A stretch of DNA of 64,000 nt from Cyclobacteriaceae bacterium (GTDB lineage Bacteria > Bacteroidota > Bacteroidia > Cytophagales > Cyclobacteriaceae): positions 547,615 to 611,614 of the forward strand of contig JAHBTY010000004.1 of the NCBI GenBank assembly GCA_019638355.1. The letters run 5' to 3'. The notes beneath the pieces are model-generated. The model was not told the DNA's origin, made no database searches, and saw only the letters and a list, made by a program, of their open reading frames with translations. Numbering within the stretch: position 1 is the stretch's first letter; each line of letters starts with the position of its first letter. The translations under genes and the position numbers were made by a program. Of this stretch, positions 1 to 64,000 are shown piece by piece.

Positions 1-1
1 C

Positions 2-922
2 AACGGTAGTGTAACTCCTACAGCGTTAGGTCAGTCAATCAGCCTTACCACAGCCGACCATGGTAACTCGTATGTGTTAGAAATACTTAACACCGTAAAT
101 GGGTGTATTACCCGATCGGCTGCACAAACTGTAAACATAGTTGGCACAATTACAGCAGCGCTGGCAGGAACTCCGGCTTGCGATAACAATCAACCTTTTT
201 CGCTAACAGCAACTACAAATGCCACCGGTGTAACTTATGCGTGGTTTAGGAATAACACACCAATAGCAGGACAAACCGCAGCTACTTTGAATCAAACCGA
301 AGCTGGTATCTACAAAGTAGAAATAAGTAAAAATGGATGCACCACCCCGGCACAAATCCAGGTTATAAAATTACCCGTACCACAAGGCAATCTTCCCGAT
401 CGGGTAATCATTTGCAACGATCCGGACAATAACGACCCCGAAACAGCATCTGTAGATCTTGATCCCGGACCATTTCAATTATACAATTGGTTTAAGAATG
501 AATTGAGCCTGAGTTATACCAATCGGGTACTTACTGCCGATAGCGAAGGGTTTTACGATGTAGATATTACCAACTCGTTTGGTTGTGTATCGCGCGATCG
601 CACCGAAGTAATTAATGATTGCATTCCGAAACTGGTGGCGCCCAATGCCTTCCGGCCTACCAGTGGGATAAGCGATAATAAAAACTTTTTTGCATATACA
701 TTCTTTATTACCGACAATTTCCAGGTGTTGATTTACAACCGCTGGGGTGAGCTTGTGTTTGAATCGAAGGATAAAAATTTTCAATGGAACGGAGGTTATA
801 ACAACAATGCCGGCCAGCCGTTGCCTCCCGGCACCTATGCCTATGTGTTCCGGTATGTAAGCTCATTCAGACCCGAAAAAGGAATTCAGGAAAAACGGGG
901 TGGTGTGGTATTGATCCGGTAA
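2..922 (+). CDS. C-terminal part of a large secreted protein with a T9SS type B (gliding-motility-associated) sorting domain
   Basis: The reading frame is open to the left edge with no stop, so this is the 3' part of a longer gene; the GTG at 74 is only an internal codon. The visible part contains Ig-like/PKD-like stretches rich in Thr, Asn and Cys pairs (residues before about 190), followed by a final region of about 90 residues with the hallmarks of the CHU_C / gliding motility-associated C-terminal domain: PNAFRP, then FQVLIYNRWGELVFES, WNG and a final GTYAYVF...KRGGVVLIR. In Bacteroidota this domain directs export through the type IX system and surface attachment. The full protein is probably a large adhesin-like or repeat protein. 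The domain call is firm; the role of the whole protein is unknown because its N-terminus is missing. Confidence 0.85.
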   Translation, partial: NGSVTPTALGQSISLTTADHGNSYVLEILNTVNGCITRSAAQTVNIVGTITAALAGTPACDNNQPFSLTATTNATGVTYAWFRNNTPIAGQTAATLNQTEAGIYKVEISKNGCTTPAQIQVIKLPVPQGNLPDRVIICNDPDNNDPETASVDLDPGPFQLYNWFKNELSLSYTNRVLTADSEGFYDVDITNSFGCVSRDRTEVINDCIPKLVAPNAFRPTSGISDNKNFFAYTFFITDNFQVLIYNRWGELVFESKDKNFQWNGGYNNNAGQPLPPGTYAYVFRYVSSFRPEKGIQEKRGGVVLIR

Positions 923-1037
923 AAAATCATTTGCCATTTTAATCAGACTCCGGGCCTTTTACATTACTGCTTAAAGACCTGGTCTTGCTTTCCTTTTTAA
1001 TTTGGTTTGTGTAACTATGTAGTATAATAGTTGAGAC

Positions 1038-1391
1038 ATGAAAAAAATATTTTTGCTTAGTGCGGTCGTGGTACTCGCACTCGTGTTTTCCGATGCCCAG
1101 GCCCAATTATTCAATACCTCGTTAACAATCACCGTGCGCGATGAAACCGGTAACACAGTAGAAGGTGCCGAAGTAAAACTTTTTAAATCGGAACAGGATT
1201 ACCTGAAAGAGCAAAACGTTGTATTGGAAGGAATAAGTGATTCGAAGGGATTGGTTAAGCTAAAGAAAATGCAAGCATTGTCTTACTATGTTATTGTTCG
1301 GAAAGATGATAAGGACAATTCGGGTGGTGGCGAAATTATCGGCAAACTGGAAGAAGGTAAATTCAATAAGGTAACAATTGTGATTCAATAG
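1038..1391 (+). CDS. Small secreted protein with one carboxypeptidase-regulatory-like beta-sandwich domain
   Basis: 117 residues. An N-terminal signal peptide (about 22 residues, ending AQAQ) is followed by a single domain: SLTITVRDETGNTVEGAEVKLF, then a GLVKLKKM segment and a short C-terminal strand. This layout matches the CarboxypepD_reg-like or SpaA-like folds that Bacteroidota place in secreted or outer-membrane proteins. It is exported to the periplasm or cell surface; no enzyme motif is visible. The stop at 1391 lies one base before the Nudix ATG, so the two genes may be co-transcribed. Molecular role unknown. Confidence 0.7.
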   Translation: MKKIFLLSAVVVLALVFSDAQAQLFNTSLTITVRDETGNTVEGAEVKLFKSEQDYLKEQNVVLEGISDSKGLVKLKKMQALSYYVIVRKDDKDNSGGGEIIGKLEEGKFNKVTIVIQ

Positions 1392-1392
1392 C

Positions 1393-1935
1393 ATGGCCCA
1401 AAACCGTGCTGCTCTCATTCAATTCTTTGCTGCATATAAAAGTGCCTATCCGGAAGAATCAGTATTCTCTAGCGACTTTTTAAAATTGTTGGCTTCGCCT
1501 ACCTGTTACGAGCGCACCCATTTACCAGGCCATATTACCGGATCGGCATGGATTGTTACTCCTGAACGTGATTCTGTATTACTGGTGCATCACGCCAAGT
1601 TAAACCGATGGCTACAACCGGGTGGTCATGCCGATGGCGATGAAAACGTGTTGCGGGTTGCTTTGCGCGAAGCCGAAGAAGAAACCGGGTTAACAAATTT
1701 TAAAATTGCAGGTGAACTTCCGTTCGATGTGGATATCCACTTAATACCCGCACGAAAAGACTTTCCGGCACACCACCATTACGATGTGCGGTTTTTAGTA
1801 GAAGCCACACGCGAAGAAAAAATTATCGTAAGCGAAGAATCGCACGATGTAAAATGGATTGCACTATCAGAATTGGAACATTACACCACCGAACAATCTG
1901 TACTGCGCATGAAAAACAAAATTATTTCGTGCTGA
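1393..1935 (+). CDS. Nudix hydrolase
   Basis: 180 residues. A full Nudix box is visible at about residues 78-100: a Gly, five residues, Glu, seven residues, then REAEEETGL, fitting G-x5-E-x7-REUxEExGU. This motif binds the metal used to cleave nucleoside diphosphates linked to another moiety. The preceding LQPGGHAD and the HHHYDVRFLV segment are common in cytosolic Nudix enzymes of this length. Substrate specificity cannot be read from the sequence. The ATG is one base after the stop of the preceding secreted protein gene; the 3' end overlaps the tail of a small minus-strand gene by 14 bases. Confidence 0.85.
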   Translation: MAQNRAALIQFFAAYKSAYPEESVFSSDFLKLLASPTCYERTHLPGHITGSAWIVTPERDSVLLVHHAKLNRWLQPGGHADGDENVLRVALREAEEETGLTNFKIAGELPFDVDIHLIPARKDFPAHHHYDVRFLVEATREEKIIVSEESHDVKWIALSELEHYTTEQSVLRMKNKIISC

Positions 1936-2083
1936 TTAGCATAATCGCAAACGCAATTACCACAATCCAGAATTTATAGACAGCGATGGCCGGTATGATA
2001 ATGATGTGCAACTCCATTAAGACAGCCAGCAGCACCAGCAGTACCGCAATTGCTTTTAATATTGAACGCGTTTTGTTACTCAT
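1922..2083 (-). CDS. Small two-helix membrane protein (53 aa)
   Basis: Translation of the minus strand from the ATG at 2083 to the TAA at 1922 gives 53 residues starting MSNKTRSILK, then a hydrophobic helix rich in Val and Leu, a short MELHIIIIPAIAVYKF linker, a second hydrophobic helix and a short polar tail. The layout (basic N-terminus, two transmembrane segments, charged end) is what real small membrane proteins show and is unlikely by chance over a full frame. It ends tail-to-tail with the Nudix gene, overlapping it by 14 bases. Similar short inner-membrane proteins occur in Bacteroidota genomes, but I cannot name a family. Function unknown. Confidence 0.6.
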   Translation of the reverse strand: MSNKTRSILKAIAVLLVLLAVLMELHIIIIPAIAVYKFWIVVIAFAIMLISTK

Positions 2084-2173
2084 GGCAAATGGTTTTACTG
2101 CAACTTACAGCGTTTACAGAATCGTGGCAAATAAATTTTAGTTTTGTAGTCTATGTAAAACTTACCCGGTAAT

Positions 2174-2243
2174 GCCACGAAGGCACTAAGCCCAAAGGTT
2201 TATTTATATTTTTTAATTTCCTGGTGCTTTGTGACTTGGTGGC
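2174..2243. repeat. Palindromic intergenic element (GCCACGAAGGCACTAAG family), copy 1
   Basis: Two inverted arms, GCCACGAAGGCACTAAG... at 2174-2198 and ...TGTGACTTGGTGGC at 2220-2243, separated by an AT-rich loop. The same design, with closer-matching arms, occurs at 55184-55252. Units repeat with a period of about eight bases (GCCACGAAG, GCACTAAG). The element lies just before the threonylcarbamoyl-AMP synthase gene and could act in RNA folding. Confidence 0.65.
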
Positions 2244-2265
2244 AAGTTTCTAATCAATAACGTAA

Positions 2266-3216
2266 ATGGCTGAAATAGGTAAAGACATCCATCGCGCAAA
2301 GCAACTTCTTACAGAAGGCCAACTCGTGGCTATTCCAACCGAAACCGTGTATGGTCTGGCAGCCAATGCATTAAATGACAAAGCAGTACTTGAAATCTTT
2401 AAAGCTAAAAGCCGCCCCCATTTCGATCCGCTGATTGTACATGTTGCTTCACTGGCGCAAGCCGAAACATTATCTTCCTCATTTCCTGAGAAAGCAAAAG
2501 CACTTGCACAAAAATTCTGGCCAGGCCCCCTCACATTACTGGTACCCAAAAAAGAAACCGTGCCCGATATTGTTACTTCGGGATTAAACACAGTAGGATT
2601 GCGCTGTCCGGATCATGTACTCACGCTGCAACTACTACAAAGTCTTTCTTTTCCATTAGCCGCACCCAGCGCCAATCCGTTTGGATATGTTAGCCCCACA
2701 ACGCCTCAACATGTGAACGAACAATTGGGCGATAAAGTAGCTTACATTTTAGATGGTGGCGAATGCCGGGTAGGAATTGAATCGACAATTGTAGGTTTTG
2801 AAAATGAACAGGGCATGGTGTTGAGGTTGGGGGGCTTGGCTATCGAAAACCTGGAGGCTTTCACTGGCCCACTCCATGTTCAGCTCCACTCCAACTCCAA
2901 CCCTCATGCTCCTGGCCAATTGCAAAGCCATTATGCACCGGGTAAAAAAATCATTCTGGGAACTCAGGCTCAGTTACGAGCTTACACACATCTACATGCC
3001 GGAACTATTATGTTTCAGCATGCCTTGCCGGGAGTGGCTCCAAATCAACAAATAATCCTATCACCAGGTGGCGATTTAGAAGAAGCTGCTCAGCATTTGT
3101 TTGCTGCCCTGCGCACACTCGACAAAACCGCTATTGACGTTATACTGGCCGAACTGGTGCCAGAGCATGGCCTGGGGCGCGCCATAAACGACCGCCTGCG
3201 CAGAGCCGCCTATTAA
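2266..3216 (+). CDS. tsaC: L-threonylcarbamoyladenylate synthase (Sua5/YrdC/YwlC family)
   Basis: 316 residues. This cytosolic enzyme makes threonylcarbamoyl-AMP from threonine, bicarbonate and ATP, the first step of the universal t6A37 tRNA modification. Visible: PTETVYGLAANA near residue 24, KAKSRPHFDPLIVHV near 48, and SAPSANPFGYVSPTT, all signature segments of the YrdC fold. At 316 residues it is the longer Sua5-type protein: a YrdC domain of about 200 residues, a linker containing HAPGQLQSHYAPG, and a C-terminal Sua5 domain. The ATG at 2266 fits the family start. It stands before pfkA and is probably transcribed alone. Confidence 0.92.
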   Translation: MAEIGKDIHRAKQLLTEGQLVAIPTETVYGLAANALNDKAVLEIFKAKSRPHFDPLIVHVASLAQAETLSSSFPEKAKALAQKFWPGPLTLLVPKKETVPDIVTSGLNTVGLRCPDHVLTLQLLQSLSFPLAAPSANPFGYVSPTTPQHVNEQLGDKVAYILDGGECRVGIESTIVGFENEQGMVLRLGGLAIENLEAFTGPLHVQLHSNSNPHAPGQLQSHYAPGKKIILGTQAQLRAYTHLHAGTIMFQHALPGVAPNQQIILSPGGDLEEAAQHLFAALRTLDKTAIDVILAELVPEHGLGRAINDRLRRAAY

Positions 3217-3273
3217 AAAAAAGTTGTGTGCGCTGAAATATTTAATTTACTTGGTTGAATTTTCTACCCCACT

Positions 3274-4374
3274 ATGAAAATACTTGTACTTACCGGAGGC
3301 GGAGATGCCCCCGGCTTGAATGCGGTTATACGAGGAGTTTGCAAGCGTGCACGGAAAGAGAGTTTACACGGTGAGCCCTGGGAAGTATATGGCAGCATTG
3401 AAGCCTTTAATGGAGTACTGAACGAGCCTCAGGAAATAGTTAAGCTTACCAGTAAAAAAACAGCCGGCATTCATGTAAAAGGTGGTACCATTTTAAAAAC
3501 TACCAACAAGGCCAATCCTATTAAGTTTCCAGTGGTGCAACCCGATGGTACTACCCAATTCTTCGATCGCTCCGATGAATTGGTAAAAAAACTGAAAGCC
3601 TTAAAATTTGATGCCATTATTAACATTGGTGGCGATGGCTCGCAGAAAATTTCTAAAACACTTTTCGATAAAGGGCTGCCCATGATTGGGGTTCCCAAGA
3701 CCATCGACAATGATTTATCGGCCACCGATATTACGTTCGGTTTTCAAACTGCCGTGCAGATCGCTACCGATAGCTTTGACAAATTGGTTACAACTGCCGA
3801 AAGCCACCATCGTGTAATGATTATGGAAGTAATGGGCCGCGATGCCGGTTGGATTGCTTTACACACAGCCATTGCCGGTGGGGCCGAAATTTGCCTGATA
3901 CCCGAAATTCCCTACGACATCAATAAGCTTGTTAAAAAAATTGAAGCGCGTTATAAGAACGGTCGTGGGTTTGTAAATATTGTTATTGCCGAAGGCGCTA
4001 AACCCAAAGCGGGTTCAATTACAGCAACGGCAGGCGAAAAAGGATCGGAGCATGTGCGGTTGGGTGGTGTTGCCTATCAACTTTCCAAACAATTAAAAGA
4101 TGCAGGCTGCAAGGCCGAAATTCGCGAAACGGTACTGGGCCATGTACAACGCGGAGGAACCCCCACCGCTTTTGATCGGGTGTTGGCCTCATTATTTGGA
4201 GTTAAGGCCTTTGAACTTGCTTTAAATAAACAATTTGGCCGTATGGTTGCATTTAAAAATAATACCATTACTTCAGTAAGTCTGGAAGAAGCTACGGCCG
4301 ACTACAATTTTTTAAATAAAGATTCTTATCTTGTTCAGGCAGCTAAAGGCCTTGGAATAAGTTTTGGAGATTAA
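3274..4374 (+). CDS. pfkA: 6-phosphofructokinase (group III-like)
   Basis: 366 residues. It phosphorylates fructose 6-phosphate to fructose 1,6-bisphosphate in glycolysis. Visible: the N-terminal GGGDAPGLNAVIRG phosphate-binding loop, GGDGS at residues 119-123, PKTIDND at 141-147 and MGRDAGWIALHTA. In the PFK family a Gly in GGDGS goes with ATP as donor (PPi enzymes usually have Asp), whereas Lys in PKTIDND is typical of PPi-dependent and some ATP-dependent enzymes of the long clades. The mixed pair suggests an ATP enzyme without the E. coli style allosteric pattern, but this is inference. The gene is followed within 15 bases by the first SRPBCC gene. Confidence 0.93.
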   Translation: MKILVLTGGGDAPGLNAVIRGVCKRARKESLHGEPWEVYGSIEAFNGVLNEPQEIVKLTSKKTAGIHVKGGTILKTTNKANPIKFPVVQPDGTTQFFDRSDELVKKLKALKFDAIINIGGDGSQKISKTLFDKGLPMIGVPKTIDNDLSATDITFGFQTAVQIATDSFDKLVTTAESHHRVMIMEVMGRDAGWIALHTAIAGGAEICLIPEIPYDINKLVKKIEARYKNGRGFVNIVIAEGAKPKAGSITATAGEKGSEHVRLGGVAYQLSKQLKDAGCKAEIRETVLGHVQRGGTPTAFDRVLASLFGVKAFELALNKQFGRMVAFKNNTITSVSLEEATADYNFLNKDSYLVQAAKGLGISFGD

Positions 4375-4388
4375 CGCTACCTCTTGTT

Positions 4389-4898
4389 ATGACCAAAATA
4401 GAACTATCCACTCACATATTCGCACCCATCGACCGGTGCTTTGATCTTGCACGCAGCATTGAATTAAACTCCAACCCCACCGTTAAAGATTTCGATCACA
4501 AAATAATACGGGGTTTGTTGGAACCCGGACAGCGGATTCAGCGCGTAACCTATTACCTGGGCCGCCAATACCATTCAGAAATTGAATTAAAGCGGTGTGC
4601 TAAACCTTATTTCTTTAGCGATGAAATGAAAGTAGGACCATTTCGCACATTTGTGCACGATCATTTCTTCTATGAATTCCCGGGTGAAACCGTAATGGTG
4701 GATAATGTTTACTTTCAATCGCCCTGGGGACTGATTGGTGAAACAGCCGACACATTGTTGATCAGAAGGCATCTATTATTGATGCTTAAGAGACGCAACA
4801 AAGCGATCAAACAATATGCTGAAGGTAATACCTGGAAATTGCTGATTGATACCCCTGCAAACCTTCCTGTTGAAACAGAGCTAAGTTTTCAGGCCTAA
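4389..4898 (+). CDS. SRPBCC-fold ligand-binding protein, tandem copy 1
   Basis: 169 residues, cytosolic, no signal peptide. MTKIELSTHIFAPIDRCFDLARS is the typical first strand and helix of the SRPBCC (START/Bet v1-like) fold; YFFSDEMKVGPFRTFVHDHFF and MVDNVYFQSPWG match the central strands of cyclase/dehydrase-like members that bind hydrophobic ligands. The next gene is a clear paralogue with the same start and the same FFTDEMVRGPF...HDHFFY core, so this is a local duplication. The ligand is unknown. Spacing of 14 bases from pfkA suggests co-transcription. Confidence 0.8.
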   Translation: MTKIELSTHIFAPIDRCFDLARSIELNSNPTVKDFDHKIIRGLLEPGQRIQRVTYYLGRQYHSEIELKRCAKPYFFSDEMKVGPFRTFVHDHFFYEFPGETVMVDNVYFQSPWGLIGETADTLLIRRHLLLMLKRRNKAIKQYAEGNTWKLLIDTPANLPVETELSFQA

Positions 4899-4924
4899 CG
4901 CTCTGCTTTTTACATCCATAAATT

Positions 4925-5422
4925 GTGACTAAGATTGAGCTTACCACTTTCATCAAAGCACCCATCGAACGCTGCTTTGATTTATCGCGCAGTGTAGATC
5001 TGCATAAAGTTTCCATGCAACAATCGCATGAAGAAATTACAGGCGGTGTTGAAACTGGCTTAATGAAACTGCACGATACTGTTACCTGGCGAGCAACTCA
5101 CTTTGGGATTCGGTTTTCGTTGCAGTCGGTTATCACAAAATTTTCAAGGCCTTTCTTCTTTACCGATGAGATGGTACGTGGCCCGTTTAAATTAATGACT
5201 CACGATCATTTTTTCTATTCGCAAGAAAGTCACACCACAATGGTCGATCACTTTTATTTTCAAGCTCCTTATGGTGTAGTGGGCAAGGTTATTGATTTCG
5301 TAATCCTGAAAAGATACCTTACAAGTTTGCTTGCCAACCGTAATGTGGTTATTAAGCAGTATGCAGAAGCGAACGAGTGGCAACAGGTTTTGCAGCAGGA
5401 AGTTCCTTCGTCAAAGCTTTAA
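4925..5422 (+). CDS. SRPBCC-fold ligand-binding protein, tandem copy 2
   Basis: 165 residues, starting at a GTG (4925) that aligns exactly with the ATG of the upstream paralogue (MTKIELTTFIKAPIERCFDLSRS). The DEMVRGPFKLMTHDHFF core and the VDHFYFQAPYGVVG strand are shared. The C-terminal half (RYLTSLLANRNVVIKQYAE) also aligns with copy 1, so both copies are complete. No catalytic residues are recognised; the fold is used for binding lipids, polyketides or other apolar molecules. It lies 26 bases after copy 1 and about 100 bases before pgk. Confidence 0.78.
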   Translation: MTKIELTTFIKAPIERCFDLSRSVDLHKVSMQQSHEEITGGVETGLMKLHDTVTWRATHFGIRFSLQSVITKFSRPFFFTDEMVRGPFKLMTHDHFFYSQESHTTMVDHFYFQAPYGVVGKVIDFVILKRYLTSLLANRNVVIKQYAEANEWQQVLQQEVPSSKL

Positions 5423-5525
5423 CATAAATTGCTTCTGCAAACCTTTGCAATTTTTTCAATCTCGCTCACATGCAGTCTTTTTCCTATCTTGTGCCACTTA
5501 AAAAATTCACTTCAAACCTGCTGTT

Positions 5526-6710
5526 ATGAAAACTGTTACCGACATCAACTTCAAAGGAAAACGCGCCCTCATCCGGGTAGATTTTAATGTACCATTAGAC
5601 AAATCGTTTGAAGTAACAGATGATAACCGCATCCGGGCTACCATCCCTACGCTTAAAAAAATTCTGGCCGATGGTGGTAGTTTAGTTTTGATGAGTCACC
5701 TCGGCCGACCAAAAGAAGGTCCCGAAGAAAAATATTCACTGAAGCATACCATCAAAGCTACCGAAGCTTTATTAGGCGTACCCGTAAAATTTGCTAATGA
5801 CTGTATTGGCGATGATGCCTATAAACTTTCTGCGGCCCTAAAACCAGGCGAAGTATTGTTGCTCGAAAACCTGCGCTTTTATAAGCAAGAAGAAAAAGGC
5901 GATGTAGCTTTTGCCGAAAAACTTTCCAAGCATGGCGATGTGTATGTTAACGATGCCTTTGGTACAGCCCACCGCGCACATGCTTCAACCACCATTGTAG
6001 CGCAATTCTTTCAAATCAGGTGTGCGGGCTTTGTAATGACTGCAGAACTGGACAATGCAAAAAAAGTTTTAGAGAACGCAGCCAAACCGTTTACCGCTAT
6101 TATGGGTGGCGCTAAAATCTCCGATAAGATTTTAATTATTGAAAAACTATTAGACAAAGTAAATCACCTGATTATTGGTGGTGGGATGGCCTATACTTTC
6201 TTTAAAGCATTGGGTGGAAATATTGGCAACTCACTGGTAGAAGCCGATAAGTTAGACCTTGCCAAAGAGTTGATTCAAAAGGCTAAAGCCAAAGGTGTAG
6301 AACTGCATTTGCCAATCGACTCGGTAGCAGCCGATAAGTTTGATGCAAATGCCAACACACAAACTGCCAGCAACAACAATATACCCGATGGCTGGATGGG
6401 ATTGGACATTGGCCCGCAAGCCATTGCTGTGTTTAGCAAAGTAATAGAAGATTCCAAAACCATTTTATGGAATGGCCCAATGGGTGTTTTTGAAATGCAA
6501 AAGTTTGAAGCCGGTACCAAAGCTATTGCCGAAGCGGTAGTGCGCGCCACAGGTAAAGGTGCCTTCTCGCTGATTGGTGGTGGCGATTCAGCCGCAGCTG
6601 TTGCTCAGTTTGGCTTCGAAGAAAAAGTAAGTTATGTCTCTACGGGTGGTGGGGCCTTGCTTGAATACTTTGAAGGCAAAGTATTGCCGGGGGTTAAGGC
6701 GTTGGATTGA
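5526..6710 (+). CDS. pgk: Phosphoglycerate kinase
   Basis: 394 residues, the normal bacterial length. It transfers phosphate from 1,3-bisphosphoglycerate to ADP in glycolysis. Visible: the substrate loop [15 protein letters not shown] near residue 11, SHLGRPK, the DCIGD segment, [17 protein letters not shown](A)[10 protein letters not shown], the hinge and nucleotide-binding [19 protein letters not shown] and the terminal GGGDSAAAV phosphate loop. All hallmark positions are intact. A strong rho-independent terminator follows. Confidence 0.97.
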
Positions 6711-6736
6711 AATCAAACTTATCATTAATAAACTCT

Positions 6737-6765
6737 AAAGCCCTGTTGCCAGGGCTTTTGTTTTA
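6737..6765 (+). terminator. Rho-independent terminator after pgk
   Basis: Nine-base-pair stem AAAGCCCTG (6737-6745) pairing with CAGGGCTTT (6750-6758), four-base loop TTGC, followed by TGTTTTAT. It lies 27 bases after the pgk stop and before a minus-strand gene, so it may serve both directions. Confidence 0.85.
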
Positions 6766-6823
6766 TAAGTCCGCTCATAAAACCATTGTTAAATACGACA
6801 AACCGCTTGTTGTAACAAACTAA

Positions 6824-9232
6824 CTATTTTAGATGTTCTAAAGGTTGGTCAGTAATAACCCGCACCACCTGCTCCGCACCCACTAACACTACTTCATCAG
6901 TCACCGATACTTCCTTTTCATTAACTAAAATTTTCTTCGCACCCTTTACATCTACCAGCAGCTTCCAATCCACTTGAGATTGCTGAATCTGGTATTCTAC
7001 GTAATCAGAGCTGCGACTTATTTTTAAGTAGAGTATATTCTCCCCCACTTTAACATTTTCAATTGCAACATCATCCCAACTATCAGGCAGTTGGGCGGCA
7101 ATCTTAATTTGCTTTTCCATTGCATTGGGCTTTATTCCAAAAAAAGATTGGATAAGCGGTACCGCTACGCCATAAATGTTCCAGGCTTGCACCACCATTC
7201 CAAAATCGGGCGAGACTTCATACATCGAACCCGGCAACGCATAGCTGAATGACTGCTGTAGTTTTTTAATATACCCCAGAGCTTCGTTCGGTTTACCATA
7301 GTTAGCAGCCGCTACTGCCTGCACTCCGGTGGGCAGCGTCATCACAGCACCGGTATAAGAGAATGTTTTCTTGCGGGATTTTAAAACCACACTATCAGGT
7401 TCATCGCTACGGTCAATACCGGTAACATATACACCAAACGGATTTTCATATTTAGTTGCTGTTTTAAGTGCAGCCATTGCTTTAGATTTATCAGCTACAC
7501 CAGTTTCCATAGGCGTATTCACCACCCAGTTGTGATACACCACAAACGGAAATTGTTTACCTGCTGAATAGGTTTTCATTTTCTGCTCAGTAGCTTTCAA
7601 TTCCTTCACTGCCCACGGTTTGCCCAAGGTATCGGCACGTACCAACGCAGCGGCTACAATGGGCTTAGCCTCGGTCACAGTACTTCTGAAATCCCCGAAC
7701 GATTGCTCTTGTTCATTCCACCATTCAGAATTGATCTTAGTTTTCAACACATCAGCTTTGCGCTGATAGGTTAACGCCAGTTCTTTCTCCCCAACCCATG
7801 CGGCTAACTGCGCAGCACTACCCAATGCTTGTTGGGTATAAGCTACTACATCAATCATCTCTGTATCCAACCCATGTATTTCCATCATGCCATTACCATT
7901 GGGATAACCATTTCCGTCTTCATCCATTGTTTCGGTTAGCCATTCAATGCCCTGCACTACAGTTGGAAAAAGTTCGGTGATCAATTCTTTATCGCCTGTC
8001 CAGTCGGCATAAACTTTTAGCATCGTAATGTATTGTGCTGTTTCGTTTACGTTGCCCTGATTAAACACCGCACCATTGGTAGAAACTTCATGAATGATTC
8101 TTCCATTGTCGTTGGTCTTTTTAGAAAGATTACTGAGCAACTGAATAGAGTTTTTAGCCAGTGTATGGTTACCGGTTGCGAGTACACCTTGTAACGTGTA
8201 GGTCATGTCGGCCCCAAACCACCACGGGTAATCAGGCAAACCCGCAGATACCGCATTACCTTGTTCGGGCACGGTGCGCACTAACCATTCGGTATTATAC
8301 TTAAGCCATTCGTACATATCGGCAACATCTTTATCAGGAATAATCAGATTGGCTGTTTCTTTAACCTGCTTGAAACGATCAATCTTTTCATCCAATTCAA
8401 TTGGTCCCATATTTTTCAAAAACGAAAATGTTTCGCGGGCCGCAGCTTCTGATTTGTAAGAGCCGGCAATAAAGAACTGAATTACCTCCATGGAACCGGG
8501 TTGAAGAAACAACTCGTAGGTCAACGATCCATCGACACCTAAGCCTGTTCGTTCTGTTTTGCAAATACTTGCCGAAGAAAAAGTATGAGTATTCAAAGAT
8601 CCGCCAAACACAACAAACCACGGATTGTTTTTATCCTTTGCCACCACAGCCGAAAGTTTTTCATCGAATGAAATTTCATCTTCAGCATCAAGCATGTTGG
8701 TACGTTCGCCCAACCAGGTAGGGCGCAAATCAACCAAACCTGTGAATGAAAAATCTAATTGTTTAGTAACGGCACTATTATTGGCAATTGTATATTCCAC
8801 AATCATTCCTTCCCAACCATCGGGCACAAACTGAAAGCGTTGCATTTCAATCTCTTCTTCTTTCCACATAAAGTGATGTTCATTGCCTACCGGGTAGTTG
8901 ATGAAGTTATCGGCCTTATCGAGACAATAAGAATTTCCGGAACGTTTTGCCGTAAGCGATGCACTAAATCCATCCATTAATTTAATGGGATGATTCCAGA
9001 TACCGCCCATCTCGCCTGTTACATGCCAACCAAGATCCGGGAAAGAACCATCCTGATGACCGACCATGTACACCCGATCGCCCGCGGTAACAAAAGGCGA
9101 TTGCAGGTATTGGGGTTTACCCGAAATGAAAGGCTGAGTGGCTGTGAGTAAATAATATTGTTGTTGTTCTGGTGTGGAACACGATAACAAAACCAGGAAG
9201 ATGAACGTGGTTGAGATTGGCTTCATAGGCAT
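6824..9232 (-). CDS. Lipoprotein with an alpha/alpha six-hairpin glycosidase domain (amylo-alpha-1,6-glucosidase/GDE-like)
   Basis: 802 residues. The start (or ATG three codons in, at 9226) opens a lipoprotein signal peptide with lipobox LLSC, so it is probably anchored facing the periplasm or cell surface. An N-terminal beta-sandwich region (to about 300) is followed by a six-hairpin toroid: DYPWWFGADMTYTLQGVLATGNH, NGRIIHEVSTNGAVFNQGNVNETAQYITML, EDGNGYPNGNGMMEIHGLDTEMIDVVAYTQQAL. This arrangement is typical of glycogen-debranching and related glucosidases (GH133/GH15/GH63-like). The Asp and Glu residues in those loops could be catalytic, but I cannot assign them. A C-terminal beta domain ends the protein. 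Substrate unknown; starch- or glucan-type sugars are the likely guess. Confidence 0.7.
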   Translation of the reverse strand: MPMKPISTTFIFLVLLSCSTPEQQQYYLLTATQPFISGKPQYLQSPFVTAGDRVYMVGHQDGSFPDLGWHVTGEMGGIWNHPIKLMDGFSASLTAKRSGNSYCLDKADNFINYPVGNEHHFMWKEEEIEMQRFQFVPDGWEGMIVEYTIANNSAVTKQLDFSFTGLVDLRPTWLGERTNMLDAEDEISFDEKLSAVVAKDKNNPWFVVFGGSLNTHTFSSASICKTERTGLGVDGSLTYELFLQPGSMEVIQFFIAGSYKSEAAARETFSFLKNMGPIELDEKIDRFKQVKETANLIIPDKDVADMYEWLKYNTEWLVRTVPEQGNAVSAGLPDYPWWFGADMTYTLQGVLATGNHTLAKNSIQLLSNLSKKTNDNGRIIHEVSTNGAVFNQGNVNETAQYITMLKVYADWTGDKELITELFPTVVQGIEWLTETMDEDGNGYPNGNGMMEIHGLDTEMIDVVAYTQQALGSAAQLAAWVGEKELALTYQRKADVLKTKINSEWWNEQEQSFGDFRSTVTEAKPIVAAALVRADTLGKPWAVKELKATEQKMKTYSAGKQFPFVVYHNWVVNTPMETGVADKSKAMAALKTATKYENPFGVYVTGIDRSDEPDSVVLKSRKKTFSYTGAVMTLPTGVQAVAAANYGKPNEALGYIKKLQQSFSYALPGSMYEVSPDFGMVVQAWNIYGVAVPLIQSFFGIKPNAMEKQIKIAAQLPDSWDDVAIENVKVGENILYLKISRSSDYVEYQIQQSQVDWKLLVDVKGAKKILVNEKEVSVTDEVVLVGAEQVVRVITDQPLEHLK

Positions 9233-9320
9233 GAAGATAGTTGTTTTTAGCCCATTGAAAATAAAAGTGGCGCAATCGTAATGCTTGCGCCTGAATTTAA
9301 TGCCAAAATCATCTCAATAA

Positions 9321-11762
9321 TTACTCACTCCGCAACGCCCCGATCGGATTTTGTATTGCTGCTTTTATTGATTGATAACTTACCGTGATCCATGCAATCA
9401 GCAAGGCCACACCACCAGCGGTTAGAAAAATCCAGGCATTAATCGTAATCCGATAAGCAAAGTTTTGTAACCACCACGTTTCCATTATATACCATGCCAT
9501 CGGCACAGCCAACGCAAATGCAATCAGAATCATACGCGTAAAATCTTTTGACAATAAAAACACCACGCCCCCTATCGATGAACCCAACACTTTACGCACG
9601 CCAATTTCTTTGGTGCGCAAACTGGTGATGTAAGCCGAGAGTGCAAACAACCCGATGCAGGAAACAAAAATGGCCAGACCTGAGAATATGGCAAACAAAT
9701 TTGCCGACTGTTGTTCGCTTTTGTACTGTTCATTCAGGTTTTGATCGAGAAAAGAAAATTTAAAACCTTGTTCGGGTGCAACTTCCTTCCATTTAGCTTC
9801 TATGGATTTTATGGCTTGCGAAATCTGACCTGACTTTACCCGCACAGCAATAAATTGATTTGCACCACCATACGATTCATTGCTTTGCAACACCAGGGGT
9901 GTAACCTGATCGCGCAACGACATAAAGTTGAAGTCGCGCACTACGCCTATAATTTTCATTGGCAAAGAAATATTGCCTTCAGGTGTTTGTCTAACCTCCA
10001 TTAGCGTGCGACCAATTGGGTTTTCGATGCCGAGCACTTTTACAGCGGCTTCGTTCAAAACCAGATGCAGCGAATCATTTGTGTTTTCTGCAAACCAACG
10101 CCCGTCTAACAATTGCATACTCATTACTTCGGGCAATCCGTCTGCTACCACCATCGTTTTGGTAGTTAAAATTTCAGATGAACCTTCTGGTTGAAATTGA
10201 ATCCCAAAGAAATTGCCTTCATCACCAGGCATGGCAAACGAACCTGCCGCTCCGGCAACTTCGGGCAAGCGCTTAAACTCTTCAATCATGGTGCGTGATT
10301 GGGGGCCAAGTCCAAAGCCGCGCTCTACTACCAACACCTGCTCGCGGTCAAACCCAAGCGACTTAGCAGACATAAATTCCATCTGTTGCTGGATGACTAA
10401 AGTTCCGATCATCAGAATAATCGAAATCCAGAATTGAAAAATCACCAACCCATTGCGAATCCATTTTCCTTTCTGACTGCCTGTGAATTTTCCTTTCAGC
10501 ACTACTACCGGGTTGAACGATGACAACACGAAAGACGGATAACTTCCTGCCAATAATCCGACTACAAGCGCTAACGAAATTAATATACCAGCAGCCGTAG
10601 CGGTAATTGGTAACACAAGTTGTTTATCAGTAAGTGAATTAAACACGGGCAGCGAGAAATAAATGATGGCCACGGCCAGCAACACACCTACAAAACTCAA
10701 CACAAACGATTCGGTTAAGAACTGCCATACTAACTGTTGCCGGAACGAACCCATTACTTTGCGCACGCCTACTTCTCGCGCCCGCTCAGCCGAACGCGCG
10801 GTGGCCAGGTTCATAAAATTGATACATGCAATTATCAATATCAGCACAGCTACTGCAATCATGATGTAAACCGTAGTGCGATTACCCGGTGGTTTCATCT
10901 GCGCTTCCAGATTAGTGGGGTCGAGATGAATAGATGCGAGTGATTGTAAAAAGTAGCGATAGCCATTTCCTTCTTTGGTATAATCGGCCCACGATTTACC
11001 AAGGTTACGTTCAATTTGCGCAGCGGCATACGTGTTTACTACCGCTGGCATTTTTGATTCTACATTGGCCGGGTTGGTACCGGGGCGCAACTTTAAAAAC
11101 GTAAACACGGCAAAGCTTGTAAAATTCTCAACTTTGGTGAACGGATAAGTAGCAGAAGCAATTACGGCACTGAATTTAAAATGCGAATGCTGCGGAATGT
11201 TTTGCAACACGCCCACCACTTTTAATTCCTGCTGGCCAGCCGTTATAATTTTTCCCAACGGATCGGCTGATCCAAAAAAACGTGCGGCTGCTTCTTCGGT
11301 AATCATAATTTCGTTGGCTTGTGCCAGTGCGGTGGCACGGTTTCCTTTCAATAATTCAAAATTGAATACCTTCAAAAAACTGGTATCGCCTGCCAGTACA
11401 AATTCTTCATCGAATTGACTTACTTCATTGCGCTCGTTTTTGTAAGAAAGAGTAAAATTGGTGAATCCAAAAAGATTGGTGGATTGTTCTACCTCTGGAA
11501 ATTCCCGCTTGATTACTCCCTCGAAGGACTGCGGGATGATAGAATAAAAAGTGGAGTGGTTTGGATACTTGCGCTCCAGCACCATGCGATAGATGCGATC
11601 ATGATCCTGAATAAACCGATCGTACGAAAATTCATGCTGAACATACAACACAATAACCAGGCAACTGGCAATACCTACCGCCAGGCCTGCAACATTAATA
11701 ATGGAATAAACTTTTTGCCTGAGCAGATTGCGCAGAGCTACTTTTAAATTATTGGTAAACAT
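9321..11762 (-). CDS. ABC transporter permease, MacB/FtsX type with two FtsX domains
   Basis: 813 residues. The N-terminus NLKVALRNLLRQKVYSIINVAGLAVGIASCLVIVLYV is the standard start of Bacteroidota MacB-like permeases: a basic stretch, one transmembrane helix, then a large periplasmic MacB_PCD domain (YDRFIQDHDRIYRMVLE). Two FtsX segments of three helices follow, with the conserved ARSAERAREVGVRKVMGS and LRTKEIGVRKVLGSS cytoplasmic motifs. It most likely works with a LolD/MacB-like ATPase in exporting or sensing envelope components, but no ATPase gene is adjacent. The AREVGVRKVxG motif appears twice, as expected for a fused two-module permease. Confidence 0.9.
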   Translation of the reverse strand: MFTNNLKVALRNLLRQKVYSIINVAGLAVGIASCLVIVLYVQHEFSYDRFIQDHDRIYRMVLERKYPNHSTFYSIIPQSFEGVIKREFPEVEQSTNLFGFTNFTLSYKNERNEVSQFDEEFVLAGDTSFLKVFNFELLKGNRATALAQANEIMITEEAAARFFGSADPLGKIITAGQQELKVVGVLQNIPQHSHFKFSAVIASATYPFTKVENFTSFAVFTFLKLRPGTNPANVESKMPAVVNTYAAAQIERNLGKSWADYTKEGNGYRYFLQSLASIHLDPTNLEAQMKPPGNRTTVYIMIAVAVLILIIACINFMNLATARSAERAREVGVRKVMGSFRQQLVWQFLTESFVLSFVGVLLAVAIIYFSLPVFNSLTDKQLVLPITATAAGILISLALVVGLLAGSYPSFVLSSFNPVVVLKGKFTGSQKGKWIRNGLVIFQFWISIILMIGTLVIQQQMEFMSAKSLGFDREQVLVVERGFGLGPQSRTMIEEFKRLPEVAGAAGSFAMPGDEGNFFGIQFQPEGSSEILTTKTMVVADGLPEVMSMQLLDGRWFAENTNDSLHLVLNEAAVKVLGIENPIGRTLMEVRQTPEGNISLPMKIIGVVRDFNFMSLRDQVTPLVLQSNESYGGANQFIAVRVKSGQISQAIKSIEAKWKEVAPEQGFKFSFLDQNLNEQYKSEQQSANLFAIFSGLAIFVSCIGLFALSAYITSLRTKEIGVRKVLGSSIGGVVFLLSKDFTRMILIAFALAVPMAWYIMETWWLQNFAYRITINAWIFLTAGGVALLIAWITVSYQSIKAAIQNPIGALRSE

Positions 11763-11904
11763 GGGGCGCTGTAATTGGGTACTTGAAAATACTTACTTAA
11801 CGTGAGATGGTTACCCGTGTAGTAAAGTTTTATTTGACCGGCTGGCATGGCGTGGGCATCAGTTAAAAAAGGGTAATTTACGGTTCTTAAGAAATAGAAC
11901 GTTG

Positions 11905-12855
11905 ATGAAACTTAAAGTCGATAGGTTTGTACTTGCCATTTTGGTGGCGATAGCTGTTGCCTATTTCTTTCCGCAAATTGACCAGACGCTGCCCTTATCG
12001 GCCATAGGCCAGATTGGTGTATTTTTTATTTTCTTTTTTTATGGATTAAAACTCAGTGCTGAAAAATTAAAAGCCGGACTAAAAAACTGGAGGCTACACC
12101 TATTGGTTCAGGCTACTACATTTTTAGTATTCCCGCTGCTGGTGCTGGTATTTTATCCGTTGCTACAAACAACAGAACAAAAAAATCTATGGCTTGGCTT
12201 TTTATTTCTCGCTGCTCTCCCTTCTACTGTTTCGTCATCGGTAGTTATGGTTTCGATGGCCAAAGGCAATGTGCCGGCTGCTATATTTAATGCAAGTATT
12301 TCCGGGTTAATTGGTGTTGCTATTACTCCTTTATGGATGAGTAGTTTTATTCCTGCCACTACCCATACCGCTGACTTGTCGAGTGTGTACCTAAATCTGG
12401 TTACACAAATACTGCTGCCTGTTGTACTGGGGATTTTGCTGCAGCGCTTTTTAGGGGACTATGCTACAAAATACTCCAACCAGTTATCTCTCTTTGATAA
12501 GTCAATTATCCTGCTTATTATCTATAAAAGTTTTGCTGAATCGTTTGAAGGAAATATATTTAGTACAGTAAGCCTGATTGATCTGTTTTTGATTGCCGGT
12601 GCTACCACCCTGTTGTTCTTTTTAGTTTATAACCTAACCGGTTACTTCGCCAAACTCTTGAAGTTCAACACAGAAGACAGTATAACTTTACAGTTTTGCG
12701 GCACTAAGAAATCGTTGGTCCACGGTACGGTTTTCTCAAAAATTCTTTTTGAAAATTCCGCTGCGATTGGCATTATACTCTTACCAATTATGGTTTTTCA
12801 TGCCATTCAGATTTTGATTGTGAGCATTATCGCAGCAAGGCTGGCAAAACGTTAA
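11905..12855 (+). CDS. Bile acid:sodium symporter family (BASS) transporter
   Basis: About 316 residues with nine or ten hydrophobic segments. The protein starts MKLKVDRFVLAILVAIAVAYFFP; the ATG at 11905 is preferred over the in-frame TTG at 11902. Motifs: IGVFFIFFFYGLKLS, LPSTVSSSVVMVSMAKGNVPAAIFNASISGLIGV and LQFCGTKKSLVHGTVFSKI, which match SBF-like / YfeH-type members of the BASS superfamily (the TVSSSV and GxKKSL-like segments are their helix-crossing regions). Inner-membrane, sodium-coupled uptake of an organic anion is expected; the substrate is unknown. It ends convergently with the hydroxyproline operon. Confidence 0.85.
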   Translation: MKLKVDRFVLAILVAIAVAYFFPQIDQTLPLSAIGQIGVFFIFFFYGLKLSAEKLKAGLKNWRLHLLVQATTFLVFPLLVLVFYPLLQTTEQKNLWLGFLFLAALPSTVSSSVVMVSMAKGNVPAAIFNASISGLIGVAITPLWMSSFIPATTHTADLSSVYLNLVTQILLPVVLGILLQRFLGDYATKYSNQLSLFDKSIILLIIYKSFAESFEGNIFSTVSLIDLFLIAGATTLLFFLVYNLTGYFAKLLKFNTEDSITLQFCGTKKSLVHGTVFSKILFENSAAIGIILLPIMVFHAIQILIVSIIAARLAKR

Positions 12856-12928
12856 AGCAGCGCTGGCTGAACAAGGATAATTGTTTTGAGGTTTACTTCT
12901 TAAACTTACTTTGCGCCTTACATCGGCA

Positions 12929-14173
12929 TTATGCAAATCGCTCCGGGTTAAATGACCGAAGTTGCACCGCTGTAGATTTGCCCGACACCAGGTCGGCAAC
13001 AATTTTGCCAGTACCAGGCCCCAGGCTCAGGCCCATCATGGCATGACCGGTAGCTAAAATCAGGTTACTGATTTTTTGCGAGCGACCAATATAAGGCAAC
13101 CCATCTGGTGAGCAAGGTCTTAATCCATGCCAAACATTTTCAATTGCAGGCATGGCTACCTTCAACTCCGGATAGTAGCGTGGTATCGCTTCCACAATAC
13201 CTTTTACCCGATTCATACTAATGCTGTGATCCACACCCGTTATCTCCATCGTTCCACCAAAGCGTAATTGATTACCCATTGGGGTTACTGCTACGCGTGC
13301 TTCCAGAAAGATGGAAGGAATGCGAATATTTTTAGTCACATCTTTCAACAGGAAACTATAACCTTTGCCTGCCTGCATGGGCAGATTCAATTTTAGTTTA
13401 GAAGCCAATGCTCCGGACCATGAGCCTGTAGCCAGAACAACTTCATCTGGTTTTAGCTCACCCGATGAAGTTGTTATTGAATTGATCTTTCCATTTGTTA
13501 AACCGAAGTGTTGTACCTCGGTATTCGATAAAATCGTTACTCCTTTTGATTTCAGAAATGGAATTAACTGATTCATTAAATTTTGAGGTGTGAGGTGCGC
13601 ATCGCCCGGAAAGTAAACCCCACCTCTTGCTGTTACCCGAACATCGGGTTCAAGTGCTTGCACTTCTTCCTGTGAAAGTATTTGTGCTTTAACTCCATGA
13701 TCGTTGGCAATCGCAGCTGTCTCAGCTTCCTCGTGTTCTGTTTCGGCTGTTTGGTATAACATTAACAAACCACGTTCGGCATAGTCGAAGTTAAAGGGCA
13801 GGTCCTTTGCCAATTGCTGATACTGGGCTTTGCTATAAAAACTTAATTCCTTTAATGCCGGAATAGCTGCCTGTACATGGCGTTCGTTTGCATGTTTGTA
13901 AAACTGGTACCCCCATTTCAATAAATCTGCATTCAGGCGTGGCTTTACATAAAACGGACTGGTTGAATTAAACATCCACCGAATGCCTTTGGCAATCATA
14001 CCCGGAGCAGCCAGTGGAATGATATGGCTCGGCACAATCATACCTGCATTACCATGCGAACAGCCATCTGACAAATCACCTTTATCGATAATGGTTACTT
14101 CGTGTCCGGCCCTTCTTAAATAGTACGCTGAACTAAGACCGATTATTCCTCCACCTATTATTGCTACGTTCAT
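12929..14173 (-). CDS. FAD-dependent D-amino acid dehydrogenase, probably cis-4-hydroxy-D-proline dehydrogenase
   Basis: 414 residues of the DAO/DadA family. The N-terminal Rossmann motif GGGIIGLSSAYYLRRAGHEVTIID binds FAD; GCSHGNAGMIVPSHIIPLA and GLRPCSPDGLPYIGRS with LILATGHAMMGLSLGPGTG at the C-terminus are typical of DadA-like dehydrogenases. It is the last gene of the minus-strand operon that also encodes a 4-hydroxyproline epimerase, a dihydrodipicolinate-synthase-like deaminase and an aldehyde dehydrogenase. In that pathway a D-hydroxyproline dehydrogenase oxidises cis-4-hydroxy-D-proline to pyrroline-4-hydroxy-2-carboxylate, so this is the expected role. Enzyme class is seen in the sequence; the substrate is inferred from context. 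Confidence 0.88.
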   Translation of the reverse strand: MNVAIIGGGIIGLSSAYYLRRAGHEVTIIDKGDLSDGCSHGNAGMIVPSHIIPLAAPGMIAKGIRWMFNSTSPFYVKPRLNADLLKWGYQFYKHANERHVQAAIPALKELSFYSKAQYQQLAKDLPFNFDYAERGLLMLYQTAETEHEEAETAAIANDHGVKAQILSQEEVQALEPDVRVTARGGVYFPGDAHLTPQNLMNQLIPFLKSKGVTILSNTEVQHFGLTNGKINSITTSSGELKPDEVVLATGSWSGALASKLKLNLPMQAGKGYSFLLKDVTKNIRIPSIFLEARVAVTPMGNQLRFGGTMEITGVDHSISMNRVKGIVEAIPRYYPELKVAMPAIENVWHGLRPCSPDGLPYIGRSQKISNLILATGHAMMGLSLGPGTGKIVADLVSGKSTAVQLRSFNPERFA

Positions 14174-14174
14174 G

Positions 14175-14216
14175 TTTCTGGTTACTGGTTTCTGGTTTCT
14201 TGTTGCTGGTTAGTGA
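14175..14216. repeat. Heptamer array, left arm beside the four-helix-bundle gene
   Basis: Six consecutive 7-base units: TTTCTGG, TTACTGG, TTTCTGG, TTTCTTG, TTGCTGG, TTAGTGA. It lies directly between the D-amino acid dehydrogenase start and the four-helix-bundle stop. The reverse-complement array is at 14608-14640, so the small gene is enclosed by inverted copies. Confidence 0.75.
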
Positions 14217-14220
14217 GGTG

Positions 14221-14583
14221 TCAATTTCCGTTCTCAACTGCCTTGATGAAGTTGTTCAACTTTCTACCTAATCGCTGTAATCGTTCATGGATTTGGTTAT
14301 ACAAATCTTGATCGGTGAATGATTTTGTTTCAAATAAGGTTTCCAAATGGTCAATCGTTTCATCATTGGAAGCTTGTGCGATAATTAAAAATCGAACATA
14401 CTCAGTCACATATTTTCTTCTTCCATAACCTTCCACAATATTAGAGCGCACTGATTTGATTGATCTACGGATTTGCTGGCCTTCTTCAAATTGTTCGAAC
14501 CGTGGTAATTTCAAACTCATCTCGTGAATAAATATTGAAACCTCCCGTGCTTCTTGCCAAATCTCAAGATTCTTGTAACTCAT
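14221..14583 (-). CDS. Four-helix-bundle protein, 23S rRNA intervening-sequence (S23/IVP) family
   Basis: 120 residues. [23 protein letters not shown], the central [20 protein letters not shown] and [20 protein letters not shown] are the signature of the four-helix-bundle family first seen in 23S rRNA intervening sequences and structurally related to the Avd protein of diversity-generating retroelements. Members are small, basic, pentamer-forming and presumed to bind nucleic acid. Here there is no rRNA or reverse transcriptase nearby: the gene sits between two genes of the hydroxyproline operon in the same orientation, with inverted 7-bp-unit arrays on both sides. It therefore looks like an insert carried by its own repeats rather than an enzyme of the pathway. 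Biological role unknown. Confidence 0.88.
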
Positions 14584-14607
14584 ATTTTATCGTTTCGTCT
14601 AATCTAA

Positions 14608-14640
14608 CAAGAGACCAGAAGCCAGAAACCAGCAACCAAC
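14608..14640. repeat. Heptamer array, right arm beside the four-helix-bundle gene
   Basis: Units CCAGAAG, CCAGAAA, CCAGCAA and CCAACTT, preceded by AAGAGA. This is the inverse complement of the array at 14175-14216 and reaches the epimerase stop codon at 14641. Confidence 0.75.
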
Positions 14641-15642
14641 TTAGATAACCTGAAACCCATACGCATACGGATCATCGTCCGGATCGATGGTAATGGTATT
14701 ATGTCCGTAAATTTTTGCCCAACCTTCTACACTAGGAATAACTGCAGGCTTACCATGTAATTCAGTTTCCTCTTCAATTCGTCCGATAAACTTTGAGCCG
14801 ATTATACTTTCGTGAATAAAGTCTTCACCCTTCTTAAGTTTACCTTTTGCATACCATTGCGCTAAACGTGCTGAGGTACCGGTGCCACACGGTGAACGAT
14901 CAATTGCTTTATCGCCATAGAACACCGCATTACGTGCAGTAGAAGTTGGATCAAGTACTTTACCTGTCCACAAAATATGACTGCAACCATTAATGGTTGG
15001 ATTATCCGGATGCACAAAGGTGTACTTCGCATTGATATTTTTTCGCAACACTCTACTCCAGCTTATCAATTGATCGGCTGTATAATTTTCCAATCCCGGA
15101 AAATTTTTCTGTACATCAACAATCGCATAGAAATTTCCACCATACGAAACATCCAGCGTAAGTTCACCCAGATCAGGACAATCAACTGTCAGATTTTCCG
15201 CTGCGAGGTAAGCTTTCACATTCCGGATTTTTACTGACTTTACTTTGTTACCTTCCTGTTTGTATTCTATTCGCACCAGACCTGCGGGCACTTCAAGGTT
15301 CAGTATTCCTGGAGTCTTTGGTTTCACCAACCCCTCTTCAATGGCAATGGTAACCGTGCCAATAGTTCCATGGCCACACATAGGTAAGCAACCACTGGTT
15401 TCAATGAACAACACACCAACATCGTTGGCCGGATCGGATGGTGGATATAAAATACTACCACTCATCATATCATGACCGCGTGGTTCAAACATTAAACCCT
15501 TACGTATCCAATCATACTCGCGCAGAAAGTGTTGCCGCTTCTCGCTCATGTTATTTCCGATCAATTGTGGTCCGCCCTCTGCAACTACCCGAACCGGATT
15601 ACCACAAGTGTGTGCGTCTATGCATTTGAATGTATATACCAT
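14641..15642 (-). CDS. 4-hydroxyproline 2-epimerase (proline racemase family)
   Basis: 333 residues. This cofactor-independent enzyme converts trans-4-hydroxy-L-proline to cis-4-hydroxy-D-proline. Both catalytic cysteines are present: Cys89 in PMCGHGTIG and Cys252 in DRSPCGTGTSA, which separates it from the trans-3-hydroxyproline dehydratases of the same family (Ser or Thr at the first position). The MCGHGTIG form and SGSILYPPSD are typical of hydroxyproline epimerases rather than true proline racemases. Genes for the three further steps of the pathway surround it. An array of 7-bp units separates it from the aldehyde dehydrogenase gene upstream. Confidence 0.92.
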   Translation of the reverse strand: MVYTFKCIDAHTCGNPVRVVAEGGPQLIGNNMSEKRQHFLREYDWIRKGLMFEPRGHDMMSGSILYPPSDPANDVGVLFIETSGCLPMCGHGTIGTVTIAIEEGLVKPKTPGILNLEVPAGLVRIEYKQEGNKVKSVKIRNVKAYLAAENLTVDCPDLGELTLDVSYGGNFYAIVDVQKNFPGLENYTADQLISWSRVLRKNINAKYTFVHPDNPTINGCSHILWTGKVLDPTSTARNAVFYGDKAIDRSPCGTGTSARLAQWYAKGKLKKGEDFIHESIIGSKFIGRIEEETELHGKPAVIPSVEGWAKIYGHNTITIDPDDDPYAYGFQVI

Positions 15643-15651
15643 ATCTTAAAA

Positions 15652-15727
15652 GTTGGCAGTAAGCAGTTGCCAGTATGCAGTCGAGAAGGTTGAAACTTTC
15701 TGCTACTGCTGCCTGCCAACTGCCTAC
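15652..15727. repeat. Inverted heptamer array between epimerase and dehydrogenase genes (no gene enclosed)
   Basis: Left units TTGGCAG, TAAGCAG, TTGCCAG, TATGCAG (15653-15680); right units CTGCCTG, CCAACTG, CCTACTC (to 15727), running into the dehydrogenase stop. The arms can pair (CAGTTGGCAG-like) around a loop of about 25 bases. Different unit sequence but the same 7-base period as the arrays flanking the four-helix-bundle gene. Confidence 0.65.
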
Positions 15728-17200
15728 TCATTTCCTAAACTCACCATTAAAAATTCTCCAAATCCCCAACGGGTTATTACTCTTCAATTCGTCTGGTAAC
15801 AACGATTCAGGAAAATTCTGAAATGCTACCGGCCGAACAAATCGTTTAATTGCATCCGTGCCTACCGCGGTAAACCGCGAATCAGTGGTTGATGGAAACG
15901 GTCCGCCATGCATTTGCGAAGGACAAACTTCCACACCAGTAGGAACTCCATTTATAATCAGGCGACCGGCTTTTTCAATCAACACATTAATCAACACTTT
16001 ATGCTTGCTGATTTCAGTTTCATCGCCAACGATAGTAGCAGTAAGCTGGCCATGACCGCGACTTACTACTTTGGTCAGCTCTTCCAAGTTTTTACACTTC
16101 ACAATCAATGAAAACGGGCCGAAAACTTCTTCGGATAAAGTCGGGTTTTGTAAAAATATATCTGCTGAAACAGAAGCAACCAACGGAGTGCCTTGTGCAT
16201 TATTTCCTTGTGTAGTTGTTTGCCCTTCGGTCTTTACACCCTTCTGCGCAAGCGTTTGAGTTAATCGTTTGGAATAATTATCAGCAATGCCTTGATGCAA
16301 CATGGTGCCCGGCAAAGCTTTTTGAATTTCGGATGCCAATGCCTGAATAAATGAATTCAACGCTTCATCCTCGATAGCAATGATCAAACCTGGATTGGTA
16401 CAAAACTGCCCAACACCCAACGTAATTGATGCTGCTAAACTGCTCGCTGTTTTTGCTGCATCGCGCGAAAGCGTCTCGGGTAATAGGATTACCGGATTGA
16501 TGCTGCTCATCTCAGCAAACACCGGAATAGGTTCAGGTCGTTTATTGGCTAAATCGAACAACGTTTTACCACCAGCCAGCGAACCTGTAAACCCAACTGC
16601 TTTTGTAAATGGATGTTTTACCAATGCCTGGCCGATTTCAAAACCTTCGCCATGCACATGTTGAAATACACCTCGTGGCATTCCGGTTTTGATAGCTGCT
16701 TTTTCAATAGCAGCAGCAACCAACTTCGATGTTTCGAGATGTGCAGGATGTGCTTTTACGATTACCGTACAACCCGCAGCCAATGCCGAAGCTGTATCAC
16801 CACCTGCTGTTGAATACGCTAATGGGAAGTTTGCTGCACCAAATACTACGACTGGACCGATGGGAACCAACATCTTTCGCATATCCGGCTTTGGTGCCGG
16901 CATGCGATTGGGTAATGCAGTATCCACACGCGCATCTACCCACGAACCTTCTTCTACCAGATCAGCAAACATACGGCAATGACCGGTAGTGCGACCGCGT
17001 TCATTAATAATGCGTGCCTCCGGTAAATTGGTTTCGCGCATCGCGGTACTTACCAATTCAGCCCCGAGGGCTTCTATCTCATCGGCAATAGCCCGAAGGA
17101 AAGTTGCTTTCTGTTTACCCGAAAAGTTTTTATATAAGAGAAAGGCAACGTGAGCTTGTTGCAATAAACCATCTACTTCTTCGGTTGGATTTTTCATCAT
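15728..17200 (-). CDS. Alpha-ketoglutaric semialdehyde (2,5-dioxovalerate) dehydrogenase, NADP-type aldehyde dehydrogenase
   Basis: About 490 residues from the ATG at 17200. The frame is open further up to 17224, but those extra codons lie in the adjoining repeat array, so the ATG pair at 17200/17197 is preferred. Aldehyde dehydrogenase signatures: VFGAANFPLAYS, KAHPAHLETS, FTGSLAGGK, the general base Glu in FAEMSSINP (about residue 230) and the nucleophile Cys in GVGQFCTNPG (about 267). The AxFCTNPG context and the missing usual NAD-type segments fit the 2,5-dioxovalerate dehydrogenase subgroup. It completes hydroxyproline breakdown by giving 2-oxoglutarate. Assignment rests on motifs plus operon context. 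Confidence 0.9.
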   Translation of the reverse strand: MMKNPTEEVDGLLQQAHVAFLLYKNFSGKQKATFLRAIADEIEALGAELVSTAMRETNLPEARIINERGRTTGHCRMFADLVEEGSWVDARVDTALPNRMPAPKPDMRKMLVPIGPVVVFGAANFPLAYSTAGGDTASALAAGCTVIVKAHPAHLETSKLVAAAIEKAAIKTGMPRGVFQHVHGEGFEIGQALVKHPFTKAVGFTGSLAGGKTLFDLANKRPEPIPVFAEMSSINPVILLPETLSRDAAKTASSLAASITLGVGQFCTNPGLIIAIEDEALNSFIQALASEIQKALPGTMLHQGIADNYSKRLTQTLAQKGVKTEGQTTTQGNNAQGTPLVASVSADIFLQNPTLSEEVFGPFSLIVKCKNLEELTKVVSRGHGQLTATIVGDETEISKHKVLINVLIEKAGRLIINGVPTGVEVCPSQMHGGPFPSTTDSRFTAVGTDAIKRFVRPVAFQNFPESLLPDELKSNNPLGIWRIFNGEFRK

Positions 17201-17209
17201 GTTCAATTT

Positions 17210-17298
17210 TTTGTTGCTTGTCACTGGTTGCTAGTTGCTGGTTTGTCCGGTGCACCTTACAAGAGACCGGTAACCAGCGACCAGAAACGAGCAGCGGG
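17210..17298. repeat. Inverted heptamer array between dehydrogenase and deaminase genes (no gene enclosed)
   Basis: Left arm 17210-17245 with TTGCTTG, TCACTGG, TTGCTAG, TTGCTGG; right arm from 17262 with CCGGTAA, CCAGCGA, CCAGAAA, CGAGCAG. The arms are inverted and about 17 bases apart, so a long imperfect hairpin can form between the two coding regions. It is the same unit family as the arrays enclosing the four-helix-bundle gene at 14.2-14.6 kb. Confidence 0.72.
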
Positions 17299-18195
17299 TT
17301 ACAAGTTAGGTCTGTTCTTAATTCCTTCACGGATGATTTTCAAAATCCGCTCACGCTCCTCGCCTATAAGTGTTAAGCGTGGTGCCCGCACAATCTCAGA
17401 ACCCAACCCAACTTCTTGTTCAGCCAGCTTAATATACTGTACCAGCTTAGGATGAATGTCCAACTCAAGCAACGGCAAAAACCAACGATAGATTTTAAGA
17501 GCCTCTTCAATCTTACCAGCTTTGGTTAATTTGTAAATCGCTACTGTTTCTTTTGGAAAGGCACAAACCAATCCAGCCACTACGCCACTCGCACCCAACA
17601 TCAACTCTTCCATGGTAATAGTATCTACTCCGCAAAGAATTTTAAACCGATCGCCAAAACGATTGATCATGCGGGTAACGTTGCTCACATCGCGAGTAGA
17701 TTCCTTTACAGCTTGAATGTTTTTTACTTCGGCCAACTCGGCAAACATATCCAGTGTTACCTCAACTTTATAGTCAACCGGATTGTTATAAATCATAATC
17801 GGCAAACCGGTTGATTGAGCCACCGTCTTGAAATAGGTAACGGTTTCGCGATGATCGGATTTATAACGCATGGGTGGCAACATCATTAAACCCGAAGCGC
17901 CATTTTTTTCGGCTTCGGCTGCTTGCTTTAAAGCTTCGCGGGTACTGCCCTCGGCTATGTTCATTACAACGGGGACCTTGCCCGCTACCTTCTCCACCGT
18001 AAAACGTACCAGTTCAAATTTTTCGTCATTGCTTAATACACTCGCTTCGCCCAACGTACCACCGAGTATTACGCCCTCCACACCGGCATCAAGTTGTGCC
18101 TTCAGATTTTTTTCGAACAATGGAAAATCCAACTTATCGTCAGATGTAAACTTGGTTGTAAGTGCCGGGTAAATACCTTGCCATGAAACTGTCAT
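17299..18195 (-). CDS. Dihydrodipicolinate-synthase family enzyme, probably 1-pyrroline-4-hydroxy-2-carboxylate deaminase
   Basis: 298 residues from the ATG at 18195; an in-frame TTG at 18216 is rejected because it lies inside a -7 promoter box. The DapA/NanA TIM-barrel signatures are present: GTLGE (46-50), the conserved Tyr in MIYNNP (Tyr136) and the Schiff-base Lys in QAVKEST (Lys164). Within hydroxyproline clusters the family member deaminates pyrroline-4-hydroxy-2-carboxylate to 2-oxoglutarate semialdehyde, which the next gene product oxidises. A lysine-biosynthesis role is less likely given its neighbours. First gene of the operon; the AraC regulator gene is divergent. Confidence 0.88.
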   Translation of the reverse strand: MTVSWQGIYPALTTKFTSDDKLDFPLFEKNLKAQLDAGVEGVILGGTLGEASVLSNDEKFELVRFTVEKVAGKVPVVMNIAEGSTREALKQAAEAEKNGASGLMMLPPMRYKSDHRETVTYFKTVAQSTGLPIMIYNNPVDYKVEVTLDMFAELAEVKNIQAVKESTRDVSNVTRMINRFGDRFKILCGVDTITMEELMLGASGVVAGLVCAFPKETVAIYKLTKAGKIEEALKIYRWFLPLLELDIHPKLVQYIKLAEQEVGLGSEIVRAPRLTLIGEERERILKIIREGIKNRPNL

Positions 18196-18213
18196 AGTAA
18201 CTGAATTTTTATT

Positions 18214-18221
18214 CAAAGGTA
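18214..18221 (-). promoter_or_regulatory. Candidate -7 box of the hydroxyproline operon
   Basis: The minus strand reads TACCTTTG, a perfect TAnnTTTG Bacteroidota -7 element, 19 bases before the deaminase ATG. No good -33 TTTG is visible 18-20 bases further up, which would fit a promoter that needs an activator such as the adjacent AraC protein (inference). Confidence 0.45.
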
Positions 18222-18325
18222 ATGGATGCCGGCAATCGGAATTTCATCAGTGATAACGGATTCTGATACTATTTTGACTAATATTGAGTTCGATCAATTA
18301 AAAATCAGGTCAAAATTAAACCGAC

Positions 18326-19186
18326 ATGAAGGTTATTCCTTTTCAGGTTCCGAAAACACGGCAGGAAGCATTTCGTTTGCAGGTTGATCACTTGCCTTAT
18401 TTCTACGATCGCCTGCATCAGCATTCCGAAACCCAGATCATGCTAATTGAACAAGGTGAAGGTACTTTAATTGCCGGAGATTATGTAGGGCGATTTTCTG
18501 CTGGTGAGGTTTATATTATCGGCAGCGGGCAACCACATGTGTTTAGGTGCGATGAGAACTATTATCGCGATGCTAAAAAAAGAAAAGTGAAATCAATAGG
18601 ACTCTATTTTGACCGAGCCTACGCAGGCGAAACTTTCTGGCAACTGGACGAGTTAAAAGATATTCGCCAATTTCTTTTGCGCGTGGTGGCCATTCGGGTA
18701 GAAGGAAAAACGCGCATGGAAATTTCAGATTTAATTTTTCAGATTACGAGGGCTCAGAAAGTCGCTAAACTTATTTTGTTTTTGAAAGTACTACAAACAC
18801 TTGTTCAATCCAGAAATCTTAAACGCCTTTCGGTTGCATCCACACTTCAGGCAATACCAAACAAAGAAGATAAAAGAATGAATGAAGTACTACAGTTTAC
18901 CTTCACACAGAGTAACCGTAAAATAATGATTGGTGAAGTTGCAGCGGTGGCCAACCTTTCTGTGGAAGCATTTTGCCGATACTTTAAAATGAGTACCCGC
19001 AAAACCTACACAAATTTTTTAAACGAAGTAAGGGTGAGCAATGCCTGCAAACTACTCATTCAAGGTGAAACTAACATTCAATCGGTGGCCTATGGCAGTG
19101 GCTTTCAGAATCTATCTCACTTCAACCGGCAGTTTAAAAAGGTTACCGGAAAAACACCTTCGCGTTATATTAAATCAGGTATGTAA
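18326..19186 (+). CDS. AraC-family transcriptional regulator of the hydroxyproline operon (probable)
   Basis: 286 residues. An N-terminal cupin-like sensing domain (HQHSETQIMLIEQGEGTLIAGDYVGRFSAGEVYIIGSGQPHVF) is followed by a C-terminal double helix-turn-helix: IGEVAAVANLSVEAFCRYFKM and TNIQSVAYGSGFQNLSHFNRQFKKVTGKTPSRY. The second HTH has the classic AraC FxNxSxFxRxFKxxxGxTPxxYR pattern. It is divergently transcribed from the four hydroxyproline genes across a gap of about 130 bases, the usual place for a dedicated activator. The effector is likely a pathway intermediate (inference). Confidence 0.88.
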   Translation: MKVIPFQVPKTRQEAFRLQVDHLPYFYDRLHQHSETQIMLIEQGEGTLIAGDYVGRFSAGEVYIIGSGQPHVFRCDENYYRDAKKRKVKSIGLYFDRAYAGETFWQLDELKDIRQFLLRVVAIRVEGKTRMEISDLIFQITRAQKVAKLILFLKVLQTLVQSRNLKRLSVASTLQAIPNKEDKRMNEVLQFTFTQSNRKIMIGEVAAVANLSVEAFCRYFKMSTRKTYTNFLNEVRVSNACKLLIQGETNIQSVAYGSGFQNLSHFNRQFKKVTGKTPSRYIKSGM

Positions 19187-19209
19187 CTATGGTAGATCAA
19201 GTTGTTTTT

Positions 19210-19225
19210 TTTGACATTTGTCAAA
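19210..19225. other. Short dyad TTTGACA-TT-TGTCAAA
   Basis: Seven-base arms with a two-base centre, 24 bases after the AraC gene and before the next plus-strand gene. It may be a weak terminator or a protein-binding site. It is too short to decide. Confidence 0.35.
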
Positions 19226-19275
19226 CCGGCTCTACCCGGTAATCCTATACTTTAGCAGCACTTTAATACTCCCCC

Positions 19276-20531
19276 ATGTCCGAACAACAAAAACTTGCTG
19301 AACTACTTCAAAAACTAGAAGTAGCCGAAATGCGGCAGCAGCAATTAGCCTTCGATATTCAACAACTGCGCAAACAAGTACAAGGGTTACAACCCCAAGA
19401 ACAACCGGCCACTAAACCCGTTGAGCCGGTAGTTACTCCGGTTATTATAAAAGAACCTGTTGTTCAGCCAACACCACCAAAGCCTAACAAGACCAAACAA
19501 AAAACTGCGCCAGCAACGATACCACCGAAATACCCTACCTGTTAAAAATTGCCGATGACGAAGTTACCCGAACTTCCATCGCTCTGGAACCTTTCAACCA
19601 ATCCCGTAAGGATAAGGCACTTTACTTTACTGTAAAACTTAATCGCACCGAACCTGTTAACGTAGCTACCTTAGAGTTTGAACAGGAAAACTATGATTCG
19701 GAAGTAGTGGTGGAAGGGAGCAATAACCAGCAAGAGTGGTTTAAACTTCATACCGGTCGAATTATCTCCATTGCAAATGCACCGGTCAACTACCGTTACA
19801 ATCACGTTCACTTTCCCAATACCGATTTTACATTTCTCCGGTTTACCATTGCAAAAGGTGCAGCACTGAAACTTAATGAAGTAAAATTCTATCAGACCAC
19901 TACTACCAAGGGAACGTTTACCGAAGTTGTCAATACGTTACGTTCTAAAACAATTGATAAGCAAAGTGAATTTCACCTGACCTTTGATACACCGGTATTG
20001 CTTTCGCGATTGAGTATCGAGCCAGCTCCTACACAACAGTTTTACCGCTCTGTTCAAATTGATTGGTTAGCCGATAGCATAACCTCCGAAAAAGGAGTGC
20101 ATTACAATTATCAAACATTATATAGAGGTGTAATTAGTTCGTTTCAACAAGATACCATTCAGTTTATACCACAGGTAGTGCATAAAATTCGTATCACTAT
20201 TTACAACCAGGATAACCCACCCATCCAACTTGCAAAAGTTACAGGCTGGACACCGCAGGTAAGATTGGTTACACGACTGCAACCCGGTGCATATACCCTT
20301 AGGTATGGTGCCGCCAATGTGTTTCATCCGCATTACGACATCGATCACTTTATAAAAGATATTCCGGAAACAGTACCTGAATTACAACTGAGCAGCGAAC
20401 TAAAGCCACAACAAAACACGGTAGCTGCACCGAACCCATGGTTTAAAAATAAAATCTGGATGTGGGGCGCTATCGGAATAATAGTGGCTATACTTGGATT
20501 TTTTACCATGCGCTTGATGCGCGAGCAATAG
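19276..20531 (+). pseudogene. Tail-anchored coiled-coil protein gene split by a frameshift
   Basis: The first frame (19276-19545) gives 89 residues: a coiled-coil start (LAELLQKLEVAEMRQQQLAFDI) and a Pro/Lys-rich linker, then a stop. The second frame has no stop from 19488 to 20531 and no plausible start, but carries a discoidin-like stretch (VEGSNNQQEWFKL, LRFTIAKGAALKLNEVKFYQ), a beta-rich region and a C-terminal helix WMWGAIGIIVAILGFFTMR. The two frames overlap between 19488 and 19545, where six A residues precede CTG (19499-19504). One gene of about 418 residues with a single-base slip fits best. Causes could be a real mutation, an assembly error or slippage on the A run. The protein looks like DUF3999-type envelope proteins, but I am not certain. 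Confidence 0.65.
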
Positions 20532-20559
20532 CATGCAGTCGCAACGTTGATTTAAACTC

Positions 20560-21018
20560 TCATAGCTGGCTCAATACCACTTCCAGCTTGTCAAAGTTTT
20601 CATCGTTTTTGCCAACAGTATATTTCCGAATCTTCTCACACTCCGCTACCGTTTGGAATTTTTGTTTGAAGGTTACCCGTGTTTCATGCGGTGCCAGTTC
20701 TTCAAACTGTACTTCAACCTGGAATAGTGGTTTCGATTGCCGATCCCACACAATCAATTCTGGTTCGCGGATGATGGTAAAGGTGCATTCGTTCGGATAG
20801 TTTCCCTTATCCGGGCCATGCATGATAAAACTCCACTTTCCACCTTCTTTAAACTCGAAGGTGTTAAATGTATTTGTAAAACCTTTGGGGCCCCACCATG
20901 CTTTCAATAGTTCGGGGTTAGTCCACGCTTCATAAACCTGCTTGCGCGGATAATTTAAAATCCGGATGGTTACTATTTCAGTATCGGGTGTGGCTGCTAA
21001 GCTTTCAAATGTACCCAT
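20560..21018 (-). CDS. SRPBCC/AHSA1-domain protein
   Basis: 152 residues. TVTIRILNYPRKQVYEAWTNPELLKAWWGPKGFTNTFNTFEFKEGGKW and FTIIREPELIVWDR, then HETRVTFKQKFQTVAECEKIRKY are the full AHSA1 (activator of Hsp90 ATPase homologue 1) pattern. These cytosolic proteins form a cavity for hydrophobic ligands; no function is established for most members. It ends convergently with the frameshifted gene and starts about 150 bases after the DUF4241 gene; that gap shows no features I can support. Confidence 0.85.
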   Translation of the reverse strand: MGTFESLAATPDTEIVTIRILNYPRKQVYEAWTNPELLKAWWGPKGFTNTFNTFEFKEGGKWSFIMHGPDKGNYPNECTFTIIREPELIVWDRQSKPLFQVEVQFEELAPHETRVTFKQKFQTVAECEKIRKYTVGKNDENFDKLEVVLSQL

Positions 21019-21169
21019 AGGGAGTGTTTTACCTTTTTAAATTGTTTGATGTCTACATTGTTTAATGAAATTATCAACGTTTATGTATAAGCCGTGGCGC
21101 TGAGCTAAAATAAAAAAATGTCCTCCGTACTAGCGTCATGGATTATCCATTTTGTTGTGGGCTGTAAAA

Positions 21170-21894
21170 TTATTCACCACCAACTACGTTGAAGTCTGTT
21201 ATCAATTCAACGATCTTTCCATTTGAGTCAGTTCCCCAATAAGTTGGGTAAAAACCGTCACCCCAACCTGAAGCAAACATAATTACGTTATTATTGTCGC
21301 CTTGTCTTGGAAAATGATTGTTCCAGTCCCCTAGGTCGCGTGAAAGGGGATGTTGTCCAGATGTGTTTTTGAATTCTTCAGCTAACAAGTCGTCATAGTA
21401 GTTTTTGTCTGGATTGTCGCTGTAAAACTTGTCCATCACTGCACTAAAGATATTGTTGGTCTCAACGTCAGTAAAACAACCAAGACCAGCATCCACTCCA
21501 TATCCGAAGAACTCTCCTAGTTGAAGACTATTAATTTGCTCGTCCGTTATATCTTCTGTCAAAGCAAGAGTCCAGTGTGTCGCCTGACTTTAGAGAATTG
21601 AACTTTTGCGAACGCGACTCGATAATGATCCTCTTCAACTTTATGGATCAATAGTTTAACGGGATATTTTCCCGGATTCACTTTCGTCTTAAAAGGTTTG
21701 TGGTCATTAATGAAAAATGGATCACCGGCAATAATTTGTCCGGTTGGTAGGTACAGTTCTCCAATGAGAACTTCTTCTATATCCGCAGTATCCAGAACGG
21801 ACTTTAAGTCAAACGCTAATTTGTCAGAAGTAACTGTCTTTGGTTTACAACCAAATAATCCTAGAAATCCCATAATAAGTAAAGCTACTCTCAT
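21170..21894 (-). pseudogene. DUF4241 lipoprotein gene broken by a single frameshift
   Basis: The upstream frame (ATG 21894; open to 21969) encodes a lipoprotein signal MRVALLIMGFLGLFGC, then VLIGELYLPTGQIIAGDPFF, PFKTKVNPGKYPVKLL and VAFAKVQFSK, before ending in RRHTGLLL and a stop near 21559. The other frame continues as THWTLALTEDITDEQ, LGEFFGYGVDAGLGCF and GDGFYPTYWGTDSNG, which is the rest of the DUF4241 domain. The join falls near 21580-21590 and needs one base added or lost. The family motif order is uninterrupted across the join, so two separate genes are unlikely. The function of DUF4241 is unknown. A sequencing error cannot be excluded. Confidence 0.75.
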
Positions 21895-21921
21895 CAATAA
21901 TTTTATTGCCCACCAAGTCCA

Positions 21922-21947
21922 GCTATAAACAACTAGTTGCTTATAGC
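21922..21947. repeat. 26-base near-perfect palindrome upstream of the DUF4241 gene
   Basis: GCTATAA-A-CAACTAGTTG-C-TTATAGC reads nearly the same on both strands, with a single mismatched pair. It lies inside the open frame that extends above the lipoprotein start, which supports starting the gene at 21894. It could be an operator or a remnant of an inserted element. Confidence 0.5.
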
Positions 21948-21993
21948 CCGTTATTAACTTACTAAACATACTTTAAATCCACATCCTTACAAA

Positions 21994-22026
21994 ACGAAAA
22001 AGGCCGTAAGTGACAGCCTTTTTCGT
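21994..22026. terminator. Bidirectional rho-independent terminator
   Basis: Eleven-base arms ACGAAAAAGGC (21994-22004) and GCCTTTTTCGT (22016-22026) around an 11-base loop, with A-rich and T-rich flanks on either side. The right arm reaches the metallophosphoesterase stop codon. Confidence 0.8.
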
Positions 22027-23273
22027 TATGCACGTTTCAATTCCATAATGGTAATTTCAGGAGGCATACCGATGCGACCCGGATAGCCGAGGTAGCCAAA
22101 GCCTCGGTTTACATATAAATGCTGGTTGCCTTCGGTATATAAACCTGCCCATTGTTTATAGGCATATTGCGAAGGACTCCATTTAAAATCTCCTAACTCT
22201 ACACCAAACTGAAAACCGTGTGTATGTCCCGCAAAGGCAATGTCAATATCTTTATACGTGGGTCGCACCTGTGCATCCCAATGGCTGGGGTCGTGGCTCA
22301 ATAATAATTTTACGGCAGCTTCATTCGTACCGGCATAGGCTTGTTCCAGTTTTCCGTATTTGGAAAACCGACCAGCACCCCAGTTTTCAATTCCAAGTAT
22401 GGCAAGTTTTTCACCACCTTGTTCAATAAACCGATGTTCGTTCATCAGTAAATCAAAACCAAGTAAACGGTGAGCTTCAATTAAATCTTTAAAGTTTTGT
22501 TGCTTGGCTTCTTTAGTGTTCCAGCTTTTATAATCGCCATAGTCGTGGTTGCCGGTAACAGAAAATACACCGAGTGGCGCTTTCAGTTTATCAAATACAT
22601 TCATGTATTCTTTAACTTCAACTGATTCGTTGTTCACCAAATCGCCAGTAAAAAAGATTAAGTCGGGCTTTTCATTCAACACCATCTCTACCCCACCCTC
22701 TACGGCAGTCTTGTTAAAAAAACTTCCGCTGTGTATGTCGGACAGTTGCCCAATGCGCAAGCCATCAAATGACTTCGGTAGATTAGGAAGTTTAACCGTT
22801 ACCTTGCGCACGCGGTAATCGTGTGCCCCCGATACAATACCATATACCATCGCACCAAATGGAACCGCACTCGCAATTACCGCAGCTTGTGTTAAAAATT
22901 GCGAACGCGTGATCGGCTCGCCCGGCAACGCCTCGCTTTTCTTCTGAAACAATTGTGCTACCCACCGCACCAGGCGTTGGATATCATCCATCAGTAAAAA
23001 GATAATACCGATTAGTTTTGAAACATAAGTAGCAAACACTCCTGTTATAATCCAGTTGCGTACGTTGGCGTTTATTGAATACGGATCGGCCAGTTGCCAC
23101 CACAGCAACGCGGCAAAACTTAAAACAGTCGGTACCCAAAAAACGAAACGAACAACCATGCGCCAGGTTGGCGACCAGTTTTTGCTTACTGCTAAAACAG
23201 CCTGATAGAAATAAACATCCACCAGCAGTAGAATAACAAGTACAAAGAATAAAACCATAAATCTGTTTAGCAT
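22026..23273 (-). CDS. Membrane-anchored metallophosphoesterase (calcineurin-like)
   Basis: 415 residues. Three or four N-terminal transmembrane helices (to about residue 150) precede a metallophosphatase domain. Its metal-binding motifs are all present in order: GQLSDIHSGSF, FTGDLVNN, VTGNHDYGD, LLLSHDPSHWD and FAGHTHGFQFG. This is the YkuE/LpxH-like group with a lipid or membrane substrate likely, the catalytic domain lying outside or on the membrane face. The substrate cannot be told. A strong terminator follows on the 3' side. Confidence 0.9.
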   Translation of the reverse strand: MLNRFMVLFFVLVILLLVDVYFYQAVLAVSKNWSPTWRMVVRFVFWVPTVLSFAALLWWQLADPYSINANVRNWIITGVFATYVSKLIGIIFLLMDDIQRLVRWVAQLFQKKSEALPGEPITRSQFLTQAAVIASAVPFGAMVYGIVSGAHDYRVRKVTVKLPNLPKSFDGLRIGQLSDIHSGSFFNKTAVEGGVEMVLNEKPDLIFFTGDLVNNESVEVKEYMNVFDKLKAPLGVFSVTGNHDYGDYKSWNTKEAKQQNFKDLIEAHRLLGFDLLMNEHRFIEQGGEKLAILGIENWGAGRFSKYGKLEQAYAGTNEAAVKLLLSHDPSHWDAQVRPTYKDIDIAFAGHTHGFQFGVELGDFKWSPSQYAYKQWAGLYTEGNQHLYVNRGFGYLGYPGRIGMPPEITIMELKRA

Positions 23274-23280
23274 AAAACGA

Positions 23281-23310
23281 AAAAGTCGCCCTATTGTTAG
23301 GACGACTTTT
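23281..23310. terminator. Terminator between the efflux operon and the phosphoesterase gene
   Basis: AAAAGTCGCCCT (23281-23292) pairs with AGGACGACTTTT (23299-23310) with one G-T pair, loop of six bases, and T-rich on the exit side for the minus strand (GACTTTTTCGTTTTA). Confidence 0.75.
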
Positions 23311-23331
23311 ACTCCCTTTTATTTTATTAAA

Positions 23332-26300
23332 TTAATTGGCCGAACGTAAATTCACGCCTGTTTTTCGATTAACAAAAAACATAAACTTCTCCGATAACAG
23401 GTACATAACCGGTACCACCACCAATGTTAAGAAGGTTGCAAATGTTAAGCCAAATATAATCGTCCACGAAAGTGGCCCCCAGAAAATCACACTATCACCG
23501 CCCAGGTAAAAATCGGGGTTATAGCTTCCAAACATTCCGAGGAAATCGATGTTGATGCCAACTGCCAATGGAATTAAACCCAGAATGGTAGTAATGGCTG
23601 TAAGCAGTACCGGACGCAAGCGGGTTTTACCAGCTTCAACTATTGATTCTTTCACCTCTTCAATGGTAAGATCCATTCCGGTAAGTTCACGCTTTCTGCG
23701 TTTTTTCAATTCAACAAAGTCTAATAATACAATGGCATTGTTTACAACAATACCTGCAAGCGAAATGATACCAATCATGGTCATCATAATTACAAACTCC
23801 ATCTGAAAAATGATTAATCCGAAGAACACCCCAATGGTGCTGAATAATACGGACGTCATAATAATTAAAGGCGATGTAAGTTTATTAAACTGGGCTACAA
23901 TAATCAAAAAGATGATAAACACAGCCAGAATTAAGGCTTGCGAAAGGAATGCCATTTCTTTTGCCTGATCTTCCTGCTCGCCTCCAAAGCGATAGCTGTA
24001 CCCTGCTGGCATTTCAAAATCGGCCAATACTTTTTTGATCTGATCATTTACCAGCGTGGGGTTATAATCGCCCACTACATTGGATGATAACGTAATCTGT
24101 CGCTTTAAATCCTGCCGTTTAATTGAACCGTAAGTTGAACTAAGTTGCACATTGGCTACGGCTGAAATCGGAACCTGCGATATCTGACCATTTGTTTGAT
24201 CGCGGAAGGTGATGCTTTTGTTCATAAGTGCATCTACGTTGTAACGATATTTATCATCTAAACGAAGTTGGACTTTATAATCATCTTCACCTTGTTTGTA
24301 TTTCGTAATTTCTTTTCCAAACAACGATGTGCGTACTTCATTTGCTACCGCAAAAGTAGATAACCCAAAACGCCTTGCTTTTTCGCGATCGATATTAACA
24401 AGCAACTCGGGTTTTCCGGTTTCAATATCCAGTTTTAGTTTTTCAATTCCGGCAATACCTGATTCGTTTATGTAGGCTTTCATTTTTTCAGAAATCGAAA
24501 TTAAGGTTGTAAGTTCATCACCGGTAATTTCAATACTAATGGGTTTACCTACCGGAGGACCATCGGCATTTTTATCCACTGTAACAGCTACTCCTGGATA
24601 ACCGCTTATTCCCGCTCTTATCTTCTCCAATACTTCGCGCGTATCTACGCCATCGCGATATTTAAAATCTAAAAAGTTTACGGTAATGCGGGCTTTGTTG
24701 GGTGATTCTGCCAAGCCGATACTCGACATATCAGCCGGGTCGCCCGTTCCGGCACCTACGTTTGCTACTACAGACTCTACCGCTCGCTCGTAGGGTTTAA
24801 TAATTTCCAACACCCGGTCTTCAATTTTCTCAGTAAACTTATTGGTATCTTCAATATCGCCCCCAATCGGAAACTCAATAAACACATTGATATAGGTTGG
24901 AACATTTTCGGGAAAGAACAGCACACGCGGTGGAAATATACCCATGAGCATAAACGACATAATCAATAACCCGAATGTGCCACCAAAGATGGCAAGCGGA
25001 CGTTTGCCTTTTAATGCAAATGTAATTACACCTTCGTACTTGCGTTCCAGCCAGGGTAATACCGAGTTTTGAAAACGTTTTGAAAGCGGCACTAAGAAGT
25101 ACACGTTTAAAATGGTGAGTACTCCAAACAGAATCAACACATTGCCCAAGCCATAGTAACCAACCATAATAAACAGCACGCCCAAAGCAGCAGCAATTAT
25201 GGAATTGCGCCAGATAGCTTTATGGTTTACTACTATTTCACTATCCAACTTCATATTGCGCACAATAAATACCGGGTTAATTACCAGGGCTACAAACAAC
25301 GAGGCGCTAAGGGAAATAATCAGGGTTATCGGCAAGTATTTCATAAACTGCCCCATAATACCCGGCCATAACATGAGTGGAATAAACGCAGCCAGTGTGG
25401 TGGCTGTGGATGAGATAATGGGCATCGCTACTTCGCCAACACCCAAACGAGTGGCATCGTAAATTGAATATCCTTCTGCGCGCAAGCGGTATATATTTTC
25501 AACTACTACAATACCGTTATCCACCAACATACCCAGCGCCATAATTAACCCAAACAGCACCATCATATTGATGTTCATGCCAAGTGAGCTGAGTACAATG
25601 AAGGTTATGAACATGGAAAGGGGAATAGCCATACCTACAAATAATGCATTGCGGGTACCGATAAACAGTAGTAACACAATAACTACCACAATTACACCGG
25701 AGATAATGTTGTTCTCCAAACTGCTTACCATTTCTTTGGTTACAGATGATTGATCGTTGGTAACGGATACTTTAAGATCTTTTGGGAATACCTCGGCCTG
25801 AGCCTTCGCTAAAACGGCACGAATCTGATCGGTTGCTATAAGTAAATTTTCGCCACTGCGTTTTACAACATCCACCATTACCACCGGCTCTCTGCGCAAG
25901 CGGGCGTAGCTCTGTTTTTCGATATAATCAAATTCAACTTTGGCTACATCTTTCAGGTAAACAATATTACCTTTCTCATTCTTCACTACAATATCTTCCA
26001 GTTCTTTTGGGTCGGAAAATTCGCCTACAACCCGAATGGTTCTGCGAACCCCGGCATCCAATACGTTACCACCCGACATGGTTACGTTCTCGGCCGAAAC
26101 CGCTTGTTCAATATCCGAGAAGTTCAGCTTGCGGGCTTCTAACTCGTATGGATTAACTTTAATCTTTACTTCTTTATCATCAATACCCCGGATATCTACT
26201 TTTGATATTTCCGAAATCTTTTCGATTTCATCTTCCAGGTATTCGCCATATTTTTTGAGTTGCTCCAACGGATAGTTACCCGACAGATTAATGTTCATAA

Positions 26301-26766
26301 TCGGGAACTCCGAAAAGTTTAATTCAAAAACATTCGGGTCTTGCGGCAGGTCATCCGGCAGTTCGGGTTTAGCTTTGTCAACCGCGTCTTTTACTTTAGT
26401 TAATGCATCCTCCACTTTGGTTTCGGGGCCAAACTCAACTATTATAGTTGTATAATCCTGCACCGAGTTGGAAGTAATTTTATCAACTTCTGAAATGGTA
26501 TTGATCTCCTTTTCAATGGGCCTGGTTATCAGGTTCTCCATATCCACGGGCGAGTTTCCGGGGTATGCAATTCCGATATAAATAATCGGTTGTTTTACTT
26601 CGGGGTAACTATCTTTTGGTAATGCCCGATAGGTTATAATACCCATGATCACAAACATTACCGCTAAAAACATTACCATAGTTCCGTTCTTCAGCGCAAA
26701 GCTGGTTAACGGAAATTCCTTATCTACTTTTAACTCCTTACCGGAGGGGTTTTTAGAATCGCTCAT
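23332..26766 (-). CDS. RND efflux pump inner-membrane permease (AcrB/MexF-like)
   Basis: 1144 residues, the usual length. FPLTSFALKNGTMVMFLAVMFVIMGIITYRALPKDSYPEV opens the first helix and the porter domain. Also visible: AYPGNSPVDMENLITRPIE, IRGIDDKEVKI, the second-helix segment VVVIVLLLFIGTRNALFVG, LGMLVDNGIVVVENIYRL with the proton-relay Asp, and IGIISLAGIVVNNAIVLLDF in the second repeat. It is a proton-driven exporter that works with an adaptor and a TolC-like channel. It is the last gene of a tetR-tolC-adaptor-permease operon. Substrates are unknown; drugs, bile salts or metabolites are typical. Confidence 0.93.
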   Translation of the reverse strand: MSDSKNPSGKELKVDKEFPLTSFALKNGTMVMFLAVMFVIMGIITYRALPKDSYPEVKQPIIYIGIAYPGNSPVDMENLITRPIEKEINTISEVDKITSNSVQDYTTIIVEFGPETKVEDALTKVKDAVDKAKPELPDDLPQDPNVFELNFSEFPIMNINLSGNYPLEQLKKYGEYLEDEIEKISEISKVDIRGIDDKEVKIKVNPYELEARKLNFSDIEQAVSAENVTMSGGNVLDAGVRRTIRVVGEFSDPKELEDIVVKNEKGNIVYLKDVAKVEFDYIEKQSYARLRREPVVMVDVVKRSGENLLIATDQIRAVLAKAQAEVFPKDLKVSVTNDQSSVTKEMVSSLENNIISGVIVVVIVLLLFIGTRNALFVGMAIPLSMFITFIVLSSLGMNINMMVLFGLIMALGMLVDNGIVVVENIYRLRAEGYSIYDATRLGVGEVAMPIISSTATTLAAFIPLMLWPGIMGQFMKYLPITLIISLSASLFVALVINPVFIVRNMKLDSEIVVNHKAIWRNSIIAAALGVLFIMVGYYGLGNVLILFGVLTILNVYFLVPLSKRFQNSVLPWLERKYEGVITFALKGKRPLAIFGGTFGLLIMSFMLMGIFPPRVLFFPENVPTYINVFIEFPIGGDIEDTNKFTEKIEDRVLEIIKPYERAVESVVANVGAGTGDPADMSSIGLAESPNKARITVNFLDFKYRDGVDTREVLEKIRAGISGYPGVAVTVDKNADGPPVGKPISIEITGDELTTLISISEKMKAYINESGIAGIEKLKLDIETGKPELLVNIDREKARRFGLSTFAVANEVRTSLFGKEITKYKQGEDDYKVQLRLDDKYRYNVDALMNKSITFRDQTNGQISQVPISAVANVQLSSTYGSIKRQDLKRQITLSSNVVGDYNPTLVNDQIKKVLADFEMPAGYSYRFGGEQEDQAKEMAFLSQALILAVFIIFLIIVAQFNKLTSPLIIMTSVLFSTIGVFFGLIIFQMEFVIMMTMIGIISLAGIVVNNAIVLLDFVELKKRRKRELTGMDLTIEEVKESIVEAGKTRLRPVLLTAITTILGLIPLAVGINIDFLGMFGSYNPDFYLGGDSVIFWGPLSWTIIFGLTFATFLTLVVVPVMYLLSEKFMFFVNRKTGVNLRSAN

Positions 26767-26788
26767 ACATCAAAAAAATTTTGAAGAT

Positions 26789-27949
26789 TTAGTTACTGGC
26801 TACTGATGCTTTGGTGCTATCGGCTAAGTTCAGCTCTGCACCTTCTGTTACTTCGCGAAATCCTTCATATACAATTTGCTCGTTACCGGTTAAGCCTTCT
26901 TTAACCTCTGTTAATCCGTTTTGTGAAAGTCCGGTTTTTATATAAATCTTTTTTGCAATGAGTGTGTTTTCTTTTTTGTCGGTTGCAAACACAAATTCCC
27001 CTGCATTGTCGCGCTGAATAATTTTGGTAGGCACCTGGTAGGCCCGGATGTTTACATAGTCGCGTACCGAAACCACCACTACCTGGTTGGGTTTTGCTTT
27101 CACATCACCTACCAATCGGGCTTCAATTCTAAAGGTTCTGTTTTCGGGATTGATAACCTGACCTACGGATGTAATGGTACTTTTCACCTGTTTATCGAAG
27201 GCAGGAAAAAATATCTGTACCTGATCGCCTGCATTTATTTTACCAATAAAATCTTCCGATACATCGGCCCGGATGTACATATCGCCTGAACTTACCATTT
27301 GTACCAGTGGCATGCCGGGGTTAGCCATTTCACCAACACGCGCATCCACCTTATCGATGGTACCTGCAAAAGGTGCTTTAACAATGGCCTGATCTAATTG
27401 TGCTTGTGTAACAGCCAATCGTTTTTCAAGCGATTCTTTATTGTTTTTTGCCTGCAGGTATTGTACTTCCGAACCAATTTTTTGGCTCCACAGTTTAGCT
27501 TGTTTATCATAAAGCGTGGTAGCCAATTCCAACGAAGTTTTTAATTCGGCAATTGTATTTCGCAGAATATCGGCATCCAGCACAACCAATGTTTGACCTG
27601 CCGCCACATTCTGACCTTCCGTAACCAATACTTTCTCTACTTTGCCACCGCCCACAGCACTAAGACCTACATTTTTTCGCGATTCAACTGAACCCCGTAT
27701 ATCAACAAAGTGTTCGAATGGTTTTAATTCAAGCGGCCAGGTAGAAATTAGTACTGCATTATTATTTCGGGCAAACGATGGATCGAGCGCCAGAATTTCT
27801 TTTTCCAGGTCACCAATTTTTTCTTTTAAGGCAACCAGTTCGGTACGGGCTGCATCCAATTCTTTCTTTTTTGCTTCCAGGCTCGAATCTGTTTCGGCCG
27901 AGCATGCAACCAATAATACAAGTGTGGCGAGGGTATATAGCTTTTTCAT
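26789..27949 (-). CDS. RND efflux periplasmic adaptor subunit (HlyD/AcrA-like lipoprotein)
   Basis: 386 residues. Lipoprotein signal with lipobox LVACSAE, then a coiled-coil region (LEAKKKELDAARTELVALKEKIGDLEKEI), the lipoyl-type segment SAVGGGKVEKVLVTEGQNVAAGQTLVVLD, an alpha hairpin, QAIVKAPFAGTIDKV and a beta-barrel ending near VYEGFREVTEGAEL. It bridges permease and outer-membrane channel. The spacing of 22 bases to the permease gene fits one transcript. Confidence 0.92.
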   Translation of the reverse strand: MKKLYTLATLVLLVACSAETDSSLEAKKKELDAARTELVALKEKIGDLEKEILALDPSFARNNNAVLISTWPLELKPFEHFVDIRGSVESRKNVGLSAVGGGKVEKVLVTEGQNVAAGQTLVVLDADILRNTIAELKTSLELATTLYDKQAKLWSQKIGSEVQYLQAKNNKESLEKRLAVTQAQLDQAIVKAPFAGTIDKVDARVGEMANPGMPLVQMVSSGDMYIRADVSEDFIGKINAGDQVQIFFPAFDKQVKSTITSVGQVINPENRTFRIEARLVGDVKAKPNQVVVVSVRDYVNIRAYQVPTKIIQRDNAGEFVFATDKKENTLIAKKIYIKTGLSQNGLTEVKEGLTGNEQIVYEGFREVTEGAELNLADSTKASVASN

Positions 27950-27970
27950 AACAGGTATATTCTTTGGTTT

Positions 27971-29389
27971 TTATTTAATTGATAATTTTCCGTAAGCCTT
28001 ATCTAAATCCACACGAGCCACCATGGCATCGTATAAGGCATTGTAATAATTGTTCTGAGCTTGCTTAAGCGCATCTTCTGCATCTACAACTTCCAGGTTA
28101 GCGCCCACTCCTTGTTCGTACTTAATTTTGGTTACGCGGGCAATACTGCTTGCCAATTCCATATTTTCTTTTTGAGCTGCTAGTGTTTTAAGTGCATTTT
28201 CGTAATTCACAACTGCCTGCTTCACTTCCAGGTCAATTCCATGCTTTAACTTCACAAAACCATTTTCAATTTTTTGCATAGTTAGTTTTTCCTGCTGCAC
28301 TTTATAACTGCGTTGCATGCCCGAGAATATGGGTACATTAAGTGTTACACCAAACAAAGAATAACTGTACCATTTATCTGGGCCCACTGCTCCCAGGTCT
28401 TCCACATTTGAATTGGTTTTGAACAGGCCCGATACATTGTTGGATTGCGTTGCATAACCCAGATTGGCAAATGCCGAAAGTGAAGGCATACCCTCGGCAT
28501 ATTTATTCTTAATATTCAACTGTTGCAACCTGCGGTTAGCTTCCAGCACCTGGTAATCGGGGCGCAGTTTATAATCGTCTTGATTACCAATTGTGGCCAC
28601 AGCAGGAACTTCCAACTCCTGTATGTTGCCCACTACAGTTAAGGGTTGATCGATGGGATAGCCCATTTGAAATTTCAATAGCACCAGGCTCAATTCATTC
28701 AGGTTAACAAACTTGTCGCGCTCTACTAAAATATTGTTGTAGGTAACCTGAATTCGGTCGGCATCTATTTTCTCGGCAAAGCCATTTTGATATAAAGCTT
28801 TTGTATTGCGTAACAAAGAATCTACCCGGGCAATATTGCTATTGAACAATCCTAAACGCTCTTTATTAATTAGCACAGCATAGTAGGCCTTCGATACATT
28901 TTGAACTATTTGCTCTTTGGTTTGAGTGGTGGTTTTTACCGATAGGTCTTTGTAAGCATTGGCTGCTTGCAAGCCCACCAGGTATGAACCATTAAACAGA
29001 AGCTGATTGATGGTAACACCTGCATTACCGCTACTCTTAAGTTGAAAAAAGTTTTGTGCAGCCAGCACATCGCCATTCTGGGCACCCGGAATCCCGGAAG
29101 GGAAAAAACTGAACCCATCCGGACTGTCGTTATATAATCCGAAAAAACGTTGTAATTGTTGATTGTGTTGTAGCGAAACACTGCCGGCTATCTGTGGTAA
29201 ACCCAAGCCTACGGTTTCTTTAACACGGGCCGCGGCAATGCGTTCATCCAGCACTGCATTTTGAGCATCCACAGCATTTTTCAATGCATAATCAATACAC
29301 TGCTCTAATGTAAATGTAGTTTGTGCCTGCACACCTGGTGTGGCGGCCAAACCAACTAATAAGACAAAAATTTTATAAAACTGCTTCAT
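27971..29389 (-). CDS. TolC-family outer-membrane channel protein
   Basis: 472 residues with a signal peptide ending GVQAQ. TFTLEQCIDYALKNAVDAQNAVLDERIAAARVKE and a second repeat YEQGVGANLEVVDAEDALKQAQNNYYNALYDAMVARVDLDKAYGK show the duplicated TolC helix-strand layout. It forms the outer-membrane duct of the tripartite pump. Its ATG region overlaps the end of the tetR gene by 17 bases, suggesting translational coupling. Confidence 0.92.
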   Translation of the reverse strand: MKQFYKIFVLLVGLAATPGVQAQTTFTLEQCIDYALKNAVDAQNAVLDERIAAARVKETVGLGLPQIAGSVSLQHNQQLQRFFGLYNDSPDGFSFFPSGIPGAQNGDVLAAQNFFQLKSSGNAGVTINQLLFNGSYLVGLQAANAYKDLSVKTTTQTKEQIVQNVSKAYYAVLINKERLGLFNSNIARVDSLLRNTKALYQNGFAEKIDADRIQVTYNNILVERDKFVNLNELSLVLLKFQMGYPIDQPLTVVGNIQELEVPAVATIGNQDDYKLRPDYQVLEANRRLQQLNIKNKYAEGMPSLSAFANLGYATQSNNVSGLFKTNSNVEDLGAVGPDKWYSYSLFGVTLNVPIFSGMQRSYKVQQEKLTMQKIENGFVKLKHGIDLEVKQAVVNYENALKTLAAQKENMELASSIARVTKIKYEQGVGANLEVVDAEDALKQAQNNYYNALYDAMVARVDLDKAYGKLSIK

Positions 29390-30020
29390 TGGGTTGGTTG
29401 GTTATTTGGGTATTCTCTTTGTATTTCTGATATAATTTTTTTCCTTTTTCGGTGCAAAGCCCGTGTACAAACAAGTCGAACAATTGCGATTGGACTTCCA
29501 TCAGGCTAAATCGCTCGCGTGGAAAAACATGGCCATTAAAAGCGCTTTCAATTAACGCTACTCGTATTAGTGCCATAATCTCGGGGTTTACTTCGGCACG
29601 GAAGTAACCATCATCAATTCCTTTGCGGATGTTACGCATGACCGACTCGCTGATAACCTTGCCCTTATGTTCGCTCCATAAAGCCCACGCTTTGGGGTGG
29701 TATTTTTCCAAATCAAACAAAACTGAAGGATTCATGTGCTCCATGTCGTGCTTCATGCAAACCGAAATCCTGCTCAATTCTTCAATCGAATTTTTTGAGC
29801 GCTGAGAAATTGTATTGTACTGATGAAAAGCACGATCCAAAAATTTTTCTGACATCTTGTAAACGAGTTCATCTTTATCAGCAAAATGCTGGTACAATGT
29901 TTTCTTAGAAACTGCCAAATGCCGCGCAATGTCGTCCATGGTTACGCTGCGAATGCCGTACTTCATAAACAATGCTTCAGCTCCTTCCAAAATCTTATCG
30001 TATGTCTGTGTTTCTTCCAT
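29373..30020 (-). CDS. TetR/AcrR-family repressor of the efflux operon
   Basis: About 215 residues from the ATG at 30020. An in-frame extension to 30086 is rejected because a complete promoter and operator lie there. The N-terminus MEETQTYDKILEGAEALFMKYGIRSVTMDDIARHLAVSKKTLYQHFADKDELVYKM is the standard TetR helix-turn-helix. The C-terminal ligand domain resembles YbiH/C-type regulators. It is the first gene of the operon tetR-tolC-adaptor-permease. A 9-13-9 palindrome between -33 and -7 sits exactly where this protein would bind, so autorepression is a reasonable inference. Confidence 0.9.
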   Translation of the reverse strand: MEETQTYDKILEGAEALFMKYGIRSVTMDDIARHLAVSKKTLYQHFADKDELVYKMSEKFLDRAFHQYNTISQRSKNSIEELSRISVCMKHDMEHMNPSVLFDLEKYHPKAWALWSEHKGKVISESVMRNIRKGIDDGYFRAEVNPEIMALIRVALIESAFNGHVFPRERFSLMEVQSQLFDLFVHGLCTEKGKKLYQKYKENTQITNQPNEAVL

Positions 30021-30028
30021 AAGGCCGG

Positions 30029-30067
30029 CAAAAGTATGGAAACTTATAGCATTACCAAAAGTTTCCA
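30029..30067 (-). promoter_or_regulatory. Promoter with embedded TetR operator for the efflux operon
   Basis: On the minus strand: -33 TTTTGG (30055-30060), 18-base spacer, -7 TACTTTTG (30029-30036), a textbook Bacteroidota promoter. A palindrome with arms TGGAAACTT and AAGTTTCCA (30037-30045 and 30059-30067) with a 13-base centre covers the spacer and -33. The TetR ATG lies 9 bases past the -7 box. The repressor site is inferred from position and symmetry. Confidence 0.7.
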
Positions 30068-30147
30068 CAGTTTCCTTCAACGCCACTTTTTGGCTTTTGT
30101 TCGCGGTTTTAGAAAAATCTTTTGTGAATTTTTGCTGAACTGGCTCC

Positions 30148-30513
30148 TCAACCGTTTGAAGTGCCGGAATTCCGGGCCGAGGTGCTTCCGTCTTTATAAC
30201 ACCACTTGTCTTTCAGTTTTTGCTTAAACCTTTCACGGTCTTCCGGGCTCATGTTGGCCCACCGTTCTTTCCAATAATGTTTCCACGGGCCATTGGAGCT
30301 TTTGTGCTTACAGCCGCCACCCCAGCTACCAAAAAATATCCGCGAAAGCGCCAACAACCCTAATGTTTGCCAGATGTTGATGACCGGACCATTAAATAAA
30401 TCGGGCACAAGCCAATTCCACAGGTACATGGTACCCCATATTACGCCCAGTATAAAGCCTACCCCCAGTATGCTGAGGATGATGACTTTGACAACTTTAA
30501 CAGGCTTATTCAT
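30148..30513 (-). CDS. Small membrane protein downstream of an ECF sigma factor
   Basis: 121 residues. Two hydrophobic helices (VIILSILGVGFILGVIWGTMYLW; INIWQTLGLLALSRIFFG), then a basic cytoplasmic tail GCKHKSSNGPWKHYWKERWANMSPEDRERFKQKLKDKW. The MSPEDRERFKQK segment resembles the tails of Bacteroidota membrane proteins that follow sigma factors. It starts 15 bases after the sigma gene, in the place where an anti-sigma factor often sits, but it has no zinc finger or known anti-sigma motif. Function unknown. Confidence 0.65.
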   Translation of the reverse strand: MNKPVKVVKVIILSILGVGFILGVIWGTMYLWNWLVPDLFNGPVINIWQTLGLLALSRIFFGSWGGGCKHKSSNGPWKHYWKERWANMSPEDRERFKQKLKDKWCYKDGSTSARNSGTSNG

Positions 30514-30528
30514 AATGTTTTTAATTAA

Positions 30529-31095
30529 TTAATTGGTGATAAGGTCATCGTAAAATTTTTGCAGCCGCTTGCGCAAGGCAATAATTGCATACCGCTTTCG
30601 CGAGAGCAGGGTGTTGATTGAAACCCCGGTTTCTGCTGCTATTTCCCGAAAACCTTTCTCTTCTATTTCGTTTTGAATAAAAATTTCGCGCTGCTCCGCT
30701 GGTAACTCGGCCAATGCTTCGGTTATCTCATCCCAAATGGCTTCGCGCAGCAACGTTGATTCGGGACTGCTATCCAGATCAGGCAAAATTTCCTGTAACG
30801 TGAGCGGTGCATCATCATCGCGACCAGCCTGCAGTTCAAAATCGGTGCGCTGCGGACGAACGGCATCTCTGCGATAGCGATCAATAATTTTATTGCGCGC
30901 AACACTATAAAGCCACGAGGTTACCCGATCCAGCGATTCAATGGTTTGAAACCCAGAAATAAACTGGTAAAAAACATCCTGCAGAATGTCTTCAGCTTCT
31001 TCTACCGTACTTACCCGGCTGCGGATAAACCCTAACAGTTTATCTTTTTCGCGCAGAAAAGTGTTTTGCTTTAGCTCTTGCATTGCCAGGTCCAT
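30529..31095 (-). CDS. ECF-type RNA polymerase sigma factor
   Basis: 188 residues. Sigma region 2 (VEEAEDILQDVFYQFISGF, RVTSWLYSVARNKIIDRYRR) and region 4 (LAELPAEQREIFIQNEIEEKGFREIAAETGVSINTLLSRKRYAIIALRKRL) are complete. This class of sigma factor directs polymerase to stress or envelope regulons. The following membrane gene is only 15 bases away and may modulate it (inference). Confidence 0.92.
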   Translation of the reverse strand: MDLAMQELKQNTFLREKDKLLGFIRSRVSTVEEAEDILQDVFYQFISGFQTIESLDRVTSWLYSVARNKIIDRYRRDAVRPQRTDFELQAGRDDDAPLTLQEILPDLDSSPESTLLREAIWDEITEALAELPAEQREIFIQNEIEEKGFREIAAETGVSINTLLSRKRYAIIALRKRLQKFYDDLITN

Positions 31096-31157
31096 TGGCC
31101 AGCGATTTTAAGGATAGTCGCGCTTGCCTGAGGTTATATTGTACGGAAATAAAAAAT

Positions 31158-31541
31158 TTAGGATTGTTTTTTCTTTTTGGGTGTTGCCAGTGAGATTTCC
31201 TTAACCCGATACTTTACAATTTTTGATATTAAAGCAAGCGGCAAGGATTTATCCAACAGAAACTGAACAGCCCCCTTTGAAGTAGAATACGGTTTTAATT
31301 CTTTCGCAAAGGCAGCAATACCCGATGGTGTAGGATAAAACCCGATATGTTTTTCGTACGCGGCAAAGTGTACCAGGTTTTTGCCACCCAGAAAAAAAGT
31401 GGGAATAGCATAACTCATTTTCTCTTCGGCTTGGGGTGCCGCTTTTTTGATTGTTGCCCGGAGCTTGACCAGGTTTGCCTGAACTTTACCCGAAAATGCG
31501 GCTATGTATTCATCTATGTCCTTGGCGGGAATGCGTTGCAT
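31158..31541 (-). CDS. DUF1801 (YdhG/Fra-like) protein, copy 1
   Basis: 127 residues, starting IPAKDIDEYIAAFSGKVQANLVKLRATIKKAAPQAEEKMSYAIPTFFLGGKNLVHFAAYEKHIGFYPTP. The KAAPxAEExxSYxxPxF and HIGFYP segments are the DUF1801 signature (a fold shared with frataxin-like iron-binding proteins). A paralogue lies immediately upstream. Cytosolic; role unknown. The gap between the copies contains a 7-bp-unit array. Confidence 0.85.
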   Translation of the reverse strand: MQRIPAKDIDEYIAAFSGKVQANLVKLRATIKKAAPQAEEKMSYAIPTFFLGGKNLVHFAAYEKHIGFYPTPSGIAAFAKELKPYSTSKGAVQFLLDKSLPLALISKIVKYRVKEISLATPKKKKQS

Positions 31542-31549
31542 GTTTTAAA

Positions 31550-31579
31550 GGTATTAGGTATTGTGTATTAGGTATTAGG
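31550..31579. repeat. Short heptamer array GGTATTA between two DUF1801 genes
   Basis: Four units GGTATTA, GGTATTG, TGTATTA, GGTATTA in a row, at the end of one DUF1801 gene. Single orientation, same 7-base period as the larger arrays of this window. Confidence 0.6.
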
Positions 31580-31928
31580 GAGATTTTTTTAACCGATGTT
31601 TTACAATTCGGGTGATCAGTGAAACAGGCAGAGGTTTACCCAACGGAAATTGAATGGTGCCTTTACCAGAAGTTTTATAAGCCGCAAATTCCTTCTGAAA
31701 TTCTTTTGTATCCGGCACACCGTATAATCCGATATGTTGTTTATAGCCGGCAAAGTAAATCAGGTTTTTTCCATTCAATGAAAATGCAGGCATTCCATAA
31801 CTGATTTTTTCTTCGGCCTGTGGTGCAGCTTTATGAATAATAGCGTGCATGTGCTTTAGTTGCACTTGCGTTTCCTTTGGAAACGCAGCAATGTATTCAT
31901 CAATAGAAGCAGCAACCGGTGTTTTCAT
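31575..31928 (-). CDS. DUF1801 (YdhG/Fra-like) protein, copy 2
   Basis: 117 residues: VAASIDEYIAAFPKETQVQLKHMHAIIHKAAPQAEEKISYGMPAFSLNGKNLIYFAGYKQHIGLYG, with the same core as copy 1. It is preceded by a VOC-family gene with a 5-base gap, so it belongs to the operon running from 33242 down to about 31158. No catalytic motif; unknown role. Confidence 0.85.
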   Translation of the reverse strand: MKTPVAASIDEYIAAFPKETQVQLKHMHAIIHKAAPQAEEKISYGMPAFSLNGKNLIYFAGYKQHIGLYGVPDTKEFQKEFAAYKTSGKGTIQFPLGKPLPVSLITRIVKHRLKKSP

Positions 31929-31933
31929 CAGAA

Positions 31934-32356
31934 TTAAGCTTTCAACAACGTATCGATATCAAACTTCTTCATTTTCATGAAAGCTTCTACCACCCGCGGT
32001 GCGCGCACCGGATCGTTCATTAAATCACCTAGTACCGTAGGTATAATCTGCCACGAAATTCCAAACTTATCTTTTAACCACCCACACATGCTTTCGCTGC
32101 CACCTTCGGTAAGTCTATTCCAATAATGATCTATCTCAGCCTGGGTTTCGCATTCTACCACAAACGAAACTGATTCATTAAAGGTAAACTGCGGTCCACC
32201 ATTGAGGCCCATAAACTTGCGACCATCTAATTCAAAGGTTACTACCATGGGCGTATCGGCAATAATTTTTGAGTTGTTAAATATTTCGCAATAAAATGTA
32301 GCCGCTGCTTTGGCCTGGCCATTAAACCACAGGCATGGAAAAATTGGATTCTTCAT
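31934..32356 (-). CDS. VOC-family protein, PhnB-like
   Basis: 140 residues. PIFPCLWFNGQAKAAATFYCEIFNNSKI, FELDGRKFMGLNGGPQFTFNESVSFVVEC and WLKDKFGISWQIIPTVLGDLMND match the 3-demethylubiquinone methyltransferase-like/PhnB glyoxalase fold. The DKFGISWQIIP strand is a reliable marker. Small cytosolic binding or enzyme protein; the substrate is unknown. Confidence 0.85.
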   Translation of the reverse strand: MKNPIFPCLWFNGQAKAAATFYCEIFNNSKIIADTPMVVTFELDGRKFMGLNGGPQFTFNESVSFVVECETQAEIDHYWNRLTEGGSESMCGWLKDKFGISWQIIPTVLGDLMNDPVRAPRVVEAFMKMKKFDIDTLLKA

Positions 32357-32363
32357 AACTCAA

Positions 32364-33242
32364 TCAGGCTTCGCATATTTGTTTCAATTTTTTTAGGGCG
32401 CGCGGCCAAGCTTCTGAGAAATAGTCTTTGAACTCTTCATTTGAATCTAAGGTTACCCAGAGTTTTGTTCCGGTTTTGGTTTCAGCAAACGAATAATTTT
32501 CTAATGCGCCAGCCCAACCTTCTACAACTTTACCAGTGGTAATCTCCTCGCCTTTGTGCACCATACCCAAATGTTCAATTGATACAAACTTATTGGGGAT
32601 ATGTTCTTTGATGCGTGATACCATGCCCTCTTCATTCCCATCTTTATCGGTACCGATAAAAAGTATTTTCGAACCTTTCTGCCACAAACCTTTATACCGC
32701 GAAGTAGGATTAAACTCAGCAGTCCATTCCTTATAAGTATCTTCGCCCAACATGATTGTGGCAACTTTATTTACGGGTGCTTTAATCTCCGTTTCAAAAT
32801 ACAATGTTTCCATGCGCACCGTGCGCTCGGAATAGGCTTTATAATTATCAAGTATCGCCTGCCAGCCGCTTTGTTGCATCTCAATTGGATTTTCACTTTC
32901 GGCATCGAAGGTGGTAATTACGTTTGTTTTGTCGCCATCGCTTTCAAAGGTGATAACAACCTTGCGGCCGTCAGCGAGTACATAGACTAACTTTTTCTGA
33001 TCTATTACTTCTTCATAAGTCGCTTCAAAGTCGAAACCAAAACTTCCGTCTTTCGCTTCCATGCGCGACTTCATCTTTCCGCCCTTGCGTAAATCACTTG
33101 TTGCGTTGGGACAATACCAGTCATCGGATGCAAAATTCCATTGCATAACGGCTGCCGGATTTGTATAGGCCAGCCAGGCCTTTTGTACGGGAACATTTAC
33201 CAATGCCTTTATTGTAATTGAAGTTTTAGTTGTTGCACTCAT
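32364..33242 (-). CDS. Protein with two tandem SRPBCC/AHSA1 domains
   Basis: 292 residues. The first domain (1-140) has ITIKALVNVPVQKAWLAYTNPAAVMQWNFASDDWYCPNATSDLRKGGKMKSRMEA; the second (about 145-292) restarts with LYFETEIKAPVNKVATIMLGEDTYKEWTAEFNPTSRYKGLWQKGSKILF. Each is a full ligand-binding fold, so the gene is a fusion of two copies. First gene of the operon VOC-DUF1801-DUF1801. Role unknown. Confidence 0.85.
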   Translation of the reverse strand: MSATTKTSITIKALVNVPVQKAWLAYTNPAAVMQWNFASDDWYCPNATSDLRKGGKMKSRMEAKDGSFGFDFEATYEEVIDQKKLVYVLADGRKVVITFESDGDKTNVITTFDAESENPIEMQQSGWQAILDNYKAYSERTVRMETLYFETEIKAPVNKVATIMLGEDTYKEWTAEFNPTSRYKGLWQKGSKILFIGTDKDGNEEGMVSRIKEHIPNKFVSIEHLGMVHKGEEITTGKVVEGWAGALENYSFAETKTGTKLWVTLDSNEEFKDYFSEAWPRALKKLKQICEA

Positions 33243-33450
33243 TATTATTGATATTAGTTGCTTTTGATGATGTAAAAGTAGCCTCAGAAATTATTCTTGT
33301 CGGTACACAAACCCGCCATTTAACGGGTGTTTTGCGACAGGATTATTTTGAAACACCTGTAAACCACCATTAAATAGTTTTAGCTATTCTACGTGAACCA
33401 GGTGCCTATGGGGTTCTGGTTTAATTTTTTATCTGAATTATAGCCCGTGT

Positions 33451-33807
33451 CTATTTAGCTTTCTTCCTTGGTTTTGAACTCTTAGCCTGTGGGTTATACG
33501 CCAAACTCAGTTGCATCCAGAATTGAAAATCCTTTTTTGTTCTGAATCCATCGGGGCTTACATAACAGTATCCATTCAATTGTTTACCCCGCATAATCAT
33601 GGGTAAAAAACCCATTCGTTCCGAAACCTCATCAAACCGTTCAGGGTTAAACCGGCACATCAGATTTTCGCCACTCACATTCACACACATTTTGCCATTT
33701 ACTAAAAATGCGAGTCCGCTAAACATCTCTTTCTCTTTAACTTTAAGAGCAGGAACTTCAGCCAGATATTGGCGAATGCAATCGGCTAATTTTAAATCGT
33801 ATGCCAT
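33451..33807 (-). CDS. TfoX/Sxy N-terminal domain protein
   Basis: 118 residues with a TfoX_N fold: LKVKEKEMFSGLAFLVNGKMCVNVSGENLMCRFNPERFDEVSERMGFLPMIMRGKQLNGYCYVSPDG. The FSGxAFLVNGKM...V and the RFNPERFDE segments match the family, whose best-known member is a competence regulator of gammaproteobacteria. In Bacteroidota such short proteins have unknown roles. The gap upstream (33243-33450) shows nothing I can support. Confidence 0.8.
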   Translation of the reverse strand: MAYDLKLADCIRQYLAEVPALKVKEKEMFSGLAFLVNGKMCVNVSGENLMCRFNPERFDEVSERMGFLPMIMRGKQLNGYCYVSPDGFRTKKDFQFWMQLSLAYNPQAKSSKPRKKAK

Positions 33808-33874
33808 TCTAAATTATAAAGAGGCTTCGTGGCAGAACGACCCACGAAGCCTTATACTTTATTCAATTTACATG

Positions 33875-36028
33875 TTACATCCTCTGCCCCAACTTCACGC
33901 CTTTCATCTCTTCTTGTAGTGTAAACGGTTGATTGTATAAGCGTTTACCGGTTGCTTTAAAGATTGCATTGGCTACAGCACCTCCGGTGGGTGGTAACGC
34001 GGGTTCGCCCAATCCGGTCGGATCAATTCCATTATTCACAAAGTGCACTTCTACCTGAGGTACTTCGTTGTAGCGAATCAAACGATAGTTGTTGAAGTTG
34101 CGCTGTTCGGCTGCACCCTCTTTAAAGGTAACTTGTCCGTAAAGTGCATGGCCTAATCCATCTACAATGCCACCTGTTACTTGTTGTTTTGCACCGCTCA
34201 GGTTAATAACAATACCACAATCGGATGCTGCAATAATTTTTTTCAATACGGGATTACCATTCACCATTTCTACTTCGGCTACTTGCGCTACATACGAGCG
34301 GTGTGAGAAATACACGCTGAAGCCTTGCGCCAGATTTGGCTTTTTACCCCAGCCCGATTTTTCGGCTACCAGGTTGATTACGGCTTTGGTACGATCAATG
34401 TCATATTTAATCTCACCCGTGGGCGATTGTTTTGCCTTGTCCAACAACTCCAGCCTAAACTGAACCGGATCTTTCTTTGCAGCCAAAGCAACTTCATCCA
34501 AAAAAGCTTGTTCTGCAAAAGCGAGGAAGTTAGTAATTGGCGCGCGCCATGCTCCGGTTGTAATAGGCGACTGATGATCGATGGATTCAATCAATAAATT
34601 TTCAACTGCTCCCGATGGAAAATTATCTTCGCGTGTAGAATTGCCTGCATTAATACCCACCCCACGAAGTTTATAGCCGATGAGCGTACCCTTTGAATCG
34701 AGTGCTGCTTCAAACCGGTAACGCACGGCCGGGCGATAACTTCCACCCATCATATCATCTTCCCTGCTCCAGGTAACCTTTACCGGAGCATTGATTAGCT
34801 TAGAAAGTTCTGCTGCCTCTACTACATAGTCGGCTTGCAATCTTCTGCCAAAACCACCGCCTAATCGCGTAAGCTCAACCGTAATTTTTTCAGGTGCCAT
34901 ACCCAAAAGTTGTGCAGTGGCCATCCGTGCACGATCGGGAGTTTGTGTGGGGCCAATCAACTCTACTCCATCTGCTTTTACATGTGCAAAGAAGTTCATC
35001 GGCTCCATAGGCGCGTGCGAAAGGAACGGGCATTGATACTCGCGTTTGATTACCGTGGCAGCGTTTTTAAATGCTGTTTCCACATCACCATCTTTTCTTC
35101 TTACGGTAGCTTCGGGTTTATTCAGCAAATCCTTAAACAACTTATCGTGATCGGTTGTGCTTTCAACGTTACCGGCATTTTCATATTCTACTTTCAACAC
35201 TTTGCGGGCTTTCATAATCTCCCAGGTAGATTTACCCACAATGGCTACATTATTTTTAAATGTAACTACATCTACAATACCCGGTAATGCTTTTGCTGCT
35301 GTTGCATCAACTGATTTAATTTTGGTACCAAATGCTGGCGGACGTTGAATCATGGCGTGCAGCATACCTTCGCGATAAAAATCGAGACCATACAATGGCT
35401 TGCCGGTAACCATTTCTTTATTATCCACATTGGCAACCGCAGTACCAATCAGTTTAAAGTCTTTCGGATTTTTAAGTTTTACATCGGCTGGAACCGTTAA
35501 GGCTGCAGCATCGGCAGCAAGCGAACCATAGCTTAATTTATTCCCATTGGCATGAACTACAAAACCATTGGTCGTTGTAAGTGTAGATGCAGCCACATTC
35601 CATTTTTTGGCTGCGGCTTCTATTAACATTTGGCGAGCGGTTGCCCCTGCCTTGCGCAAGCGTTCCCACGAATGCGGAACAGCCCCACTACCACCGGTTA
35701 ACTGGCGGTCGTATTTTTTAACATCCAATGCAGCTTGTACTACTTTTACTTTTTTCCAATCGGCATCCAGTTCTTCGGCCACCACCATCGGGAAAGAGGT
35801 TTTGATATTCTGCCCCAGCTCGGGGTTAGGTGAAAAAATCGTAATTACATCATCGGGCGAGATGGAGAGGTAACTATTGAAATCTACATTTGCAGCTAAT
35901 GCTTCATGGCTTGTATTGATAATTGCACCAACGGAATCGCTCCAGTTAAAACTCAACATCAATCCACCACCTGCTGTTAAGCCCAGTTTCAGAAAATCGC
36001 GTCTGCTCGTTTTGCTTATTGTTTCCAT
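33875..36028 (-). CDS. Molybdopterin-binding subunit of a two-component molybdenum hydroxylase (IorB-like)
   Basis: 717 residues with a twin-arginine signal (SRRDFLKLGLTAGGGLML). The aldehyde-oxidase/xanthine-dehydrogenase C-terminal domain is visible: GKPLYGLDFYREGMLHAMIQRPP, APMEPMNFFAHVKAD, LGGGFGRRLQADYVVEA, GSYRPAVRYRF and GEPALPPTGGAVANAIF. It resembles isoquinoline 1-oxidoreductase beta subunits that lack a separate FAD subunit. A (2Fe-2S) partner gene lies 3 bases upstream. Exported, so it acts in the periplasm. The substrate is probably an aromatic or aldehyde compound but is not identifiable. Confidence 0.9.
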   Translation of the reverse strand: METISKTSRRDFLKLGLTAGGGLMLSFNWSDSVGAIINTSHEALAANVDFNSYLSISPDDVITIFSPNPELGQNIKTSFPMVVAEELDADWKKVKVVQAALDVKKYDRQLTGGSGAVPHSWERLRKAGATARQMLIEAAAKKWNVAASTLTTTNGFVVHANGNKLSYGSLAADAAALTVPADVKLKNPKDFKLIGTAVANVDNKEMVTGKPLYGLDFYREGMLHAMIQRPPAFGTKIKSVDATAAKALPGIVDVVTFKNNVAIVGKSTWEIMKARKVLKVEYENAGNVESTTDHDKLFKDLLNKPEATVRRKDGDVETAFKNAATVIKREYQCPFLSHAPMEPMNFFAHVKADGVELIGPTQTPDRARMATAQLLGMAPEKITVELTRLGGGFGRRLQADYVVEAAELSKLINAPVKVTWSREDDMMGGSYRPAVRYRFEAALDSKGTLIGYKLRGVGINAGNSTREDNFPSGAVENLLIESIDHQSPITTGAWRAPITNFLAFAEQAFLDEVALAAKKDPVQFRLELLDKAKQSPTGEIKYDIDRTKAVINLVAEKSGWGKKPNLAQGFSVYFSHRSYVAQVAEVEMVNGNPVLKKIIAASDCGIVINLSGAKQQVTGGIVDGLGHALYGQVTFKEGAAEQRNFNNYRLIRYNEVPQVEVHFVNNGIDPTGLGEPALPPTGGAVANAIFKATGKRLYNQPFTLQEEMKGVKLGQRM

Positions 36029-36031
36029 ACT

Positions 36032-36493
36032 TTACTTCATTTTAGATGAGGCCAACACTACTGCTTCTTTTATGCGGTGGTAAGTTCCGCAACGGCAAAT
36101 ATTACCATTCATGGCAGTGGCAATCTGCTCTTCGGACGGCTTGGGATTTTTAGCCAGCAAGGCAGCCGCGCTCATGATCTGCCCGGCCTGGCAATAACCA
36201 CATTGGGGTACATCTACCTCTTGCCATGCCTGCTGTACAGGATGGTCACCCTCTTTCGACAACCCTTCAATGGTAGTAACCTTACTGGTGCCAATAGCCG
36301 AGATAGGTAATGAGCACGAACGTACCGCTGTACCATTCAGGTGCACAGTGCAGGCACCGCATTGTGCAATACCACAACCGTACTTGGTGCCCACCAGGCC
36401 CAGCGCATCGCGCAGCACCCACAATAGTGGTGTATCGGAAGCAACATCTACTTTTCTTGTTTCTCCATTTACATTGATTGAATAAGCTGCCAT
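36032..36493 (-). CDS. (2Fe-2S) ferredoxin subunit of the molybdenum hydroxylase (IorA-like)
   Basis: 153 residues. A plant-type ferredoxin cluster with Cys40, 45, 48 and 60 ([24 protein letters not shown]) is followed by an all-helix cluster with Cys98, 101, 133 and 135 ([26 protein letters not shown]). These are the two clusters of xanthine-oxidase-type small subunits. It overlaps no signal sequence; it is probably exported with the large subunit. First gene of a two-gene operon. Confidence 0.93.
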
Positions 36494-36533
36494 GTGTTTT
36501 ATTATTATGTGAAAGTTTAGACTATAGGAAAAT

Positions 36534-36541
36534 CAAAGGTA
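36534..36541 (-). promoter_or_regulatory. Candidate -7 box of the molybdenum hydroxylase operon
   Basis: The minus strand reads TACCTTTG, a perfect TAnnTTTG element, about 41 bases before the ATG of the (2Fe-2S) subunit. No convincing -33 element is visible. Confidence 0.4.
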
Positions 36542-36699
36542 AGTTAAGGATTTTGTTCATTTATACTATTGGAAAAATACCTGAGTTACATCCGGAATTT
36601 ATGAGTGGTAGCCGGTACGGCTAACCCACATTTTATCCTTGTTCCCTATTTCGTATTAACTTAAGTTTAACCCCATCAAGGCTTAACTTTGATACACGT

Positions 36700-38565
36700 T
36701 TGAAAAACCTATTTTACAAAGTTCAGATTTTAGTGCGGTGGTTAAAGCGCAACATAACCGATCGCGTGATAGGCCAAACCCGGTTTTGGGTTACACAAAT
36801 TCTACAAGTTGCCTATCGCATTAGCAACACACTTTTACCCCCTGCTACCCTCGTAGCATTTTGCCAGGTTGTGTACGATTTCGGGTTTCATCCATTTTAT
36901 AATTCAGAGGCACACTTTGCCCGCTACCTGTTTCCTGTTTTATTGACCCTGAAAAGCCTCTTTGTTATTCGTTTTTTTTCTGGTTTTGTAAAATTAAAAG
37001 AATGGCGTGCGCATGTATATGCCTTTGCTTTAATTGTATTAACGTTCTACCTGCAGCAGTTGGCTATAGAAGTGCAAAGTCTGGGTGGAATTAATAGCAC
37101 TGAGTTTCTAATCAAAAAGTTGTTACTATACGGTTTTATAATTTTCCTTTTTGTAACAGAAGCCTCCGGGTTATTAAAATACCTGTATCGAAGAAGACAA
37201 AATACAGCCTTTGTATTCATTATCAGTTTTGTGGTGATTATTATAGTGGGAGGGTTGCTGCTGTTGTTACCAACTGCTACCGTAAAAGGTATTTCGGTGG
37301 TGGATGCATTTTTTACTTCGGCCAGTGCTGTTTGTGTTACCGGCCTTGCAACACTTAACACCGCTGCCGACTTTACATCCGTTGGTAAGATTATAATACT
37401 TTTTCTCATTCAGGTTGGTGGCCTCGGCATTATGACGTTTACAGGATTGCTGGCTTACCTCGCAGCAGGTTCTGTTTCATTTCACAACCAGGTAGCCCTT
37501 AAAAGCATGGTAAGCAGTAATCGCATTAGTAATGTTATTAGCATCGTGGGGCGCATTATTATGGTTACATTTTTTTTCGAAGCAATTGGAGCTTTGCTGA
37601 TATACATCAGTATAGATGGCGAGTTATTTGACCGTAAGGTAGAACATGTGTTCTTTTCGGTGTTTCATGCCATCTCAGCTTTTTGCAATGCCGGGTTCTC
37701 TACCTTGCCTGATGGCCTTAATACTGCAACAGTAAAATTTAACTACCCATTACATTTAATTCTGGCCACATTAATTGTGTTGGGTGGTATGGGTTTTCCG
37801 ATTGTGTTTAATATCTTTTCATACTTCCGTAGAAAGTTTGTACGCCTTATTAATCGTTTGTTGCACAACCCGCTTCGCGAAAGCCAAACCCGAATCATAC
37901 AGGTAAATTCAAAAATTGCCTTGTGGGCCAGCCTGATCTTACTAGTAACAGGAATGACTTGTTACCTGGTATTTGAATACAATGCCAGCTTACAAGAACA
38001 CACCAGCGTTGGTGGAAAAATTGTAACCGCTATTTTCGGTTCGGTTACACCACGCACCGCGGGCTTTAATACGGTAAACATGCAAGCACTTACATTGCCC
38101 ACGGTAATGATTTACCTGTTGTTGATGTGGATCGGAGCTTCGCCTTCTTCTACCGGTGGCGGAATCAAAACAACCACCTTTGCTGTTGCTTTTCTAAATC
38201 TGCGGGCACTACTTACCGGAAACAACCGAATGGAAGTTTTTCGCACCCAAATCAGCGAGACATCTATTAACAGGGCTTTTGCAGTTATTTTTATATCGCT
38301 TATCATCATCGGTATTGCTGTGTTGCTGATTTCGGTTTCTGACACTCAGTTTGGTTTATTGGAAATCTCATTCGAAGTTTTTTCGGCATTTAGTACGGTA
38401 GGTTTAACATTAGGTCTTACCCCGCAGCTTTCAGCCAGCAGTAAGATAATTTTAATTGTAACTATGTTTATTGGTCGCGTAGGTTCGCTAACCTTGTTAA
38501 TGGCGTTTGCTGCACAAAGTAAAAAACAACTCCATCAGTATCCGGTAGAAGAAATCATGTATTAA
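36700..38565 (+). CDS. Potassium uptake membrane subunit (TrkH/KtrB family)
   Basis: 621 residues, starting at a TTG (36700) that gives MKNLFYKVQIL; no other start is in reach. Twelve or so hydrophobic segments contain four pore-loop motifs with the filter glycine: SASAVCVTGLAT, HAISAFCNAGFSTLPDG, FGSVTPRTAGFNTVN and FSAFSTVGLTLGLTP. The unusual N-terminal 200 residues add extra helices, longer than KtrB. TAACTTTG at 36684-36691 could be a -7 box right before the start (possible leaderless transcript). The RCK partner follows 55 bases downstream. Inner-membrane K+ uptake, regulated by nucleotide. Confidence 0.92.
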   Translation: MKNLFYKVQILVRWLKRNITDRVIGQTRFWVTQILQVAYRISNTLLPPATLVAFCQVVYDFGFHPFYNSEAHFARYLFPVLLTLKSLFVIRFFSGFVKLKEWRAHVYAFALIVLTFYLQQLAIEVQSLGGINSTEFLIKKLLLYGFIIFLFVTEASGLLKYLYRRRQNTAFVFIISFVVIIIVGGLLLLLPTATVKGISVVDAFFTSASAVCVTGLATLNTAADFTSVGKIIILFLIQVGGLGIMTFTGLLAYLAAGSVSFHNQVALKSMVSSNRISNVISIVGRIIMVTFFFEAIGALLIYISIDGELFDRKVEHVFFSVFHAISAFCNAGFSTLPDGLNTATVKFNYPLHLILATLIVLGGMGFPIVFNIFSYFRRKFVRLINRLLHNPLRESQTRIIQVNSKIALWASLILLVTGMTCYLVFEYNASLQEHTSVGGKIVTAIFGSVTPRTAGFNTVNMQALTLPTVMIYLLLMWIGASPSSTGGGIKTTTFAVAFLNLRALLTGNNRMEVFRTQISETSINRAFAVIFISLIIIGIAVLLISVSDTQFGLLEISFEVFSAFSTVGLTLGLTPQLSASSKIILIVTMFIGRVGSLTLLMAFAAQSKKQLHQYPVEEIMY

Positions 38566-38620
38566 TTGAGCAACATACTTTATCGAGCTGGTGGAAATTA
38601 TAAAGTAACATAAGTAAGAC

Positions 38621-39304
38621 ATGAAATATATTGTATTCGGATTAGGAAGCTACGGTTCATCGCTTGCCACTAAGTTGGTTGATCTGGGCCATGAAGTTTT
38701 TGGTGTAGATATTCTACAGGAACGCACCGAAAAAAATAAGAATAAAATTACCTATGCTGTAGCAATGGATGCAACCAATCCTGAAGCTATACTGGACTTA
38801 CCGTTAAAGGAAGCCGATGCCATTATAATTGCGATCGGTGAAAATGAAGGCACCATTATTCTGCTAGCCGCTTTGCTGAAACAAATTGGTGTGAAACGGA
38901 TTATAAGCCGGGTTACGTCACCGCTGCAAAAAACTGTATTGGAAACAATGGGACTGAATGAGTTTGTTTATCCCGAACAAAACTCAGCCGAACGTATGGC
39001 GCACAAATTAAGTTTTTCGGGTGTGGTGGATTCGTACCGGGTGTGCGAACACTACCAGGTAATTGAAGTACATATACCCGCCCGATTGGTTGGCAGTAAA
39101 ATAAGCGAAATAGATTTTGAAGAATACCAACTGGTATTGGTAACTGTTAAACGAAAAGTTGAAGAGAAAAATTTACTTGGAGCCATGCGCGAAAAAATGC
39201 AAACATTAGGACGGGTGAACGATACCTTGCAACTGAAGCCTGAAGATACAATGGTATTATTTGGTGAACCCAAAAAGATCAGGATGTTTGCAGAGCGCGC
39301 CTGA
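38621..39304 (+). CDS. Potassium uptake regulatory subunit (TrkA/KtrA, RCK domains)
   Basis: 227 residues. An N-terminal RCK_N Rossmann domain with the motif KYIVFGLGSYGSSLATKLVDLGHEVFGVD, then Asp pairs at AVAMDATNPEAIL, and a C-terminal RCK_C domain (about residues 140-225). It binds NAD(H) or ATP and gates the KtrB channel. The 3' end overlaps the convergent MpaB-like gene by 26 bases. Confidence 0.93.
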   Translation: MKYIVFGLGSYGSSLATKLVDLGHEVFGVDILQERTEKNKNKITYAVAMDATNPEAILDLPLKEADAIIIAIGENEGTIILLAALLKQIGVKRIISRVTSPLQKTVLETMGLNEFVYPEQNSAERMAHKLSFSGVVDSYRVCEHYQVIEVHIPARLVGSKISEIDFEEYQLVLVTVKRKVEEKNLLGAMREKMQTLGRVNDTLQLKPEDTMVLFGEPKKIRMFAERA

Positions 39305-40106
39305 TAATAACTTCCCTTAAATTATCCTTTTGCTTAATGATTGGTTTGTAATCTAAATCCCGAATTGCTTTTTTATACTTCGCTGGCAGCAGTAATGATT
39401 TTATAGTATCATCTAACTTTACAAGTCTGCTAAGTTTATACAGTATTAGCAACGGGTATAGCAGCGAAACTTTTCCAAGCCTCAATAGTTGTTGTACGGC
39501 TTGCGGAACAATAGCCGTTTGTACTTCCCGCAAAATCCAATAGCGAATAGCCCCAAGGTGCTTTTGGTATTGCGAAAACAAATCGGTTGTAAATGAACTG
39601 TGTTGCAGATTTGCGTGCAGGTGCTGATGGCGCATCCGCTTCCATTCATGGTATGTTTTCGGTAAACCAGCCATGCCCATTCTGATGCCCAGTCGGTTAA
39701 AAACCTGAAACACTTCTTCGCGTTCGGCATCAGTTAACTTGCGTTCCAGTATTTCAAATGCCCGAATAGAATAATCAATCAACATAAACAATACATCGCG
39801 ATAAGCCCAATCAGGAATTTTTGCACCGCGATTGATTTCTACCTGTGCATGGATACTCGTCATCGCATCAATAGTACGCAATGCGGTTTCTTTTTCAGAA
39901 AACATAATGCTACGTGCATACGAAACGGTAGAGAATAACCTGCCTATAGGATCGGCTGGCAAACGTCCGGTAAAGTATAGCCAATCAACTGATTTATTCA
40001 GCGCAAACTCGGCAGCCGCACCTGCAAAAATAAAAAGCACGGTATCGCTGCGGCCCCAGATCTGGCGCACAATGGAATCCTGATCAACAAAATATTCTTT
40101 AGCCAC
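39279..40106 (-). CDS. Oxygenase MpaB family (DUF2236) protein
   Basis: 275 residues. IVRQIWGRSDTVLFIFAGAAAEFALNKSVDWLYFTGRLPADPIGRLFSTVSYARSIMFSE, then HAQVEINRGAKIPDWAYRDVLFMLIDYSIRAFE and PKTYHEWKRMRHQHLHANL carry the DUF2236 heme-binding-like pattern of MpaB and latex-clearing proteins. Probably a heme-dependent oxygenase; no transmembrane segment. It is the third gene of a minus-strand operon, with a 2-base gap to the DUF2809 gene, and overlaps the KtrA stop by 26 bases. Confidence 0.78.
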   Translation of the reverse strand: MAKEYFVDQDSIVRQIWGRSDTVLFIFAGAAAEFALNKSVDWLYFTGRLPADPIGRLFSTVSYARSIMFSEKETALRTIDAMTSIHAQVEINRGAKIPDWAYRDVLFMLIDYSIRAFEILERKLTDAEREEVFQVFNRLGIRMGMAGLPKTYHEWKRMRHQHLHANLQHSSFTTDLFSQYQKHLGAIRYWILREVQTAIVPQAVQQLLRLGKVSLLYPLLILYKLSRLVKLDDTIKSLLLPAKYKKAIRDLDYKPIIKQKDNLREVIIRRALQTS

Positions 40107-40108
40107 TG

Positions 40109-40480
40109 CTAAACTCTTATTTGATTTCGCTCAGCCATTAACACAATACCTGTACCAACCACATAGGCCAACATATCGAACCACGCGAAAGAAGTTCCTA
40201 TAACCGTGCGCATCAGTTCTGATTTTTCGAGACCTAACACGTTTAATATTCTTATATACTGTAGAAATTCGATCGCGAAAGCAAAAAGTAACACACCAAT
40301 AGCGAGAACAAATTCTGGCATATCTAAGAATGATTTAACAAAACAATAGATTAGAATAACCACCAGTACATCGCCCATATACGGCCTGACAAAGTTATCG
40401 TGTAGGAATAATGCAATCAGTACCTCAGCAATAAAGAGCAGAATAGTTAAGCCAAAATAATTCTTATTGAATTTCAACAT
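40109..40480 (-). CDS. DUF2809 integral membrane protein
   Basis: 123 residues, four hydrophobic segments. LKFNKNYFGLTILLFIAEVLIALFLHDNFVRPYMGDVLVVILIYCFVKS and FAFAIEFLQYIRILNVLGLEKSELMRTVIGTSFAWFDMLAYVVGTGIV match the DUF2809 family (the RPYxGDVLVV and GTSFAWxDMLAY pieces are typical). Inner membrane, unknown role. Middle gene of the 41068-39279 operon. Confidence 0.8.
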   Translation of the reverse strand: MLKFNKNYFGLTILLFIAEVLIALFLHDNFVRPYMGDVLVVILIYCFVKSFLDMPEFVLAIGVLLFAFAIEFLQYIRILNVLGLEKSELMRTVIGTSFAWFDMLAYVVGTGIVLMAERNQIRV

Positions 40481-40495
40481 GTTTGGCAGATGGAA

Positions 40496-41068
40496 CTAAC
40501 CTTCTGTTTTTGCTTGCGCCTGTTGCAAGGCCACATAACGAAACAACAAACCCGCTATGCAATACAGAAAGATGAAGAATGCATTCACCGCAATAATTTC
40601 AGCCACTGAACTACCTGGATAAGATTGCATGTTGGCTAGTAACGCCACACTAGCAACCAACACCAACGCAATGGCTGCGGCAAACATGGTTAACTCCAAG
40701 CCCTTAGCTGTAAAACCTGAAAAGAAAGTACCAATTATCACCACGGCTACAACGCCTATGTACATTAAGTTGCCTGCATGTGGTCCGCCACCAATAAGTC
40801 CAACAGCCAGGTTAGCCCACACCATTAGAAATGTGGTACCGATAGCTGCACCATAAGCTGCCCGTTGAATAAAGTTAGGTGTGTATCGGGTTAGCAATAC
40901 ATAGGCTGAACCCATTGCGAAAATGAGAATACCCATAATTATAAAATCGCCTGCGCTCCAGTTCACTTCAGGCGTAAACTGCATGGCAATAAAAGGTATA
41001 GACAAGATGAGTAACGTAGTAGCCCCTACTCCGGGAAGGGTGTGCAGGAATTTGATCAGGGATTTCAT
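40496..41068 (-). CDS. Unknown multi-helix membrane protein
   Basis: 190 residues with about six hydrophobic segments separated by short loops and no recognisable motif. The longest loop (LTRYTPNFIQRAAYGAA) is basic. I do not recognise a family. It is the first gene of an operon with DUF2809 and MpaB-like genes, 15 bases apart, so a membrane-linked role with those partners is possible but unproven. Confidence 0.55.
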   Translation of the reverse strand: MKSLIKFLHTLPGVGATTLLILSIPFIAMQFTPEVNWSAGDFIIMGILIFAMGSAYVLLTRYTPNFIQRAAYGAAIGTTFLMVWANLAVGLIGGGPHAGNLMYIGVVAVVIIGTFFSGFTAKGLELTMFAAAIALVLVASVALLANMQSYPGSSVAEIIAVNAFFIFLYCIAGLLFRYVALQQAQAKTEG

Positions 41069-41096
41069 AACTAAAATATGGTTGTGAATTATGATT

Positions 41097-41104
41097 CAAA
41101 AGTA
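41097..41104 (-). promoter_or_regulatory. Candidate -7 box for the operon starting at 41068
   Basis: The minus strand reads TACTTTTG at 41097-41104, preceded by CTTG about 20 bases up, a fair match to the Bacteroidota -33/-7 pattern. It lies 28 bases before the start codon of the membrane protein gene. Confidence 0.45.
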
Positions 41105-41197
41105 CTTTGTGTTTAAAAGTAAAACAAGAAATCCTAAACTTTTTTATTCAAAACGCTGAATCCAATCAGAAAATAAAGGATTTAAGTACTTTGCATC

Positions 41198-41656
41198 ATG
41201 TACACCCGCGAAGAATCATCCCGCTTACGGCAAGAATTCTGGACAACCTTTGGCCGGTACATGAGTCCAGTTCCCTCAGTTGAAGGCAACAACGTAAACT
41301 GGATCAACTACCACACGGGCGTAAACAACTTGTTCTTTCGCATGAATGCCGATGGTAGCGAAGCGAGCATTGCCATTACGCTCGAACATCGGGATTTGCA
41401 TTTACAAGCGGCCTACTTTGAAAAGCTGAGAACATTTAAAAAAATGTTGCATGCTGAACTACAGGAAGAGTGGGTTTGGAAGTTGCATGATGAAACCAAC
41501 AACCGGATTATCAGTCGTGTATATAAAGCACTACCTGATGTTTCAGTTCTTAATAAAGAAACATGGCCAGAAATAATTTCATTCTTTAAACCGCGCATAG
41601 TTGCGTTGGATCGGTTTTGGGAAAATGCGAAGTATGGGTTTGAGGAGAGTGAATGA
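41198..41656 (+). CDS. DUF4268 family protein
   Basis: 152 residues. MYTREESSRLRQEFWTTFGRYMSPVPSVEG, GVNNLFFRMNADGSEASIAITLEHRDLHLQAAYFEKLRTFKKML and EWVWKLHDETNNRIISRVYKAL, WPEIISFFKPRIVALDRFWENAK match DUF4268 over its whole length. Cytosolic; no function known. It is alone between the membrane operon and the genes at 41.7 kb. Confidence 0.8.
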   Translation: MYTREESSRLRQEFWTTFGRYMSPVPSVEGNNVNWINYHTGVNNLFFRMNADGSEASIAITLEHRDLHLQAAYFEKLRTFKKMLHAELQEEWVWKLHDETNNRIISRVYKALPDVSVLNKETWPEIISFFKPRIVALDRFWENAKYGFEESE

Positions 41657-41680
41657 GAGTACTAAATCTAAGAGGTAAAC

Positions 41681-42268
41681 TTATTTTTCCCTTGTTAGCC
41701 TTTTGACAAATGTACCTCCCAATGGAGAAAGTTCGTAACCGACATCGCGACTTATCGTCAGACCAAGGTTTTTAAGTTTACGGATATTAAGTTTCAACCA
41801 TTGCTTTTCAAAGCCGGTTAATTTCGCCAGATCAACAGCTCGCAGTTTAGGATTTCCTTTTATCGCCAGCAAAACTTTTTTAGTCCATAAACCTTGCTTG
41901 CTGTACTTATCCAGGCGAACCAATTTTTCTTTTAGGTCCGCAAAAGCGGATTCTGTTAATGCCGTGTTTTCTCTTAATTCGATACGGGGATCTTCAGCGT
42001 GGTAGCGCAGTTCTATTTTATAAATATTGCTGTTATCATTTTGGCGTAATGATTTCAATAACTGTTCCTTATTCTCAAAACCTGCATCCTGAATATCCTT
42101 CTTTGAAATCTGCGATTCTTTTACGGTAGAGATTCTCACTACTTTCACTAACCCAATAAAAGTTTTAAGCAAGGTGCCTGCTTTTACCGCTGGCTTCTCC
42201 CATCTTCTGAAAGCCAACTTGATGGTTCCTGATTTAATGCCTTGCAGATGTATAGCTTTAATCAACAT
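41681..42268 (-). CDS. Protein with N-terminal ASCH/PUA-like domain and C-terminal winged helix
   Basis: 195 residues. IHLQGIKSGTIKLAFRRWEKPAVKAGTLLKTFIGLVKVVRI reads as an ASCH/PUA-like nucleic-acid-binding fold. The second half (KLRAVDLAKLTGFEKQWLKLNIRKLKNLGLTISRDVGYELSPLG) is a winged-helix layout. The combination suggests an RNA- or DNA-binding regulator; specific family uncertain. Transcribed with the DUF2200 gene upstream (23-base gap). Confidence 0.6.
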   Translation of the reverse strand: MLIKAIHLQGIKSGTIKLAFRRWEKPAVKAGTLLKTFIGLVKVVRISTVKESQISKKDIQDAGFENKEQLLKSLRQNDNSNIYKIELRYHAEDPRIELRENTALTESAFADLKEKLVRLDKYSKQGLWTKKVLLAIKGNPKLRAVDLAKLTGFEKQWLKLNIRKLKNLGLTISRDVGYELSPLGGTFVKRLTREK

Positions 42269-42291
42269 GGTTACATGATTGAAGATTGTAT

Positions 42292-42651
42292 CTATTTCCT
42301 CAAAATCTTGTCCATTGCTTTTCCTTTGGCCAACTCATCAATTAGTTTATCCATGTACCGGATTTTTTTCATCAAGGGATCGTTTATTTCTTCAATGCGA
42401 TAGCCACAAATTACACCGGTAATCTTTGACACGTTTGGATTTAGTTGTGGTGCCTGCGCGAAAAAGGTTTCGAAATCAACTTTGGTATCGATTTGTTGTT
42501 GCAAGGCCTTTTGGGTGTAGCCGGTAAGCCAGCATATAATCTCATCTACTTCTTCTTTAGTGCGACCTTTCTTCTCGGCTTTGGTAATGTAATGTGGATA
42601 TACTCCGGCAAAAGCCATTTTAAAAACACGTTGATTGTTTTTGGTATTCAT
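42292..42651 (-). CDS. DUF2200 protein
   Basis: 119 residues. [45 protein letters not shown] and [61 protein letters not shown] match DUF2200 almost without gaps. Small, cytosolic, unknown function. The gap to the DUF559 gene (42652-42911) has no gene I can support, only a short hairpin around CAGGTC/GACCTG at 42822-42843. Confidence 0.85.
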
Positions 42652-42911
42652 AACGATTCAGGTTATCCGATCGAGGTAAAATTAGAGGATTATGATTTGT
42701 TATAATAATTGCTCGTAATCGCCTACATTTTTTTGAAATGCATGCTTGCTTCCGACACGATGCAGGGGAGCAAAATCGCAGTCGATAAGGTTTAATCCGT
42801 ATAGCACAAAATATATGATCAGTCAGGTCAGGAAGACCTGAGTGCGATATGATTATATAACTTTTCCTTGTAAGACAATTTAAAACCAAGAGCGAATCAT
42901 TAACTTCGATA

Positions 42912-43292
42912 ATGGACTTACCTTTTCATCAAAATGCTTCGTGGAAAATTTTCGAAAACGCAAGGTCTTTAAAAAAAGTAATGACCCCTTCTGAAAATCT
43001 TCTTTGGCAGAACCTGAGAAACAGAAAGGTGAATAACTTTAAATTCAGAAGGCAGCATCCGATATCACACTATATCGTTGATTTTTATTGTCATGAGGCC
43101 AAACTTGTTGTCGAGGTAGATGGTGCCATTCATTTCATAAATGACAATCCTGAGTATGATCAACTCAGAACTCTTCAACTGGAAGAGTTTGGTTTAAAAG
43201 TGATTCGGTTTAGAAATGAAGAAGTGCTGAAGAACATGCAGATGGTTTTAGAAGAAATCAGAAAACACCTCACCCCTGGCCCCTCACCTTAA
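42912..43292 (+). CDS. DUF559 endonuclease-domain protein (Vsr-like fold)
   Basis: 126 residues. FHQNASWKIFENARSLKKVMTPSENLLWQNLRNRKVNNFKFRRQHPISHYIVDFYCHEAKLVVEVDGAIH, with the later VIRFRNEEVLKNM, is the DUF559 pattern: a REL-like KFRRQHPIxxYIVDFYC core with a conserved Asp-Glu-Asp (VEVDG) similar to very-short-patch-repair nucleases. The last residues HLTPGPSP are encoded by a palindromic repeat that begins in the coding region, so the natural C-terminus has been extended or replaced. Possible role in DNA cleavage or element mobility is inference. Confidence 0.85.
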   Translation: MDLPFHQNASWKIFENARSLKKVMTPSENLLWQNLRNRKVNNFKFRRQHPISHYIVDFYCHEAKLVVEVDGAIHFINDNPEYDQLRTLQLEEFGLKVIRFRNEEVLKNMQMVLEEIRKHLTPGPSP

Positions 43293-43368
43293 AGGAGAGG
43301 GGAAAGTGATCGTATTAAGTTCTTACATGTTCCCTTCTCCTGAATAGGAGAAGGGTTAGGGATGAGGT
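43267..43368. repeat. Inverted pair of ACCTCACCC...GGAGAGGGGAA elements between convergent genes
   Basis: Copy 1 at 43267-43308 (ACCTCACCCCTGGCCCCTCA, then AAAGGAGAGGGGAA) ends the DUF559 gene. Copy 2 at 43330-43368, inverted (TTCCCTTCTCCTGAATAGGA, then AGGGATGAGGT), encodes the last residues of HrpB. Each holds a smaller stem, and together they form a long hairpin between two convergent genes. Such sequences occur widely in Bacteroidota as extra C-termini ending LTPGPSP. Confidence 0.7.
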
Positions 43369-45869
43369 TTCCTCTTCACTCCCCGCACCGCCTCGGCCGT
43401 CCACGGATCTTCAGGCCAATGGTGGCGCGGATAACGCATGCGCAACTCTTTGCGCACTTCGTGGTAGGTAGTTTGCCAAAAACTTTTTAAGTCTTGCGTA
43501 ACCTGCACGGGTTTATAACCAGGCGAGAGCAAATGCAATAAAATTTTTGTGCGGCCTTCGTTAATGGTTGGGGTTTCAAGTAAGCCAAACATTTCCTGCA
43601 GGCGTACTTCCATAACCGGTGTACGACCATCGTTATAATAAGTAAGTTTTATCTGCGAACCACTGGGCACAGGCAATCGCACCGGGGCAAGTTTATCAGC
43701 TTTCGGTTGTAAGTCCCATGGCAATAAACCCATAAGTATGTTTTGCAAATCAAGTTTTTGCAATTCACTTCGTTTGGTAATGTTGTTGAGATAAGGTGTA
43801 AGCCACACATCGGCTGTAGCCAAAAGATTCTCGGTTGTTACATCGGGCCACGCTTCATCTTTTCGCCAGGCATGTAAACTCAACATCCGGTTCTGCCATT
43901 CGGTGTGTGCTTCCTCCCAACCTACTAATTTCAATCCCTCATCGCGTAACGCTTGTAGTAGCACAGCTATGCGTTTAGTTTCTGGTATTTGTTGTAACGG
44001 TTTAGATGATAATACCGTGTTACCAATTTTCTTTTCGAGCGTTGCTACTACCATGCCGCGGGTTGCATCCCACTTAACCGTTTCAGTTTCTGTTGCACGG
44101 TGTTGCAGATCAGTTTCATCTAACGGAGCCGCCAGAAAAATTTTACCTTCACTCGTACCCGCATCCAGGTGTGCAACGGCCAACCACGGTTCGCGTGCCA
44201 AGGCATCATGCTCCGGTAATTTTACAACGCGGCCATTGGCTAATTTAAAGCGTTCGCTTTGCTTGGTTTGTTGTTGTGCGATCCGTTCGGGATAGGCTTC
44301 GGCTATCAAGCGTCCTACTTCACTATCGGCAGGAATGGTATTGTCTACATTCAACTTAAAAATTCTGCGCCAATTAGCTGCGATGCGTTCAATGCGTTCC
44401 AACACAGTGCGATCAGCATTTACCCGTTCGCCTGCACGCCACTTGCGTAATACCTCTACACGCAAACTTAAATCAGCACCCGCTTCTTTTGGTAGTGGAT
44501 CGCGTTCTTCGAGCAGGGAGGCGAGGTCGGTGGCAACCTCACCCGCCTCATCACTTACACCTCTCCTTGCGGAGAGGGGAACGGACTCGGACTTACGCGC
44601 AGCCAACAACATGTGTGCAATTCGAGGATGTGTGGGGAGTTTCAGCATTTCTTTGCCGCGCGCAGTGATTTTATTTTCTTCTAATGCTTCAAGGTCGTGT
44701 AACAACTCACGAGCCTGACTGATTGCGCCCGGTGGTGGTGGCGTTATCCACGTAAGTTCATTCAAATCATTCACACCCCAGTTGGCTAACTCCAACACGA
44801 GTGAAGCTAAATCGGCTTCGAGTATTTCTGGTTGACGATTGGGTTGCAAGGTGTGATGGGTTGCTTCAGGCCACAACCGGTAACAAACACCAGGGCCCAA
44901 TCGAGCTGCGCGACCAGCACGTTGATCGGCTGCATCGCGCGTAATCCGTACGGTTTCCAATCGCGTTAAGCCACTGCGTGGATCAAACCGCGGCACGCGT
45001 GCATAGCCACAATCAATTACAGTCGTAATGCGTTCAATGGTGAGCGAGGTTTCGGCAATGGAAGTGGCCAACACAATTTTTCGTAACCCTTGTGGGTGTG
45101 GCATAATGGCCTCCTGCTGTTTCTTAAATGATAAATCGCCAAAGAGTGGAACAATGCCAGAAACGTTTTCAGCTTCCAATAGCTGCTGCACTTGCTGAAT
45201 CTCGCCTGCCCCAGGCAAGAACACAAGCATATCGCCTGTTTGTTCTTGTAATGCTTTACGGATTACCCGTGCTACATTTTGTGTAAGCCGTAAATCCTTG
45301 TCGGGATTTATGTACCGATGGGTGATGGGATATTGCCGACCGAGACTGGTAAGTATGGGTGCGTTGTTCAACATGCCTGCAATCTTTTCGCCATCTAATG
45401 TGGCTGACATGATGAGCACGCGTAAATCATCGCGCAACAGCGATTGCACCTGTAAACATAAAGCCAAGGCAAGATCAGCCTGTAAACTGCGTTCATGAAA
45501 TTCATCAAAAATTACAAGACCAACACCTTCCAGCGTACTATCCGTTTGGATCATGCGCGTAAGGATGCCTTCGGTTACAACTTCGATACGAGTCTTCGCA
45601 CTCACTTTATTTTCGAAACGCACCCGATAGCCTACGGTCTGGCCTACTTCTTCATCCAACAACTGCTCCATGCGCATGGCTACCGATCGTGCTGCCAGTC
45701 GCCTGGGTTCGAGCATGATGATCTTCTTTTCTTGCAACCAATTTTCTTTCAACAATTGCAAAGGCAACACCGTACTTTTTCCTGCACCGGGTGGTGCCTG
45801 TAAAATGATAATTTTATGCGAACTGAATTTATTTTTTAGTTCAGGAACAACTTCGAGTACGGGGTACAT
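43356..45869 (-). CDS. hrpB: ATP-dependent helicase HrpB
   Basis: 837 residues of the DEAH helicase family. Walker A at 25-33 (APPGAGKST), DEFHERS at 122, SATLDG at 155, then motifs TSIAETSLTIERITTVIDCGYAR and RDAADQRAGRAARLGPGVCYRLW. The C-terminal HrpB region contains LLEERDPL. Residues of about 425-445 (SESVPLSARRGVSDEAGE) are an in-frame insert coded by a palindromic repeat, absent from usual members. The gene ends in another copy of the same repeat. Role: RNA helicase, function in bacteria not settled. Confidence 0.93.
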   Translation of the reverse strand: MYPVLEVVPELKNKFSSHKIIILQAPPGAGKSTVLPLQLLKENWLQEKKIIMLEPRRLAARSVAMRMEQLLDEEVGQTVGYRVRFENKVSAKTRIEVVTEGILTRMIQTDSTLEGVGLVIFDEFHERSLQADLALALCLQVQSLLRDDLRVLIMSATLDGEKIAGMLNNAPILTSLGRQYPITHRYINPDKDLRLTQNVARVIRKALQEQTGDMLVFLPGAGEIQQVQQLLEAENVSGIVPLFGDLSFKKQQEAIMPHPQGLRKIVLATSIAETSLTIERITTVIDCGYARVPRFDPRSGLTRLETVRITRDAADQRAGRAARLGPGVCYRLWPEATHHTLQPNRQPEILEADLASLVLELANWGVNDLNELTWITPPPPGAISQARELLHDLEALEENKITARGKEMLKLPTHPRIAHMLLAARKSESVPLSARRGVSDEAGEVATDLASLLEERDPLPKEAGADLSLRVEVLRKWRAGERVNADRTVLERIERIAANWRRIFKLNVDNTIPADSEVGRLIAEAYPERIAQQQTKQSERFKLANGRVVKLPEHDALAREPWLAVAHLDAGTSEGKIFLAAPLDETDLQHRATETETVKWDATRGMVVATLEKKIGNTVLSSKPLQQIPETKRIAVLLQALRDEGLKLVGWEEAHTEWQNRMLSLHAWRKDEAWPDVTTENLLATADVWLTPYLNNITKRSELQKLDLQNILMGLLPWDLQPKADKLAPVRLPVPSGSQIKLTYYNDGRTPVMEVRLQEMFGLLETPTINEGRTKILLHLLSPGYKPVQVTQDLKSFWQTTYHEVRKELRMRYPRHHWPEDPWTAEAVRGVKRKPHP
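44536..44594. repeat. Palindromic repeat inserted in frame within hrpB
   Basis: ACCTCACCC at 44536, a 7-bp stem CCTCTCC (44560-44566), loop TTGC, GGAGAGG (44571-44577), then GGAACGGACTCGGACTT. It shares ACCTCACCC and GGAGAGGGGAA with the elements at 43267-43368. Its length is compatible with the reading frame, adding about 18-20 residues between ARK and ATDLASLLEERD of HrpB. Confidence 0.75.
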
Positions 45870-45911
45870 GGGTGCAAGATAGGCGTTTGTTGGATGTTGA
45901 TTCTAAAGTCT

Positions 45912-46035
45912 TAAATCGAAAATCAATAATCTATAATCACAACTGAAAGAATTGATTTGTGATCTGTAACTTGTGATTAGTGATTAGTGATTAGTGATTA
46001 GCGATCTGCCAGAAGCCAGTAACCAGTAACTAAAG
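45912..46035. repeat. Heptamer array with GTGATTA and CCAGTAA units
   Basis: Left part AAATCGA, AAATCAA, TAATCTA, TAATCAC; right part repeated GTGATTA four times, then GCGATCT, GCCAGAA, GCCAGTA, ACCAGTA. The two parts are inverted (TAATCAC against GTGATTA), giving a hairpin. Two unit types meet in one array. It lies between hrpB and the next minus-strand gene, whose stop (46030) is inside the array. Confidence 0.7.
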
Positions 46036-46428
46036 TATATCCACATGATACACATCCAACTCGTTGCGTTTAATGTTGGGCACAAAGAAACCACCGGCCT
46101 GCGGAATATCTTCTATCAAATCGAATACTTTGCAATCTTTAGGCAAGGCTGAGAATATCAGGAGAAATGAAAACGTAATCTTTCCCCGAATGATTGTCCA
46201 CTGCGGGGCGAGGGAAATTTTTTCGGCATGTACCAATTCACTTTTAGCTCCCGAAACTTTATCAACCAAAAAAGTAGATCGCCACACGCGTATTAGCATT
46301 TCGGGCAAATCGTTTTTATAATAACAATGTACATACACATGCTGATCTTCCAGTGTCCACGAATCGATGGCAGTAAGCACATCGGTTTCAACTTTGGGCT
46401 TTACAATCGGAATGTCGATAACAGGCAT
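46030..46428 (-). CDS. Unknown protein, 132 aa, between two heptamer arrays
   Basis: 132 residues without signal or transmembrane segment: DIPIVKPKVETDVLTAIDSWTLEDQHVYVHCYYKNDLPEMLIRVWRSTFLVDKVSG, then HAEKISLAPQWTIIRGKITFSFLLIFSALPKDCKVFDLIEDIPQAGGFFVPNIKRNELDVYHVDIL. A beta-rich layout with Trp and Phe patterns; I do not recognise the family. Arrays of 7-bp units stand on both sides (45912-46035 and 46440-46590). No function is suggested by the sequence. Confidence 0.65.
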   Translation of the reverse strand: MPVIDIPIVKPKVETDVLTAIDSWTLEDQHVYVHCYYKNDLPEMLIRVWRSTFLVDKVSGAKSELVHAEKISLAPQWTIIRGKITFSFLLIFSALPKDCKVFDLIEDIPQAGGFFVPNIKRNELDVYHVDIL

Positions 46429-46439
46429 TGGGTATTTTC

Positions 46440-46590
46440 GGTAATCAGTATTCAGTAATCGGTTTCTTATAAATCAATAATCACAAATCACCAGTCAATA
46501 GTCTTAAATCAAATCTGTAGTGATTAGTAATCGGTTTGAGTTAGTTGGTCTGAATAAACCAGAAACCAGCAACTGGTAACCGGTAACACT
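46440..46590. repeat. Long mixed heptamer array between two minus-strand genes
   Basis: Segments with CGGTAAT, CAGTATT, CAGTAAT, CGGTTTC; then AAATCAA, TAATCAC, AAATCAC, CAGTCAA, TAGTCTT, AAATCAA; then GTGATTA, GTAATCG; then AAACCAG, AAACCAG, CAACTGG, TAACCGG. All spaced by about 7 bases. It is upstream of the 132 aa gene and downstream of the YdeI-like gene. Confidence 0.65.
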
Positions 46591-46597
46591 TCCCACC

Positions 46598-47080
46598 TCA
46601 CTCCTTCATTCTATCCTTATACGCCCCAGATTTTACTTTATTCATCAGGTAAAGTGCACGCTCAATTCGCAAGTCAACATTTTTAGTACTGTTAATATAG
46701 TGTACGAGACTACGTTGCAAACCCACCGTAAGTTTATTCCAAAGCTTTGCACCCGCTTCATCTTGTGCCAATACAGCCTCCATTTCTTCAGGTAACTCAA
46801 GTTTATCCGGATCAACAATTTCAAAACTCACTTTTACTTTATCGCCTGCTTTTATTTTTGCTGATTTACGCATGGCCTGGCTAACGCTCAGGTATCGCGC
46901 TCCACTTTTCTTGAATTGAACACCCAGGTTAAAGGGAATGGTATTTAACTTTCCTTCTACCCGCACCCTGCCGGTGGGTAATTTTTGGATTATATCAGCA
47001 GGAAGCTCAACAACAGTGCTAACCAGTGTATCCTCGTACTCCACTAGTCGGGTTTCAAAAGAAAATCGTTGCTTTTTCAA
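46598..47080 (-). CDS. YdeI/OmpD-associated (DUF1905 plus bacteriocin-protection) protein
   Basis: Start taken as the TTG at 47080 (MKKQRFSFETRLVEYEDTL); an ATG at 47155 would add 25 residues with no family match and would run into the divergent MaoC gene. DUF1905: VVELPADIIQKLPTGRVRVEGKLNTIPFNLGVQFKKSGARYLSVSQAMRKSAKIKAGDKVKVSFEI; the C-terminal YdeI part: PEEMEAVLAQDEAGAKLWNKLTVGLQRSLVHYINSTKNVDLRIERALYLMNKV. Cytosolic; the biological role is unclear. Confidence 0.8.
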   Translation of the reverse strand: MKKQRFSFETRLVEYEDTLVSTVVELPADIIQKLPTGRVRVEGKLNTIPFNLGVQFKKSGARYLSVSQAMRKSAKIKAGDKVKVSFEIVDPDKLELPEEMEAVLAQDEAGAKLWNKLTVGLQRSLVHYINSTKNVDLRIERALYLMNKVKSGAYKDRMKE

Positions 47081-47141
47081 CGTGATATGAATAATGTTAC
47101 CAAATATTTTAAATTCGCAATCCCACAAACCTACTAAATCA

Positions 47142-47603
47142 ATGCCGCTCCTCATCAGCAGTTACGAAGAATTTGAAACTTACAAAGGAAAAGAATTGGG
47201 TGTATCGGAATACCTGAAAATAACCCAGGATCAGATTAACTTGTTTGCGGATGCCACCCTGGATCATCAGTGGATTCATACCGACCCTAAACGTGCCGAA
47301 ACTGAAACGCAATTCAAGGCTACCATTGCGCACGGCTATCTTACACTTTCGTTAGTACCTCATTTGTGGGATCAGATTGCTGAGTTTCGTAATGTGAAAA
47401 TGATGATCAACTATGGAATTGAAAAGTTTAAATTCAATCAGCCGGTGCTGGTTAATAGCGAAGTACGCCTGCGCGCCAAACTTTATTCCATTGCCAACCT
47501 GCGTGGCATTACCAAGTTTGAAGTAGAAGTTACGTTAGAGATCAAAGACAACCCGAAGCCTGCATTTAATGGATTGCTCGTGTTTTTGTATCACTTTAAT
47601 TAG
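47142..47603 (+). CDS. MaoC-like (R)-enoyl-CoA hydratase
   Basis: 153 residues from the ATG at 47142; the frame is open up to 47094 but that part lies in the divergent gene region. LGVSEYLKITQDQINLFADATLDHQWIHTDPKRA, FKATIAHGYLTLSLVPHLWDQ and MINYGIEKFKFNQPVLVNSEVRLRAKLYSI match a single-hotdog MaoC dehydratase. The catalytic Asp and His are in the ADATxDHQWIH segment. It hydrates or dehydrates (R)-3-hydroxyacyl-CoA; precise substrate unknown. Confidence 0.88.
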   Translation: MPLLISSYEEFETYKGKELGVSEYLKITQDQINLFADATLDHQWIHTDPKRAETETQFKATIAHGYLTLSLVPHLWDQIAEFRNVKMMINYGIEKFKFNQPVLVNSEVRLRAKLYSIANLRGITKFEVEVTLEIKDNPKPAFNGLLVFLYHFN

Positions 47604-47722
47604 CTGCTAGTTGCTGGTTTCTTGTCACTGGTAATAACTCCTTCGTTTTAGTGGTAGTTTTTTACTTAAGATGGTCACAACGAGGAACCAGAAACCAGCC
47701 ACCAGTAACTAGTTACCAGTAT
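47602..47722. repeat. Inverted heptamer arrays around a 43-base spacer after the MaoC gene
   Basis: Left arm 47602-47640 with TTAGCTG, CTAGTTG, CTGGTTT, CTTGTCA, CTGGTAA; right arm 47683-47722 with GGAACCAG, AAACCAG, CCACCAG, TAACTAG, TTACCAG. The right arm reaches into the stop region of the next gene (47709). The middle, about 43 bases, is not part of the array. Confidence 0.7.
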
Positions 47723-48107
47723 CCGGCTCGCCATCATAAAACTCCTGCAACGAAGCCATGTAGGTGTGGGTCCAGCCCTCGGCAATATCGTCATAATCTT
47801 CATCGGGAATATTGGTATGCCTTACTTCCACGGAAGTGCCCTGCGCATGCGGATGTAATTTAATTGTAACAATAGACGCTTCTGTTTGATCGCCAAAATA
47901 CCATTGCTGTACAATCTTTTTGTCCTTTTCAAACTCCAGATTTTTGCCCACAATGCTGCCGTCCCACAATGAAAACTCGGTGCCGGGTTCAGCCTTCATT
48001 TCGGTTTTATCGCCCGACCATAACTGAATGGTAGCCTCAGTGGTAAGGGCAAGATATACCTGATCGGGTGTGGTGGTAATAATAAAATATTTCTTAAAGT
48101 CCTTCAT
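47709..48107 (-). CDS. SRPBCC/AHSA1-like protein
   Basis: 132 residues. KDFKKYFIITTTPDQVYLALTTEATIQLWSGDKTEMKAEPGTEFSLWDGSIVGKNLEFEKDKKIVQQWYFGDQ and HAQGTSVEVRHTNIPDEDYDDIAEGWTHTYMASLQEF match AHSA1-like START domains. It is a different copy from those at 4.4, 20.6 and 32.4 kb. Cytosolic, ligand unknown. It is convergent with MaoC and divergent from the phosphate transporter gene. Confidence 0.83.
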   Translation of the reverse strand: MKDFKKYFIITTTPDQVYLALTTEATIQLWSGDKTEMKAEPGTEFSLWDGSIVGKNLEFEKDKKIVQQWYFGDQTEASIVTIKLHPHAQGTSVEVRHTNIPDEDYDDIAEGWTHTYMASLQEFYDGEPDTGN

Positions 48108-48150
48108 GTTAAACCCAAAACTTGTGGCTTTAAAGGTAATAGATTCCCGA

Positions 48151-48179
48151 TTGGGATAATGCCAATTCCGTTAACTTTG
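48151..48179 (+). promoter_or_regulatory. Candidate promoter of the phosphate transporter gene
   Basis: TTGG at 48151-48154 as a weak -33 and TAACTTTG at 48172-48179 as a good -7 element, spaced by 17 bases. The ATG at 48197 is 17 bases past the -7 box. Confidence 0.4.
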
Positions 48180-48196
48180 CCCCGCATTTCCGGTTT

Positions 48197-50407
48197 ATGA
48201 ATTTTTATCTGATACTGATCGTAATCCTCATGGCTATTGCCGTGGTCGATCTTATAGTTGGCGTAAGTAACGATGCAGTTAATTTTCTTAACTCAGCCAT
48301 TGGTTCGCGTGTGGCACCTTTCAAAGTAATTCTGGCTGTTGCCAGTGTTGGGATTATCTGCGGAGCCATGTTTTCGAACGGTATGATGGAGATTGCGCGC
48401 AACGGAATTTTTAATCCCAACTATTTTACGTTCGATAAAATCATGATTGTGTTTATGGCCGTGATGCTAACCGACATTATTTTATTGGACTTCTTTAACT
48501 CGCTTGGACTACCCACTTCCACAACCGTATCGCTCGTATTCGAACTGTTGGGGGCAGCGCTGGTTACCGGGCTTTTAATTGCCTTTGATAATGGATTTGG
48601 ATTTGAGAAATGGCCCGAAATTATAAATTACTCTAGCGCACTCACCATTATAGCAGGTATTTTTCTTTCCGTTTTTCTGTCGTTCATAATCGGCTCCATT
48701 GTTCAACACCTTGCCCGTATCATCTTTTCTTTCAAACTAAAAAAATCTCTTCGGAAATACGGTGCTCTCTTCAGTGGCCTGGCCATTACCGCTATTATTT
48801 ATTTTTTATTGATTAAAGGTGCAAAGGGCAGCTCCATAATAACCGATGATCAGATAAGATGGATTACTACCAATACGTTGCCTATTGTATTGATTTCGGT
48901 TGTACTGTGGTCTATTGTTATTCAGGCTTTGATGTGGTGGAAAAAAATAAACCCATTGAAAGGAGTTGTTTTGTTAGGTACCTTTTCGTTGGCCATGGCT
49001 TTTGCCGGAAACGACCTTGTTAATTTTATTGGTGTGGCGGTGGCAGGTCTGGTTTCATTTCAATCATGGGTTGGTTCAGGAGTGGCTGCCTCAGATTTTA
49101 CAATGGGTATTTTAAATGAAAAAATTGTTACTCCTTCGTGGATACTCTTTTCAGGTGGAGCCATAATGGTAATTACACTATGGACAAACTCCAAAAGCCG
49201 TAAAGTAACTGAAACGGAAGTTTCGCTTGGCCGCCAGGATGAGGGCGATGAAAAATTTAAACCCAATCTTGTATCGCGTGTATTGGTAGGCAGTGCGATG
49301 TGGGTGGGCCGTACAGTGGAGCGGATTATACCTGCTGCCTGGTCTCAAAAAATTTCAATCCGCTTCGAAAAAGATTCAGTGGGCGATGTAGCTGCCGATC
49401 AGGCTTCGTTTGACTTGATACGAGCCAGTATAAACCTGGTAGTAGCCAGTTTATTGATTGCCTATGGTACCTCACAAAAATTACCACTCAGCACAACCTT
49501 TGTCACTTTTATGGTAGCCATGGGTTCATCTTTTGCTGATCAGGCCTGGGGCCGCGAAAGTGCAGTTTACCGTGTTGCCGGAGTAATAAATGTTATTGCC
49601 GGTTGGTTAATTACCGCCATGGTGGCTTTGCTTGCCAGCGGGCTGTTGGCTTTAATCATGTTTTATACAGGCTTTGCCGGCTTTATTGCCCTTACCGTTG
49701 CCGCAGCCTTTCTGCTTATTCGAAGCCATCTTATTTTTAAACGAAAAGAAAAAGAAGCAAAGGCAGACACTCCATTATTGGAACAAAATCAAGTAAGCAC
49801 TCAGCAAGCTATAGAAGAAAGCCGGAAAAACAGTATAGCGGCACTTGAAACAGTTAAGGCGGTGATTGAGAAGAGCCTGCGGGCATTATTAAGCGAAAGT
49901 ACCGAGCCGCTCCGCAAGGCTCATACGCAACTCGAAAAATTAAAACAACTAAATGAAAAACTAGACACACGCATAATCAAGTATGTGCGTAAAATGGATA
50001 AGGGAAATCTTGCCACCGGCAGGTTGTATATTCAGGTATTTGGTCTCTTGCAGGATCTTTATCAAAGTACACGTTTAATTAACGATGTGATTATGACACA
50101 CGTAGTAAATCACCATTCACCACCGAAGAAAAAGTATGCCGACCTCACTGAATCGCTAGACAAACAACTCAGCCTATTTATTCAAAAAAGTATCACCGCC
50201 ATATCACGCCAGCAACAGCCTACATTTGATGAAGCGATACACTTACAACACATCATCACTAAAAAGTTAGACGAACTGGTAACGGATATTCAAAATGATG
50301 ACATCGGCAACCGCATGGGGCTATTACAAACTCGCATTTTGCTGGAGCTGCGCGATGTGATTGATGCTGTTCTATCACTTCAAAAAGCTTACGCTAACCA
50401 ACTTTAA
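48197..50407 (+). CDS. Inorganic phosphate transporter (PiT family) with C-terminal helical domain
   Basis: 736 residues. The duplicated PiT core is seen in LIVGVSNDAVNFLNSAIGSRVAPFKVILAVASVGIICGAMFSNGMMEIARNGIF and VVLLGTFSLAMAFAGNDLVNFIGVAVAG; LPLSTTFVTFMVAMGSSFADQAWGRESAVYRVAGVINVIAGWL is the second half. It takes up phosphate with a cation gradient in the inner membrane. The last 200 residues are a long charged helical tail (about 540-736: QAIEESRKNSIAALETVKAVIEKSLRALL) resembling PhoU-like or coiled-coil regulation. A SET-domain gene follows without any gap. Confidence 0.9.
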   Translation: MNFYLILIVILMAIAVVDLIVGVSNDAVNFLNSAIGSRVAPFKVILAVASVGIICGAMFSNGMMEIARNGIFNPNYFTFDKIMIVFMAVMLTDIILLDFFNSLGLPTSTTVSLVFELLGAALVTGLLIAFDNGFGFEKWPEIINYSSALTIIAGIFLSVFLSFIIGSIVQHLARIIFSFKLKKSLRKYGALFSGLAITAIIYFLLIKGAKGSSIITDDQIRWITTNTLPIVLISVVLWSIVIQALMWWKKINPLKGVVLLGTFSLAMAFAGNDLVNFIGVAVAGLVSFQSWVGSGVAASDFTMGILNEKIVTPSWILFSGGAIMVITLWTNSKSRKVTETEVSLGRQDEGDEKFKPNLVSRVLVGSAMWVGRTVERIIPAAWSQKISIRFEKDSVGDVAADQASFDLIRASINLVVASLLIAYGTSQKLPLSTTFVTFMVAMGSSFADQAWGRESAVYRVAGVINVIAGWLITAMVALLASGLLALIMFYTGFAGFIALTVAAAFLLIRSHLIFKRKEKEAKADTPLLEQNQVSTQQAIEESRKNSIAALETVKAVIEKSLRALLSESTEPLRKAHTQLEKLKQLNEKLDTRIIKYVRKMDKGNLATGRLYIQVFGLLQDLYQSTRLINDVIMTHVVNHHSPPKKKYADLTESLDKQLSLFIQKSITAISRQQQPTFDEAIHLQHIITKKLDELVTDIQNDDIGNRMGLLQTRILLELRDVIDAVLSLQKAYANQL

Positions 50408-50818
50408 TTGAACCGGAATCTTATCATTAAAAAATCGCAACTACCCGGTGCGGGTAAAGGTTTGTTTACAACAACGTTCATTAAAAAAGGTAATCGTGTT
50501 ACGGAATATAAGGGTCGCATTCGCAAATGGAAAGATGTAAAGCACGAAGATGGCCACAATGGCTACCTCATGTACCTGAACGCGCAAACCGTAATTGATG
50601 CCCTACCGGCCATCCACGCAAAAGGCCGGTACGCCAATGATGCACGTGGATTGATTCGTGTAAAAGGACTGCGCAATAATTGCACCTATGTACAGGTAGG
50701 ACGAAAGTGTTTTATTGAGGCAACCCGCAACATTTACCCGGGCGAAGAAATTCTGGTTCATTATGGCAATGCCTTCTGGCGATTGCAGGCTAAGCTTGCC
50801 CGGTTAAAACATCCTTGA
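50408..50818 (+). CDS. SET-domain protein
   Basis: 136 residues, starting at the TTG (50408) directly after the transporter stop, with no base between. LIIKKSQLPGAGKGLFTTTFIKKGNRVTEYKGRI, YLMYLNAQTVIDALPAIHAKGRYANDARG, VQVGRKCFIEATRNIYPGEEILVHYGNAFWR cover the SET domain: the GKGLF start, the pseudoknot NDARG region and the EEILVHYG closing motif. A cytosolic lysine methyltransferase is likely; substrate unknown. Zero spacing suggests coupled translation. Confidence 0.88.
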   Translation: MNRNLIIKKSQLPGAGKGLFTTTFIKKGNRVTEYKGRIRKWKDVKHEDGHNGYLMYLNAQTVIDALPAIHAKGRYANDARGLIRVKGLRNNCTYVQVGRKCFIEATRNIYPGEEILVHYGNAFWRLQAKLARLKHP

Positions 50819-50936
50819 TTTTCCTTTCAGCCTGCATTTAATCCGGCAATCGCTACTGAATCCGGAAAAACTACTTCGGTACTGGAATTACCAACTGGCA
50901 TACCTATCTTTCGTACACACACCAAAAACAAAAACC

Positions 50937-52208
50937 ATGAAACGCATCTACGGGCTTCTATTATTGGTATGCATTGCGTGCCAGCAACCTGTTGAAACAA
51001 AAAAAATACTAACCGTGGCTAAGCCTGAAACAGCCGGTATGTCAACCACACGCCTGGCGCGCCTCGATTCAACTTTTACAAAATGGGTAGATGCCGGTTG
51101 GATGAATGGCGCTGTAGGTTTTATTGCCCGCGATGGCAAGATTGTTTATCACCGGGCAACAGGTTATAACAACCTGGAAACAAAAGAGCCATTTGAGATA
51201 ACCGACATTTTCAGAATAGCATCGCAAACCAAAGCCATTACCAGTGTAGCGGTAATGATGCTGTGGGAAGAAGGAAAATTTTTGTTAGACGAACCTGTTT
51301 CGAAATACATACCTGCGTTTGCAAACCAAACTGTATTGGATAAGTTTAATCCTAAAGACACCACGTACACAACCACTCCGGCCAAGCGCGCAATTACAAT
51401 CCGCGATTTACTCACGCATACATCCGGCATCGGCTATGCGCAAATTGGAAGTCCGGAAGCCAACGCCATCTATGCAAAAAATAAAATAACCGCAGGTTTG
51501 GATATTCATGACGATACACTGGAAGATGCCATGAATCGTTTAGGTGCACTACCGTTGATGCATCAGCCCGGAGAAAAGTGGACGTATGGGTTGAACACCG
51601 ATCTATTAGGTCGGTTGGTTGAAGTATGGTCGGGAAAAACATTAGATGAATATTTTAGCACGCACATCTTCAAACCCTTGGGTATGAACGATACTTATTT
51701 TAACGTACCTGAAGATAAAGCTGCACGAGTAGTAAACTTTTTTACGGTTAACAAAGAAGGTAAGTTAGAAAAAGCCTCCGGAGGGTTAGGTACCAACATC
51801 GACTTTCCTACCCGTAAAACAAGTTACTTCTCGGGCGGTGCCGGATTATCTTCAACCATTTACGATTACGCTATCTTTTTACAGATGTTGCTGAATGGTG
51901 GCGAATATAATGGCGTGCGACTGTTATCGCGGAACACCGTTCGCATGATGACGATAAACCAGATCAACGACCTTGCATTGGGTGACAACAAGTTTGGGTT
52001 AGGTTTTGCAATTCAAACAGAGAAAGGTTCTTCTATGCAACCACTTTCAGAAGGTTCATACTCATGGGGCGGTGCATTTTCCACAACCTATTGGGTAGAT
52101 CCAAAAGAAAACATGGTTGTATTGATGTATCGTCAGATGTGGGGCGCACACGATGATGAGATTGGCGGCACGTTCAACACATTGGTTTACCAGGCGCTAA
52201 ACGATTAA
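50937..52208 (+). CDS. Serine hydrolase, class C beta-lactamase-like lipoprotein
   Basis: 423 residues. Lipobox VCIAC (Cys15). Catalytic Ser96 and Lys99 in RIASQTKA, the YGLN motif in KWTYGLNTDLLGRLVEVW and a WGG segment in the SWGGAFSTTYWVDPKENM region, replacing the usual KTG. This is the esterase/DD-peptidase-like group of class C enzymes. It is anchored to the outer or inner membrane facing the periplasm. Substrate unknown. It opens a run of secreted proteins. Confidence 0.9.
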   Translation: MKRIYGLLLLVCIACQQPVETKKILTVAKPETAGMSTTRLARLDSTFTKWVDAGWMNGAVGFIARDGKIVYHRATGYNNLETKEPFEITDIFRIASQTKAITSVAVMMLWEEGKFLLDEPVSKYIPAFANQTVLDKFNPKDTTYTTTPAKRAITIRDLLTHTSGIGYAQIGSPEANAIYAKNKITAGLDIHDDTLEDAMNRLGALPLMHQPGEKWTYGLNTDLLGRLVEVWSGKTLDEYFSTHIFKPLGMNDTYFNVPEDKAARVVNFFTVNKEGKLEKASGGLGTNIDFPTRKTSYFSGGAGLSSTIYDYAIFLQMLLNGGEYNGVRLLSRNTVRMMTINQINDLALGDNKFGLGFAIQTEKGSSMQPLSEGSYSWGGAFSTTYWVDPKENMVVLMYRQMWGAHDDEIGGTFNTLVYQALND

Positions 52209-52212
52209 AGGG

Positions 52213-53058
52213 ATGTATCGCGTTCTTTCCATTCTAATTGCATTTAGTGTTACCGGTTATTCACAACCTTTAACCACCTACACCAACAGCATTGGCATTG
52301 AATTTATTGAAGTGCCAGCCGGAAGTTTTACAGTAGGAAAATTTGAACCTACCACATCGCAGTTTGGCTTTCTGCAACAATATCGGAAGGATGAAACCGA
52401 TGAAATGGGTTTACCAAAACTCAAGGCCAGCGATTACGAAGCCGCTAAGCAACTTGCTTTACGCGATGCGCGCGCGGGGTTTGAGGTAACGATTTCAAAA
52501 CCTTTCTACATCGGCAAGTTTGAAGTTACACAAGCTCAATGGAGAAAAGTGATGAGCACAAACCCGGCACACTTTCAGGGAAACAATATAAAAGGCAACA
52601 CCGATAATTTTCCGGTTGAAAGTATAACCTGGAAAGAAGTACAGCTATTCATAAAAAAACTGAATCAACTTGAAAAAGGTAAAGCCGCGTATCGCTTGCC
52701 AACCGAGTTTGAATGGGAATATGCAGCGCGTGCCGGAAACAAAGATGACATTGCCTGGAACGAAATAAATGAAACAGCGCACATCGCTAAACTAACCCCG
52801 CAAGCAGTCGGGCAAAAAAAACCAAATGCCTGGGGTTTGTACGATATGTTGGGCAACGTGTGGGAATGGGTTAATGACTATTACAATGAAAAAATATTTG
52901 CCGATCCGGTACCTCCCAAAAAAGCGAAGCAACACGTTTTAAAAGGTTCTTGCTTTTATGGCGATGTAAAAAACGCAACGTATATGACGCATGCCGGTGG
53001 GCCGGGAAGCGGATATGATACAGGGTTTAGGTTGGTGGTTGAAATTATTAATCGGTAA
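52213..53058 (+). CDS. Formylglycine-generating-enzyme-like (SUMF1/EgtB) secreted protein
   Basis: 281 residues with a signal peptide ending GYSQ. IEFIEVPAGSFTVGKFEPT, KPFYIGKFEVTQAQWRKVMSTNPAHF, FPVESITWKEVQLFIKKLNQL, YRLPTEFEWEYAARAGN, WGLYDMLGNVWEWVNDYY and GGSYD-like GSCFYGD are the complete FGE-sulfatase pattern. The catalytic Cys pair of true FGE is not clearly visible, so it may be a binding or non-sulfatase member. Its stop overlaps a heptamer array. Confidence 0.88.
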   Translation: MYRVLSILIAFSVTGYSQPLTTYTNSIGIEFIEVPAGSFTVGKFEPTTSQFGFLQQYRKDETDEMGLPKLKASDYEAAKQLALRDARAGFEVTISKPFYIGKFEVTQAQWRKVMSTNPAHFQGNNIKGNTDNFPVESITWKEVQLFIKKLNQLEKGKAAYRLPTEFEWEYAARAGNKDDIAWNEINETAHIAKLTPQAVGQKKPNAWGLYDMLGNVWEWVNDYYNEKIFADPVPPKKAKQHVLKGSCFYGDVKNATYMTHAGGPGSGYDTGFRLVVEIINR

Positions 53059-53183
53059 TCAGTAATCGGGTGATCAGTTATAGTTAAGCAGTATTCGGTA
53101 AGCAGTAGCAGTATTCGGTAACTAATCGAAATAGTTTAGTCAAAACAAACCAGAAACCAGTAACGAGAAACCAGAAGCCAGAA
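53050..53183. repeat. Heptamer array between the SUMF1-like and DUF1080 genes
   Basis: Units ATCGGTA, ATCAGTA, ATCGGGT, GATCAGT; AAGCAGT, ATTCGGT, AAGCAGT, ATTCGGT; AAACCAG, AAACCAG, TAACGAG, AAACCAG, AAGCCAG. The left end includes the SUMF1-like stop (TAA at 53056-53058) and the right end stops 2 bases before the ATG of the next gene. Single orientation, same 7-base period. Confidence 0.68.
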
Positions 53184-53185
53184 CA

Positions 53186-53863
53186 ATGAAACTTCTCTCT
53201 ATAATTATCATCAGTCTATTCAGTACACTTTGTTGCGCACAAATCCCGAAAGGATTTAAACCATTATTCAACGGAAAGAATCTGAAAGGTTGGCATGTAA
53301 GCAGAACCACGCATCAGGGCACCACACCCAACTTTTATGTGGAAGATGGCGCTATTGTAGCCAGTCAGCAACCATTTGGGCAAGGTGGAATTTTATTAAC
53401 CGATAAACGTTTTCGCGATTTTGAGTTGTACATCGAAATAAAAATTGATTCGTTCGCGAATGGTGGAATTTTTCTGCGCTCCAACGAAGGTGGTGCAGCC
53501 TATCAGATAGAACTGGTACTTCCGGGCAACACGGGTGATCTACTGGGCGAACGTACTCCCGTAAGTGTATCGGGCAAAGCTACCAATTTAAATGAAGTCT
53601 GGAAGGCAGGCGACTGGAATTCATTTCGCATCCGCATGACGGGGGAAATTCCAAGAGTCACATTATGGATCAACGAGGTAGAAATGTACAGCGTACAACA
53701 AACTAAAAATGATTTTATAGCCGGTGCTGCTGAGGGCAAGATAGCGTTGCAATGTCATTGGACAGCCGTATATGCACCAACCGCCAGTGGTGGGATGCCA
53801 CTAAGCTCATGGATACCGGGCGCAAAACATCGGTATCGAAATATTGGGATAAAAGAGTTGTGA
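53186..53863 (+). CDS. Secreted DUF1080 (3-keto-disaccharide hydrolase-like) protein, copy 1
   Basis: 225 residues, signal peptide ending LCCAQ. FKPLFNGKNLKGWHVSRTTHQGTTPNFYVEDGAIVASQQPFGQGGILLTDKRFRDFELYIEIKID, FLRSNEGGAAYQIELVLPGN and PGAKHRYRNIGIKEL are the jelly-roll DUF1080 hallmarks. Members act on 3-keto-glycosides or bind sugars in the periplasm. Related to the protein at 54453-55169. The call of the family is firm; the substrate is not. Confidence 0.88.
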   Translation: MKLLSIIIISLFSTLCCAQIPKGFKPLFNGKNLKGWHVSRTTHQGTTPNFYVEDGAIVASQQPFGQGGILLTDKRFRDFELYIEIKIDSFANGGIFLRSNEGGAAYQIELVLPGNTGDLLGERTPVSVSGKATNLNEVWKAGDWNSFRIRMTGEIPRVTLWINEVEMYSVQQTKNDFIAGAAEGKIALQCHWTAVYAPTASGGMPLSSWIPGAKHRYRNIGIKEL

Positions 53864-53873
53864 GAAGTAAGTA

Positions 53874-53898
53874 AGTCACAAGCGTGACGCTTGTGACT
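53874..53898. terminator. Perfect 11-bp hairpin between convergent genes (terminator or palindromic element)
   Basis: AGTCACAAGCG (53874-53884), loop TGA, CGCTTGTGACT (53888-53898). It is right after the DUF1080 stop; the minus-strand gene ends inside it. There is no T run after it, so it may be a palindromic repeat rather than a terminator. Confidence 0.6.
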
Positions 53899-54418
53899 GA
53901 TTTGTGGGAAACACAAAAAACTTCTTTTCTTGTTCCAGATACATTCCGAAAAAATTTTCAATATCTAATACTAAACATGAAATATTAATAGTTTTATCAT
54001 CCTTCAAAATAATCTTCCAATAGAAAAAATGACCGAACCCAAGTAGGTCTATTCTATTATCGTATTTAGAAGGTGAGACGACTTTAATTACTTTCTTGAT
54101 TTGATCCACGTCAAACCATAATCTCTCAGCCTCACGACTATACTGAAAAGTGCCTAAATCCTTATTTACAGAAAACGAAACACCCGAACTAATTCGTTTA
54201 TGCTGAATTGCAATTATGAGTAATGGTAACAATCGCTTTAGAAATACCAAAGCCAATGTTAAGGTTACAAGTAAAAAATCCTTATCTATAGTAAGCTGGA
54301 GAAATAAAAATGCTGCTATCAAACCAAGTAGAATACTTGCAAAGAATTTTATTAATGGCATATAGATGTACTCCTTGAGCTGCTCGTAGCCCATTTTAAA
54401 TTCCTTAACATTAGCCAT
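53876..54418 (-). CDS. Unknown two-helix membrane protein
   Basis: 180 residues. An N-terminal part YEQLKEYIYMPLIKFFASILLGLIAAFLFLQL with a first helix, LLVTLTLALVFLKRLLPLLIIAIQHK as a second, then a soluble C-terminal half (SGVSFSVNKDLGTFQYSREAERLWFDVDQIKKVIKVVSPSKYDNRIDLLGFGHFFYWKIILKDDKTINISCLVLD). The second half looks like a PH-like or YcxB-type cytoplasmic domain. The last residues are coded by the hairpin at 53874-53898. I do not recognise a family with certainty. Confidence 0.65.
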   Translation of the reverse strand: MANVKEFKMGYEQLKEYIYMPLIKFFASILLGLIAAFLFLQLTIDKDFLLVTLTLALVFLKRLLPLLIIAIQHKRISSGVSFSVNKDLGTFQYSREAERLWFDVDQIKKVIKVVSPSKYDNRIDLLGFGHFFYWKIILKDDKTINISCLVLDIENFFGMYLEQEKKFFVFPTNQSQASRL

Positions 54419-54452
54419 ACCTAGATATCATAATAATCCAACAAGGCATTTG

Positions 54453-55169
54453 TTATAGTGCTTTCAACCGAATATCCCTAAACTCCACTTTCATAGGCGG
54501 CCCCACATGTACCTGCATGCCCAACAAGCCTTTGTCTTTTCGGTTAACAGAATCATTATCCGTAACATCGCTCATCAACACTCCATTTACATAATGTTGA
54601 AGTCGGTTGGCTTTAATAACCAAGTGGAGTTCGTTCCAGTCTTCGGGTTTGATGACTTGTTGCAACGAATCACGATTCAACTCTTTCACCACCTTGGTAC
54701 TCACCCACGCATTATTCTTTATGGGTTCTGTACCGCTGGTTGCACTTACTAATGTAGTTTGTCCGCGATAGGCCAGCGTAGTTCTACCCCGCTCTTCATA
54801 ATTCTGGCCGGTGTATCGGTTCATTCCATCGATGTCGGCCTGGTAGCCTTTCAAGGCAAAGGGCACTCCTTCAAACAGCATACTACGATAGTTTACACCA
54901 CTGTTTCCATTTTTGCTGATTTTAAATTGAAGCTTCAATTCGAAATCAGCCGGCTCTCCACCTTTCCAGATAATAAAGGTATTTGACTTTAATAACTTAT
55001 CGGGTGTAATCTCTCCCACCAGGTTTCCATTCTCCACGCGCCAATAGGTGGTATCACATTCCCAACCAGTCAAGGTCTTACCATCAAAGATTGAAACAAA
55101 ACCATCTTTCTTTTGAGCGATAGCCGTTACTGCCATCAATAAAGCAAATGCTAAAAATCTTATTCTCAT
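54453..55169 (-). CDS. Secreted DUF1080 (3-keto-disaccharide hydrolase-like) protein, copy 2
   Basis: 238 residues from the ATG at 55169 ([19 protein letters not shown] signal peptide); an upstream extension to 55226 lies inside a palindromic element and is rejected. [95 protein letters not shown] and [24 protein letters not shown] show the DUF1080 domain. It lies next to a sugar-dehydrogenase/cytochrome gene on the same strand. A role in breaking down oxidised sugars is inferred. Confidence 0.88.
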
Positions 55170-55183
55170 TGTTGAATAGTTTA

Positions 55184-55252
55184 GCCACCAAGACACGAAG
55201 ACACTAAGGTTTGACTTCAAATGCATTCTTAGTGTCTTTGTGCCTTCGTGGC
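55184..55252. repeat. Palindromic element (GCCACGAAGGCACTAAG family), copy 2
   Basis: Arms at 55184-55208 (GCCACCAAGACACGAAGACA, then CTAAG) and 55228-55252 (CTTAGTGTCTTTGTGCCTTC, then GTGGC), near-perfect inverse complements with a 19-base loop. Same family as 2174-2243. It separates two minus-strand genes. Confidence 0.75.
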
Positions 55253-55263
55253 AAATAAATTAA

Positions 55264-57897
55264 TTACTTATACACTTCATGCTCCGGATTACCACCAGCC
55301 ACCAGGTACGCTACAATGTCTTTGATTTCTTCATCATTCAAACGACCCAACAAGCCCGGTAACATTAATGATACAGTCGATCGCTTGGTTGAAACCACAT
55401 CGGCCTTTGCCACTTCGCGCAATGCTTGCGGCATAAATGGATTCTGTGAAACAAAATATTTTCCATCCTCTTCGTTAATCAATCTTCCCACAATCGAACT
55501 TCCATCTTTCATCGTAAATACAGTAGCTGCATATTGATCCGAGATTTCTTTATTGGGATCAAGCGTGTGTTCCAAAATATCCTTTGCCGAAAACCGCGTT
55601 CCTACTTGTGTTAAATCCGGACCCACTGCCCCACCTTCACCTCGCATGCTATGGCACGAGCTACACAACGTAGCTGCATACATATTTTTACCATTCTCGA
55701 AATCACGCTTCGAAAGTTGTTCCACCAAGGCGAGCGATTCTTCTAATGTGCGTCTCCGGCCCGGACCTTTGGGTTGCGGTTTATCGGCAAGATCGTTTCC
55801 GGATTGTGTTAACAAATCTGCACCGGATAACGTGTTGTAATACTCACTTTTATCTTTCGGCACATGTGTTAATGCTTTCTTTCGTGCTTTATCAATAAAC
55901 CCGATGTAGCTAACACCGCCTTTATAGGTAAACGCATTCGCAAACCATTTGAAATAGGTTTCATGCAATTCAGGTGTCCAGCCTTCGGTAGCTTCCGATA
56001 GCACAGTAGCCAGATACGTTTGCTGTGAAGGCGGAACGTTGGACAACATGCGCGCAATATCCAAACCATATTGCGGATTGCGCATAATCAAATCGCTGGA
56101 AGCACTTACCGTTTTTTCCTGTGCATCATCTTTGGCCGTTTGCAACAAGGCCAACGTCTTTTCTGTCGATCCTGGTGCTTCCACATAAACCAATACTTTG
56201 CTTAACAACCGATTCAATTCGTTTGATGGCGATGGGTACCGACTGTCGAGATAGGCAATCAATTGTTTACGAGCTTCGCCTTCGGGTTTACCAAATCGGG
56301 CAATCAACACTTCAAACGCTCTTGCCAGATCAATTTGCTGCGATGAAGAAAGTTTATCGAACTCAATTTTCGTTAATGCCGCAATCATTCTATTCTTCAC
56401 ACTTGCTTTACCTTGTCGCGCAAGTGCAATCATGGCTTGGGTTAATACAACAGGATCAGTTTCATTCAAGGCCTTATCTTGCCACTGAACCACAGGTTGA
56501 TGTTCTACCGCTATTCGCGCTGCATAGCGCACAAAGCGATCTTGATGTTTTAAGTTCGGCCACGCCAAATCGATGGCACCTTGTTTTGGTTCATGATATT
56601 GTTCGAGTGTTCTGCGCAATTGATTGGCTTCATTTACAATTGTAGTTGGTAGCGGACTATTATCCACATTCTCTATTGCCGTAATCCGATATAAATCCGA
56701 TTCTAATCTCCGGCCTCCGGTTAAAAAATACATCGCTCCATCCGGTCCAATACCGCCATCGGTTAACGACAACGGTGAGCCTGATAAAAATTCTTCTGCA
56801 TCGGCAGTATAAGAAGCACCATTGGGTGTTAAGTGTATCGCATAGATGATTCCGAAACTCCAATCGAATGCAAACAAGGCATTCCGATACTTTGCAGGAA
56901 ACTTTGCACTGGAGCCATTCATAAAATTGGTGGGCGAACCCTGGCCAATATTAATAACTGCGGGTAAGTTATCCGGATAAGCAGGCGACCACTTTCCATT
57001 TCCGGTACGCCACCCAAACTCGCTGCCGCTGGTTACATGGCAAATACGTGTGGGCCTGTACCATGGCATTCCAAAATCCCACTCCATATCCGAATCGTAG
57101 GTAAATAAATCACCGGCATCATTAAAGGCAATATCAAACTCATTGCGAAAGCCCGCTCCTACCAACTCCCACTTCTCACCCAGTGAATCAATATGCGCAA
57201 TCCAACCACCCGGTGCTTGCCGATTGTTCGCATGTCCGCGTGGATCTTTTATCTGTGGAAACAAATTATCTTCCTGCCAAACCGGTGGCAAACGATAGGT
57301 ATCAAACTTCGGAACATCTACATGATTACCAGCCGAGATATAAATTGACTTTTTATCGGGCGATAGTACAATGCTGTGGGGACCGTGTTCACCGGGTTCG
57401 CCACTAAAGGATTTTAATAAAGTGATTTTATCAAACTGATCATCGCCATCGGTATCTTGTAATCGATACAAGCCCGTATTCTTATCGAAATTTTTATCGC
57501 TGTTGTGATTCACCATTACATACAAACTGTTGAAGGCATATAACAACCCTTGGGCAAAGCCCATCCCGATTTTTAAAGTGGTGGTATCGGCACTGCGCTC
57601 GGCCTCCGAACCAATAATCAGCTTCTCTACTTTTACAGGGGTAGTATCGCCAACAGCAGGCAACTCAATCCGGTAAATAGCTCCGTATTGATCGGACGTA
57701 AGCATGCGGCCTTTGTTATCGAATGTCATCGCTACCCATGAGCCTTGTTCATGCTCTGCCGGACTATATAAATGTTCGGCTTTAAAACCCGGTGGCAGTT
57801 TTAGTTTATCGATTTTTGGATTGGAAAGTTGTTCAGTGGGTTGATTGCACCCCAACGCGATCAGGCATAAAAGCGCAACAGATAAGAATCGATTCAT
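55264..57897 (-). CDS. Sugar-dehydrogenase-like beta-propeller with HEAT repeats and C-terminal cytochrome c
   Basis: About 877 residues from the ATG at 57897. Lipoprotein signal with lipobox ALGC. The N-terminal part (SPAEHEQGSWVAMTFDNKGRMLTSDQYGAIYRIEL; PGEHGPHSIVLSPDKKSIYISAGNH; DGGIGPDGAMYFLTGGRR) is a PQQ-dependent sugar-dehydrogenase-type propeller. The middle is helical, HEAT-like. The C-terminus has the c-type heme site CSSCH with MRGEGGAVGPDLTQVG and a distal NPFMPQAL. These large proteins of Bacteroidota and Planctomycetota oxidise sugars or related compounds and pass electrons to the respiratory chain. Substrate unknown. Confidence 0.86.
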   Translation of the reverse strand: MNRFLSVALLCLIALGCNQPTEQLSNPKIDKLKLPPGFKAEHLYSPAEHEQGSWVAMTFDNKGRMLTSDQYGAIYRIELPAVGDTTPVKVEKLIIGSEAERSADTTTLKIGMGFAQGLLYAFNSLYVMVNHNSDKNFDKNTGLYRLQDTDGDDQFDKITLLKSFSGEPGEHGPHSIVLSPDKKSIYISAGNHVDVPKFDTYRLPPVWQEDNLFPQIKDPRGHANNRQAPGGWIAHIDSLGEKWELVGAGFRNEFDIAFNDAGDLFTYDSDMEWDFGMPWYRPTRICHVTSGSEFGWRTGNGKWSPAYPDNLPAVINIGQGSPTNFMNGSSAKFPAKYRNALFAFDWSFGIIYAIHLTPNGASYTADAEEFLSGSPLSLTDGGIGPDGAMYFLTGGRRLESDLYRITAIENVDNSPLPTTIVNEANQLRRTLEQYHEPKQGAIDLAWPNLKHQDRFVRYAARIAVEHQPVVQWQDKALNETDPVVLTQAMIALARQGKASVKNRMIAALTKIEFDKLSSSQQIDLARAFEVLIARFGKPEGEARKQLIAYLDSRYPSPSNELNRLLSKVLVYVEAPGSTEKTLALLQTAKDDAQEKTVSASSDLIMRNPQYGLDIARMLSNVPPSQQTYLATVLSEATEGWTPELHETYFKWFANAFTYKGGVSYIGFIDKARKKALTHVPKDKSEYYNTLSGADLLTQSGNDLADKPQPKGPGRRRTLEESLALVEQLSKRDFENGKNMYAATLCSSCHSMRGEGGAVGPDLTQVGTRFSAKDILEHTLDPNKEISDQYAATVFTMKDGSSIVGRLINEEDGKYFVSQNPFMPQALREVAKADVVSTKRSTVSLMLPGLLGRLNDEEIKDIVAYLVAGGNPEHEVYK

Positions 57898-58024
57898 ACA
57901 GGTAGCACAGATTTTTTCCTTAATGTAGTTAAAACCCCGCATTTGTTTTTATTGGTTTTTCTGTACCCCAATTTTTTGATGATAGCCTGAAATAATTCTT
58001 ACATTAGAGGAAATCAAAATTTTT

Positions 58025-59605
58025 ATGTTTCGCATATTACTCGGGCTCATTTTACTTACACACACAGCATTCGCACAAAAAGAAATTCCACTTTATGCTG
58101 GCACCGTACCTAACTCCATCAAACCCACCGTTGCCATCGATACCTCAACCACCCACAATGTGGGCAACAATAAAATTGATATTCTGCATGGTGTAATTAC
58201 ACCTACACTTACTTTATACTTGCCCGAGCCGGCTAAGGCAACCGGAACCTCGGTTATCATTTGTCCCGGTGGTGGCTACGCCATTCTGGCCACCAGCCAC
58301 GAAGGGCACGACATGGCTAAAAAATTTAATGAAGTTGGTATTGCCGCTTTTGTATTGAAGTATCGCTTGCCGCGAAAAGAGTTGATGACCGATAAACGAA
58401 TTGGTCCGCTGCAAGATGCGCAACGCGCCATTCAAGTGGTGCGCGAAAATGCAAAGCAATGGAATCTTAATCCCAACAAAATCGGAATACTGGGTTCATC
58501 GGCCGGTGGCCACCTGGCTTCCACAGCCGGAACTCATTTTGATAAAGCCTACATCGAGAATCCGGCCAACATCAGTTTGCGACCGGATTTTATGATTCTG
58601 AATTATCCCGTCATCAGTTTTTCCGATAGTCTTACCCACCAGGGCTCGCGCCTCAACCTGATTGGCAATGCGGAAGTTGCCGTAAAGGGTTCTAAAAAAT
58701 TTCAGGAACAAGGCATGAGCAAAGAAGATGTTACGCTGTTTTCAAACGAACTTCAGGTTACACCTAAAACTCCACCTACGTTTATTACTGCACCGCTAAC
58801 CGATAATGTGGTACCCGTAGGTAATACCTTTGCCTTTGTGGCTGCGCTGCAACAAAACAAAGTGCCTGTAGAAACTTTTATTTATGAAAGCGGGCCCCAT
58901 GGTTTTGGAATGAGCAACCCAAATGCAAAAGAACAATGGTTTGATGCCTGCCTGCGTTGGATCAAGAAAAATTTTGAACCTAATTTGGATTGGGCTAACC
59001 TGAAACGTTTTGAAAATGAAAACAAAAACCTGAAGCCAGTGAGCACCGAAAACCGAATTGTATTTATGGGTAACTCCATTACCGAAGGTTGGAGCAGGTT
59101 AGATCCTGATTTCTGGAAAGATAAACCGTATGTAAACCGCGGCATCAGCGGACAAACCACACCGCAAATGGTGTTGCGTTTTAAGCAAGATGTAATTGAC
59201 CTGAAACCCAAAGTAGTTGTGATACTCGCGGGCACCAACGACATTGCCGGCAACACCGGCCCGATGACGTTGGAACAAAGCCGCGATAACATCATTGCAA
59301 TGGCCCAACTCGCCAAGGCCAATGGAATTAAAGTAGTGTTAGCGTCAGTAATACCCGCTTTTGATTTTCCGTGGCGGCCGGGATTGGAACCCGCACCCAA
59401 AATTGTGGCCCTTAATAAAATGATTAAGGATTACTGTATAGCCAACAAAATCATTTACCTCGATTACCACACGGCTATGAAAGATGAACGCGATGGCTTG
59501 AAAAAAGAATTAGGTTACGATGGTGTGCACCCCAATGAAGCGGGTTATAAAGTTATGGGGCCCTTGGCCGAGCAGGCGATAAAAGCAGCGTTGGGGAGGA
59601 AGTAG
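58025..59605 (+). CDS. Fusion of alpha/beta-hydrolase esterase and SGNH (GDSL-like) hydrolase
   Basis: 526 residues, signal peptide ending TAFAQ. Domain 1 (about 20-320): PGGGYAILATSHEGHD oxyanion region, GILGSSAGGHLAS with nucleophile Ser159, and SGPHGFG with the catalytic His, close to acetyl-xylan-esterase/BD-FAE-like enzymes. Domain 2 (about 345-526): RIVFMGNSITEGW (GNS in place of GDS), NRGISGQTTPQM, VVILAGTNDIAGN, DGVHPNEAGY, an SGNH hydrolase. Two esterases in one chain suggest removal of acetyl or feruloyl groups from polysaccharides. Substrate inferred. Confidence 0.9.
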   Translation: MFRILLGLILLTHTAFAQKEIPLYAGTVPNSIKPTVAIDTSTTHNVGNNKIDILHGVITPTLTLYLPEPAKATGTSVIICPGGGYAILATSHEGHDMAKKFNEVGIAAFVLKYRLPRKELMTDKRIGPLQDAQRAIQVVRENAKQWNLNPNKIGILGSSAGGHLASTAGTHFDKAYIENPANISLRPDFMILNYPVISFSDSLTHQGSRLNLIGNAEVAVKGSKKFQEQGMSKEDVTLFSNELQVTPKTPPTFITAPLTDNVVPVGNTFAFVAALQQNKVPVETFIYESGPHGFGMSNPNAKEQWFDACLRWIKKNFEPNLDWANLKRFENENKNLKPVSTENRIVFMGNSITEGWSRLDPDFWKDKPYVNRGISGQTTPQMVLRFKQDVIDLKPKVVVILAGTNDIAGNTGPMTLEQSRDNIIAMAQLAKANGIKVVLASVIPAFDFPWRPGLEPAPKIVALNKMIKDYCIANKIIYLDYHTAMKDERDGLKKELGYDGVHPNEAGYKVMGPLAEQAIKAALGRK

Positions 59606-59730
59606 TTTGAATTAAAGTCAGGCTTACTGTGAATAAAAATATCAACGAATTACGATTCGGTAAAATAGTTTTTAGTTCAAAATTTCTCATATTGATATAT
59701 GAGAAATATATGCAATGCATATAATCGAAT

Positions 59731-59846
59731 GTTATAGGCAATTGCTGCACCCACAATAAAAACAGGCGCAGGAGCTTCTTCCTGTTTTTGCCAGCCCTTC
59801 GTGCAGCAACAGCCTATAACAACGTGCTTATGCAATAGAATTGGCG
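59731..59846. repeat. Nested hairpin and GTGCTTATGCA arm, left side of the methyltransferase cassette (element R1)
   Basis: Hairpin arms GTTATAGGCAATTGCTGCAC (59731-59750) and its near inverse (59801-59820), with an inner stem AAAAACAGG/CCTGTTTTT (59758-59766, 59781-59789). Immediately after it, GTGCTTATGCAATAGAATTG starts at 59824 and ends at 59846, and is inverted at 60718-60740. The region 59606-59909 otherwise holds no gene. Confidence 0.7.
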
Positions 59847-59909
59847 TTGAAGTTTTGTTTTTCATAGGTCAGTTTAGTGAAAGAAAAATATTTTTAAATG
59901 CCCCCGCGC

Positions 59910-60674
59910 TCATGGGAATACTAATTGAGGTTTGGACAAAACGATAGAGAGTCTTTCAATGCTTTTATCGTAGTATTCTTTATTCAGTTCAGATCCAATG
60001 AATTTACGTCCTTCAATTATACAGGCTTCTGCGGTTGTTCCTGAACCACTATAACCATCAAAAACCGTTTCGCCTGGATTTGAGTAAGTCTTTATTAAAT
60101 ATCTGAATAGGTCAACGGGCTTTTGTGTTTGGTGCCATGTTTCCGTCTTACTTTCATTATCAAAAATCAGAATTGAATCAGGGTAGCTTTTATCTTGTGG
60201 TATTGTCCGAGTGTTTCCTTCTTTAAAGTCGCCATAGTTATTTGAAAGGCGTGGTTTAGTTGTTATTGGTCGTATGTTCTTTTTTGGTTTGTCAAAAATT
60301 TGCGGGTTGTAGGTGCATTGCTGTCTGTAAAACACAATCACATTTTCATGCGCTCTCATTGGTCTGATTTTACAGTTTAGAAAATCAGTTGCATGAGATT
60401 TTTTCCAAATCAATTCATATTTGAAAAAGCCACGCCTTGACATTATCAATTCTGAAGTAAACGGCTGAGAAGTGGTAAACACAAAAGCCCCGTTTGGCTT
60501 TACAACTCGTTCCCATTTTAACCACATTTCGGCAAGGTTGATAGGTTTGTCCCAATCGTTTTGAGTAATCCCATACGGAGGGTCAGTCAACATCAAATTT
60601 ACGGACGCATCCGGCAGACTTTTGAGTAAGTCCAAACAATCTAAATTCAGTAATTCAATTCCCCTGCTTCGCAT
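59910..60674 (-). CDS. Orphan DNA methyltransferase (amino-methylating, beta-type motif order)
   Basis: 254 residues. DPPYGITQNDWDKP (motif IV, D31-PPY) comes before VFDGYSGSGTTAEACIIEGRKFIGSELN (motif I), which is the beta-class order. The WHQTQKPVDLF segment is the motif X-like part. It methylates adenine N6 or cytosine N4. No restriction endonuclease gene is next to it. An 18-base exact inverted repeat (59884-59901 and 60671-60688) and a second inverted pair enclose the gene. Target sequence unknown. Confidence 0.9.
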   Translation of the reverse strand: MRSRGIELLNLDCLDLLKSLPDASVNLMLTDPPYGITQNDWDKPINLAEMWLKWERVVKPNGAFVFTTSQPFTSELIMSRRGFFKYELIWKKSHATDFLNCKIRPMRAHENVIVFYRQQCTYNPQIFDKPKKNIRPITTKPRLSNNYGDFKEGNTRTIPQDKSYPDSILIFDNESKTETWHQTQKPVDLFRYLIKTYSNPGETVFDGYSGSGTTAEACIIEGRKFIGSELNKEYYDKSIERLSIVLSKPQLVFP

Positions 60675-60846
60675 TTAAAAATATTTTTAGTGTGTATTTC
60701 ATAGTATAGTTCGTGTTCGCCAATTCTACTGCATAAGCACTTGATACGTTATGCACAATGCCGCAGGACAGATACGGAGCTTCGAAAATTGGCACTTTTG
60801 CTTGCCGCGCATTCCCATGCGACACCAAAGCAAGCAAAAGAGCCAA
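60671..60846. repeat. Right side of the methyltransferase cassette (element R2): inverted arms and hairpin
   Basis: The 18-base arm (60671-60688), the GTGCTTATGCA arm inverted (60718-60740, 22 of 23 identical to the left arm), and a hairpin TTGGCACTTTTGCTTG (60789-60804) with CAAGCAAAAGAGCCAA (60831-60846). The gap 60675-60918 contains only these elements. Confidence 0.7.
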
Positions 60847-60918
60847 AAATTTGGAGAAAATTATTAACTTTAGCGAGTGGTACGCTTAAGTGATTTAATC
60901 AACCTAAATACATTAGTA

Positions 60919-61317
60919 ATGAAAATATTCACACGACTAGTCTTAGTAATCTTGACGCTTGGTTTTGGTTGCGGCAGTGATGGTGCGCCAGATCATCCAT
61001 GTATTTCGGGAAAAATTGTAGGTCAAAAGTGCGGAATCTACGCTCTACAACTAAATGAAGCAAAGCTAAATGCCACCCAATGGTCTAAAAAAAATTTGAT
61101 TACTGGCGAGATTGAAGGAGTTTACTCTAACGTAATTGGGTTGATTAACCTTCCAGAAGAAAATAGAGTAGAAGGTCAAATTGTTTTTGTTGAACTAAGA
61201 GAGCCAACAAATGAAGAAAAGACCATCTCTTGCTATGCCGATATGCCATCCATACCATCTCCTCTTTACATAGTTCTATTTGCTAGTAATTCAAAGTGTA
61301 AAGAAACCAAAGAATAA
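60919..61317 (+). CDS. Small lipoprotein, unknown
   Basis: 132 residues from the ATG at 60919, which gives a lipoprotein signal (MKIFTRLVLVILTLGFGCGSD). An upstream GTG (60877) is not used. The rest has two or three further Cys (HPCISGKIVGQKCGIYAL; ISCYADMPSI; SNSKCKETKE) and no known motif. It starts a plus-strand pair with a subtilisin, 3 bases apart, so the two are co-expressed. A role as protease partner is only a guess. Confidence 0.65.
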   Translation: MKIFTRLVLVILTLGFGCGSDGAPDHPCISGKIVGQKCGIYALQLNEAKLNATQWSKKNLITGEIEGVYSNVIGLINLPEENRVEGQIVFVELREPTNEEKTISCYADMPSIPSPLYIVLFASNSKCKETKE

Positions 61318-61320
61318 ACA

Positions 61321-63507
61321 ATGAAAACACTTTATCTCTCATTCCTTTTGTTGGGAATCTCTTTCAGTTTATTTTCTCAAAACAAGAAAATTGGAAATCA
61401 AACCTTTATATTCAAATCAGGAGAGTGGTACAAGGTTTCACCTGAAGGTAATCTTCACAAGATTGATAATGAAATTGTGACGATAAAGTTAAAAACATCT
61501 GACATTAATAATTTTATTGAAAATCACAGGGTATCAATAGTTAGAGAGTCAGGCAATGGTTTTTTTGATATACGTGTTCCAAGGAATTTATCAGCGCTTG
61601 AATTTTCTGAAATTGTTCTCAAAGAGCCTTTGGTAGAAAGCATTGATGTTAATACATATGGTTCGTATGGGTTCACACCCAACGACACGCAATTTTCAAG
61701 TCAATGGTATCTGACTAAAATTGGAATGATCGCAACGTGGGATAGAGTTCGGGGCAATAACTGTATTCAAGTTGCAATCATTGATTCAGGGCTTGATATT
61801 GCTCATGAGGATATTGGTCGCGGTGTAGATACTTATGATAATTTATGGAGGAATCAAGGAGAAGACAATTGGACGGATCCTAATAATCCAACCACGGGAA
61901 ACGGAATTGACGATGACGGAAATGGTTTAATTGATGATTGGCGTGGATGGGACTTTGTGAATTTCAATAACGATGTAAGAAGCCCAGGAAACTCACATGG
62001 TACGCATGTTGCAGGAATTGTGTCAGCGAAACTTCATAATGGGAGAGGAATTTCAGGGATTGGTGGCGGAAATAGTACAAACGGCATTCAGCTTATGATG
62101 CTTGGTGTTGGAGAGACTGCACCAAGCTCTGCTGCACTTGATGACGCAATTTTATATGCCATACAAAATGGAGCAGATGTAATTCAGTTAAGTTTATCTG
62201 TTGCCCAAACAAATGCTATTGACAACGCTATTCAAACAGCGATAAATAATGGAATTCCTGTCATTTGCGCATCAGGAAATAATGGACCTAGCCTAGCTGT
62301 ATCATATCCCGCAACCAATCCCAATGTAATTGCTGTAGGCTCTACTAACTCAAGTGATCAAAAAAGTTCCTTTTCCAATTTTGGTACTGAATTGTTTATA
62401 GCCGCTCCTGGAGAGCAGATCAGAAGTACTAGAATAGGCAATACTTATGGGGACGACAGCGGTACATCGTTTGCCGCGCCTCAAGTATCAGCAATTGTTG
62501 GGTTGATCAGAAGCATTAACCCTAATCTAACAGTCCAACAAATCAGGGATGTATTAAGTAATACTGCTGACAAGGTTGGGGGTGTTAATTATAACTGGGA
62601 TCCAGCAAGACCAGGACATTCTCGGGAATTAGGGTTTGGTAGGTTAAATGCCAATGCAGCAATCCAACAAGTTTTACCTACAATCACTGGTAGTAATACC
62701 TTGTGTACAACAAACTCAAATTATTCATTGAGTTTCATTCCACCGAACTCAATTATAACTTGGTCAGTGTCACCGATAGGTTATTTTGCAACAAACGGAG
62801 GAGCAAACACAAACGGAACCGGTGCAACCGCAACTGTAAGAGCGGCCTCGAACTTCGCTGGTTCAGCCACTATATCCTTTATTATACAAGGTGGTTGCAC
62901 TGTAATATCAAGAACAATTTGGGTTGGTACCCCGCAAATCTCAAATCAAAGAGTAGATGGAAGTTCTTACTACGGCCCCACTTATATCTGCCCGGGGAAT
63001 CACTGGCTTCAAGTAACGCCCATTGGTACAACAAACAACGCTAACTGGACAGTTCAGAGCGGAGTTCCTTTTCATGTTACTCCCAATTATCTTGACTTTA
63101 CAATGTATTCCAATGTTTCCTCCATTGCAATTACTGCAAATGCATCAAATGTATGTGGTACTGGAGCAAATGCCGCATTCTACCTTATGCGAAAGACATG
63201 GGGCTGCCCTAGTAGTTATTATTCAATCACTGCATATCCTAACCCTGCATCACAAGAATTAACAGTCTCCACGGTATCGACTTTAGACCTTTCTGATGCT
63301 AGCTTGTTATTTGGAGATGTTTTGAAAGATACACCACCGACACCTAGCAGAGCAGTGCTTATTGATGAGCAAGGTAAGACTGTTTGCGAAGGGCAATTAG
63401 TTGGCAGCGACCTGAAGCTAAATTTAAGAGGACTCAAACGTGGTCTCTACTACATTCATATTTATGTTGACGACCAAATCTACAAGGAGCAAATTTTGGT
63501 GGATTAA
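61321..63507 (+). CDS. Secreted subtilisin-like S8 peptidase with T9SS type A sorting domain
   Basis: 728 residues. Signal peptide ending LFSQ. Catalytic Asp155 (AIIDSGLDI), His226 (NSHGTHVAG) and Ser383 (DSGTSFAAPQ), with the oxyanion Asn in ASGNNGP. A prodomain of about 110 residues precedes it. After the catalytic domain (about 450) comes a beta-rich Ig/PKD-like region (480-640) and a C-terminal domain with YPNPASQELTVS and YYIHIYVDDQIYKEQILVD, a T9SS type A sorting signal. It is exported over the outer membrane and probably digests proteins outside. Gene order with a lipoprotein is noted. Confidence 0.93.
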   Translation: MKTLYLSFLLLGISFSLFSQNKKIGNQTFIFKSGEWYKVSPEGNLHKIDNEIVTIKLKTSDINNFIENHRVSIVRESGNGFFDIRVPRNLSALEFSEIVLKEPLVESIDVNTYGSYGFTPNDTQFSSQWYLTKIGMIATWDRVRGNNCIQVAIIDSGLDIAHEDIGRGVDTYDNLWRNQGEDNWTDPNNPTTGNGIDDDGNGLIDDWRGWDFVNFNNDVRSPGNSHGTHVAGIVSAKLHNGRGISGIGGGNSTNGIQLMMLGVGETAPSSAALDDAILYAIQNGADVIQLSLSVAQTNAIDNAIQTAINNGIPVICASGNNGPSLAVSYPATNPNVIAVGSTNSSDQKSSFSNFGTELFIAAPGEQIRSTRIGNTYGDDSGTSFAAPQVSAIVGLIRSINPNLTVQQIRDVLSNTADKVGGVNYNWDPARPGHSRELGFGRLNANAAIQQVLPTITGSNTLCTTNSNYSLSFIPPNSIITWSVSPIGYFATNGGANTNGTGATATVRAASNFAGSATISFIIQGGCTVISRTIWVGTPQISNQRVDGSSYYGPTYICPGNHWLQVTPIGTTNNANWTVQSGVPFHVTPNYLDFTMYSNVSSIAITANASNVCGTGANAAFYLMRKTWGCPSSYYSITAYPNPASQELTVSTVSTLDLSDASLLFGDVLKDTPPTPSRAVLIDEQGKTVCEGQLVGSDLKLNLRGLKRGLYYIHIYVDDQIYKEQILVD

Positions 63508-63597
63508 ATAATCAATAGCATCGTCAGCGATTGTAATGCAAAACTTACCGAGACAATTTGACTTAAAATTGACTAACAAAGAATAAGTGTACCAATT

Positions 63598-63842
63598 GCA
63601 GCACCAATGCCAAAGCCGCGCGACTTCAACACACACCCAAAGCTATGGCATCCGTGCTGCTTAGTGCGGACAATTGCGGCACATATGCATAACAAAATGC
63701 TTGTGCAATGCGGGGGTTCAGTGTTGTGTTTCAGTTTTTGTTTCATATCAATTATCCTCACGGTTGACAATGTGGACTGGTCGCAAAAGTCATGGCCGAT
63801 GGCCATTTAACTTTTGCTCCTATACCCCGCACTGCACAAGCA
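63598..63842. repeat. Repeat element R3: nested hairpins and inverted TGCTTGTGCAATGCGGGG arms without an enclosed gene
   Basis: Hairpin 1: GCAGCAC (63598-63604) and ATGCCA (63607-63612) pair with TGGCAT (63646-63651) and GTGCTGC (63654-63660). Then TGCTTGTGCAATGCGGGG (63698-63715) and its inverse (63825-63842, 17 of 18 identical). Inside: GCAAAAGT (63783-63790), the palindrome ATGGCC-GAT-GGCCAT (63792-63806) and ACTTTTGC (63810-63817). The whole 63508-63871 gap is filled by this. Confidence 0.7.
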
Positions 63843-63871
63843 CAAACGTTGGTGGCAATACCCTGGACAGT

Positions 63872-64000
63872 ATGGACGAAATAATTGACATAGAAAAAAA
63901 GGACGAACCGAGATTTTTGAAAAAATCAGCAAAACTTTATAAGATTTATGGAGGACTAATTGTTTTTGCAATAATAGTCTCAGTGTTCGTAAGACCACTG
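63872..64000 (+). CDS. Start of a membrane protein gene cut by the right edge
   Basis: ATG at 63872 opens a frame of 43 codons with no stop: MDEIIDIEKKDEPRFLKKSAKLYKIYGGLIVFAIIVSVFV. A charged N-terminal part is followed by one hydrophobic helix. It lies 29 bases after element R3. Too short to name. Confidence 0.5.
   Translation, partial: MDEIIDIEKKDEPRFLKKSAKLYKIYGGLIVFAIIVSVFVRPL

What the first reader, a model, noticed from the sequence alone, without database searches (positions are those of the whole stretch)
14175..14640. Four-helix-bundle (S23/IVP) gene enclosed by inverted heptamer arrays, inserted in a metabolic operon
Seen: a gene of the 23S rRNA intervening-sequence protein family lies between epimerase and dehydrogenase genes of the hydroxyproline operon, and both its sides carry 7-bp-unit arrays in opposite orientation (TTTCTGG on one side, CCAGAAA on the other). 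Known: this family shares its fold with Avd of diversity-generating retroelements and appears as inserts in rRNA. Inference: gene plus arrays act as one insertable unit, perhaps with the protein recognising the array hairpins, by analogy with the RAYT/REPIN pair. The function of non-rRNA members is not established.
Basis: partly seen in the sequence, partly recalled or inferred. Interest (0 to 1): 0.75.

Follow-up and report, generated by a model that had tools for sequence, protein, structure and literature searches.

The report
Operon insert with matching repeat ends
A small gene of a protein family known from fragmented ribosomal RNA sits between two metabolic genes together with its own pair of mirror-image 7-letter repeat arrays; the same gene-plus-arrays package turns up between genes in many bacteria, which suggests a widespread, hardly noticed genetic element whose protein may read its own repeats.

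Summary
Window gene 14221-14583(-) is an S23/IVP four-helix protein (PF05635; AlphaFold model matches 2gsc, 2rld, Avd 4dwl). It fills the gap between hydroxyproline epimerase and a DAO dehydrogenase, with one arm of an inverted 7-bp array on each side. All five IVP genes of this genome lie between such arms. At 47 distinct sites, 32 have inverted arms (direct similarity 4), against 12 of 367 control genes and 1 of 26 ParE-type loci. It recurs across Bacteroidota and in Balneolaceae, Ignavibacteriae, Pontiellaceae and a Syntrophobacterales MAG. Units are degenerate, period 7 (sometimes 8), usually with purine-G on the 5' arm. Unit type tends to follow the protein: IVPs alike at unrelated operons share it more often. 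Two operons show presence/absence, gene-less palindromes and decayed copies. So gene plus arms behaves as one heritable, insertable unit. It resembles a 23S rRNA intervening sequence placed between cistrons; the Coxiella IVS also carries heptamers. Recognition of the arms by the IVP protein is inferred; RNase III excision and the means of spread are untested. The RAYT/REPIN analogy holds only loosely.

The parts
14221..14583 (-). IVP/S23 four-helix-bundle protein gene, 120 aa
   Evidence: PF05635 88.4 bits; TIGR02436 91.7 bits; AlphaFold pLDDT 95.3, best match 2gsc TM 0.89, 2rld 0.80, Avd 4dwl 0.77; dN 0.049 vs dS 1.41 against the G024 orthologue
14604..14640 (-). 5' arm (upstream of the IVP gene in sense direction), degenerate heptamers TGGTTNC, begins right after the epimerase stop codon
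14174..14214 (-). 3' arm, inverted copy (CCAGNAA units in sense direction), ends at the dehydrogenase start codon
   Evidence: TRF period 7, 5.4 copies
14641..15642 (-). upstream host cistron, 4-hydroxyproline epimerase
   Evidence: NF010578 598.9 bits over cut-off
12929..14173 (-). downstream host cistron, FAD-dependent D-amino-acid dehydrogenase-like (DAO)
   Evidence: PF01266 249.7 bits
17205..17300 (.). gene-less palindrome of the same TGGTTNC unit between two further genes of the same run
   Evidence: G000:C4:564838+/564884-

Best explanation
The IVP gene and its two inverted arrays are one genetic element, an intercistronic counterpart of the 23S rRNA intervening sequence (IVS). It sits co-directionally in the small gap between two cistrons of an operon, with arms reaching from the upstream stop codon to the downstream start codon. 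In the transcript the arms pair into a hairpin with the IVP reading frame in the loop. The unit sequence (five or six variable bases plus purine-G, most often about five units per arm) is matched to the element's own IVP protein, a four-helix protein whose solved relative is a ring-shaped pentamer. The protein most likely binds the repeated units of its own element, in RNA or DNA. The hairpin is probably cut by RNase III, as in rRNA IVSs, so that the host cistrons are spared. Gene-less palindromes can arise by internal deletion. Shown here: architecture, generality, co-inheritance of arms with protein across unrelated sites, presence/absence polymorphism, purifying selection on the window gene's lineage. 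Supported: polarity of the units. Inferred: protein-array binding, RNase III processing. Unknown: the machinery that moves the unit.
For: Inverted arms at 32 of 47 distinct sites against direct similarity at 4 of 47; 100 sampled controls 1 and 6; all 367 controls 12 inverted. ParE-type loci 1 of 26. Named genomes 64 of 78 inverted, 21 of 78 direct; five genomes outside the Bacteroidota searched whole, 23 of 27 (five of these loci are also). At different sites array similarity rises with IVP identity: 6.95 (<30%), 7.05, 7.26, 8.74, 10.24, 13.22 (>=70%); for >=60% the site-pair mean is 9.76 against permuted 8.05, sd 0.41, maximum 9.45 of 1000. The 140 most similar of 222 such pairs (>=65%) have no homology on the outer flanks, and 50 of 140 score 16 or more against 3 of 150 baseline pairs (positive controls). 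Example: sister-subfamily IVPs at three different operons, 9 of 10 with inverted GTT(A/G)C-type arms. Empty or derived sites at two operons. Palindrome polarity 11 to 0 in the own genome. Purine-G column in 41 of 53 arrays sense, 10 antisense. Upstream stop codon at median -1 nt from the 5' arm (125 of 132), downstream ATG 6 nt after the 3' arm (112 of 132, no control run). MFE pairs at least half of the 5' arm with the 3' arm in 39 of 45. dN/dS 0.035 and 0.041 in the two pairs where dS could be computed. Coxiella 23S IVS: 28-bp stem, RNase III excision, tandem GACAGAT heptamers before the S23p ORF (PMC4990558, passages).
Against: No binding or processing was measured. 15 of 47 sites lack clearly inverted arms and 5 of 47 lack a significant array on either side. 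Pairs at the same site with diverged IVPs still have somewhat similar arrays: 9.3-9.7 at 30-50% identity in the larger set; in the smaller set 10.07 at 30-40% but 6.15 at 40-50%. So site history contributes. Even at 70% or more, only 43% of different-site pairs score 16 or more. Units in the two arms are only slightly better matched in order than when permuted (16.75 vs 15.82; 4 of 51 individually significant), so strict stem selection is weak. The information content of the unit motif is no higher than with arrays flipped at random (2.68 vs mean 2.56, maximum 2.84), so polarity rests on the column count and. No near-identical copies at two sites of one genome were seen among 67 same-genome pairs (one at 60% or more), but no dedicated search was made. 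Pfam shows no catalytic domain in the IVP. Solo arrays outnumber IVPs (62 CTGGTTNC clusters in the own genome, some of them chance matches inside ORFs) and occur in G009, which has no close IVP.
Confidence: 0.6

Rival explanations
1. RNA-only element: the hairpin is what matters (an insulator or RNase III site between cistrons) and the protein is incidental, as proposed for the Coxiella IVS.
For: Arms pair in the MFE (39 of 45); gene-less palindromes with the same polarity exist (10 in the own genome); PMC4990558 suggests S23p is not made in Coxiella (passages).
Against: Purifying selection (dN 0.049, dS 1.41); unit type tracks the protein; unit order is hardly conserved between arms.
Confidence: 0.17
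2. RAYT/REPIN-like system: the IVP protein (with unknown partners) mobilises the arrays, and gene-less palindromes are non-autonomous copies spread in trans.
For: Gene-less palindromes share unit and polarity with the IVP element (11 to 0); 43 array matches in the own genome and 37 in G008, none there for the reversed pattern; both kinds alternate at the same sites.
Against: No RT in the own genome (no PF00078 hit; 39 of 58 genomes have none) and no transposase domain in the protein. Array counts do not follow the gene: G009 has 29 without a close IVP, G041 has two close IVPs but 7 arrays. A deletion form (L360) offers a simpler origin of gene-less palindromes.
Confidence: 0.15
3. Neutral slippage: heptamer arrays grow in any non-coding gap and the IVP gene is a hitch-hiker.
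For: Heptamer arrays occur without IVP; MacGregor 2015 reports from Mrazek 2007 that slippage may favour 7-nt units (passages).
Against: Arrays at IVP genes are inverted, not direct, are not found at ParE-type loci, and match between unrelated sites with similar IVPs.
Confidence: 0.04
4. The arms act mainly as transcription or Rho-type attenuators of the host operon, co-opted from the element (G-poor, regularly spaced 3' arm).
For: Composition: C about 0.11 on the 5' arm strand, hence a G-poor 3' arm; intercistronic position.
Against: No terminator data; does not explain why the unit tracks the protein. The Rho parallel is recalled, not tested.
Confidence: 0.04

Closest known systems
23S rRNA intervening sequence (IVS) with S23p ORF, e.g. 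Coxiella, Leptospira (PMC4990558, passages seen)
   Same: Same protein family, similar length (428-444 nt there, 467 nt here), ORF in the loop of a hairpin with terminal inverted repeats; Coxiella also has tandem heptamers (GACAGAT) before the ORF
   Different: Here the element lies between protein-coding cistrons, not in rRNA; both arms are degenerate heptamer arrays; unit type tracks the protein; several different copies per genome; window protein under purifying selection
Avd of diversity-generating retroelements (4dwl)
   Same: Same fold (TM 0.77 by query length)
   Different: No reverse transcriptase hit in the own genome; the one IVP-family copy seen beside an RT (L037) has no arrays
RAYT/REPIN (recalled)
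   Same: Gene enclosed by palindrome-forming sequences, with related gene-less palindromes in the genome
   Different: Protein is not a Y1 transposase; tandem degenerate 7-mers rather than fixed REP sequences; no clear gene-array correlation across genomes
TAACTGA and other heptamer direct repeats (MacGregor 2015, PMC4679880, passages seen)
   Same: Intergenic 7-nt tandem units in Bacteroidetes, Cyanobacteria, Beggiatoaceae
   Different: Fixed-sequence direct repeats; no link to IVP genes ('S23' and 'intervening' have no occurrence in that main text)
TRAP (trp RNA-binding attenuation protein; recalled)
   Same: Ring protein and regularly spaced NAG-type repeats with free spacers: a functional analogy only
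   Different: No relation by the family or fold searches made here; spacing 7-8 instead of about 5; binding untested here

Membership tests
S23/IVP protein family (PF05635, TIGR02436) | Profile score over curated cut-off | tested here: met
   88.4 vs 33.8 bits; 91.7 vs 24 bits
S23/IVP protein family (PF05635, TIGR02436) | Four-helix-bundle fold like 2gsc/2rld | tested here: met
   pLDDT 95.3, TM 0.89 and 0.80
S23/IVP protein family (PF05635, TIGR02436) | Homopentameric ring | not testable with these tools
   2gsc has 5 chains; PMC4990558 cites a toroidal homopentamer; not modelled for this protein
23S rRNA IVS | Located inside a 23S rRNA gene | tested here: not met
   Flanked by protein genes; Rfam search of 13 IVP loci, including all 5 own ones, found no rRNA
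23S rRNA IVS | Terminal inverted repeats forming a stem around the ORF | tested here: met
   Duplex -41.8 kcal/mol vs shuffled -18.7
23S rRNA IVS | Excision by RNase III | not testable with these tools
   Needs RNA data
RAYT/REPIN | Y1-type transposase gene | tested here: not met
   Only PF05635 matches in Pfam at E <= 0.001
RAYT/REPIN | Dispersed palindromes whose number depends on the cognate gene | tested here: inconclusive
   Same-type palindromes exist, but counts do not follow the gene clearly
Diversity-generating retroelement | Reverse transcriptase | tested here: not met
   No PF00078 hit in the own genome
Diversity-generating retroelement | Template and variable repeats | not tested
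   Not sought
TAACTGA heptamer repeats | Fixed TAACTGA unit in direct repeat | tested here: not met
   Units degenerate and inverted

The most novel reading that the evidence does not exclude
IVP proteins are five-fold rings that read five regularly spaced purine-G units in their own arms, a TRAP-like but unrelated repeat-reading ring. Each protein lineage reads its own unit, and gene plus arms form a selfish intercistronic element found from Bacteroidota to other phyla, of which rRNA IVSs are a side branch. Support: purine-G column at fixed 7/8-nt spacing and a modal arm length of five units (strict runs: 90 of 264 arms against 1 of 264 shuffled; only 13 and 14 of 50 after thinning, with 4 and 6 units close behind).
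Probability: 0.23. Interest if true: 0.92.

Novelty: new variant of a known kind. Interest (0 to 1): 0.8.

Why it matters
S23/IVP proteins are very common (157 of 198 sampled genomes of this phylum have one), yet their function is open (PMC4990558 says 'no known function', passages). The matched arms name a candidate ligand that can be tested directly, tie the rRNA intervening sequences to a much wider class of insertions in ordinary operons, and may explain part of the degenerate heptamer arrays scattered in these genomes. Because the fold is that of Avd, the same test bears on how DGR accessory proteins read nucleic acid.

Tried and rejected
Toxin-antitoxin cargo as a general carrier of such arms: ParE-type loci of the genus show inverted similarity at 1 of 26 (the one printed, L180, has no heptamer periodicity) and a periodic downstream flank at 1 of 26, although TA-like genes (identified by eye) occupy the same gap in two relatives (L009, L016). 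RT-dependent spread: rejected as a general mechanism, no RT hit in the own genome. Known RNA family: the only Rfam hit in 13 loci is a SAM riboswitch beside another gene. Genome-wide array type: array similarity of different sites within one genome is no higher than between genomes (7.09 vs 7.20). Strict stem covariation: only a weak unit-order effect. REPIN-like dosage: not clear; high CTGGTTNC counts lie in several close relatives (G008, G009, G018, G053) but G046, about as close by HslU identity, has none. A random-strand control for the motif did not separate (IC mean 2.56, maximum 2.84 vs 2.68 observed). Gene-less arrays between co-directional genes are not notably more frequent than in controls (12 of 16 places by my own de-duplication of the 30 hits given, four of which lie inside ORFs, vs 116 of 182).

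Limits of the counts: the 75 genus loci are 5 own ones, the 30 best-scoring and 40 that I chose from the capped list, mostly from well-assembled genomes; the 30 phylum loci are best-scoring hits. The 192-locus set left out L186 and L188 (copies of L053 and L046), L238 and L243 (cut off), L266, L272, L273, L278, L281 (duplicate, broken or on short contigs) and L285-L295, and dropped L078, L237, L249 (stop inside); it still holds at least one duplicate (L187 = L057), which also counts. One search used the first locus of each of 47 sites (105 loci). One search skipped 4 of 30 ParE loci; one search skipped 2 of 80 and includes at least three copies of genus loci; one search used 27 of 30 (L353 not entered, L331 and L344 dropped). 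One search checked the 140 most similar of 222 pairs. One search folded 45 of 52 representatives. In one search, dS was saturated in 8 of 10 pairs.

Full report
What is there. The gene 14221-14583(-) encodes a 120-aa protein of the S23/23S-rRNA-IVP family. It lies between 4-hydroxyproline epimerase and a DAO-type dehydrogenase, in a run of same-strand genes with an aldehyde dehydrogenase and a DapA-like gene. The element fills the intercistronic space: epimerase stop codon, 5' arm, IVP gene, 3' arm, dehydrogenase ATG. The arms are degenerate heptamers of type TGGTTNC and its inverse, and pair at -41.8 kcal/mol against -18.7 (sd 3.7) for 500 shuffles. AlphaFold2 gives a confident four-helix bundle (pLDDT 95.3). 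Its nearest solved structures are 2gsc and 2rld, then the DGR protein Avd 4dwl (Foldseek E 0.06 for Avd, probability 1.00, TM 0.77).

It is the rule, not an accident. The own genome has five PF05635 genes. All five are enclosed by inverted heptamer arrays. Each pair has its own unit, though those of L003 and L004 are alike, and the 5' arm of L001 is not significant by itself (p 0.1). In 75 loci of the genus the best lag in the flanks is 7 (mean 18.5 of 28, then 17.0 at lag 14, others 12-14). Both flanks periodic and mutually inverted: 30 of 75 against 1 of 367 control genes. With 30 best-scoring loci from the phylum this gives 105 loci at 47 distinct sites: at least one significant array at 42, both at 24, inverted similarity at 32 and direct similarity at 4. 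For 100 random genes the figures are 8, 0, 1 and 6. Eighty named loci from many Bacteroidota and a few other groups show inverted arms at 64 of 78 usable ones, direct similarity at 21; the latter is raised because some flanks hold whole palindromes. The genomes behind a Pontiellaceae, an Ignavibacteriae, a Balneolaceae, a Fodinibius and a Syntrophobacterales record show it at 5 of 6, 7 of 7, 3 of 4, 6 of 7 and 2 of 3; three of the five records are MAGs. Some elements have period 8 (6 of 50 thinned elements).

Controls that do not show it. ParE-type loci of the same genus: 1 of 26. An IVP next to a reverse transcriptase, i.e. a likely DGR Avd (L037): no arrays.

Anatomy. A phase-free fit gives NNNNN-A(.75)G(.86) for period 7 (116 arrays from 79 loci). 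After thinning (53 arrays) it is purine-G with information 2.68 against 1.95 (sd .09) when columns are permuted. The purine-G pair is on the expected strand in 41 of 53 arrays and on the other in 10. Flipping arrays at random and refitting gives about the same information (2.56, maximum 2.84), so the polarity claim rests on the count and on the palindromes: in the own genome all 11 paired CTGGTTNC arrays have the same polarity; one is the IVP element and ten are gene-less. Strict unit counts peak at five (90 of 264 arms; shuffled mode two); after thinning the peak stays at five but is broad. Elements lie co-directionally between ORFs (125 of 132 with an upstream co-directional ORF ending near the 5' arm, 112 of 132 with a downstream ATG near the 3' arm, no control run).

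Gene and arms travel together. Between different sites, array similarity rises with IVP identity from 6.95 to 13.22; at 60% and above it exceeds 1000 permutations. Of the 140 most similar different-site pairs, none shares outer flanking genes, yet 50 share array type strongly. The check does detect flank homology in known same-site pairs. A clear case is the SYRxLEIY subfamily. It occurs between lon and hslU, at an argE/dapE-like to argH-like junction, and between cysD and cysN in different genomes; 9 of 10 copies looked at have inverted arms with GTT(A/G)C-type units, L274 does not (gene names by eye from the sequences, not from a family search). Contrary detail: diverged IVPs at one site often still have somewhat similar arrays (9.3-9.7; 10.07 and 6.15 in two bins), so site history also leaves a mark.

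Presence and absence. At the hydroxyproline site 24 genomes could be compared: 3 IVP with arms (one frameshifted), 1 IVP remnant, 4 arrays or palindromes without a gene (L007, L019, L025, L033), 2 TA-like and 3 small-ORF inserts (named by eye), 11 with 4-22 nt only. Further copies at that site were found in G041, G059 and G045. At lon-hslU, 40 genomes were searched, 30 loci given and 25 could be compared (arms judged by eye): 3 intact elements, 1 with both arms but an internally deleted gene (L360), 2 gene-less palindromes of another unit type (L357, L362), and 19 without an IVP hit, three of these with an unrelated insert of about 1 kb. The deletion form shows how gene-less palindromes can arise.

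Selection. The window gene and its G024 orthologue differ by dN 0.049 and dS 1.41, G024 and G041 by 0.079 and 1.93; in the other 8 of 10 pairs dS was saturated. The protein is under strong constraint in this lineage.

Mechanism. The arms' unit type follows the protein, both arms share one unit without strict order, the unit has a fixed spacing, and a solved family member is reported to be a ring pentamer. This points to recognition of the arms by the element's own protein. In RNA the arms also pair (39 of 45 folds). The best-studied relative, the Coxiella 23S rRNA IVS, is an S23p ORF in the loop of a 28-bp terminal-repeat stem cut by RNase III. It too carries tandem heptamers before the ORF (PMC4990558, passages). 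I therefore read the window element as an intercistronic IVS. Binding, processing and the route of spread are inference.

Literature. Nine full-text searches were made, all but aimed at repeats together with S23/IVP/four-helix genes, intervening sequences or Bacteroidetes/Flavobacterium intergenic regions. Among the papers they listed I saw none whose title or abstract start describes inverted heptamer arms at S23/IVP genes outside rRNA. Only two papers were opened, PMC4679880 and PMC4990558, passages only; the others were seen as listings. PMC5524665 (F. columnare), which holds 'four helix bundle protein' twice, was not opened. The library lacks most subscription journals.

Noticed in passing
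window 45900-46030, 46469-46591, 47678-47721, 53049-53192, 31544-31584: Further heptamer arrays without an IVP gene; the window holds 9 of the 13 period-7 arrays found at this threshold in 464 kb of the genome, two of the 9 being the IVP arms.
   Followed up: partly
window 46030-46428 (-): A 132-aa ORF without Pfam match sits between inverted heptamer arrays: the only control gene in 367 to pass the combined test.
   Followed up: partly
L009 and L016, epimerase-dehydrogenase gap: Two-gene toxin-antitoxin-like inserts (by eye) at the same gap as the IVP element in two relatives; L009 keeps a TGGTTNC-like array on one side.
   Followed up: no
L012, L013, L014, epimerase-dehydrogenase gap: A small zinc-ribbon-like ORF (by eye) occupies the same gap in three relatives.
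   Followed up: no
L037 (G055:C14): IVP-family gene beside a reverse transcriptase, probably a DGR Avd, without heptamer arms.
   Followed up: partly
L302, L311, L321: The palindrome CCCGATAGCTATCGGGA (or its inverse) lies in or beside several gene-less arrays.
   Followed up: no
L002: IVP element between two methionine-synthase (MetH) parts (by eye), with a SAM riboswitch upstream.
   Followed up: no
L007 (G009), epimerase-dehydrogenase gap: A gene-less palindrome that looks 8-bp periodic (CACATAGA type, by eye) in a close relative, a different unit from the 7-bp arms in the window.
   Followed up: no
G058, G056: Some genomes of the genus carry about 20 ParE-type toxin genes (21 and 19).
   Followed up: no
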